DNA of 32,166 bases, taken from positions 1 to 32,166 of IMG/VR virus record IMGVR_UViG_3300025120_000285; one strand, written 5' to 3'. Positions 1 to 32,166 of the stretch are shown in pieces. Source of the stretch: a virus. Positions within the stretch are counted from its first letter, which is position 1. Every line of letters begins with the position of its first letter. A program made the translations under genes and the position numbers. A model generated the notes under the pieces. It saw only the letters and a program-made list of their open reading frames with translations. It was not told where the DNA came from and made no database searches.

Positions 1-1119
1 GGCGGAGAGCCGCTTCAGTTTGGCTACGATAGCCTTGGGTCACCAATGGCCGACCCAGTGTTAACTAGCCCGGGAGTCACAAACGAAGTCTTTGGGGCAC
101 CTCAGACAGATTACACTGGTGGGTTTGACACAAGTACCAGCCCCACCATGGACCCGTTTACTGGGCCTACGATGCCGCCTGAGTTCAGAACCCAAAGTGA
201 GATTGGCGCACCTGTTGTTGGAACTCCCACTCCTAGAGTTGCTGCTGATGGTAGTGTTCCTCCCGTTCCTAAAGTTGCTGCTGATGCCCCATCCACTGAC
301 ACATCTACTAGCGCCAAGCAAGGAGGTGGGGGAGGAGGTGCTGGTCAATACCTTGGTAGTGTTGGTCAAATTGCTGGGGGAGTAGCAAACATCATTCAGG
401 GATACAACACCCTTGACAACGTCGATATACAGGGCGCGGAGAATGCTGTTGCAGCGCTCAAGAACAACCGTCCCGGTCTAGGTACTCCAACGGAGTTCTT
501 CCAGATGCAAAAGGAAGCCTACGACCAAAGGCTTATGGCTATGCGCACAGAGGACATCAACAGAGGGCTGGCTACAAACGTGGCTGCTGCACAGCAATAC
601 GGAGCGAGAGGGCTGGGAAGTACACTGGCAGCTACTGCTCAAGCTCAAAGAGCTCAACAGCAGGAGGTCTTGCAACAGCAGAGATTCCAAACACAAGCTC
701 TTGGTTCTTTGGCTGCGGCTAGAGAGCGCGAGACACAGCGTAGAGAAGACAGGTCTAGATTTGACATCGGCCTTGCCTACGACGAGCTAAAGGCAGAGCA
801 GGCAAGAGACGCCTACGCAAGACAGCAGATTACACAAGGCTTTATTGGTGTAGGTACTGGTATCGCTTCGGCAGCATTGACTGGAGGTATGGCTGAGAAG
901 GGTGCAAAGGTTACTCCGGGTGAGTTCTCTCATGACAAGAATCCTATCGACATTGTGCAGGAAGGCACGAAGATTGGTGAGATGACAGGTGGTGAGTACA
1001 TCTTCAACCCACAGCAAGCAAATAAAATGATGAACGAGGCAGGGAAGGGGAACTCCCCACTGCACAAGTTTGTTCGTAAGACATTGAATAGATTTCACAA
1101 AGACGCAGCAAAGCAATGA
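1..1119 (+). CDS. Putative virion protein, small internal-core-like (5' end outside window)
   Basis: I do not recognise a named family. The frame is open to base 1 without a stop. The first ATG is at base 46 with no ribosome-binding sequence, so the gene probably starts upstream of the window. From the ATG it gives 357 residues: a Pro/Thr-rich N-terminus, a Gly-rich linker near residue 95, an Ala/Gln/Arg-rich helical stretch (about 155-255), then a small Gly/Ala hydrophobic patch (about 265-285). The C-terminal motif GGEYIFNPQQANKMM resembles segments often seen in phage tail or core proteins. It overlaps the next gene by an ATGA. Size, Ala/Gln-rich helices and position before a mid-size and then a giant protein recall T7 gp14, but this is inference from order and composition. 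Confidence 0.8.
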   Translation, partial: GGEPLQFGYDSLGSPMADPVLTSPGVTNEVFGAPQTDYTGGFDTSTSPTMDPFTGPTMPPEFRTQSEIGAPVVGTPTPRVAADGSVPPVPKVAADAPSTDTSTSAKQGGGGGGAGQYLGSVGQIAGGVANIIQGYNTLDNVDIQGAENAVAALKNNRPGLGTPTEFFQMQKEAYDQRLMAMRTEDINRGLATNVAAAQQYGARGLGSTLAATAQAQRAQQQEVLQQQRFQTQALGSLAAARERETQRREDRSRFDIGLAYDELKAEQARDAYARQQITQGFIGVGTGIASAALTGGMAEKGAKVTPGEFSHDKNPIDIVQEGTKIGEMTGGEYIFNPQQANKMMNEAGKGNSPLHKFVRKTLNRFHKDAAKQ

Positions 1120-2939
1120 AGCCGAGTAAAAGAAAATTTCAACAGGGAGGGTCCTACGAGAACAAGACAGACTTCGTTCTTAAGCCGATGGACTATGCTG
1201 CCCTTGGTGCTGGCTATGATGAGATGACTAGGAAGCGCCTTGCAGAAATAGACAGGGCGGAGAAGGAGCAAAGAAAGAAGGACCTTGAGGGCATCAAAGA
1301 CCTTGAGGCTCGCCCTAAAGTCATGGAGCGCCTTAACAATGGGCTTCAGAGTGCGTATGACGTATGGGAGGACGCAAGGATAGAAGCAATCAGCAACCCT
1401 AGTCCGGAGAACAAACAGGCGGCAGCCAACGCTTTTAATCAGTACACCACCTTCAAAAACGAGTCGGTTGCTATTACTACGAACTACGAAAAAGAGCTTA
1501 ATGCTGTCTCAACGGGCAGTCTAGATGCAACACTAATTGACAACAGAGCAAACGCTCTTAAGCAAGCTAGAGACTTTGACACAGAGGTTCCTGTTCAAGT
1601 TGTAAACGGCAGGGTACTAATGGCCAATGCAGAAGGTGAGTTTGTCGACTGGACACAGAGCACTTACTTTAACAGAAGTTCTTTTGGACAGGATGGTCGT
1701 AACTTTTTGGCTATGCGCAAAGCGCCGGGGACAGACTTTATGTTTGCACCTAAGTCAGAGATGTTTGCTAGAGAAATGACAGCCGACAACGGCATCTACA
1801 AGATGTCAAATGGTAGAAAAAAAGGATTGGACGAGGTCGCTGTAGGTAAACAGATAGAGCAGAGATTTAGAACAGAGTTTACTTCCAATCAGGCAGACAT
1901 CATAGAGGCTATGACTGCTGAGTATGGAGCAAAGCAAAAGGGTGTCACTGCACTAAACCCTGAGCAAATGCTTGAGGCCGACGCAAATTACGGTGACCCA
2001 AATGGAAGTTTGTATGGCAACGTGGTTTTGCAAGACTTCAACATTGTCTACAAATCACCCGAACAGTCTGAAACTGAAATGGGTGAGTATGAGGTAGTGT
2101 TTAATTACGACCCTCTTACCCGTAGAAAAGTTGACGGCAGTCTTGAGTTCAGCAGGGAAACCGCGTCAGCTCTTAAAAACAGACAGAACGCCCTGAAGTT
2201 TCACTTAGAGAACCTTGCCAACCAGACATACTTTAAGCTCAACAATCAGTATCAGCCAGACCCGCAGTCAGATGCGGATGGTATTGGGTTCAAGAAAGGC
2301 GACTCTATTCCGCGGCCTATGGAGCGACAGCTTATGACTGAACTTGGTGGCGTTAAAGACGACAACGGCAAAGCTGTCAAGGGGGCTTACTACACCTTCC
2401 GAGGCAATGGGTTGAACTTGCGGTACAAGGGCGGAACGGCTAAGATTACAAACATTCAGTACGGCCCTGAAGGCAATCCATTTGCGTTTGAGATTGAGTC
2501 TAATCGAATGAAGGATGATATCAGGAATGCTCTCACCGACGAAATAAAGTCTCGTAATGACCGAGCTAATAGGCTTACAACACAAGTAAGCAATGAAGTT
2601 GATGTTACCGAAAGAGCAAGGCTAAAAGAAGAAGCGCAAGAACTTGAAACACAGATTGATGAGCTTACTGAACAGAGGAAAAAGTTTAGCAAGGCGAAAG
2701 CGTCTTTCATCATTGACAAGGACAATAAGTATTTTGGGTCTGAGATTTTCAAAGCAGGCTCGTCCCAAGACATCCCCGGATTTATTGAGATTCTTGCTAA
2801 TTTGTTGCAGGATGAGCGAGCATTGATGATAGAGATTGAGAAACAAACGGGAGGCACTGTTGTCACTGGAGGTTCTGAGGAAGATTCCGTACCTTCGCAA
2901 AGTGGAGGAGCGATGTCTGGATTTAACACAACAGAATGA
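1116..2939 (+). CDS. Putative virion protein, mid-size internal-core-like (607 aa)
   Basis: No family is recognised. The 607-residue soluble protein has no signal peptide or membrane segment. The N-terminus carries a basic stretch with QQGG (about residues 8-11), a motif shared with other proteins of this phage. Residues about 35-70 are strongly charged and helical. The region about 465-535 is a long charged coiled coil rich in Glu, Lys and Arg. The C-terminal tail is Gly/Ser-rich. The start overlaps the upstream stop as ATGA and its own stop overlaps the next start as ATGA, so the three genes are probably translationally coupled. Between a small and a giant virion protein it occupies the place of T7 gp15. 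That assignment is inferred. Confidence 0.85.
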   Translation: MKPSKRKFQQGGSYENKTDFVLKPMDYAALGAGYDEMTRKRLAEIDRAEKEQRKKDLEGIKDLEARPKVMERLNNGLQSAYDVWEDARIEAISNPSPENKQAAANAFNQYTTFKNESVAITTNYEKELNAVSTGSLDATLIDNRANALKQARDFDTEVPVQVVNGRVLMANAEGEFVDWTQSTYFNRSSFGQDGRNFLAMRKAPGTDFMFAPKSEMFAREMTADNGIYKMSNGRKKGLDEVAVGKQIEQRFRTEFTSNQADIIEAMTAEYGAKQKGVTALNPEQMLEADANYGDPNGSLYGNVVLQDFNIVYKSPEQSETEMGEYEVVFNYDPLTRRKVDGSLEFSRETASALKNRQNALKFHLENLANQTYFKLNNQYQPDPQSDADGIGFKKGDSIPRPMERQLMTELGGVKDDNGKAVKGAYYTFRGNGLNLRYKGGTAKITNIQYGPEGNPFAFEIESNRMKDDIRNALTDEIKSRNDRANRLTTQVSNEVDVTERARLKEEAQELETQIDELTEQRKKFSKAKASFIIDKDNKYFGSEIFKAGSSQDIPGFIEILANLLQDERALMIEIEKQTGGTVVTGGSEEDSVPSQSGGAMSGFNTTE

Positions 2940-5900
2940 ACGAACAGGCTATACAGACGATGTACCAACTCGCTCAAGCGGAAGGGTACAATAATTCAAT
3001 AGACGACTTTATTGCACTGATGGGCTCTAACCCTGAGGCTGTTCAGGCTATGTACAGCATAGCTAAGACCGAAGGCTACAACAACAGCATTGAGGACTTC
3101 TCGACGCTGATGGGTGTAAAAAAAAAAGAAGACACTTTGGTCTCGGAGCCTCCTTTGGAAACGGCTTCTACGGAGTCTACCTCAGCTGCAGCTCCTCAAC
3201 CACAACAAGAACTTGGAGATACGGATTCTACTACGGTAGAACCAGTTGAGCCTAAGCAGGAGGATGTAACTCTACCCCTGCCCGGCAGCGACGACTTTCT
3301 CTTCTACAACTTTAACCTCCCACAGGAGGAGGTGGCGGCAAGAGCTGCTATCACGGGCGAGCAGCCTGAGATACCACAGGACTTTGAGATTCCAACGGAG
3401 CTGACCCCTGTTGCTACTCGTGGCAGGGAGAGTGAGATTGCTGTTGCTGACCAGTTTGAAAGCCTTACAGGAACAGATGTATACAGAAAAATCTTGCAAG
3501 CCGACCGGGCAGAAAGTTTTTTGTCTGTATCAGGGGACGAGCTTGACAAGGCTGACCTCGCTGCTGCCGCCAATGGTGATGTATTCTATCAAAGCGCAGA
3601 GCTAGACCTTCAGCTTACAGAGACGGGCGACTTTGAGGCTGACTTCCTAGCTCAGCTCGACGCCGAAAGAGTGCTTAAGCAAAAAAGAAAAGACTCGCAG
3701 TTCGACCTAGCAAGCATCGAGGATGAGTTTGTAGAAGTCATTGTTGGCGCAAGCTCAGCCGGGTTGGAGGAAGGAGAGTTCAATAAGGTCAGGGACCTAA
3801 AAGAACAGTACACTCAAGTGCTTCCCAAGGAGTACAGAGAGAACGTAGAGAAGCTTGATATTCAAGGCTTTGCTGCTCTTGTAATTAGAAACAAACAAGA
3901 CCGCAGTTGGGCCTCTGCCGCTATTGGCATGGGTGGCTTAACAGAAGACGAGCTTAACGCTAAGATGGGAGAGGGTATGGGCGCTCGTGATGCCATCAAA
4001 GAGCTTCAAAGCATGGACCTTACCTCCCCTGCTTGGAATAGATTTACGCTGCCTTGGACTAAGTTTGTGAGCAACTCCCTAGATGGCATTCAGTTTGCGA
4101 AGGGAAAGCAAGAGGAGGCTGTAGAGGCAAATCAAAGAGACAAGGAGCTTACTGAACTAGCCCTTGACATCAAGCGTTCAGGCCGAGAGGCTACAGATGA
4201 AGAACTTGAAAGGCTAGGCAGTGTCATGTACGGCACAGACTATAGCGGACTGAAGTCTTTGATGGGTGAGGTAACAGTGCCCTCAGTCAACAATAGGAAC
4301 GCTGCCTCTGTAAGAAGACGGGTAGGTAAGGAGATGCTTGGCATGGATGAGTCATCTTGGGAATCTGTTTTGGACGAGGTTAATTACAGCGAGGCTGTTA
4401 CTAGTAGAGCGGCTTACGACTACAACAGGGGAACCTCTCACAGGTCAGGATTGACAGAGCTCATCGACAGGGGCATCATGAGTAAGGAGGACTACGACAA
4501 GTCAGCCACACAGCTTTTTGGAGAAGGTAAAGTATCTGAAGGTTTGTGGAAGACATGGGGTTTGTTTTCTGATGTACTGCCCGACCTCACTAAAGCTGTA
4601 GGTACTACTGCTGGGGTAACATATCTTACTGGCAACCCTGCTACCGGACTCGCTGCTGCTGCTGGTTTGTTTGGTATTCAGTCAGGAGGTGATGCTGCTG
4701 GTGAGTATGCGAGTAGGCCCGGTATCACTGGAGAAGAAGCATTAAGCGTAGGAGCTAAGGTTGGAGCTATTGAAGCAGGTATGACTCTTGCTTTTGGCGG
4801 AATGGAGCGTGCCTTGGCTACTGGATTGCTTAAGAACTTAGGTAAAGAGATTGTTGAGGAGACCAGCGAGGCGGCAGCAAGAAGTGCTTGGAGTCAATTC
4901 ACAAATACAGCATTTGGACAAACTGTAAAGAGAGTGGGCGCAGAGTCTGCAGAAGAACTCTTCATTGCAGCGGGCGACCAGATTGTCCGAGTTCACAACG
5001 AGGTAGCCAGTGGGCGTATGACCCTTGGCGAAGCAAAGGAAAGGTACTACAACCCCTACGCTATTGGCGATGCTGCTCTTGGTGGAGCACTGGGTGGCGG
5101 GGCTGGTAGCACGCCCATGGTTCTGTCGAGGGGCTTCAGTGCCATCGGCTCTAAGTTTACTATGTTCGACCGGATTAGATTCAACGTCAGAAACATTGAG
5201 CTCCGTACAGAACTAGCTGACGAAAACACATCTCCTGAAAGAAAGAACGCTATTCGAGCAGAGCTTGCTAAGCTTGCCGAAGATGCCAATAGACTTGAGC
5301 GTAGAGACATGGAGTTCTACGAGCAGATGTCGGAGTCCGACCAACAGCGACTGGTGCAGTTGAACCAAGAGATTAGCAGGCTGCGTATGATTCGTCAACG
5401 TGAGTCAAGTGATGCTGAGAGAGCTGAGGCCGCTGCGTCAGTAAGAACTCTTATGGAGGAGAAGCTTGGTATTGAAAACAAATACGATGCTGCCAACGAG
5501 GGCTTTGACCTAGACACGCACAGCGCTACTCGTAACGAGTCAGAGACGCAGAGACTTGTTGATGAGGTGCTGAGTACAGACAAGCAGTTTGACAAAAGAG
5601 GCCTTGGTGTCCCGGGAGTAGAGCAGCTGGCAGGAAAGCTTAGCCTAAGTAAGGAGGGCGTTGAGGGGATGCTTTCTCGTGTGCTTGCAGAAAACATTAC
5701 CAGCACAAAGTTTGCTACAGCTGAACAGATTCGTGATGGCATCGTCAATGCTTTTAATCTTGCCAAAGCTATCATTGAAGAGAACCCAGACGCCGAAGTT
5801 GTTCTGGTCAATTCAATAGCTGGGCTAAGAAGGGAATCAGGGGACCCTACTAGAAAAGTAAGTAGAGGCGTTCACGTCTCAGTAACTCGTAAGGGCGACC

Positions 5901-8900
5901 CCTCCTCCACAGCGCCATCAAAGATTATTCTGTATGTACCAGCGCTAAAAGCCAACACAGCGTATCACGAAGGATTTCACCAGCTTGTTTATAGAGCATT
6001 GGGTGGTGACTCAGACGCTGCAATGATTAGACTTTCTTCTGCTATCAGAAGGGGTATGCCCAAGCTGTTGCTTGCTAGATACAACAACTTGTTAAGTCAG
6101 TATGAGAATTTGTCAGAGGCTGAGCTTGCTGAAGAGTTTTTGGCAGAGGTATACGCTGACATGGCCAACGGAACTATTGGTATAGAGTACCACAAAGGAG
6201 TTATCAGTAGCGCTGTAAAGTTCTTAAATGAGTTTCTAGTTGCCAAAGGCATCAAGATTAAGACCTCACCAACCATTTTGGACGTGATGTCTATGGTGGA
6301 GGATGCTGCTGCGCTTATGGGTAGAGGAGAGACAGGTTCTGGCAAACTCATTTCAGAGGCCTTAGAGGGAGCCAAATCACTTCGTCCCGGGTATTTGACC
6401 AGAGAAGGGAGAACGTCCAACAGAGAGCTCCGTAGGGTGCGTAAAAGAGCTGCTGAGAGTGCGGCGACCTCAGTGTCCGAGACAGAATCATCTGTAAGGG
6501 CACAGGCCCTTGACCCAGAAACCATCGAGGTGGTGTCTCACAACAAGGGCAACAGAGCTCAAGTAGCTAGAGAGATTGCTGCAGACTATACCGATGCGAT
6601 TCAAGCACACAAAGCTGCAGGTACTGGGGTAGAGTTGCAACTCAGTCAGGTCACCAGAGAGCAGGCAGAAAGCATGCTGGAGGATGGAGCTACATTCCTG
6701 AGGGCTGACGGAGTAATCGCTTACGTAGATAAGGATGGTTACGCTGGCGGTCTTATCAAGAACCCAAACTCTAGCGCAACAGGTGTTATCCGTGGGGTGA
6801 CAAGAAAGTGGCTAGAGAACGGAGCTACTCACCTCGAAGCATACGCTACCTTCTTAGAGCCAGCGTACATGAAAGAGGGTTTTGTTCCTGTAGCTAGACT
6901 TAAGTTCGATGAAAACCTTGCTCCTGAAGGCTGGGATGCAGAAAACTCTCCGCTTAAGGGCAGACCTGACCTCGTGACATTTGCCTACGACCCTATTGCA
7001 GCTGCATTGGCTAAGCCGGGTGATGGACAGTACATGTCCGAGTATGTAGATGCACTCAACGAAGCTCGTGACAGAGGCGCAAGGATTCTCAATCCGAACA
7101 TTAAAGAGCAAGCCACTTTGTTCAACGAAGAGGATGCAAACGCAATCAAGGAGAACGATGGGCAGGTTATTGGTAGTTTCTATGAGCTTCTTGCAAAGAG
7201 GTCTGAAGAAGGAGATGGCGCGGTGTACAGATACAGAGGATTCTTTGCGGGTGCGTTCCAAGGCAGGATGATTTTTATTGATAACCAAATCCCCACAACT
7301 CCTGAGGGAGCGGCGGATAGGCACGTTGAGTTTGTCTTTAGACCCTTAGACGAAAAGAAAAAGATAATTAAACTTGACGAGTGGTTTGTCAACAAGGCCA
7401 TGGACGATAAGGGTAATCTCATCAAGGGCAAGGAGAACAGGGGTAGCGGGCTTGGCACTCGTTTCCTAAACTTGGCTATGGAAGTAGCGGATGAGCTTGG
7501 CATCGACGTCCAGCTCATGGCTTACCCTACAAGAAACTATCAGGGCACCGAAAGGCAAAACATGGCTGCGGCCAAGAAGCTTGTAAAGTACTACCAGAAG
7601 TTTGGCTTTGTAGAGCGCTACAAGAGCGGTGAGTCAATGGTTCGCGTGGCGAAGAACAACCTTGACCAGCTAGACGCAGAGGAAACACAAGCAACACAAG
7701 ACCTAGCTAAGGGAGTTAAGTCCCAAGCCATTGAGGCTACCCTTCAGTTTAAGACAGACACGGGACGTAACTGGAAGGTTCGTAGAGAGTTTAGCGATGA
7801 GAAACACATTCAGAACTTTATCAACTACATTGAGAAGAAGAAGGGTTACACCTTAGATGAGAGATGGACGCACCCCGCTCCTCCTGATGTAGACCCTGAA
7901 TACGTTGAAAGACCAGATGTAAAGTCGCAGGAGATTGCGGTTGACATGATTTCTCAAGAGGTGCCATCAGACATGACCCGCTCTATTCAGGTAGCAAGGG
8001 TTATGAATACATGGGCCGACAGCCCTGTCTCTATAGATGAGAACGCTATGATTGAGCGGTTCTTGAACAACGTCTACGAAGAGGCCGGCTTCTACATGCT
8101 TAATAGAAAAGCAGACAGCTCTGGTATTACTTGGTACAAAGAAGACATCGAGTCTGCAAAGAAAAAGCTTGCCATCATCTATCCTGAGTTCAACACTGAG
8201 GAGATGCAGAGTGTGGCCATGGCGCTTCTTGCTGTGCTTTCACCGGGCAACTCTCCCAATGGGAACATGACTACCCTTGCTGCGGTCCTTAACTCTACAT
8301 CAGCAGACCAGATTCCAAGAGGAAACTTTGCTAGAAACTGGGGAGGAGACAAGCAGAGCTTTGTAGACAAGAAAGGTAAGTCACTTGCCAGCGGTAGGAT
8401 TGTTAAAGAAACCAAATCACACTTCTATGTTCAGGGTGTAGATGCCTTGGGCAAGGACAGCAAGTATCAAAGCGGTAAAAACTTCTTGGTGAAAATTGCC
8501 AAGAACAATTTGAAGGAGGGCTACCCCAAGCCAACAGGATTTACTCAGAGAGGTAAGATTGTGGCTACACAGCTTGACAAGCTTGAGTCTGTATTTAAGG
8601 ACTTCGTCACCCCTAAGGCTGTCATTGACTTTCTTAAGAGCGACCAACCTATAGCAACCCTTCGTAAGTACAACCCAAGGGTTCCGGACACAGCGGGAAA
8701 GGTCAACAAGAATCCTGCTCCCGGTAGACGTAAAGGGGCTTACATCTTTGGAGAAAAGGTAGGTAGCTTCTTCTTGAATCTAGAGGGTATGGGTGAGTCC
8801 TTGACTGCTGACCTGTGGTTTAACAGAACATGGAACAGATACATGGGCACCATGATTGAAGGTGTCGTAGGTTCTGAGACAATCGTAGAGGTACCTCGCA

Positions 8901-11900
8901 GCGAAGCGGAAAGAAAAATCATGGCTCGCGCTGTAAAGGAGGCGGCTCAAACCTTGGGGTTAGAGGTGTCCGAGATGCAGGCTGTGATGTGGTACTTTGA
9001 GCAAGAGCTATGGCGCTCTATGGGGATGAACACACGGAGTGAGAATTACAACAACGCAATCGACGAGGTTGCATCAAGACTTGAATTAGACGATGCTACA
9101 AGACAAAGATTATCAGAAGCTGGTGTCAACCTTGACCCGGCTGAAAAAAGAAAAGCGCTTGCCGTCTCTAGAGCAGATGCTCAAGGTGTTAGCCGCTATG
9201 TCGAACGACAAGAGCCGGGGACCAAAGTAAAGGCACAGCCAATAGATGCGCTGCCAAATCCCGGGGAGACCCCCAATGCAACTTGGAAAATGCTTTCTGA
9301 CGCAGGCATCTTGTTGCACGGAACCCCTGAGAGTTTTGCTGAGTTCGACGACGCAAAGGCATTTCGTCCTAATGCGCCCGGGCTGCATGGGCTAGGCACG
9401 TACCTTACAGGTAATGTAAAGAAGGCGGCTGCGTACGGGGAAAACGTCGTCTACATCGACTCAAGCGGGTTGAGGTTGGCCAACATGTACAACTTCCGAA
9501 TGGGGGCTGTGGTGACTGAGACCTTGAATAGTATCAACAGAGGCGACGCAGAAAGCTACGTTGCAATCAAAGAGATTGCGAGAAACACCCGAAGGTCCCG
9601 CTTCCAAAGAACAGGCAAGTCTCTTGGTCTTGAGAGTATTATTGCCAGAAGCCCTGAGACATTTGTAGAGATGGTAATTACCGAGACTGCAAATGCAATG
9701 CGAGACGCTAATGTGCAGCTGGGTAGTGGTCAAACTACGATTGCCACACTGCAGAAGTTGATGTACGGCGACGACGGATTCGAGAGCCCTGCTGTTCAGG
9801 CCTTGATTAGGTTCTCAATGACGATAAACAGCACCGAGTCCGACGATGCAAGGTTTATTTCTAGCCCAGAGTCAAGGGCAGCTAGTTTGCTTACAGGCAC
9901 CGACATGTCAGAAGCAGTACTTGTAGCTAGAATGGCGTTTGTAGAAATCATTCGCCGCTCTGGCTTTGACGGCTACTACTTCTCCAACATGCTAGACGTC
10001 GGCTATAAAGGCTACGCAAGCAGAGCAAAGGAAGGATTCCCTTCGCCCCCTACAACGATGGACCGATTCGGACGGCGCGATAAGTTCTTGGAGAGAAACA
10101 CGGAAAAAGACCATGCTACAGACTCGTCCTTAGAGGTGGCTGGCATTGACGTTGGGTCACGCCGCACAGGGATTCAAGAGGCAGTCATTGTAAACACAGA
10201 AAGACTTAATGACCTTATCATCCCTGCGGACAAAGTTATTGAAGCTGCTCAGTCTAGAACGCAAGGCGAAGAAGGCACCACCAAAGCTCAAATTGTTGAG
10301 GGTTTGATTGATGACCAAGCTAAGGAAAACGAAGAGTTCCTTGCGTCTATTGACAGACCCGTGCCAGTGACGAATCCCGAGCAGCTAGGTAGAACAAGTA
10401 GAATCTTGCTAGACCTACAAGAGTTCTTCCAAGACAAGTTCGCTAAGGTTTTGTACGTGCAACGCGCAATCGAAAAGGGTCGTGGAAGACGTGTGTTTAG
10501 AGAGCAGGATTACGACATGGCTCTCGCTCTTATGGACGGTAGAGCAGCAGGTAAGATTAAATCTGTTGATGCCTTTATGCAGGATGTAGCTAAGTCATTG
10601 CGTATCAATAAGATAAGCCTTGATGATATCGGCCAGTTCTTGTATGCGATGCACGCTCCAAACAGAAATGCAGTGCTGGACTCTCGCAAGAAGAGCGAGC
10701 TCAAGAACATAGAGCAAAAGCTTTCTGACATGCAGGAGCAGCTCAAGGTCAAGGGCATGGAGGTGGGTGCTAAGAGAAAACTGGCAAAGCAAAGGAAGGA
10801 GCTTCAGCAAGAGTACGACAGAATCCAGAGGCAAATCGAAGAAGGCAACTTCTCCGGAATGACTAACGACGATGCCGCAAAGATTGTATCCGACCTTGAC
10901 TCCGAAGGTATGCGCATGTTGTACAACAAGATTATGGATTTCCAGTCAGAGACTAGGAGGTTGATTGTTGAGTACGGCTTTGAGACGCAGCAGACAATTA
11001 ACGCCTTAGAGAGCACGTTCCCCAGCTATGTACCGCTCAGTGGTTTTGCTGTAGACGAATCTCTTGACGCGGGCTACACGCACATGCACCAAGCCAGAGT
11101 CTTCAGTGAAATGAAGAGGGCTGAGGGTAGACAGACTGAAGCGGCTAACCCGCTCGACATGATTTTTGCAAGGAGGTATCAAACCGTTATGGTAGGAGAG
11201 AAGAACAGAGCCAATGTTCGCTTGTTGAACTTGCTTGCATCAAACCCTCAACCAGACTTGTACAAAATCTACGGGCCTAAAGACAAGGCCCCAATGTCTG
11301 AGTCTAAGATGAGGTCGGCTGACAGTCCTTTTGTAGAGGTAGTAGTCGGAGCCAAGTCTTTCTTTATTGAGTTTGCTAACGAGGGTATGGCAAGGGCTGT
11401 TAACGGACAGAACGTCTTGACCGTCGGGGACAACAAGGCTGTGCAAAGAATCTATCAGTTCATCAGAACCTTCGGTAGGTTCATGTCTGCCAGTTTTACA
11501 AGCTACTCTCCCGACTTTATGGGGGCCAACTTCGTACGTGATATCCAGACTGGTGTGATGTCGTTGATGGCAGAACAAGAGATTGTAGGAGGGCAGGCTT
11601 TTGGTGTAAACATTGTAGGCGATGCGGTTAAGGGTGTTCGCCCAGCATTCAGCTACTTGGCTAAGACAGTGGTGGGGCAGGTTGACACTAGCTCGGACCC
11701 TCTGTCTAAGTACTGGCAGGAATATCAGGACGAAGGCGCAATCACAGAGTGGCCCTACCAGCGCAGCCCCGACCAATACAAGGATGACATTGACGTCATC
11801 GTAAGGATGTCCAACAAAGAGCAGTCCGCCGCGATTACAGCCAAGAGAGCGGTAGCGGCTTTGGACAGATACGTCGGCGGGACAAACCAAGCGATTGAGA

Positions 11901-13213
11901 ATGCAACAAGATTCTCTGTGTTCGTTGCAGCAAGAAAGGCTGGCATAGATGCAGAGCAAGCAGCGTTCCTAGCAAAAGAACTCACTGTAAACTTCAACAG
12001 AAGCGGAGCAGGGGGGTCAGTGGTTAACAGTTTGTACCTCTTCTTCAACGCTGGCGTTCAGGGTACAGCCAAGTTCTACAGAACACTATCGTCTCTGCAG
12101 CAGATTCCTGATGGCAGGGGTGGATACTACAAGAGACTTAACTCTGCTCAGAAAGCGGCAGCCGGTATGACGATGTTTGCTTTCTTTCAAGCAGCACTCA
12201 ATGATGCCTTTGGGCCAGAGGATGATGACGGAAGAACATTCTACGAAAAGATTCCTGACTACGTCAAGGAGCGCAACATGCTTTTTGTAAATCCATTTGC
12301 TAACAAGCCAAAGGGTCGTGAGGCTAAATGGGAGGACTACTACTTCAAGGTTCCTCTGCCCTACGGATACAACATCTTCCACAACATGGGGGCAGCTACG
12401 TACGATGTGACTATGGACTACAGGAGCCCGGGCAATGCAGCTATGTTTATGACTAGCGGTGTAGTAAACAGTTTCGTGCCTGTGTCGTTTGGTCAATCAA
12501 GTAGCTTTGACAAGCAGACCTACAAGGCCCTGACGCCTACTATGGCTAGACCCTTTACGGAAGTAGTCATCAACGAGAACTACTTTGGTACTCAAGTTTA
12601 CAAGGAGCCATTCCCCGGGGAAGAGGTTGCGGATGCTTCGCTTTCGAAGCGAGGACCTGAGTGGTGGAAGGATACGTTTAAGTTTATCAACGAAGCCACT
12701 GGCGGTAATGAGTTTGAGTCAGGAGCTCTTGACGTAAACCCAGACAAGCTGTGGCACATCGGGGCCTACTGGACTGGTGGTACAGGTAAGTTCATCGACC
12801 GAACAGCGAACATAGGTAGAGCTGCTATGGGTTATGATGACGACAGGGACTGGAATCCTAACGACTTCCCTCTCGTAAGAGTGTTCTTGGGTAGTCACAG
12901 CGAGTTCCAAGACATGGCTGACTACTACAAGTTCCGCTCAGATGTAAACGCAAAGGCCAAGGCTGTCAAGGAAGGCGTAGTTGGTCAAGACACCAAGGGA
13001 TACGAAAGCGTAAACGTGCTAAAGGATATTGGTTTCAAAGTGGACAAGCAGCTTAGACAGGTCAGAAAAGACCTTGACTACGCCAAGAAGAATATGGAGG
13101 AGCCAAAAAGAACTAGAGTAATCAACGACTTAGAAGAGAGCAGAAGGATGCTTCTTCTTAACTACAACAAACAATATTTGAAATATGTCAAAGGAAGGAC
13201 GGACCTCGATTAA
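2936..13213 (+). CDS. Giant polyvalent virion protein (3,425 aa): metallopeptidase, GNAT-like, ART-like and LPD38-like regions
   Basis: Probably a virion protein delivered into the host with the DNA. Order seen: two tandem 26-residue repeats (5-30 and 35-60); a Pro/Glu-rich linker; a Gly/Ala hydrophobic stretch (about 546-620); a coiled coil (about 765-850); a zinc-peptidase motif HEGFH (1011-1015) with a downstream EEFLAE (1066-1071); a GNAT-like region with the KEGF...FDENLAPEGWD block (about 1300-1335); a second GNAT-like region with the acyl-CoA loop RGSGLGT (1502-1508) and YYQKFGF; a conserved phage block KVGSFFLNL (about 1941); an ADP-ribosyltransferase-like region with LLHGT (H2128), GTYLT (Y2156) and a terminal E2415 strand; a coiled coil (about 2583-2638); and a C-terminal helical region resembling LPD38 (about 2780-3290). 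The domain names are from remembered family patterns. It is far larger than T7 gp16 (1,318 aa). Codon use is uniform and no frameshift was seen. Confidence 0.93.
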   Translation: MNEQAIQTMYQLAQAEGYNNSIDDFIALMGSNPEAVQAMYSIAKTEGYNNSIEDFSTLMGVKKKEDTLVSEPPLETASTESTSAAAPQPQQELGDTDSTTVEPVEPKQEDVTLPLPGSDDFLFYNFNLPQEEVAARAAITGEQPEIPQDFEIPTELTPVATRGRESEIAVADQFESLTGTDVYRKILQADRAESFLSVSGDELDKADLAAAANGDVFYQSAELDLQLTETGDFEADFLAQLDAERVLKQKRKDSQFDLASIEDEFVEVIVGASSAGLEEGEFNKVRDLKEQYTQVLPKEYRENVEKLDIQGFAALVIRNKQDRSWASAAIGMGGLTEDELNAKMGEGMGARDAIKELQSMDLTSPAWNRFTLPWTKFVSNSLDGIQFAKGKQEEAVEANQRDKELTELALDIKRSGREATDEELERLGSVMYGTDYSGLKSLMGEVTVPSVNNRNAASVRRRVGKEMLGMDESSWESVLDEVNYSEAVTSRAAYDYNRGTSHRSGLTELIDRGIMSKEDYDKSATQLFGEGKVSEGLWKTWGLFSDVLPDLTKAVGTTAGVTYLTGNPATGLAAAAGLFGIQSGGDAAGEYASRPGITGEEALSVGAKVGAIEAGMTLAFGGMERALATGLLKNLGKEIVEETSEAAARSAWSQFTNTAFGQTVKRVGAESAEELFIAAGDQIVRVHNEVASGRMTLGEAKERYYNPYAIGDAALGGALGGGAGSTPMVLSRGFSAIGSKFTMFDRIRFNVRNIELRTELADENTSPERKNAIRAELAKLAEDANRLERRDMEFYEQMSESDQQRLVQLNQEISRLRMIRQRESSDAERAEAAASVRTLMEEKLGIENKYDAANEGFDLDTHSATRNESETQRLVDEVLSTDKQFDKRGLGVPGVEQLAGKLSLSKEGVEGMLSRVLAENITSTKFATAEQIRDGIVNAFNLAKAIIEENPDAEVVLVNSIAGLRRESGDPTRKVSRGVHVSVTRKGDPSSTAPSKIILYVPALKANTAYHEGFHQLVYRALGGDSDAAMIRLSSAIRRGMPKLLLARYNNLLSQYENLSEAELAEEFLAEVYADMANGTIGIEYHKGVISSAVKFLNEFLVAKGIKIKTSPTILDVMSMVEDAAALMGRGETGSGKLISEALEGAKSLRPGYLTREGRTSNRELRRVRKRAAESAATSVSETESSVRAQALDPETIEVVSHNKGNRAQVAREIAADYTDAIQAHKAAGTGVELQLSQVTREQAESMLEDGATFLRADGVIAYVDKDGYAGGLIKNPNSSATGVIRGVTRKWLENGATHLEAYATFLEPAYMKEGFVPVARLKFDENLAPEGWDAENSPLKGRPDLVTFAYDPIAAALAKPGDGQYMSEYVDALNEARDRGARILNPNIKEQATLFNEEDANAIKENDGQVIGSFYELLAKRSEEGDGAVYRYRGFFAGAFQGRMIFIDNQIPTTPEGAADRHVEFVFRPLDEKKKIIKLDEWFVNKAMDDKGNLIKGKENRGSGLGTRFLNLAMEVADELGIDVQLMAYPTRNYQGTERQNMAAAKKLVKYYQKFGFVERYKSGESMVRVAKNNLDQLDAEETQATQDLAKGVKSQAIEATLQFKTDTGRNWKVRREFSDEKHIQNFINYIEKKKGYTLDERWTHPAPPDVDPEYVERPDVKSQEIAVDMISQEVPSDMTRSIQVARVMNTWADSPVSIDENAMIERFLNNVYEEAGFYMLNRKADSSGITWYKEDIESAKKKLAIIYPEFNTEEMQSVAMALLAVLSPGNSPNGNMTTLAAVLNSTSADQIPRGNFARNWGGDKQSFVDKKGKSLASGRIVKETKSHFYVQGVDALGKDSKYQSGKNFLVKIAKNNLKEGYPKPTGFTQRGKIVATQLDKLESVFKDFVTPKAVIDFLKSDQPIATLRKYNPRVPDTAGKVNKNPAPGRRKGAYIFGEKVGSFFLNLEGMGESLTADLWFNRTWNRYMGTMIEGVVGSETIVEVPRSEAERKIMARAVKEAAQTLGLEVSEMQAVMWYFEQELWRSMGMNTRSENYNNAIDEVASRLELDDATRQRLSEAGVNLDPAEKRKALAVSRADAQGVSRYVERQEPGTKVKAQPIDALPNPGETPNATWKMLSDAGILLHGTPESFAEFDDAKAFRPNAPGLHGLGTYLTGNVKKAAAYGENVVYIDSSGLRLANMYNFRMGAVVTETLNSINRGDAESYVAIKEIARNTRRSRFQRTGKSLGLESIIARSPETFVEMVITETANAMRDANVQLGSGQTTIATLQKLMYGDDGFESPAVQALIRFSMTINSTESDDARFISSPESRAASLLTGTDMSEAVLVARMAFVEIIRRSGFDGYYFSNMLDVGYKGYASRAKEGFPSPPTTMDRFGRRDKFLERNTEKDHATDSSLEVAGIDVGSRRTGIQEAVIVNTERLNDLIIPADKVIEAAQSRTQGEEGTTKAQIVEGLIDDQAKENEEFLASIDRPVPVTNPEQLGRTSRILLDLQEFFQDKFAKVLYVQRAIEKGRGRRVFREQDYDMALALMDGRAAGKIKSVDAFMQDVAKSLRINKISLDDIGQFLYAMHAPNRNAVLDSRKKSELKNIEQKLSDMQEQLKVKGMEVGAKRKLAKQRKELQQEYDRIQRQIEEGNFSGMTNDDAAKIVSDLDSEGMRMLYNKIMDFQSETRRLIVEYGFETQQTINALESTFPSYVPLSGFAVDESLDAGYTHMHQARVFSEMKRAEGRQTEAANPLDMIFARRYQTVMVGEKNRANVRLLNLLASNPQPDLYKIYGPKDKAPMSESKMRSADSPFVEVVVGAKSFFIEFANEGMARAVNGQNVLTVGDNKAVQRIYQFIRTFGRFMSASFTSYSPDFMGANFVRDIQTGVMSLMAEQEIVGGQAFGVNIVGDAVKGVRPAFSYLAKTVVGQVDTSSDPLSKYWQEYQDEGAITEWPYQRSPDQYKDDIDVIVRMSNKEQSAAITAKRAVAALDRYVGGTNQAIENATRFSVFVAARKAGIDAEQAAFLAKELTVNFNRSGAGGSVVNSLYLFFNAGVQGTAKFYRTLSSLQQIPDGRGGYYKRLNSAQKAAAGMTMFAFFQAALNDAFGPEDDDGRTFYEKIPDYVKERNMLFVNPFANKPKGREAKWEDYYFKVPLPYGYNIFHNMGAATYDVTMDYRSPGNAAMFMTSGVVNSFVPVSFGQSSSFDKQTYKALTPTMARPFTEVVINENYFGTQVYKEPFPGEEVADASLSKRGPEWWKDTFKFINEATGGNEFESGALDVNPDKLWHIGAYWTGGTGKFIDRTANIGRAAMGYDDDRDWNPNDFPLVRVFLGSHSEFQDMADYYKFRSDVNAKAKAVKEGVVGQDTKGYESVNVLKDIGFKVDKQLRQVRKDLDYAKKNMEEPKRTRVINDLEESRRMLLLNYNKQYLKYVKGRTDLD
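2948..3115 (+). repeat. Tandem 26-residue repeat at the N-terminus of the giant protein
   Basis: Two copies at 2948-3025 and 3038-3115 encode the pattern A-x-Q-x-M-Y-x-x-A-x-x-E-G-Y-N-N-S-I-[DE]-D-F-x-x-L-M-G. They are separated by four residues and followed by VKKK. Protein identity between copies is high. The repeat could be a short helical address or docking tag, as similar N-terminal GY...F..LM repeats occur in large proteins of Bacteroidota phages (recalled, not checked). Confidence 0.85.
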
Positions 13214-13628
13214 AGAAACCAAGCTAGGAAGCTGGTTGAAAATTGCAGCACCCAATATTTTAGACAAGGTGGCTGACTTGTTACCCGACAAGGGTGGACT
13301 AGGGATTGTAAAGAACCTACTCGACAACGATAGCAATGTCGACCCCGAGGAGGCACGCGCTCGCATTGATGCTGAGGTGAGGTTTCAAGAAAACGTAACT
13401 GACCGATGGAAAGCGGACATGAGCAGCGACGTAAAACTTGCAAAGCTTATCAGGCCAGTAACCTTGATTTGTCTCATGTCAATGTTTATGGTAACTATGG
13501 TGCTGGATAGTATTGATAGTCTGCCATTTAACGTAAAAGATTCCTATGTATCTTTGCTTGAACTCCTGATGCTGACTGCATTTGGTGCATACTTTGCCGG
13601 TAGAACAATCGAGAAAAACAAAAGATGA
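13185..13628 (+). CDS. Holin, 3TM / gene-transfer-agent holin family
   Basis: Forms inner-membrane lesions that let the lysis enzyme reach peptidoglycan. The 147-residue protein has an amphipathic N-terminal half, then the family-like segment RWKADMSSDVKLAKLIRP (about 74-91), a membrane span at about 91-108 and another at about 122-139, and a basic tail KNKR. The length and the RW..D..SD..L.K..RP pattern fit the GTA_holin_3TM family. The start overlaps the end of the giant virion gene by 29 nt and no Shine-Dalgarno is present. Its stop overlaps the next small gene as ATGA. The family call is from the motif pattern and seems secure. Confidence 0.82.
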   Translation: MSKEGRTSIKETKLGSWLKIAAPNILDKVADLLPDKGGLGIVKNLLDNDSNVDPEEARARIDAEVRFQENVTDRWKADMSSDVKLAKLIRPVTLICLMSMFMVTMVLDSIDSLPFNVKDSYVSLLELLMLTAFGAYFAGRTIEKNKR

Positions 13629-13759
13629 ACGAAGAAGATTTCGACAGCTGTAGCTTCCTTGACCAAGACAAACTCAAGAAGCAAGAAGACAAGATTGAGT
13701 CAGGCGAAATCACCTGCAACATCGAAAACCCAGAGCACTGTGAATCTTGCAGCGGATAA
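13625..13759 (+). CDS. Small Cys-rich acidic protein (44 aa), unknown function
   Basis: This short gene begins in an ATGA overlap with the holin stop, the same coupling used throughout the unit, which is the main reason to accept it. The 44-residue product is very acidic (many Asp and Glu) with four cysteines: one in the N-terminal DSCSF and three in the C-terminal half, the last two in a CESC pair. It has no membrane span or signal peptide. Its last 20 nt overlap the next gene if that gene uses the GTG at 13740. It could be a small metal-binding or lysis-accessory protein, but nothing in the sequence decides this. Confidence 0.6.
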   Translation: MNEEDFDSCSFLDQDKLKKQEDKIESGEITCNIENPEHCESCSG

Positions 13760-14786
13760 GGGGTTAAGGCTTCTACTGACATGCTTTCTTTTAAGCGTAG
13801 CTACCGTCGCTCAAGGACAGTGGCTGCGATTTTCTACGCTATACGGTAGCCTTAGTGGTAACGCTCCTCTTGTAGAGAACTCTAGGTACAGAGTCAATGG
13901 GGTAGCTGGGTCTGGGTATCTTGAAGAGATTACCGAGGTCAACAAGGCCAACTACATCTTTACTGTAGGGCTGCGTAAGCTTGCAAGGTTTGACTATCAA
14001 GTCAAGCAGGGGCAGTTTTACACAGGACAGGAGAACGAGATTAGCGATGAGGCTACAGTCTCCAACGCCCCCGGACTAGAGTACCTTCTAGAGTACTCCG
14101 CCGTACGCAATAGAGGCGATGTCTTTACACAGCAGGAATACAGGGTTCGATACATCAGTGACTGGTTTACCGTTAGAGGTAGCTACATTCAGAACGGACT
14201 GGTCAACCTAAAGTATACGCAAGCAGAAGCTAGGCTTCGCAAAAGGTTTGGTGACTTTGATGTCACCTTTGGTGCAGCACACAGAGCTCACCCGGTATAC
14301 GGATACTCCCCTATCGAAGCGTGGTTTGATGACCCAGCCAACAAACACTGGTGGCAACTTGCCAATGAGTTTGGATTCTACAGCGACGACAACGAGGTGT
14401 GGAAGTTGAATGGAGATGTCGTTGCTCAATCCGACGTAGAGTTCTACGGATATCACTTCGGAAGAATCGTAAACGATTACAACAGAAGAGAGCTTAACGA
14501 GTTCGGACTACAGCAAGAACTATCTGCGGTGCTAGGAGTCGACTACTACAAGTACACGGACCAAGCATGGATTCATAGCTGGTGCTCGCTGTATTCTATG
14601 CACAGAGGGCTATCAGAGTTTTCTTTTGAGTACGAAGACATGATGAATATGGAGTGGGATGCAGGGTTGGTGGTTGGAGCAAAGCTTAACAATCATCTTA
14701 GTATATTTGTGGAAGCCAGACACTTACAGTACTGGCAAATAAATTCTTACTCAGGCCGAGCTGGCCTTAACTACTTATTCTTTTAA
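13740..14786 (+). CDS. Exported outer-membrane beta-barrel-like protein
   Basis: From the GTG at 13740 the product is 348 residues. It starts with a textbook signal peptide: a basic residue, the hydrophobic core LLLTCFLLSVATVA, and cleavage near AQG-Q. The mature part is rich in aromatic residues at alternating positions (Y, W, F), typical of beta strands, and ends in a strand with C-terminal Phe (LNYLFF), as in outer-membrane barrels. A longer reading from a TTG at 13659 adds a basic N-terminus that only shadows the preceding 44-residue gene, so the GTG is preferred. No family is recognised. It follows the holin and precedes three more envelope-directed genes. It could be an outer-membrane spanner for lysis, a receptor blocker, or a surface modifier. 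None of these is proven. Confidence 0.82.
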   Translation: MNLAADKGLRLLLTCFLLSVATVAQGQWLRFSTLYGSLSGNAPLVENSRYRVNGVAGSGYLEEITEVNKANYIFTVGLRKLARFDYQVKQGQFYTGQENEISDEATVSNAPGLEYLLEYSAVRNRGDVFTQQEYRVRYISDWFTVRGSYIQNGLVNLKYTQAEARLRKRFGDFDVTFGAAHRAHPVYGYSPIEAWFDDPANKHWWQLANEFGFYSDDNEVWKLNGDVVAQSDVEFYGYHFGRIVNDYNRRELNEFGLQQELSAVLGVDYYKYTDQAWIHSWCSLYSMHRGLSEFSFEYEDMMNMEWDAGLVVGAKLNNHLSIFVEARHLQYWQINSYSGRAGLNYLFF

Positions 14787-14788
14787 CC

Positions 14789-15064
14789 ATGGCAAAAGTC
14801 GGAGAGAACACAGAGGTTACCCTAGACCTTAAGACGTTGGGGATGGTAGCTGCTGGAGTAGGTAGTATGGTCGCCATGTGGTTCTCACTTCAGTCTGAGA
14901 TTTCTTTGGCCAAAGAGCTACCAAAGCCCAATGACCCTGAGATTACACGCATGGAGTTTGACATGAAGGACCAGCTGGTTCGTCAAACAATCATGAGCAC
15001 ACAGGAAGATGTTACCGAAATGAAGGACGACATCAAGATGATTAAAGAAAAGCTGTATGAGTAA
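14789..15064 (+). CDS. Single-span membrane protein with C-terminal coiled coil (spanin-like candidate)
   Basis: The 91-residue product has a short polar N-terminus, one membrane span (about 17-34, LGMVAAGVGSMVAMWF) and a charged helical C-terminus (about 50-91) of heptad-like composition ending KMIKEKLYE. This architecture suits an inner-membrane spanin or another lysis accessory, but no family motif is seen. It starts 2 nt after the barrel gene. Its stop overlaps the next start by 8 nt in the sequence ATGAGTAA, so translation is probably coupled to the thioredoxin-like gene. Confidence 0.75.
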   Translation: MAKVGENTEVTLDLKTLGMVAAGVGSMVAMWFSLQSEISLAKELPKPNDPEITRMEFDMKDQLVRQTIMSTQEDVTEMKDDIKMIKEKLYE

Positions 15065-15428
15065 GCTGCTATTTCTTTTGCTGATGCTTCCGAGTGTAGC
15101 GTTTGCTCAAACCGCAATAGAACTGGAGGACCTTGAGGCTAAGAAGTCTAAGGGTATTACTGTGGTTGAGTTCTGGGCTGGCTGGAACGCCTCCAACAAG
15201 GTTAGCTTTCTTAAGCAGTTGAAGGACTGCAGGGCATACCGCATGTGCATTGACACACACCCTTCCGCTGTAGGGCAATACAGCATTAGCAGTGTACCTA
15301 CGCTAGTTGTCTTTGACAATGGGGCTGAGGTACTGCGATTCAACCCTACCATTATGATGCAGCTTGCTGCTACCAAAGAAGAAATCCAGTCGGAGATAGA
15401 CGACATTATTCTAAAAAAGTTTCAATGA
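15057..15428 (+). CDS. Exported thioredoxin-fold protein lacking the CXXC active site
   Basis: The 123-residue product has a signal peptide (LLFLLLMLPSVAFA, cleaved before Q18) and a thioredoxin-like body. It shows the strand VVEFWAGW (36-43), the cis-proline loop SVPTL (P81), and the final strand LVVFDNGAEVLRF. Where active thioredoxins have W-C-x-x-C, this protein has W43-N-A-S-N47, so both redox cysteines are absent. Two other cysteines remain at C58 and C64 in a KDCRAYRMC segment. It therefore cannot act as a classical disulfide reductase and may serve as a binding or chaperone-like scaffold in the periplasm. It overlaps both neighbours (ATGAGTAA upstream, ATGA downstream). Confidence 0.8.
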   Translation: MSKLLFLLLMLPSVAFAQTAIELEDLEAKKSKGITVVEFWAGWNASNKVSFLKQLKDCRAYRMCIDTHPSAVGQYSISSVPTLVVFDNGAEVLRFNPTIMMQLAATKEEIQSEIDDIILKKFQ

Positions 15429-15952
15429 TGAAGAAGCTCATTTCTACCATCTCTACAGCGTTCGTGTTTGCCTATGCAATGGCACAACCCAACCTTACTC
15501 CTGTATTCGTGGAGTGCTCACCCGGTGATTACCCTGATGAAATTTCGTGGGAGATTATGACATGCGACAGCATGGTTCTGTTGGGCGGTGGCGCACCATA
15601 CTTTGGTGCAGCCCTGATGCCCGACCCAGACAGGTTCATTATCCACATGATGGACACCTATGGTGACGGATGGAACGGTGCCTACTTGACTGTAGACACG
15701 GTGTCGTATGGGTTCTTGTCTGATGTAGACTGGATTGATTCGCTCGGTACATGGCCGCAAGACAACCCCGAGCAATGGGTTACCGTTGGATGCAACGACC
15801 CTATCACTGATGTGCGTGAGATTACACAGGAGCCATTCGTTCCTACACGCTACTACACCTTGCAAGGACAGCAGGTACCACTACGCGAGAGAGGGTACTA
15901 CATCGCCACTGACGGCGTGCGCTCTCGCTTGATTTACAGAAGAGAAGAATAA
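15425..15952 (+). CDS. Secreted protein with putative type IX secretion C-terminal signal
   Basis: The 175-residue product starts with a signal peptide (MMKKLISTISTAFVFAYAMA, cleaved before Q). The middle carries DTYGDGWNGA (77-86), a motif common in secreted proteins of marine Bacteroidota. The C-terminus (about 142-172) shows YYTLQGQQV...RGYYIATDGVRSRLIYR, which follows the pattern of type A T9SS sorting domains (L-x-G-x-x-V...G-x-Y-I...K/R). The host T9SS would move it across the outer membrane to the surface or medium. A passenger this short is unusual. It is the last gene of the envelope cassette and overlaps the previous stop as ATGA. The T9SS call is pattern-based. Confidence 0.75.
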   Translation: MMKKLISTISTAFVFAYAMAQPNLTPVFVECSPGDYPDEISWEIMTCDSMVLLGGGAPYFGAALMPDPDRFIIHMMDTYGDGWNGAYLTVDTVSYGFLSDVDWIDSLGTWPQDNPEQWVTVGCNDPITDVREITQEPFVPTRYYTLQGQQVPLRERGYYIATDGVRSRLIYRREE

Positions 15953-15962
15953 CTTATATTTG
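15929..15962 (+). promoter_or_regulatory. Bacteroidota-type promoter, TTG-N23-TATATTTG
   Basis: TTG at 15929-15931 and TATATTTG at 15955-15962 match the Bacteroidota -33/-7 consensus, with spacing at the upper end of the usual range. The -7 box ends only four bases before the ATG at 15967, so the transcript would be leaderless or nearly so. Confidence 0.6.
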
Positions 15963-15966
15963 CACT

Positions 15967-16656
15967 ATGGCAAACGAAAAATACAGAAAGAAGGGTAAAG
16001 TTAAGGGTCTCCTCAAAGACCTTGAGCAAGAAAACTACGTATACAAAGACAATTACTCCAGCCCTTACTGGAGTCATAACGCGGCGCCAGAGAAAATGGA
16101 CAAGAAAGGTTTTGTGGGTGACCCCATGTCCAATCAATTAACAAAAGACCTGCAGCAAATTAGCCGAGGAAGCATGGGTGACATGCAGTTGAAAGCTCAA
16201 GGTTCTTCCTCAGCGGAGTTCATGAAGACTCTTCAGAAGACTCATGAGGTGCCAAACCCAGCTCTTGGTACAGTGACTAAAGACTTCAGCGCAGTGGGTG
16301 ACCGCGAAAGAAGTTACAGCGCTGGCAACCCCGGAGACTTAAAAACCAAGAAGAAAATGGAAGACATGCAGAAGGGCGGGATGATGTACGAAGAAGGCGG
16401 AGAGTTGAAGTCCAAAGTCATGAGCATGCTCGATGGCATGAAGGACATGCCTGCTGAAGCCGAGGTCGTCAAGATGATTGTCGAAAAGCACGGCGTATCA
16501 GAAGACCAAGCCAAAGCCATGATTGCTGAGTACAAGAAGAGCAAGATGGGTATGGGAGGTAAAGCCGAATACGAAGGAGGCGGAGCCATGAAGATGATGC
16601 GTGACCCAAAGGACATGATTGGCATGGCCATGGGAGGTGCAAGGATTATTAGCTGA
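15967..16656 (+). CDS. Lys/Met/Gly-rich protein with GG motifs (229 aa), putative virion-associated
   Basis: No family is recognised. The protein is hydrophilic and basic in its N-terminal half (KYRKKGKVKGLLKDL). It carries the recurring phage motif QKGGMMYEEGG (about 136-146). The region about 148-195 could be a small helical UBA-like or DNA-binding fold: it contains VVKMIVEKHGVSEDQAKAMIAEY. The end is very Met/Gly-rich (GMGGKAEYEGGGAMKMM). Short GG motifs of this type recur in the proteins encoded at 1116, 30221, 30677 and 31464. It has its own promoter directly upstream and its end overlaps the convergent leftward gene by 8 nt. Confidence 0.82.
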   Translation: MANEKYRKKGKVKGLLKDLEQENYVYKDNYSSPYWSHNAAPEKMDKKGFVGDPMSNQLTKDLQQISRGSMGDMQLKAQGSSSAEFMKTLQKTHEVPNPALGTVTKDFSAVGDRERSYSAGNPGDLKTKKKMEDMQKGGMMYEEGGELKSKVMSMLDGMKDMPAEAEVVKMIVEKHGVSEDQAKAMIAEYKKSKMGMGGKAEYEGGGAMKMMRDPKDMIGMAMGGARIIS

Positions 16657-16849
16657 TAGACTCAAAGAAGTCTTCATCTAAGTCCTTGATGGGGAGGATG
16701 AACTGCTCGTAACAGTGGCGGTTCACCTCCTCTTTCTCTTTGGCGGTAGTACCTCGCCCAATGTTGTGAGCTTGATACGAAGCGTTACTACTCAGTAACT
16801 GGTCTATTTGTCGCCTCAAGCAGCGACAGTTCCGATAGCGTCTTTTCAT
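16649..16849 (-). CDS. Small hypothetical protein (66 aa)
   Basis: The start at 16849 lies inside the 3' end of the nuclease gene (62-nt overlap) and follows the leader AAACCCATCACATG, similar to other leftward starts here. The product has a basic Cys-containing N-terminus (KRRYRNCRCLRRQ) and an acidic C-terminus (KDLDEDFFESIS). The segment EKEEVNRHCYEQFILPIK looks like a natural helix. It is the last gene of the leftward unit and overlaps the convergent rightward gene by 8 nt. Function unknown. Confidence 0.6.
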   Translation of the reverse strand: MKRRYRNCRCLRRQIDQLLSSNASYQAHNIGRGTTAKEKEEVNRHCYEQFILPIKDLDEDFFESIS

Positions 16850-17369
16850 GTGATGGGTTTAGTAGTGAGATAGGGAGCATGATGAGCTTCATAAAGCCCG
16901 TACCCTCCTCGTTGACTAGTACATTGACGGGAGGTGTCCAGCCATTGACGTTGCCTACGCCGTGCATGACGGGCTTGCGGATAGGGAACCTCCTGTCTTT
17001 GTGATTCTTCCATAGGTAATCACGAAGCTTCTCTAGCTCAAAGGTGTATGCGATGTGAAGCTTTTCTTTGTTGCGCACAATGTACACTAGGTACTTGGCG
17101 TCAGTCTTCATGATACCACAAGGCTTCTTGCCTTTTGCAGTTTCGTACTCTAGAAATAGATTGACTGACTCACCTCTGCGCTCTGCCCAGTAGTATGCTT
17201 TGAGGTCCATCTTGACTTCGTAGTACACGCCTGTCGTCTTGTCAAAGATATCCCAGTTGCACTTACCTTCTGAGATAACAGAGTCACCGCCCTTGGCGTT
17301 TAACCATGCAGCCCAGAGCTGCTCCCCAAGGTCACCAACCTGCATGTCTGCAAGAAAGTCCTTGCTCAT
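16788..17369 (-). CDS. PD-(D/E)XK nuclease-like protein
   Basis: The ATG at 17369 is chosen because it forms an ATGA overlap with the upstream stop; an earlier ATG at 17390 adds only seven residues. The 193-residue product shows the restriction-nuclease pattern near its N-terminus: GDLGEQ (E16), WDIF (D40) and YEVKMD (E51, K53), followed by a NLFLEYE strand. These residues would bind metal and cleave DNA. The C-terminal half is of unknown type. It sits at the end of the replication module, beside a second, endonuclease-I-like gene, so a role in junction processing or host-DNA degradation is likely. Confidence 0.72.
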   Translation of the reverse strand: MSKDFLADMQVGDLGEQLWAAWLNAKGGDSVISEGKCNWDIFDKTTGVYYEVKMDLKAYYWAERRGESVNLFLEYETAKGKKPCGIMKTDAKYLVYIVRNKEKLHIAYTFELEKLRDYLWKNHKDRRFPIRKPVMHGVGNVNGWTPPVNVLVNEEGTGFMKLIMLPISLLNPSHEKTLSELSLLEATNRPVTE

Positions 17370-17578
17370 GAGTGGTTGTATTCGAGGCACGCATCCTTGA
17401 TGGTTGCCACCTCGATATTTACTCTCATGCGGAAGTCCTTGACTAGCTCTGCCACGTCCTCTGATGAGGATATGGGATTGCCTGTGTCATTGTGGAGCTC
17501 CTCATACAACTCCGTTGTGAGTCTCTGAATCTCCTGAGTGGAGAAGGAGTAAACTTCACTTAGCTTTCTTAATTTCAT
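17366..17578 (-). CDS. Small hypothetical protein (70 aa)
   Basis: A 70-residue, mostly helical, mildly acidic product with no membrane span. It overlaps the upstream endonuclease gene by 23 nt and the downstream nuclease by an ATGA. Placed between two nuclease genes, it could be an accessory or inhibitor, but the sequence gives no motif to say so. Confidence 0.72.
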   Translation of the reverse strand: MKLRKLSEVYSFSTQEIQRLTTELYEELHNDTGNPISSSEDVAELVKDFRMRVNIEVATIKDACLEYNHS

Positions 17579-17993
17579 CCTTGATGATTTGAATGACTTT
17601 GTCTACTTGTTTGCTGTTCTTAGGCACGAACAACATGTAGTCGCCATTCCCCGTCTCAACCATCTGCTTAAGGAACAGCTTCCATCTAAGCGGGAACCCG
17701 TGCTGAGCACGCTGATATCCCTTGGTTTCAATGATGAACTTGTGCTCGTGAGAAACAAAGTCCGGGGTATACTCCATCTTCCTGACCATCTTGCCCGAGT
17801 AGTCTATCATGTCAGGCCTCTTGTTGGTTGACTTGAAATAGATACCGGGGTAGATGAACTTCTCGGTGAGGAGGAAGCTCTCAGGTTCGTACTCGAACTT
17901 GAGCTTAGCTTTCTTTAGCTTATCGTAGCAGTCAACCTCAAGACCAGACTTGAGCTTCTTGCCACCACGATTCATGCTTTTGCGCCGTGCCAT
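17556..17993 (-). CDS. Endonuclease-I-like Holliday-junction resolvase (PD-(D/E)XK)
   Basis: The 145-residue length matches T7 endonuclease I (149 aa). The motif series is clear: basic N-terminus, KSGLE (E19), KFEYEP, YTPDF (D78), then IIETKG (E89, K91), the four residues that bind metal in this family. Such enzymes resolve branched DNA and can break host DNA. The ATG at 17993 follows a TAGCTTTG box by four bases, suggesting that it may be transcribed separately from the primase upstream. It overlaps the following 70-residue gene by 23 nt. Confidence 0.85.
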   Translation of the reverse strand: MARRKSMNRGGKKLKSGLEVDCYDKLKKAKLKFEYEPESFLLTEKFIYPGIYFKSTNKRPDMIDYSGKMVRKMEYTPDFVSHEHKFIIETKGYQRAQHGFPLRWKLFLKQMVETGNGDYMLFVPKNSKQVDKVIQIIKDEIKKAK

Positions 17994-17997
17994 GTGG

Positions 17998-18005
17998 CAA
18001 AGCTA
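17998..18005 (-). promoter_or_regulatory. Possible start-proximal -7 box, TAGCTTTG
   Basis: Read on the minus strand, TAGCTTTG lies four bases before the ATG of the resolvase gene, the same geometry as at 15955 and 30079. I found no TTG at the expected upstream distance, so this is only half a promoter. Confidence 0.3.
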
Positions 18006-18012
18006 CGCATTG

Positions 18013-19806
18013 TTAGTCAGGAATGGTGGCTTGTTTACCAACACTCAATTCACCAAGGGACTTGAACAGCTTGGGTCCGGGAGATACAAAGTTAAACCCA
18101 GACTGCTCTTGACTGAACTCAAAGCGCAAGGGGAAATCGAGTGGGGTAGGGTGCCCGCCTGTCTCAGTCATCCGAACCTTGCGTACGTGCATCTCTACGG
18201 TACGCCTGTCGCTCCACTCCTGTGCTTGAATCTTTCTGTGTAGGGTGATGAACCCGTCAGCCCTGTTGACAAACTTACCTCCACCCTCTGTATCCTCAGC
18301 GTACGGAGCGATAGGTAACCCATCATCTCCCTTACGGCGCTGCGCCTCTGTGAAGGCGTGGGCATTGACCCACATGGCAACCTGATTCTTGACGCTGAAG
18401 GTGAGGAACTCACTGGCTGCCTCGTAGTGGTACTCGTGGGTGCTGATACCTCGAGCAGCACTCATGTCAATACGCAGGGCATTGTATGGGTCTATGAGCA
18501 CACCGTCTAACCCCTCGTACTTGATGAGCTTTTCAGCAAAGACCAAGATGTCCGTGTGACTGTAGTTTTTGTGGTTGTCAATAAAGGTGAAATGCTTGTT
18601 GACCCAGTCGTGTGCTGTAGTAAGCTCCTTGTGGTTCATGCGTTTGATAGGCATGTCCATGCAGAACTGCATCAACTTAATCTTGTTGGCCCACGTAGGG
18701 TTCTCTGCGCTGTACACCAGCCACTTCCATCCGTGCAGCATAGAGGATGCCACCATCAGCCACAGCGTAAAGGTAGTCTTACCCACGTTGCTGTGCCCGT
18801 TAATCATAAGGAACTCTTTCTTGAACCTGAAGTACTCGTTGAACTTCTCGTTCTCTGTCTCGAGGCCTAGCTTAATCTGACCCGTGACATACTTCTGAAT
18901 CCACTCGTAGTCCTTGTCGTCCGAGGCAATGAATGACATGTCTCCGTCGTTGATTCTCATCTCACGTCGGACTCTCTCTAGCTCTCTGGTAATCTCTCCG
19001 ATAGGTGCAAGCCTACCCTGCTCTATCCCATCTACGATTGTCTTCTTGGCCTGCCCAATGTCAAGTGGGTTGCGTGCTTCTATCTCTCGAACAAGAACAC
19101 GGAAGGCCTCCTCTTCTTCTACCCTACCGGCTGCTATGAAGCCACCGATAAGGTAAGAGGCACGGACCAGTGCTGCATGCTTACCGCCCTCGGGGGCGTA
19201 CCGAATCATTTGAGCCGCTATCTGTAGCTTCTCGTAATCAGTACGCCCCTTTGCCTCGGTAGGTTCTGGCTCTGCACGCTGTTCGGATAGAAGGCCACCA
19301 AATCGTGATGGCTCTTCGTTAATGCAAATGCTGTCGTCGTAAGACTCGAAGCACGCACGGGATTCGTTGATGCCTGAGGGGTCAGCCTCAAGCCCATGCT
19401 TTCTACTGAAGTAATCACAGAGAGAACGGAAGTGGTCGCGGTGTCTCTCGGGATTGCTAATCTCTACGATTGCCTTGATGCCGTCACCACTAGGTGATGT
19501 CCAACACGCCATGACGTGCTCATCAAATGCAAGCCTAGACTTAGCTTCCTCTACGTCTCCAACGTGGTCGAAGTCCAAGACGATGATGCCGCTATGCTTT
19601 TGAAGCGACTCATCCTTGCGCTCCTTGAACCTACCACTCCACAGTACAATAGGCAGTTGCTTCTTTGCATCCTTGTTGCCTCCTCGTACTAGGTCAATCT
19701 TCTGCTTCTGCTTGCCAGATTGGATGCGTTGCAGTGCTGTTTCCACTGTGATGTACAGCGGGTCCTTGTTGTAAAGGTCTTCGAATATCGTTACCACTTG
19801 TCTCAT
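18013..19806 (-). CDS. Primase-helicase: BT4734/VirE-type primase N-terminus plus RecA-like helicase
   Basis: Primes and unwinds DNA at the phage fork. The 597-residue protein begins with the BT4734-like pattern (VVTIFEDLY, then LPIVLWSGRF) and the archaeo-eukaryotic-primase-like core IIVLDFDHV (D78, D80) with TSPSGDGIKAIV. The C-terminal half is a RecA/DnaB-like ATPase with Walker A GHSNVGKTT (K343), Walker B VLIDPYN (D439), and a motif-III-like WVNAHAF. No zinc-ribbon cluster is obvious. It is the main replication gene of the leftward unit. No polymerase is encoded nearby. Its first 113 nt overlap the upstream Nmad1-like gene, but the N-terminal family pattern supports this start. Confidence 0.88.
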   Translation of the reverse strand: MRQVVTIFEDLYNKDPLYITVETALQRIQSGKQKQKIDLVRGGNKDAKKQLPIVLWSGRFKERKDESLQKHSGIIVLDFDHVGDVEEAKSRLAFDEHVMACWTSPSGDGIKAIVEISNPERHRDHFRSLCDYFSRKHGLEADPSGINESRACFESYDDSICINEEPSRFGGLLSEQRAEPEPTEAKGRTDYEKLQIAAQMIRYAPEGGKHAALVRASYLIGGFIAAGRVEEEEAFRVLVREIEARNPLDIGQAKKTIVDGIEQGRLAPIGEITRELERVRREMRINDGDMSFIASDDKDYEWIQKYVTGQIKLGLETENEKFNEYFRFKKEFLMINGHSNVGKTTFTLWLMVASSMLHGWKWLVYSAENPTWANKIKLMQFCMDMPIKRMNHKELTTAHDWVNKHFTFIDNHKNYSHTDILVFAEKLIKYEGLDGVLIDPYNALRIDMSAARGISTHEYHYEAASEFLTFSVKNQVAMWVNAHAFTEAQRRKGDDGLPIAPYAEDTEGGGKFVNRADGFITLHRKIQAQEWSDRRTVEMHVRKVRMTETGGHPTPLDFPLRFEFSQEQSGFNFVSPGPKLFKSLGELSVGKQATIPD

Positions 19807-20080
19807 GTTTCATGTTAATCCTCAATAATACCAAGTATCCCATCAAGTCTAGGAGTGTGTCTTCATCGACATCATCAGTACCCCAGTTCTTGATTCTGTT
19901 CAGCTTGTCATCAATGCGAACCAGCAGCTGCTCGTGAGCATTTGCCTTGCTAAAGATACGGGAAGGACTGAGTGCGGCATTGCCATACCTCTGATTTTTT
20001 TCAGTAAGCAGGGCTGACACCTCTAAACAAACTCCTTTGACTTCGCGTACAAAGTCACGATGATTCCAATGCTTCGACAT
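19694..20080 (-). CDS. Nmad1-like protein (DUF1599, nucleotide modification associated)
   Basis: The 128-residue product contains the family pattern KNQRYGNAALSPSRIFS (28-44), then RIDDKLNRI and DTLLDLMGYLVLLRI, which I associate with nucleotide modification associated domain 1 / DUF1599. This all-helical family is found in phages next to nucleotide metabolism genes. The recognisable domain ends near residue 92. The last 35 or so residues are read through the start of the primase gene in another frame and look unconserved. It overlaps the upstream gene by 26 nt. Whether it acts on nucleotides here is inference; no modification enzymes are visible in the window. Confidence 0.75.
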   Translation of the reverse strand: MSKHWNHRDFVREVKGVCLEVSALLTEKNQRYGNAALSPSRIFSKANAHEQLLVRIDDKLNRIKNWGTDDVDEDTLLDLMGYLVLLRINMKHETSGNDIRRPLQQGPAVHHSGNSTATHPIWQAEAED

Positions 20081-20480
20081 ATTGTTTGATGTTGTCTTTT
20101 AATCTCATACCCATAGATGTATTGCCCACCTCCATGTGATAGATACAGCTTGCTGTTTCTCTAAGCATCTTGTAGAAAGAGAAGTGTTGGCTGTACAAAT
20201 CAGCATTCCTCAGGTAGTAGCACACGCTGCTGTGGTCTTTCTCTAGGCACTTGGCAATAGAGACTACCGTAAAGAAAGGTTGCATCGCATCTGCAAATGC
20301 CACCCTGAGGATGACGTTCATCTGCACTCTGCTCTTAGGCTCGTATTCATAGTCGACAGCCTGATAGTAGGCATCGCGTACTTGAGCAAGCTCACTGAGG
20401 TCACCCCTCTTGACTACGTAGTTTGGAACCCACCCTTTTTTTGGAGAGGATTTCTTCAATCTTGATTTCGACTTTGCCAT
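20055..20480 (-). CDS. DnaA domain-IV-like DNA-binding protein
   Basis: The 141-residue product has a strongly basic N-terminus (AKSKSRLKKSSPKK). A helical middle contains a helix-turn-helix, FFTVVSIAKCLEKDHSSVCYY (69-89). The KDHSSV stretch parallels the GRDHSTV signature of the DnaA C-terminal domain that reads DnaA boxes. No ATPase part is present. It may help recruit replication proteins to the phage origin or compete with host DnaA. It overlaps the upstream gene by 80 nt and the Nmad1-like gene by 26 nt. The resemblance is motif-level only. Confidence 0.7.
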   Translation of the reverse strand: MAKSKSRLKKSSPKKGWVPNYVVKRGDLSELAQVRDAYYQAVDYEYEPKSRVQMNVILRVAFADAMQPFFTVVSIAKCLEKDHSSVCYYLRNADLYSQHFSFYKMLRETASCIYHMEVGNTSMGMRLKDNIKQYVEALESS

Positions 20481-20652
20481 CGTATCTGTTTCCGTAATAA
20501 GAGCGATACATCCGGTCCCATGTGTGACCCCTAAGGATGTCTTCAGGTTTCTCTGCGCTGGTAACAGCCCAGTCCGTCTTCGTGTGCTCGGTGAGTTTCT
20601 TCTTGCCCTTGGTTACGCGAAGCTTCAGCTCGTAGTAGTAGATGTTTCTCAT
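20401..20652 (-). CDS. Small hypothetical protein (83 aa)
   Basis: A basic 83-residue protein (IYYYELKLRVTKGKKKL at the N-terminus) with no recognised motif. Its start lies 10 nt after a strong stem-loop (20663-20693), so its translation may be controlled by that structure. The 3' end overlaps the DnaA-domain-like gene by 80 nt. Its position between an SSB-like and a replication gene suggests a DNA-related role, which is inferred. Confidence 0.7.
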   Translation of the reverse strand: MRNIYYYELKLRVTKGKKKLTEHTKTDWAVTSAEKPEDILRGHTWDRMYRSYYGNRYDGKVEIKIEEILSKKRVGSKLRSQEG

Positions 20653-20662
20653 GACATGAAGC

Positions 20663-20693
20663 GGGGAAGACGCCTAACCCTAAGCGCCTCCCC
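20663..20693 (-). promoter_or_regulatory. Intergenic stem-loop before the 83-aa gene
   Basis: On the minus strand GGGGAGGCGC pairs with GCGTCTTCCCC (about 10 bp, one bulged T, one G-U pair) around a 10-nt loop. It lacks a following U run, so it is not a classical terminator. It may be a translation or mRNA-stability element. Confidence 0.5.
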
Positions 20694-20719
20694 CTAATCA
20701 ACATGAAACAGTTTACCTC

Positions 20720-20974
20720 TTAGAACGGAACGTCCGAGGATTTGGTTTGCTTGGGGTTGTCAGCACGAGGGTCGTACACTGATGCCCATGCGTTGGCTCT
20801 TGAGAAGCGCTCCTTGTCTGGAGTCAATACGACTGAGACATAGACTGAGCCTTTCTCTGTTGCATACTTCTTCATCTCCTCCAACTCGGCAAGGGTAAAC
20901 TTGAGACGAGCGGATGATTTGACCTGTGTTACATCGCCGATGAACACGCGGTCTGTGGTTGGTTTGTTATCCAT
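20720..20974 (-). CDS. Small protein with SSB-type C-terminal tip (84 aa)
   Basis: The 84-residue product has beta-rich composition (RVFIGDV..., SVYVSVVLTPD) and ends in KSSDVPF, which resembles the DDIPF tail that bacterial SSB proteins use to recruit partners. It lies between the RecE-like exonuclease and the other replication genes, where a phage single-strand-binding protein would be expected. It is shorter than typical SSBs (about 110-180 aa), so it could instead be a protein that mimics the SSB tip. The start follows an AT-rich leader ending TTCACATG. Confidence 0.68.
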   Translation of the reverse strand: MDNKPTTDRVFIGDVTQVKSSARLKFTLAELEEMKKYATEKGSVYVSVVLTPDKERFSRANAWASVYDPRADNPKQTKSSDVPF

Positions 20975-20991
20975 GTGAATAAAATGTTGAA

Positions 20992-21771
20992 TTAGATTTC
21001 GTCATAAATGTAGTCATCAACTACGGGTTTGTCAAGGAAAAGCCAATCTTTTATTTTCTCTACCGCCTGTTCAAACTTGAACTTGCCTCGAGCGATTGTC
21101 TGTTCCGATGCTTTGTACACAGCGATTGGGTAGGGGTACGTCTTCTCCTGAGCGACCCAGTAGAACTCGTCATTACCGGCAACCTGTGTATAGATGTAGG
21201 CTTGAATGTCATACGAGAACTTGTTGACATCGTACCTGAATCCAGACAGGGAGCGCGTGCTCTTGCTGTCTGCTACATACAGTCCTTTGCAATCAAAGAA
21301 ACCGCGTACGGGGATGTCATCAATGAACTCGTTGAACTCTAACTGGTACTCGCCTTTGAGATACTGGTCTTTTACTCCAGAGTCTATGAGGCGCTTGACC
21401 ATGTAGTGCGCTGTCTTCCAATCTGATTCATCAACCAGAGTCTTCTCGCTCTCAATAGCCTCAGTCTTTAGCTGTGCTACTGCTGCCTTGTACTCGGATG
21501 AACTCTTCGGGTTCTTCAGGGACTTGACCCTGTCACTCATCTTCTCCATGACTTCATCATGGTTGATGACTTGATAGGTATCCTTAGCCTTCTGAGGCTC
21601 GAAGAGCATCAAGTCATACATGGACCCGAAGTAGAGAGCTGGAGATTCTTTCTTGAGCTTACCCTTCATGTACAACTCGAAAGCACGCATGTCATTGAGT
21701 GCATGCTTCACTGAGCTGTACGAGAGATAAGACTTAGCTGTCTTCTCCTGAAGCTTGATTGAAAACTCCAT
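20992..21771 (-). CDS. RecE/exonuclease-VIII-like PD-(D/E)XK exonuclease
   Basis: The 259-residue product fits the RecB/RecE-like phage exonucleases. It shows YLSYSSVKHAL (15-25), the GSMYDLMLFEP segment (49-59, where many relatives have a His at the Tyr), VRGFFD (D160), ADSKS (D168, K170) and the QAYIY motif (190-194). It would resect one DNA strand to give single-stranded ends for the annealing protein. Its ATG shares one base with the ERF stop (TAATG), so the two are coupled and form a two-gene recombination pair. Confidence 0.82.
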   Translation of the reverse strand: MEFSIKLQEKTAKSYLSYSSVKHALNDMRAFELYMKGKLKKESPALYFGSMYDLMLFEPQKAKDTYQVINHDEVMEKMSDRVKSLKNPKSSSEYKAAVAQLKTEAIESEKTLVDESDWKTAHYMVKRLIDSGVKDQYLKGEYQLEFNEFIDDIPVRGFFDCKGLYVADSKSTRSLSGFRYDVNKFSYDIQAYIYTQVAGNDEFYWVAQEKTYPYPIAVYKASEQTIARGKFKFEQAVEKIKDWLFLDKPVVDDYIYDEI

Positions 21772-22406
21772 TACTTCTTCTTACTCTTCGCGCCTTTAGA
21801 TACGACGGTCTTATTGACTGTCTCGAGAAGTTCGGAGTCTTGGTCGGGACTAAAGCTGTACTTCTCCACGGACATGGCGTATGCCTGCTGTGGATTCTTA
21901 GAGTTCTGAATGAAAGCGACAGCCTTATCCATTGTCTCCTCGTCTGCCTTAGGTTTGCTTTCTACCTTAGCTACAGGCTTGGCAGGAGCACTAGCTTTGG
22001 GTGCTGATGTCCTACCATGTGTGTTGGTAGAGTCGCTGTCCTTCCCATCGTCGATGCAGAACAGACCATTGAGTGCGTACTTCCTCGCATAGGATGATGC
22101 TGCTCCAGTTACTTGCGAGCCATCCATGCCCTTCTTGTTTTCTTCTTCTCGAGCAAAGCCTGAGGCAGAAATCTCTCCTTCCCCGTCTGATACGACAGCA
22201 GTAGCATGTACATATACACGCCCTCCTGTCTCGACCATTGTGTCACTCATCACGAGAGCCAGCCCGTGTTCAGTAAGTAGAGGTTTTAGAGATTCTACAA
22301 TGTCCTCGCACGAGCGATACTTGTATTTACCAAAGGAGTTGAATTGTCCCTTGGGTGCTTTCAGACGTGACTGTACGTCGGATAGCTTGTGAATGATTGT
22401 TTTCAT
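21771..22406 (-). CDS. erf: ERF-family single-strand annealing protein
   Basis: Anneals complementary single strands during phage recombination, repair and possibly end circularisation. The 211-residue product has the ERF signature: GKYKYRSCEDIVESLKPLL (26-44) and GSQVTGAASSYARKYALNG (96-114) followed by LFCIDDGKDSD. A Ser/Ala/Pro/Lys-rich linker leads to a helical C-terminal segment and a basic tail (KGAKSKKK). It is paired with the RecE-like exonuclease downstream. A leader ending AATTCTATTTCACATG precedes it, and a 105-nt gap separates it from the upstream gene. Confidence 0.9.
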   Translation of the reverse strand: MKTIIHKLSDVQSRLKAPKGQFNSFGKYKYRSCEDIVESLKPLLTEHGLALVMSDTMVETGGRVYVHATAVVSDGEGEISASGFAREEENKKGMDGSQVTGAASSYARKYALNGLFCIDDGKDSDSTNTHGRTSAPKASAPAKPVAKVESKPKADEETMDKAVAFIQNSKNPQQAYAMSVEKYSFSPDQDSELLETVNKTVVSKGAKSKKK

Positions 22407-22511
22407 GTGAAATAGAATTGTGTTGTTCTTGATATTGTGTTAAAGTTCGTAACAATTTCTGACAAAATCAAGGTTTCGATAGGTAAATGATTCGGAAAAG
22501 TTATCAACATA

Positions 22512-22613
22512 CTACAGACTGTCGATGAATATCCACTTGATTACCAGTGAGATATACAGTGCAGCGATGAGCTTGATTGCGACAACTCTCCTTGACCATT
22601 GCTCCTCACTCAT
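22512..22613 (-). CDS. Membrane microprotein (33 aa)
   Basis: The 33-residue product has a short charged N-terminus (SEEQWSRR) followed by one hydrophobic span (VVAIKLIAALYISLVIKWIF). It begins in an 8-nt stop-start overlap, ATGAGTGA, with the upstream gene, the same arrangement used elsewhere in this unit. It is one of three similar-sized single-span proteins in the leftward unit. Function unknown; candidates are superinfection exclusion or inhibition of a membrane enzyme. Confidence 0.6.
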   Translation of the reverse strand: MSEEQWSRRVVAIKLIAALYISLVIKWIFIDSL

Positions 22614-22917
22614 CCGTGTGTTCTTGAACGATTCTCATGAGCTTGAAGTATAGGTCTCCGCTTACGTTGTCGTCAAACAACAGCTTTGACAAAGCAATGA
22701 CAGCGCCCTTGCGCTCATCAGTAGACAACCGAGTTGATTGGCTGCTCCTGATTCTGACTTGCGTCATCTTAGCGCAGACAGATTCGGGTGAGCGACCGAT
22801 GATACTGGCAACCTTTGTTACCTGAGGTTGATTGAATGTTAGCGGGACATCGGATGTGATGTGCTGCTTTGCGATGGTCACTTCATTGTTTGACCAGCGT
22901 CTCTTGGAATTAGACAT
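22606..22917 (-). CDS. Myb/SANT-like small DNA-binding protein (103 aa)
   Basis: From the ATG at 22917, chosen because it follows an AT-rich leader ending ATCACATG and avoids overlap with the upstream gene, the product is 103 residues. KRRWSNNEV (4-12) and ASIIGRSPESVCAKMTQVR form a SANT/Myb-like helix-turn-helix with the W and the GR.PESV turn. It is probably a DNA-binding regulator of the leftward unit. Earlier in-frame ATGs exist at 22941 and 22983 but lie inside the upstream gene. Confidence 0.72.
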   Translation of the reverse strand: MSNSKRRWSNNEVTIAKQHITSDVPLTFNQPQVTKVASIIGRSPESVCAKMTQVRIRSSQSTRLSTDERKGAVIALSKLLFDDNVSGDLYFKLMRIVQEHTDE

Positions 22918-22933
22918 GTGATTTGGATTAGAA

Positions 22934-23380
22934 TTAAACATAGATTTCTTTGTTGGATTTGACGTCCCATATACACTTCTCACCTAGGACCCTGCACCTG
23001 TCAAGGGCTTCGTCCATGTCAGTAAAGCGCTGTGATATGTCGACTTCGGTTTGACCCTGCTTGTTGTCCCATGTACCTACGTACATCTGAGGTCTCAGGG
23101 TGTGTTGCTTCAGCCTACTGATTGCAGTAGCCTGTACAGCCCAAGCGATAGCGAGCTGACTCATGTACTCCTGACGTGGCACCTGTATCTCAGGAAGGTT
23201 CATCGCACCCATCACAGGGTCGTAGACCGACTGAACGAATACAGTTTCGGCAAGGTCGTTCCTGCCAACCATGAACCCGTCAAGGGGCACGTCGCCACTC
23301 CACGGCGAGACCGTAGAGCCACCGTACATACACTGCATGTAGCAGGCTTTGTACATGGATTGCTTACTCTGAGATTCCAT
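22934..23380 (-). CDS. Hypothetical protein (148 aa)
   Basis: The start at 23380 (MESQSKQSMYKACYMQ) overlaps the previous gene by 17 nt; another ATG at 23401 adds seven residues. A Cys/Met-containing N-terminus is followed by GGSTVSPWSGDVPLDGFMVG and a helical part. No family is recognised and there is no membrane span. It lies among small leftward genes likely expressed early. Confidence 0.78.
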   Translation of the reverse strand: MESQSKQSMYKACYMQCMYGGSTVSPWSGDVPLDGFMVGRNDLAETVFVQSVYDPVMGAMNLPEIQVPRQEYMSQLAIAWAVQATAISRLKQHTLRPQMYVGTWDNKQGQTEVDISQRFTDMDEALDRCRVLGEKCIWDVKSNKEIYV

Positions 23381-23777
23381 AGAGATTGGTTTTGTACACA
23401 AGCATCAAAGGGATAACAGCGTCGTCCTCGTTGTCAGAGATTTCGCTTGTCCAGTTGGGAGCTTTGTGTGGGTTGTAAGTATACTTGCTGTCTGTCTGCG
23501 ACAACAGTATCCTAGGGATATGGTCGCCAGTTATCTCGTGGAAGTCATCGAACTCAATCCACGCACAGACAGTCTTGTTCATGCCGTCATGAATCTTCTT
23601 AGCTACCGTGCCGTGGTTGCGTAGTCTACAGTTGTGTAGTAGGGCCACGAAGTCATCGGGTTTGCGGTAGAAAGTGTCGAGTGCAAACTTGCCTACGGGA
23701 GACATGTGCTTGAGCTGCCACTTCTTGTAGTTCCTGCCACGAGCTAGGTGGTATCGTAGCTTGTAGTAGCTGTTCAT
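23364..23777 (-). CDS. Hypothetical protein (137 aa)
   Basis: A basic N-terminal half (YYKLRYHLARGRNYKKW) and segments such as NCRLRNHGTVAKKIHDG and NKTVCAWIEFDDF, which I associate loosely with conserved unknown proteins of marine phages. No catalytic motif was found. The start forms an ATGA overlap with the upstream 65-residue gene. Confidence 0.8.
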   Translation of the reverse strand: MNSYYKLRYHLARGRNYKKWQLKHMSPVGKFALDTFYRKPDDFVALLHNCRLRNHGTVAKKIHDGMNKTVCAWIEFDDFHEITGDHIPRILLSQTDSKYTYNPHKAPNWTSEISDNEDDAVIPLMLVYKTNLYGISE

Positions 23778-23971
23778 ACCTCGTAAGCTTTGGCATTGCC
23801 TATGACGCCGCCTTCAGGTGATAGCACGAATAGGTCTGACGTACCGTGTAGGGCTTGAATGCTGTAGCCCTTCCACTCTGCTGGCATGTTTGATAGCCAC
23901 ACCATAGTGGCATAGTCCTTGCCGTCGTCAGACCAACCGACAAGGAACCGTCTTTGATTGTATTCTTCCAT
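23774..23971 (-). CDS. Small hypothetical protein (65 aa)
   Basis: A compact 65-residue protein, probably beta-rich (FLVGWSDDGKDYATMVWL, LFVLSPEGGVIGNA). Its ATG shares one base with the upstream stop and its stop overlaps the next start as ATGA, so it is coupled on both sides. Function unknown. Confidence 0.78.
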   Translation of the reverse strand: MEEYNQRRFLVGWSDDGKDYATMVWLSNMPAEWKGYSIQALHGTSDLFVLSPEGGVIGNAKAYEV

Positions 23972-24246
23972 TACTCTTTTGATTTGATGTCATCTAGAAT
24001 CTGTTCTTCCAACGCGGCAAAGTCCATGAGGTCTACGAGCTGAAAGTCTGTGATGTCAATGGGCTCTTCTGGCACCACGTTAGGCTCTACAACTGGGCGT
24101 GTGCTGTGCAGGTAAACCCTGTCTACCTCTACGTACTCGGGATTGCCGGGGTCAACGTCGCTGTCAGGTCGGTACGGATTGTGCTCGTAGGTGACATAGA
24201 CAACGTACTGATTGACAGTGTCTTCGTGTAGTGTGTACTGCTCCAT
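23971..24246 (-). CDS. Small acidic hypothetical protein (91 aa)
   Basis: The start at 24246 is set by a promoter just upstream (TTG-N20-TAACTTTA) and by the sharp change to a protein-like sequence; the frame is open further upstream but there encodes shadow sequence of the next gene. The 91-residue product is acidic, Pro-rich in the middle (RPVVEPNVVPEEPIDI) and ends with the helix AALEEQILDDIKSKE. Function unknown. Confidence 0.75.
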   Translation of the reverse strand: MEQYTLHEDTVNQYVVYVTYEHNPYRPDSDVDPGNPEYVEVDRVYLHSTRPVVEPNVVPEEPIDITDFQLVDLMDFAALEEQILDDIKSKE

Positions 24247-24251
24247 GTTGA

Positions 24252-24282
24252 TAAAGTTAGTATTTGTCCTGTTGTTTTGCAA
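24252..24282 (-). promoter_or_regulatory. Bacteroidota-type promoter, TTG-N20-TAACTTTA
   Basis: On the minus strand TTG (24282-24280) is followed after 20 nt by TAACTTTA (24259-24252), one base from the TAnnTTTG consensus. The ATG at 24246 follows five bases later, so the transcript would be leaderless or nearly so. The element overlaps the 3' end of the upstream gene. Confidence 0.55.
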
Positions 24283-24580
24283 GTTTTTTATCGTGAAATT
24301 CACGAACAAGATTCTTTGACAGGCCACGCAGGGTGTTGATTTGCCTGTTGACTCTGCCGTTAAACTTGAATTGATTGACGGGGTCTTGCTCGTGCTTGGA
24401 AAGCTGTGCCGCCCTGCCGATGTGCATGGCATTGCAGAGAGAGATGAATGCTTTGTTGGCCAACTCGATGCGAACCCTAGCGTCGGGCACGCCCTCTTTG
24501 TTGGGTACGCGCTTGATGATTAAGCCTTCTGCTTCTAGTGGTTCTCCCTTTGCGGAACGTTTGATTAGATTGAAAATCAT
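24257..24580 (-). CDS. Hypothetical basic protein (107 aa)
   Basis: A 107-residue, basic, mostly helical product with no recognised family. The C-terminal half (NGRVNRQINTLRGLSKNLVREFHDKKLAKQQ) is strongly positive and could bind nucleic acid. Its ATG overlaps the upstream stop as ATGA. Confidence 0.8.
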   Translation of the reverse strand: MIFNLIKRSAKGEPLEAEGLIIKRVPNKEGVPDARVRIELANKAFISLCNAMHIGRAAQLSKHEQDPVNQFKFNGRVNRQINTLRGLSKNLVREFHDKKLAKQQDKY

Positions 24581-24702
24581 GATGTAATCTTTTTGAGTGT
24601 GTCAATAACGTGGTCTAGAATCTCACCGTCACTTAAGTGTTCGGTGGTTGGTGATAGTATCAACTCGAGTAGTTCTTTGAGTTGTTCATTGGTCGTCTTC
24701 AT
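24577..24702 (-). CDS. Small helical protein (41 aa)
   Basis: Starting at the ATG at 24702 the product has 41 residues (MKTTNEQLKELLELILSPT...), helical and acidic with a basic end. The frame extends upstream without being protein-like, so the internal start is preferred. It overlaps the upstream gene by 17 nt and the downstream gene as ATGA. Confidence 0.62.
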   Translation of the reverse strand: MKTTNEQLKELLELILSPTTEHLSDGEILDHVIDTLKKITS

Positions 24703-24925
24703 TGTCTGTAAATTTTGGGGAGTTCTCCATGATGTACTTGGCAACCATCTCTTCGATGTCGTCTGCAACACTATCTAGGTGGTAGTGGTCAAGCTCGTAC
24801 TCGTTGACGAGAAGGCTAGACAGGAGTTGGTACCCACTCAAGGTGTGTCCAACCTCATCTCTGAATCCATGGTTGGCATTGAAGCATTCGCTTACTCTGA
24901 TTCTGATGTTTGATTCGTCACTCAT
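24686..24925 (-). CDS. Small acidic protein (79 aa)
   Basis: A 79-residue acidic protein with the C-terminal tail FTDNEDDQ and a His/Asp-rich centre (EYELDHYHLDSVADDIEEM). The start overlaps the upstream stop by 8 nt in ATGAGTGA. No family recognised. Confidence 0.75.
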   Translation of the reverse strand: MSDESNIRIRVSECFNANHGFRDEVGHTLSGYQLLSSLLVNEYELDHYHLDSVADDIEEMVAKYIMENSPKFTDNEDDQ

Positions 24926-25046
24926 TGTCTTCGTTTTCTAGTCGGTAAAGGGTGTCTAGTACTACTTGCAAGTCGTACTTGATGTCCGCCACTTTGTGGC
25001 AGAGGTCTTCGATGATTTCTTTTTTAGTCATTGTGGATTTATTCAT
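24918..25046 (-). CDS. Small helical protein (42 aa)
   Basis: The start at 25046 lies in an 8-nt overlap (ATGAATAA) with the upstream stop and gives a 42-residue acidic helix beginning MNKSTMTKK. Its first 14 nt belong to an exact 17-bp repeat that also starts the upstream gene. A second ATG at 25031 (MTKKE) could be the true start. Confidence 0.62.
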   Translation of the reverse strand: MNKSTMTKKEIIEDLCHKVADIKYDLQVVLDTLYRLENEDNE

Positions 25047-25249
25047 TGTCTTGCTTTTGAAGTTCGAGGTATTGGTCTGCCCTCCAGATGATTTCTCGCT
25101 CTGAGATTTGTACGAAGATGTCGAGCATGGATGTCTCGACGTGAACCCTTCCGTTCTCTTCGTATGCGTTGATGTCGAATCGCTTGAAGCATTCGAGGCA
25201 ATCTTGTAGCATGGTCTTGTAGTCATTAGTCGTGGATTTATTCATTGTT
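25033..25249 (-). repeat. Exact 17-bp repeat at two gene starts, 200 bp apart
   Basis: GTGGATTTATTCATTGT (plus-strand reading) occurs at 25033-25049 and 25233-25249. On the minus strand each copy contains a start codon and encodes the same first residues, MNKST. It looks like a copied translation-start region. Confidence 0.85.
25039..25245 (-). CDS. Small hypothetical protein (68 aa)
   Basis: A 68-residue product with an N-terminal MNKSTTNDYKT and a middle of probable helix-strand type (CLECFKRFDINAYEENGRVHVE). It is acidic and ends QKQDNE. It starts in an ATGA overlap with the upstream stop. Its first bases form the second copy of the 17-bp repeat. Function unknown. Confidence 0.75.
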   Translation of the reverse strand: MNKSTTNDYKTMLQDCLECFKRFDINAYEENGRVHVETSMLDIFVQISEREIIWRADQYLELQKQDNE

Positions 25250-25463
25250 CGTTCTTGATTGGGCAGAGCCGTAGCTCGTACATGGTCTTGTAGTCAAAGG
25301 CATCCATTGGATTGGATGTTTCGGTGTTGAATCGAGTCATCTGGATAGGGTCCAACGTGAAGTCGTACAAGTCTTCGTGTAGCTCGGTGTCATGCACCTC
25401 GATTACTACCTCTGCGCTGTCGGGGTATTTCGAGAGGAGGTCAAGCAGTTGTTTCTTAGTCAT
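25242..25463 (-). CDS. Small hypothetical protein (73 aa)
   Basis: The N-terminus MTKKQLLDLLSKYPDSAEVVIEV follows a pattern common among small phage proteins (helix, PDDAEV turn, strand), but their function is not known to me. Acidic, 73 residues, coupled on both sides by ATGA overlaps. Confidence 0.78.
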   Translation of the reverse strand: MTKKQLLDLLSKYPDSAEVVIEVHDTELHEDLYDFTLDPIQMTRFNTETSNPMDAFDYKTMYELRLCPIKNEQ

Positions 25464-25894
25464 GCCTTGGCGATTAGTTCTTCGTCAATCATCTCTTCGA
25501 TGATGTGGTTGATGATGCGGTCGATGACGTCGTCGCCGTTGGCACCCCACGAGATGCTCCCGTAGTTGACGGTGGGCAGCCAATCCTTGAACTCCCTGTA
25601 AAGCTTGGGCGGTACGTGGTAGGCGAGGTAGTCTACCAAGTCCTCGTAGTACGAGTCCATCTCGCGTACGATGGTGTCCTCACCCCAATCGTCGACGTCC
25701 TCCCACTCACGCCACAGGTTGCAGAACCCGTTGTTGTAGTAGTCGTAGCCGACCCGAGAGATTGCACGCAGTGCTTCGGGTAGTCCATCATCTGCTTCAC
25801 CTGATGCGGGGATGAGTGTTTTCCATGCTTCTTTGTACTCGGTTTGGTACTTGCCTTTGTTGTCCCAATAGGACGTGGATTGTTTGTCTTTCAT
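25460..25894 (-). CDS. Acidic hypothetical protein (144 aa)
   Basis: A 144-residue protein, rich in Asp, Glu, Tyr and Trp, with an estimated net charge near -15. Segments such as SYWDNKGKYQTEYKEAW and GLPEALRAISRVGYDYYNNGFCN look conserved-like, but I cannot name the family. No membrane span. Strong acidity in an early-type region makes it a candidate inhibitor or nucleic-acid mimic; this is speculation from composition only. Confidence 0.82.
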   Translation of the reverse strand: MKDKQSTSYWDNKGKYQTEYKEAWKTLIPASGEADDGLPEALRAISRVGYDYYNNGFCNLWREWEDVDDWGEDTIVREMDSYYEDLVDYLAYHVPPKLYREFKDWLPTVNYGSISWGANGDDVIDRIINHIIEEMIDEELIAKA

Positions 25895-26148
25895 ATTGAA
25901 ATGTGTTCTATGTTTTTGTCGTATGCGGCAGCGAATGCTTCGACGTCGACCTGATGTAACCTGATATAGATTGATTGGTACACGGGTGGGTCGCCATCAA
26001 TAAGCACTTGCTTTGATTGCACACAAACTGTTGGTGCGCTGTCGTAAGAGGAGTCGTCACTCGTCATTACGATGTCCGCCTCGGAGTGTCCGAGAGCTTG
26101 GATGTACAGCAGCGCTTTCTGTACTTGGGTTGGTCTTACTTGTTTCAT
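25891..26148 (-). CDS. Small hypothetical protein (85 aa)
   Basis: From the ATG at 26148 (MKQVRPTQVQKALLYIQ) the product has 85 residues. A basic helix comes first, then a likely strand-rich part (VCVQSKQVLIDGDPPVYQSIYIRL). The open frame upstream of this ATG is not protein-like. Its stop overlaps the next start as ATGA. Confidence 0.72.
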   Translation of the reverse strand: MKQVRPTQVQKALLYIQALGHSEADIVMTSDDSSYDSAPTVCVQSKQVLIDGDPPVYQSIYIRLHQVDVEAFAAAYDKNIEHISI

Positions 26149-26158
26149 TCTCAGTGGT

Positions 26159-26266
26159 TTACTTAACGGCAAATGGTGCGAGATAGGCGAGCCACGCAAG
26201 TAGCGCGAACCATCCTAACATCGAAAGCCATAGCCAAAATTCAGGATTCAGTCTGTTGCGTTTCAT
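26159..26266 (-). CDS. Membrane microprotein (35 aa)
   Basis: The 35-residue product has a basic N-terminus (MKRNRLNPE) and a Trp/Leu-rich span (FWLWLSMLGWFALLAWLAYL), so an N-in single-pass inner-membrane topology is expected. It overlaps the upstream gene by 26 nt. It is the second of three such microproteins in this unit. Confidence 0.6.
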   Translation of the reverse strand: MKRNRLNPEFWLWLSMLGWFALLAWLAYLAPFAVK

Positions 26267-26741
26267 TGTCTGTTGATTTGATTGGTCGTTGGATGTATGA
26301 ATCAATGCAGGCGTTGAGTTCGTCGTCGTCCATTCCAAGGAACTCTTGGACTGCCTTAACGTCATCTTGAGCTACATTTTGGAATTGGATGTGGTCCGTC
26401 AGGTCATCGGCGTCGATGGTCAGCGTGCCCTGTAGGTCTACGTAAAGGCCGTTATCACAGATGTGTGAGTACACGTCGTGTTCGTAGTCACTCATCTCGT
26501 TCTTGACGTACGATGTTTGATGGGTAGCACCATACCCTGCACCAATCAGGAAGACCTTGCGTAGCACTGGCCAATCGACAGCCAAGCCATCGTTGTTGCG
26601 TAGCTTCTCTTCGAGGGTCGCAATTATTTCTGCTTGCTCGAGGATGACGCGTTGAACTTCTTGACAAAACTCTGCACGTTCGTTTGAGACGTCTTTCTTG
26701 ACTTGTGCCTGTGCCAAGATGTCTTTGATTGATTGTTCCAT
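26241..26741 (-). CDS. Hypothetical protein (166 aa)
   Basis: An acidic 166-residue protein with an N-terminal helical coiled-coil-like part (about 20-50: NERAEFCQEVQRVILEQ and following) and a C-terminal acidic helical part. No motif identifies it. A leader AATCCCATACATCATG precedes the start, much like that of the gene starting at 28106. Confidence 0.8.
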   Translation of the reverse strand: MEQSIKDILAQAQVKKDVSNERAEFCQEVQRVILEQAEIIATLEEKLRNNDGLAVDWPVLRKVFLIGAGYGATHQTSYVKNEMSDYEHDVYSHICDNGLYVDLQGTLTIDADDLTDHIQFQNVAQDDVKAVQEFLGMDDDELNACIDSYIQRPIKSTDNETQQTES

Positions 26742-26757
26742 GATGTATGGGATTAAA

Positions 26758-26985
26758 TTAGTTGAGTGGTAGCGTGTCTACCTTGATTCCGAAATTACCG
26801 TCCGACTCGAGCCACCCATCGTCGATGAGTGCCTGTGCTGTTCGTACGTAGTGGCCTTGGAGGTCCCAAGCCATACCTGTCTTGACTAGTTCAGAGAACA
26901 GACGAAGCGTTCCCCTGTCGTCAAGGTGTCCGCACTCGTAGTCGATGAGGCGGCTTGTTACGTTGTACTTGTGTGAGTATGTCAT
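26758..26985 (-). CDS. Small phage protein with LF..LV.TG.AW.LQG.Y.R pattern (75 aa)
   Basis: The 75-residue product contains RLFSELVKTGMAWDLQGHY followed by R-T-A-Q-A-L-I. I associate this pattern with a small family widespread in phages of varied hosts (DUF7417-type, from memory). The function of that family is unknown to me. Coupled to the upstream gene by ATGA. Confidence 0.78.
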   Translation of the reverse strand: MTYSHKYNVTSRLIDYECGHLDDRGTLRLFSELVKTGMAWDLQGHYVRTAQALIDDGWLESDGNFGIKVDTLPLN

Positions 26986-27296
26986 AGGTCAATGATTACG
27001 CCCTTGTCTTCGAGGGCTTTGATGATGTAGTCAGGGAGTTCGAAGCATCCGTCGTACCCAACAAGGCGGACCTTGCCGTCGTCGTCGTGTTCGGTTTCGA
27101 GTACACCCCCTGCATAGAAGCGGTCGCCTCCTGTTTCGAGGTCGTAGGTCTCATACCACCCGCCCGTTCCGTGGTCGGGGTCAATGCCGATGGTGGTGTC
27201 CATCTCTACGTTCTCGGCTCGGTCGGTGTCGATGTCATAGGCCGTGGTCATTGCCACGTGTGGTAGCGTGGTCTTGAAGTCTTGTGTAAATTTCAT
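26982..27296 (-). CDS. Very acidic hypothetical protein (104 aa)
   Basis: A 104-residue protein with about 24 acidic and 8 basic residues, giving a net charge near -16. It is Gly/Thr-rich with likely strands (GGDRFYAGGVLETEHDDDGK, CFELPDYII). No family recognised. Coupled to both neighbours by ATGA. The charge makes it a possible DNA-mimic or inhibitor candidate, by composition only. Confidence 0.8.
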   Translation of the reverse strand: MKFTQDFKTTLPHVAMTTAYDIDTDRAENVEMDTTIGIDPDHGTGGWYETYDLETGGDRFYAGGVLETEHDDDGKVRLVGYDGCFELPDYIIKALEDKGVIIDL

Positions 27297-27472
27297 TGCT
27301 TGATGATTTGAGCAAGGGCATTTTCGATGCTGTCTTGCAGGTCGAACGTGTCTTGTGTGTACTCCCCGTTCACCTCACGAACGTCGTCGCTAAGGAGTTC
27401 AGGGGCTTGGTCGAGCAGATGCTCTGTGACGAGGATAGCCACGTCACGGATTTCGTCTTTTGTAAATATCAT
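27293..27472 (-). CDS. Small acidic protein (59 aa)
   Basis: A 59-residue helical acidic protein starting MIFTKDEIRDVAILV. ATGA overlaps on both sides (27472/27469 and 27296/27293) and an uninterrupted protein-like frame support it as a true gene. Function unknown. Confidence 0.72.
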   Translation of the reverse strand: MIFTKDEIRDVAILVTEHLLDQAPELLSDDVREVNGEYTQDTFDLQDSIENALAQIIKQ

Positions 27473-27711
27473 TGTGGTTCGATTTGGTCACAAAGGAATA
27501 CGAGTTCTTCGATGCAGTGGCTAACGTGTTCAGCGTTAGATTCAAACTCATCGTCAGACATCATACTAACGATGCCCGCAAAGGCCTTGACGTCCTTGGG
27601 TACAAGTCTGGCCGCTCGGTTGAGCTTGGTCAGGTTCGCACCGAAGTGGAAGTCATTGAGGAAGAGGACTGACGCACCTACAGGCCGTGAGTCGAAATTG
27701 TCTTTCACCAT
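27469..27711 (-). CDS. Small hypothetical protein (80 aa)
   Basis: An 80-residue product with segments NFDSRPVGASVLFLNDF and AAHV/HCIEELVFLCDQ-like helix at the end. No family recognised. Starts 3 nt after the membrane microprotein stop and overlaps the next gene as ATGA. Confidence 0.75.
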   Translation of the reverse strand: MVKDNFDSRPVGASVLFLNDFHFGANLTKLNRAARLVPKDVKAFAGIVSMMSDDEFESNAEHVSHCIEELVFLCDQIEPQ

Positions 27712-27714
27712 AGT

Positions 27715-27819
27715 TTAAGAGTTTTGGTAGTATGAAACGAGAAGGCCGAAGATGAAGAGGAGGGCAATGCACAATACGTACAAAGCCACTCCGTAGTCCG
27801 TGGGTTCAAGGTGAATCAT
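27715..27819 (-). CDS. Membrane microprotein (34 aa)
   Basis: The 34-residue product has an acidic N-terminus (MIHLEPTDYG) and a hydrophobic span (VALYVLCIALLFIFGLLVSYY). The start is in an ATGA overlap with the upstream gene, which supports translation. It is the third of the small single-span proteins in this unit. Confidence 0.6.
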   Translation of the reverse strand: MIHLEPTDYGVALYVLCIALLFIFGLLVSYYQNS

Positions 27820-28106
27820 TTGTTCTGCTTAAGGAGTTCGATACGCTCTACCTCGTTAGCCTCAAGCATATAGTCCTCCCACTTCTTGGAGAAGCTATCA
27901 ATCTGCCACTCCTCCGTGATGGTGACGGCCATAGCATCGAGGAACGTGTGGTCCTCCTTGAAGGTCCGTACGTGGATGGTGATGACAGGGGTGGAGGGGT
28001 TCCAATGGTCCCAACGCATCGAGGGAGAGTGTCCCTTCATCGTGAGCCAATTCATTGCATTCGAGATGGTTTGAGCCTTCTCAAGGCTGTAAACTACATT
28101 GTCCAT
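27816..28106 (-). CDS. Hypothetical protein (96 aa)
   Basis: A 96-residue product, Trp-rich (NWLTMKGHSPSMRWDHWNP), with a probable alpha/beta fold and an acidic helical C-terminus. No family recognised. It is preceded by a stem-loop and the leader CAAACCTTAA shared with the two genes upstream. Confidence 0.78.
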   Translation of the reverse strand: MDNVVYSLEKAQTISNAMNWLTMKGHSPSMRWDHWNPSTPVITIHVRTFKEDHTFLDAMAVTITEEWQIDSFSKKWEDYMLEANEVERIELLKQNK

Positions 28107-28148
28107 AGTGTATGGGGTTTAAGGTTTGATGCAGACCCCCGAAGGGGT
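28107..28148 (-). promoter_or_regulatory. Leader with ACCCC-TTCG-GGGGT hairpin and CAAACCTTAA
   Basis: On the minus strand a 5-bp stem with a UUCG loop (28148-28135) is followed by CTGCATCAAACCTTAA and the ATG at 28106. The part CTGCA-TCAAACCTTAA recurs after the tRNA-like element at 28338, suggesting a common leader module. Confidence 0.5.
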
Positions 28149-28167
28149 TTCGTCCATTCAGGACTCG

Positions 28168-28317
28168 TCAGTGCATCTTGATTGGGCCGTGGTGGCCTTT
28201 GGGGAGTAGGTGTCCATACTTGCACATCTTGTCAGCGCACCGCTTTGCGGCTACTCCTGTTTCTACACCTCGGTCGAGGTCTTTGCTCATCTCACGGAGG
28301 ATTTGGAAATTGGTCAT
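28168..28317 (-). CDS. Small basic Cys/His-containing protein (49 aa)
   Basis: A 49-residue product starting MTNFQILREMSKDLDRG and ending KMCKYGHLLPKGHHG plus a short tail, with two cysteines and several histidines that could bind metal. It is supported by its position 20 nt after the tRNA-like element, in a leader like those of its neighbours. No family recognised; moderate confidence that it is translated. Confidence 0.5.
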   Translation of the reverse strand: MTNFQILREMSKDLDRGVETGVAAKRCADKMCKYGHLLPKGHHGPIKMH

Positions 28318-28337
28318 CTCTATTGAATTAAGGTTTG

Positions 28338-28401
28338 AGGTGCAGGGGGAGTCGAACCCCCGACGTGAATCCTTTTCATAACACGTCCTCCAAGTACACC
28401 T
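28338..28401 (-). ncRNA. Truncated tRNA-like element 1 (acceptor and T arm kept)
   Basis: On the minus strand AGGTGTA pairs with TGCACCT (7 bp, one G-U). GGGGG-TTCGACT-CCCCC is a perfect T arm. The 33 nt between them are too short for normal D and anticodon arms. Instead GACGTG pairs with CACGTC around a 14-nt loop. Total 64 nt. No CCA is encoded. It lies 9 nt after the 149-residue gene and 20 nt before the 49-residue gene. Confidence 0.65.
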
Positions 28402-28410
28402 AACGATGAA

Positions 28411-28860
28411 TCAGGCAGTCAACTCCGCAACCATATCACCTGCAATCTGCTCCTCAAGGCCTGCAAGCAGGTCCTCGACAGACACCTCTACAGGTTGCTC
28501 GAGCAGGAACTCCACCACAGCACGGATGCGGAGGGCGAAGGCACGCTTGGCCTTGGGTGTGTGGCCTACCTTGAAGGTGGCCTGCAGACGCTCCTCGATG
28601 TCACGCATATCAATCGTGGTCTTGCCCACATTGAACTTGAGCAGGACAGGATGCGAGAGGTTGGCGAAGCGAGCACCCGTCTGCTTCTGCAACGAAAGGT
28701 AGCGGAACAAGCGGTTGAGCATCGTGCCTACGACGACGTCGCGCTCTGTCTTGGAATTGGTAGTCAACTCGTAAGACATAGTGAAGTGGTTGGACAGGGC
28801 AACTTCGTTGTTGCCGCGAGTAGTGTTGAAGGCCTGAAAGGCCGTAGCTGAAAACTTCAT
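28411..28860 (-). CDS. Hypothetical protein (149 aa) flanked by tRNA-like elements
   Basis: From the ATG at 28860 the product has 149 residues (MKFSATAFQAFNTTRGNNE...). It is mixed alpha/beta with a helical C-terminal half (ALRIRAVVEFLLEQPVEVSVEDLLAGLEEQ). No family recognised. An upstream in-frame ATG at 28920 would read through a tRNA-like element and is rejected. The gene is bracketed by two shrunken tRNA-like structures on the same strand, and its leader has a GTGCC-ACA-GGCAC hairpin followed by CAAACCCTT. It is the first protein gene after the tRNA-Arg on this strand. Confidence 0.8.
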   Translation of the reverse strand: MKFSATAFQAFNTTRGNNEVALSNHFTMSYELTTNSKTERDVVVGTMLNRLFRYLSLQKQTGARFANLSHPVLLKFNVGKTTIDMRDIEERLQATFKVGHTPKAKRAFALRIRAVVEFLLEQPVEVSVEDLLAGLEEQIAGDMVAELTA

Positions 28861-28888
28861 AGAACAAGGGTTTGTGTGCCTGTGGCAC
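28861..28888 (-). promoter_or_regulatory. Leader hairpin GTGCC-ACA-GGCAC with CAAACCCTT
   Basis: On the minus strand a 5-bp hairpin (28888-28876) is followed by ACAAACCCTTGTTCT and the ATG at 28860. It has the same order (hairpin, CAAACCyTt, ATG) as the leaders at 28107 and 28318. Confidence 0.45.
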
Positions 28889-28895
28889 GGGTTAG

Positions 28896-28956
28896 TGCAA
28901 CGGGTGGGAGTCGAACCCACACCATCCTACCGAGGACAGCACGCCTGTGCCGTTGC
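28896..28956 (-). ncRNA. Truncated tRNA-like element 2 (mini-cloverleaf)
   Basis: On the minus strand GCAACGG pairs with CCGTTGC (7 bp), GTGGG-TTCGACT-CCCAC is a perfect T arm, and the 29 nt between fold as ACAG-GCGTG-CTGT and TCCT-CGGT-AGGA. This resembles a cloverleaf whose D and anticodon arms have shrunk. The total is 61 nt with discriminator A and no encoded CCA. No usable anticodon loop remains. Confidence 0.68.
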
Positions 28957-29756
28957 TACTGCGTGGTGGGTGGATAGCCCCACAATCCCAAGCTGGCTTG
29001 TATCACGCAGTGTAGTCAAATTTTGTCTTGTAATTCTTCCCCCATCCCAACTCCGATGGCCACAGACGTGGCGGGTTTTGTCGGCCCAAGTGGTAGGTAG
29101 TTTCAGTATGTCAAAGAACTGCGCTCTTCGGTGAGTGGTGTGTGCCCATCCTGCTTTCTGCATACAGGGTGCGAGGTTCCCCTACGTGAGGGGGGCGGTT
29201 TAGTCAGCCGCAGGCAGTACGTCAATAATCCAAGGGGCGGTTGCCGTTGCAACACGAGAGCCATAGTAGTATAGGGGGGTTGAGCCACCAAATTGTCAAG
29301 CGACATTTCGACAGAGAGTATGATTCACCCGACGAACAGCCAAATAGCTTCGACGAGAAAGTCAGGATTTTAACATTTGTGTGTTTGCACAGGTCGGAAA
29401 AATGTTGTAGACGCGCATATCAACCTTCGTGCCAAGTGCTGATTTACCAGGGTTTGGTGACCCCATCTTGGGGGGGTTTGGGTGAGCCTTCCGAACTGGT
29501 GGTGAGGTTGTCCCGTTGGTCTGTACTACTGCCTGTGGTGGGACCTCGAATCCATACGGCAGGACCTATGGCAAAACGCTGAAAGTTTAGGCGTGCCTAA
29601 CTCTGACAAGCACCCCCCTACCCTCTGGCAATGCGTTTCCGTTCCGCCCGACCCGCGTGTACATACATATATAATCCCCACACTCTGTATGTCTGAGACT
29701 TTTTTCGCCACTGTACCTCATCGGGACATGTATGTGTTTCCTTTTTGGACTGGCTG
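28957..29756. other. About 800 nt without a convincing gene
   Basis: No frame here looks like a protein on either strand. It contains short inverted repeats, for example GTGGG...CCCAC at 28965-28983 and CCATA...TATGG near 29551, and G-rich runs. It lies between tRNA-Arg and tRNA-like element 2, downstream of the leftward promoter, so it may be transcribed as a long untranslated RNA. I found no further TAnnTTTG box for the minus strand in it. Confidence 0.6.
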
Positions 29757-29830
29757 TACTCTCGGCGGGACTCGAACCCGCAACCGACAGCTTAGAAGGC
29801 TGTTGCTCTATCCGGTTGAGCTACGAGAGC
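29757..29830 (-). tRNA. tRNA-Arg (UCU anticodon)
   Basis: A canonical cloverleaf: acceptor GCTCTCG/CGAGAGT, D arm GCTC...GAGC, anticodon arm ACAGC-CTTCTAA-GCTGT with anticodon TCT, five-base variable loop, T arm GCGGG-TTCGAGT-CCCGC, discriminator A, no encoded CCA. It would read AGA and AGG codons, and AGA is visibly frequent in this phage's genes. A consensus promoter lies 13 nt upstream. Confidence 0.95.
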
Positions 29831-29843
29831 ATATCGTGTGAGA

Positions 29844-29874
29844 CAAAGGTACTTACAAGTTCTCGAGTAAACAA
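29844..29874 (-). promoter_or_regulatory. Leftward promoter, TTG-N20-TACCTTTG
   Basis: On the minus strand TTG (29874-29872) and TACCTTTG (29851-29844) match the Bacteroidota consensus with 20-nt spacing. It probably drives tRNA-Arg and the leftward early genes. Confidence 0.75.
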
Positions 29875-29886
29875 CTGCTTCAGGAC

Positions 29887-29917
29887 TTGACTTTCTAATT
29901 TTTTTCACGTAACTTTG
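29887..29917 (+). promoter_or_regulatory. Rightward promoter, TTG-N20-TAACTTTG
   Basis: TTG at 29887-29889 and TAACTTTG at 29910-29917 match the Bacteroidota consensus with 20-nt spacing. It points at the 30091 gene set over a leader of about 165 nt. The leader holds no convincing gene. Confidence 0.72.
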
Positions 29918-30078
29918 CTAAGCCGTGTGGCACTCACGACATCGAAAGTCACGCCCTTCGACCCATTGGGTGTTGGGTCTCGGACGCTACTGCTTCATAA
30001 CAAATGCTGCGTGTACAACACTAGCGCATCCGTACTCGTCAAGTGCCGTATCGCGGTTAGCTGTACCCAAAGATGTAG

Positions 30079-30086
30079 TATATTTA
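30079..30086 (+). promoter_or_regulatory. Possible start-proximal -7 box, TATATTTA
   Basis: TATATTTA lies four bases before the ATG at 30091, one base off TAnnTTTG. A TTA at 30057-30059, 19 nt upstream, is one base off the -33 TTG. It could be a second promoter for this gene set. Confidence 0.35.
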
Positions 30087-30090
30087 CAGC

Positions 30091-30261
30091 ATGAATGTAC
30101 CACCTCTAGACCCTGACTTTATACAGGTGTTGATGGCAGCATCAAAAAAACAGAAGAACAATGGTTCTGCTCGGGCGAGGCGACGCGCTATGGACAGAGC
30201 TCTAAACAAATACTATCGTCATGCGAGCAGTAAAGAAGGACAAGAAGACGGGGCTTCCTGA
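30091..30261 (+). CDS. Small basic protein (56 aa)
   Basis: The 56-residue product starts MNVPPLDPDFIQVLMAASKK and continues with a very basic helix (ARARRRAMDRALNKYYRH). It could bind nucleic acid. It overlaps the next gene by 41 nt. Support comes from the start-proximal promoter box and a protein-like frame. It is the first gene after the rightward promoter. Function unknown. Confidence 0.6.
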   Translation: MNVPPLDPDFIQVLMAASKKQKNNGSARARRRAMDRALNKYYRHASSKEGQEDGAS

Positions 30262-30643
30262 GAAGTACCTATCTGGTTCAAGCAATCGGGAGGCGAGAGC
30301 CGAATCCATTGAAAAGGGTAAGGAGGCGTATAAGAAAGGAGAGAAGCTCCCCGACAGCTACTTCAAAGAAAGACAGGAGTATAAGAAAGGAGGTAAGGTG
30401 AAAACAGGTAAGGGTGCCAAGGAAGGTAAGAAGCCTCTCAACGCAGCCACCATTGCTTCACTCAAGAAGAAGGCTAGTTCATCCGGCAAGTCACTCTCTA
30501 CTCTTAAGAAGGTATACCGTCGGGGCCAAGGGGCCTACCTTTCTAGTGGCAGTCGCCCCAAGACTAGCATGGCTGCATGGGCTATGGGCAGGGTCAACAG
30601 CTACATCAAAGGCTCGAAGAAGCACGATACAGACTTGCGATAA
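30221..30643 (+). CDS. DUF5824-like basic protein with KKGGK motif (140 aa)
   Basis: The 140-residue product has an N-terminal KKDKKTGLPEKYLSG block, a central EYKKGGKVKTGKG motif, and a C-terminal block KVYRRGQGAYLSSGSRP followed by AWAMGRVNSYI and DTDL. The last block follows the pattern I associate with DUF5824, a small family in phages and large eukaryotic viruses with no known function. The KKGGK motif is shared with other proteins of this phage. Strongly basic, so a virion or DNA-associated role is plausible but inferred. Confidence 0.8.
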   Translation: MRAVKKDKKTGLPEKYLSGSSNREARAESIEKGKEAYKKGEKLPDSYFKERQEYKKGGKVKTGKGAKEGKKPLNAATIASLKKKASSSGKSLSTLKKVYRRGQGAYLSSGSRPKTSMAAWAMGRVNSYIKGSKKHDTDLR

Positions 30644-30676
30644 TTTTATTAGATTTGTAATCTCAACAAGAACGAT

Positions 30677-30973
30677 ATGCCAACAGCAAAAAAGAAGGCC
30701 AAAACCTACAAGACTTACGCCGCCGGCGGTAAAGTCAACGAGATGAGTTTTGACCAAGTCAAGGAGAGTCTACAGAACGGCTCATTGAAACTCGCTAAGA
30801 AGTCCTTCGCCTACGGAGGTAAGATGTACAAGCAGGGTGGTAAGCCCGATTACATCGACATTGATGGTGACGGCAACAAGACCGAATCTATGAAGCAGGC
30901 TTCCAAGCAGGCCAAGACCCCTAAGGCTAATAAGGGGATGATGTTCAAGCGTAAGAAGAAGGCTAAGAAGTAA
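30677..30973 (+). CDS. Small basic protein with GG motifs and EF-hand-like loop (98 aa)
   Basis: The 98-residue product is Lys-rich, with three GG motifs (AAGGK, YGGKM, KQGGK) and an EF-hand-like loop DIDGDGNKTESM (61-72). The loop has Asp at positions 1, 3 and 5 and Gly at 6 but lacks the usual position-12 acid. Its tail is very basic (KRKKKAKK). A TAGATTTG box (30650-30657) stands 19 nt before the start without a good -33 partner. It shares one base with the next start (TAATG). Probably a virion-associated protein, by neighbourhood and motif sharing. Confidence 0.8.
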   Translation: MPTAKKKAKTYKTYAAGGKVNEMSFDQVKESLQNGSLKLAKKSFAYGGKMYKQGGKPDYIDIDGDGNKTESMKQASKQAKTPKANKGMMFKRKKKAKK

Positions 30974-31467
30974 TGCACCTACAGGTTCTTAGGTTCTCAG
31001 ATAGTGGCGACTCCACCAACGGTATGTTGTGTGAGTTGCTTGCTGATGGCCGAGAGTTTCTGTGCTATACACTAGAGGACGAATCTCGCACTGTAAAGAA
31101 GAGAGGTGAGACGTGTATACCAGAAGGGACATACGATATCACACTACGAGAGGAGGGCGGGTTTGACGCTAAGTACTGCGAGCGGTTCCCCGACATCCAT
31201 GAGGGCATGCTCTGGGTGCGAGACGTCCCTAACTTTGAGTATATCCTTATCCACTGTGGTAACACAGACGAGCACACAGCAGGATGTCTTCTACTTGGTG
31301 ACAGCCAAGAGAACAACCAGCTCATGGAGAATGGATTTATTGGAAAATCAACACAGGCGTACAAGCGCGTCTACAGCAAAATTGTCAAAGCACTATCACA
31401 AGGAGAAGATGTACGTATCGAGTACATTGACCTCAATGATGTTATCATCGCAAAACTGAACCTATGA
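30973..31467 (+). CDS. DUF5675-like protein, possible peptidoglycan-active enzyme
   Basis: The 164-residue product follows the DUF5675 pattern: FLCYTLEDESR (29-39), GETCIPEGTYDI (45-56), EGMLWVRDVPNFEYILIH and GNTDEHTAGCLLLG. The IHCGN...H-T-A-G-C arrangement recalls the His and Cys of YkuD-type L,D-transpeptidases, so an action on cell-wall peptides is possible. No signal peptide or membrane span. It is the only candidate lysis enzyme I see, and it lies far from the holin in this window, although both are on the rightward strand. ATGA and TAATG overlaps join it to its neighbours. Confidence 0.82.
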   Translation: MHLQVLRFSDSGDSTNGMLCELLADGREFLCYTLEDESRTVKKRGETCIPEGTYDITLREEGGFDAKYCERFPDIHEGMLWVRDVPNFEYILIHCGNTDEHTAGCLLLGDSQENNQLMENGFIGKSTQAYKRVYSKIVKALSQGEDVRIEYIDLNDVIIAKLNL

Positions 31468-32003
31468 GAACTAAGAAGATGCAACAGGGCGGCATGCCCC
31501 CAATGAACAAGATGGGTCAACGTAAAGCGATGACCAACTCTGCAGCCAAGAAGCGTGGAGATACCTTCCGCGAACCAGAACATGGTGGCCCTTCTATGCC
31601 ACTAGCTGCTGATGTAGAACGTAACTTCACAGGCACCACAGCTATGGGTGACCCATACACGGCAACCCAAGATGTCATCGGAGGTATTGAAGTAACTACT
31701 CCCGGTCAACTCACGGGTTATGAGACTGTCTTTGACGCAGAAGGAAACCCCACCGGCCAAACAGCTATATACGCTGATGACACTACTGACACTGTTCAGG
31801 GTGTGATTGGCACTGAAGAAGCTCCTTCGGCTGAAGTTTCAGGTTCAGGTAGCGACCCGCTCCAAACAGGTGAGCAGGGTATGATGCTGAAGAAGAAGAA
31901 TATGAGAAAGGGCGGCTCTATGCAAGAGTTCGAGTCCGGAGGCTTCTCCGTCATGGACCCAGCGGACTTCGTCCGCATGTTGAGAGACAACAGAAAGAAG
32001 TAA
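31464..32003 (+). CDS. GG-motif protein (179 aa), paralogue-like to the next gene
   Basis: The 179-residue product begins MRTKKMQQGGMPPMNK and ends with KGGSMQEFESGGFSVMDPADFVRML, so it carries the recurring GG motifs at both ends. The middle is acidic and Thr/Gly-rich. The segment TFREPEHGG recurs as TFRDPEHGE at the start of the next gene, so the two are probably related. It starts in an ATGA overlap. Function unknown; virion-associated role inferred. Confidence 0.8.
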   Translation: MRTKKMQQGGMPPMNKMGQRKAMTNSAAKKRGDTFREPEHGGPSMPLAADVERNFTGTTAMGDPYTATQDVIGGIEVTTPGQLTGYETVFDAEGNPTGQTAIYADDTTDTVQGVIGTEEAPSAEVSGSGSDPLQTGEQGMMLKKKNMRKGGSMQEFESGGFSVMDPADFVRMLRDNRKK

Positions 32004-32006
32004 GCC

Positions 32007-32166
32007 ATGAAGCTGAAGAAGCTATCGGCAACCTTCCGCGACCCAGAGCACGGCGAGAAGGCTCGCCCGCTAGGCCCTGAGGTAAAGAAGCGCGGCACCA
32101 CGCAGGCCCGCGACGACTACTCCGCGTACCTACTATCCAACCAAAAGGCCAATGCACAGCCTTTGG
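32007..32166 (+). CDS. Hypothetical protein, 3' end outside window
   Basis: An open frame begins at the ATG at 32007, 3 nt after the previous stop, and runs off the window (53 residues visible). The N-terminus MKLKKLSATFRDPEHGEKARP and PEVKKRGTTQARDDYSAY resemble the middle of the preceding protein (TFREPEHGG, DVERNFTGTT). Basic and soluble so far. Confidence 0.75.
   Translation, partial: MKLKKLSATFRDPEHGEKARPLGPEVKKRGTTQARDDYSAYLLSNQKANAQPL

Follow-up and report, generated by a model that had tools for sequence, protein, structure and literature searches.

What are two tRNA-like structures that have no anticodon loop doing between the protein genes of a virus? The window, by which we mean the whole stretch of DNA analysed, corresponds to a single IMG/VR virus record (IMGVR_UViG_3300025120_000285; 32,166 bases), and a first-pass annotation had described two such structures in it, each with a 7-bp acceptor stem and a perfect T arm, bracketing one leftward gene of 149 residues. 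Both elements, here called TLS1 and TLS2, fold as described and are selected in relatives. On the minus strand the order is tRNA-Arg(TCT), a noncoding stretch, TLS2, the 149-aa gene, TLS1, a 49-aa ORF, a hammerhead and a 96-aa gene, with the following locations:

29756–29830, minus strand: true tRNA-Arg(TCT), upstream and in the same direction (ARAGORN, Rfam)
28957–29256, minus strand: structured, conserved noncoding RNA of ~300 nt, ending at TLS2
28897–28956, minus strand: TLS2, tRNA-like element, 60 nt
28861–28896, minus strand: leader of the 149-aa gene, 3′ of TLS2
28411–28860, minus strand: 149-aa gene, between TLS2 and TLS1
28338–28401, minus strand: TLS1, tRNA-like element, 64 nt
28318–28337, minus strand: leader of the 49-aa ORF, 3′ of TLS1, with the sequence CAAACCTTAATTCAATAGAG
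28168–28317, minus strand: 49-aa ORF, between TLS1 and the hammerhead; not in relatives
28128–28177, minus strand: type I hammerhead ribozyme (by sequence), stems 6/4/6, before the 96-aa gene
27816–28106, minus strand: 96-aa gene after the hammerhead; its homologues in relatives follow TLS1

The limits given earlier were correct for TLS1, whereas the paired part of the second element is 28897–28956 and base 28896 is an unpaired base past the stem. The reported spacing of 9 and 35 nt also held, TLS1 lying 9 nt past the stop codon of the 149-aa gene (and 20 nt ahead of the 49-aa ORF, 28168–28317) and TLS2 lying 35–36 nt ahead of its ATG. The leader of the 149-aa gene contains a small hairpin, GTGCC-ACA-GGCAC, which changes in step among relatives. 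Elsewhere in the window, 2936–13213 (plus strand) is taken up by one ORF, which at 3,425 aa is very large for this record.

TLS1 consists of AGGTGTA, 33 nt, GGGGG-TTCGACT-CCCCC and TGCACCT, so arranged that the acceptor AGGTGTA/TGCACCT encloses a CTTGGAG loop, an inner hairpin GACGTG/CACGTC and the T arm. TLS2 consists of GCAACGG, 29 nt, GTGGG-TTCGACT-CCCAC and CCGTTGC, with the acceptor GCAACGG/CCGTTGC, a mini D hairpin (CAC-AGGC-GTG), a second arm with the loop TCGGTA, and the T arm. The two share the 7-bp acceptor stem, a T arm without mismatches and, in the D-like loop, a GG. As had been claimed, they are not ordinary tRNAs: neither ARAGORN nor Rfam at its gathering threshold (RF00005) called them, the sole tRNA being that at 29756–29830, and of the RF00005 features they have the 7-bp acceptor, the 5-bp T stem and the T-loop consensus but no 7-nt anticodon loop with U33 on a 5-bp stem (the loop is 14 nt in TLS1 of the window, 3 to about 40 nt in relatives, and the 6-nt UCGGUA in TLS2 of the window and L007). 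At the two sites Rfam in permissive mode gave tmRNA and tRNA-Sec matches alone, all sub-threshold. The tmRNA reading (RF00023; 22.7 versus 47 bits) was rejected, as the alignment covers just the T arm plus a few bases and there is no tag region; a tmRNA-like pairing between the 3′ strand of TLS2 and the first GCAACGG, with which the noncoding RNA begins, was set aside, being explained by the local hairpin GTTGC-AACG-GCAAC. The mascRNA/menRNA type of layout (short D hairpin with two G's, one longer arm, T arm and acceptor, nearly linker-free, in 57–61 nt) was found in TLS2 and in L273 530–587.

Folding energies of the elements alone were −24.1 kcal/mol for TLS1 (z −2.0) and −26.8 kcal/mol for TLS2 (z −1.7), and at z about −2 the energy by itself is weak evidence. 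When 60 nt of flank was included on each side, the acceptor pairing was often dropped by the energy model (probability 0.00–0.97), with the T arm retained more often; true tRNA-Arg genes of the same set were alike in this test (0.01–1.00, mean 0.51). A strict acceptor and T-arm scan gave 5 matches in 3.56 Mb of reversed strands, corresponding to ~0.1 expected per window by chance, whereas the window has two such matches 500 nt apart.

Homologues of the 149-aa gene were found on ten IMG/VR contigs (67–79% identity), and TLS2 was located 34–35 nt ahead of the gene in 10/10 of these and TLS1 behind it in 8/8 contigs that reach beyond it. An eleventh, L038, has the gene's end as well as two tandem TLS1 copies, with a short stretch (L038 284–370) lacking a clear ORF between these copies. 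In relatives TLS1 lies 22–23 nt before the next gene and is thus the leader element of that gene, so the notion of a pair bracketing one gene had to be given up. The acceptor, a CUUGGAG-like loop and the T arm of TLS1 are kept in relatives, while the part from acceptor to T arm varies from 20 to 55 nt and its closing helix, always kept, occurs as GACGC/GCGTC, GATGC/GCATC, GACGTG/CACGTC, GAGG/CCTC or GGGG/CCCC. Among the 11 TLS1 sequences 95% of cells pair, with a score of 0.365 versus 0.129 for shuffles and 0.01–0.14 for slid versions. Double changes occurred at 11/17 pairs versus 2.2 ± 1.2 in shuffles and were distributed over the acceptor, inner and T stems, which includes the compensating changes in acceptor and T stems proposed earlier as a check, although these counts come from alignments fitted to the model and are biased towards it. 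The TLS1 helices were recovered unaided by RNAalifold. All cells pair in TLS2 as well (5 distinct rows), with double changes at 2 pairs, and RNAalifold in part favoured an alternative around the junction; since TLS2 is more uniform, its case leans more on sequence conservation and layout. Because the elements are conserved and show compensating changes in relatives, we regard both structures as real. Searches of IMG/VR with exact DNA patterns of TLS1 and TLS2 gave, outside the same phage group, spurious stemless matches only, and sub-threshold R1 matches in coding regions (L031 1027–1093, L081 12812) were dropped after inspection.

Most of the argument about function is carried by three features absent from the first-pass annotation, namely the hammerhead at 28128–28177, the RNA at 28957–29256 and the interchange of elements. 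The hammerhead, GATGCA-CTGACGAG-TCC-TGAAT-GGA-CGAAAC-CCC-TTCG-GGG-GTC-TGCATC, has the type I core (CUGANGA...GAAA), a U-H cleavage site, with the cut predicted after GUC, and three stems with stem I open, and the same features were found in L119, L151 (three copies) and L158. Its score was below the Rfam gathering score (25.7 versus 56.3 bits, RF03152), as was that of an L151 copy (28.1 versus 34 for RF00163), and the strict hammerhead scan gave zero matches in reversed controls. The stop codon of the 49-aa ORF sits inside the hammerhead core, and the 3′ flank of the hammerhead, CAAACCTTAAACCCCATACACT-ATG, is near-identical to that of TLS1 in relatives, CAAACACTTAAACCCATACATT-ATG. The 96-aa gene is preceded by the hammerhead in the window and by TLS1 at the same place in seven relatives, indicating that TLS1 and the hammerhead exchange at one leader.

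The same exchange was seen in a distant pair of phages, G034 and G035, whose primase is 53% identical to that of the window. In G034 (L121), a TLS (ACTGCCG-CTCGGAG-TGCC GCAA GGCA-T arm-CGGCAGT) stands immediately ahead of a ~500-aa gene, whereas in G035 (L119) the TLS of G034 is followed by a 32-aa ORF, a hammerhead and then the ~500-aa gene; a 502-aa gene has a hammerhead ahead of it in L119 and a TLS in L132/L193. The plan of TLS, small ORF, hammerhead and gene is therefore common to the window and L119, and the operon may gain new genes in the form of cassettes that combine an ORF with a cutter, with these two as examples. L256 and L308, picked by their hammerheads alone, have TLS, 142-aa gene, hammerhead and gene. 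In G034/G035 the ~900 nt before the TLS (L119 12600–11750, minus strand; L120 end/L121 start) are alike with little coding sign, and are perhaps another large noncoding RNA.

The RNA at 28957–29256 (~300 nt) is unannotated, conserved in nine phages and without a match to any Rfam family. Its alifold energy was −71 kcal/mol versus −36 ± 5 kcal/mol for shuffled columns, with double changes in 17/68 pairs. The last domain, CGCCATG...CATGGCG in relatives and changed in step in the window, stops about three bases before TLS2, so that a cut by RNase P there would leave this RNA with a closed 3′-end helix.

Elements of these and other kinds were found ahead of genes in other phages. In L056 and L065 a TLS lies 19–20 nt before an Erf-like gene, most homologues of which have no element; L114 has three TLS candidates ahead of genes, and L098 has a homologue of one of them. 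In several relatives a true tRNA-Arg lies 14–16 nt before the ATG of a 203-aa gene, and before weak homologues of this gene in L181, L189 and L153 the tRNA-Arg is replaced by a minihelix of ~41–44 nt (GGGCGCATGGTGC...TTCGATT...), which was also found before a related gene in L160 and closely resembles L114 7442–7482 and L275 1952–1992. L151 has three hammerheads, each 15–22 nt ahead of an ORF. The hammerhead pattern scan gave at least 173 distinct hammerheads at at least 120 loci, and among the matches listed, 165 had enough sequence around them; an ATG ORF of ≥40 aa began within 60 nt of 146 of these 165 (88%, median distance about 19 nt), versus 28% of random same-strand positions. Four TLS occur in the listed hammerhead loci, each 20–37 nt before an ORF, including the mascRNA-like L273 530–587. 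The TLS sequences of different phages (window, L119, L256, L273, L275) are wholly different. We see about even chances that RNA punctuation is widespread in phages, with decoding-free tRNA mimics, true tRNAs and hammerheads as exchangeable 5′-leader modules that yield single-gene mRNAs and with mascRNA-like shapes reached by convergence.

Three further RNA-like sequences came up in these loci. A conserved RNA of ~190 nt, CTCTACCTTGTCGGGTGAGGTGGGATAACCAGTC ... GTTATGGTTATCAAAGACTGAC plus a small hairpin, lies between tRNA-Arg and the next gene in L143, L155, L173, L176, L185, L147, L149, L145, L153, L181 and L189, and had no Rfam match in the four loci searched (L143, L155, L145, L189). A tRNA-like element of 76 nt, TCGGAAG..TTCAAGT..CTTCCGA, occurs at L160 9148–9223, L181 9166–9241, L189 1768–1843 and L152 14972–15047, with a possible arm CAAG-CTTATAC-CTTG (would-be anticodon UAU), and in L181 and L189 the minihelix is directly 3′ of it. 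In Curtobacterium phage Nonagon (L322 1450–1533, annotated as tRNA-OTHER) an odd tRNA-like element lies 28 nt before an ORF start and may be the same kind of element in an actinobacterial phage.

Among named phages whose primase resembles that of the window, most infect flavobacteria (Flavobacterium, Cellulophaga, Maribacter), which suggests that the virus of the window likely has a Bacteroidota host. The window primase found no relative among GTDB genomes with a single query, and only two MAG contigs with the alignment, and the 149-aa gene had no carrier among named phages. Maribacter phage Panino has a TLS candidate (PP540027.1:4941-5031), unannotated and not called by ARAGORN, in a gap between genes, where it lies 9 nt past the upstream one and 22 nt ahead of CDS0023. 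In Flavobacterium phage elemoB, a type III hammerhead (MT497068.1:19025-19079) precedes the start of an ORF by 14 nt. Panino grows on M. halichondriae and elemoB on BAL314. Panino, which is cultured, and the Flavobacterium elemo phages make the punctuation model testable in culture.

Taking together the structure, conservation, covariation and position observed and the replacement of elements before orthologous genes, we consider it probable that a leftward polycistronic early transcript is cut into single-gene mRNAs at TLS2, at TLS1 and at the hammerhead, which would serve as interchangeable cleavage points; co-transcription, cuts, enzymes and benefit are what we infer. One leftward early transcript would span the structured noncoding RNA and several genes. 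TLS1, 9 nt past a stop codon, and the hammerhead, whose core contains one, should both be internal to transcripts from the genes upstream, provided that no promoter is concealed within a coding region; the operon gaps bearing a TLS (9 nt from the stop, 20–36 nt to the start) are too small for much else. The TLS elements appear to retain just the features for RNase P and RNase Z, i.e. the T loop, the acceptor stacked on the T stem, and two G's able to form the elbow. The 5′ side of the acceptor would be cut by host RNase P, producing the end of the upstream RNA, and RNase Z would cut directly after its 3′ side, so that the new mRNA has a short leader, in most cases poor in G, such as AAACCUUAAUUCAAUAGAG-AUG, while the hammerhead would cut without a host enzyme. 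The benefit would lie in having separate mRNAs, each open at its 5′ end and structured at its 3′ end. Among the ideas of the first-pass annotation, that of RNase P/RNase Z substrates is thus the best supported, with the cuts predicted from sequence. Some points speak against the model: no element is visible at many genes of these operons or at some orthologues of the genes that are punctuated; the first acceptor pair is an A.A mismatch in most TLS1 copies of relatives; and no TLS1 copy encodes the 3′ CCA, which helps bacterial RNase P.

Other readings have to be weighed against cleavage. The elements could be uncut structured 5′ leaders whose tRNA shape contacts the ribosome or host proteins and thereby steers translation or the stability of the mRNA, and their position 20–36 nt ahead of start codons and the survival of the T arm over the acceptor in in-context folding are consistent with this. 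We think it unlikely, as a self-cleaving ribozyme replaces TLS1 before the same gene and cutting is the sole activity that the two would share; moreover, the length of the inner hairpin varies freely, and the elements, if cut, would leave the coding mRNA. Strict retention of the T loop, the elbow G's and the acceptor might instead mean that the product is the released tRNA-like RNA itself, a small stable decoy or regulator acting on tRNA-directed defence, the CCA enzyme, RNase P or tRNA-modifying enzymes, much as mascRNA is a stable small RNA with proposed functions of its own (PMC9777231). Against this, which we rate as quite unlikely, the sequences wholly differ between phages, there is no anticodon, a hammerhead replaces the element, and a trans-acting RNA needs no site just before start codons. 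Such a role would nevertheless be compatible with processing. Decoys had already been suggested, and those for anticodon nucleases are unlikely because there is no anticodon loop; other decoy roles share the estimate just given.

Origin from ordinary phage tRNAs by loss of the D and anticodon arms, also raised in the first-pass annotation, is possible for some elements given the tRNA-Arg and other true tRNAs nearby. As an account of TLS1 and TLS2 it is largely refuted and now very improbable: a full tRNA stands at their place in 0/11 relatives, where full-length tRNAs had been proposed as the finding to look for, compensating changes occur in all stems, several unrelated layouts retain the same parts, and the length of the inner part ranges over 20–55 nt while its helix is always kept. 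The 3′ parts of tRNAs are classic attachment sites, and the stems are GC-rich and lie in intergenic gaps, so a role at the DNA or transcription level, as attachment sites, terminators or antitermination signals, was also considered. There is no T-run after the stems, both acceptor strands covary, which is needless for an attachment site, and hammerheads replace the elements, leaving this role hardly credible.

The role of hammerheads in phages has been an open question, the purpose of one hammerhead arrangement in a prophage being called unknown in PMC3088659. That a tRNA mimic can take a ribozyme's place ahead of one and the same gene bears on this question and points to a shared role, a cut just ahead of the start codon. 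If the cleavage model is true, phages make mRNAs via host RNase P and RNase Z, the TLS elements rank with the smallest processing tags that occur naturally in bacteria, and an explanation is gained for many of the odd sequences in phage genomes that resemble tRNAs.

Phage hammerheads (PMC3088659) and ribozymes beside phage tRNAs (PMC10879173) are already known. Hammerheads occur in phage intergenic regions, several of them in one Agrobacterium polycistronic RNA and cleaving in E. coli, and have the core of the window element; the available part of that report (PMC3088659) contains no description of tRNA-like elements swapping places with them. Theta (HDV-like) ribozymes adjoin tRNAs of phages, some of which are thought to infect Bacteroidota, and were proposed to trim the 3′ trailer of a working tRNA (PMC10879173). 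There, too, a self-cleaving ribozyme and a tRNA are neighbouring processing elements, but in the window and its relatives ribozyme and mimic substitute for each other before mRNAs. We found no description of such replacement in the open-licence literature, and earlier work may exist elsewhere.

An acceptor stem with a T stem-loop suffices as a model substrate of RNase P, and phage C4 RNA, the TYMV tRNA-like end and tmRNA are non-tRNA substrates (PMC11143913), having, like the TLS elements, tRNA-like folds in non-tRNA transcripts. The GG loop, one arm and T arm of TLS1 recall the tRNA-like domain of tmRNA; unlike tmRNA, the TLS elements have no tag frame and serve as leaders of coding genes. 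The human tRNA-like mascRNA and menRNA, parts of the MALAT1 and MEN-beta transcripts, are cut by RNase P and RNase Z, and, linker-less and with a short D hairpin, are still cut since the elbow is formed by the T loop and two G's of the D loop (PMC11693755). TLS2 also has a 7-bp acceptor, almost no junction linkers and two D-loop G's, follows a noncoding RNA as they do, and has closely matching positions (D hairpin 8–17 versus 8–18 in mascRNA, arm 18–35 versus 19–33, T arm 37–53 versus 34–50). It differs in belonging to a bacterial virus, in standing upstream of protein genes and in being interchangeable with a ribozyme; the resemblance that we propose is one of working, with cleavage predicted and kinship not claimed.

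The TLS elements would therefore be placed, by analogy, with mascRNA maturation and tRNA punctuation, while membership of the tRNA or tmRNA class fails by the tests above. In animal mitochondria, tRNAs between genes mark the RNase P and RNase Z cuts that separate polycistronic mRNAs. The phage, too, has tRNA-shaped elements between genes; in contrast to the mitochondrial ones, most of them lack decoding parts and ribozymes can replace them, so that punctuation would be their sole job.
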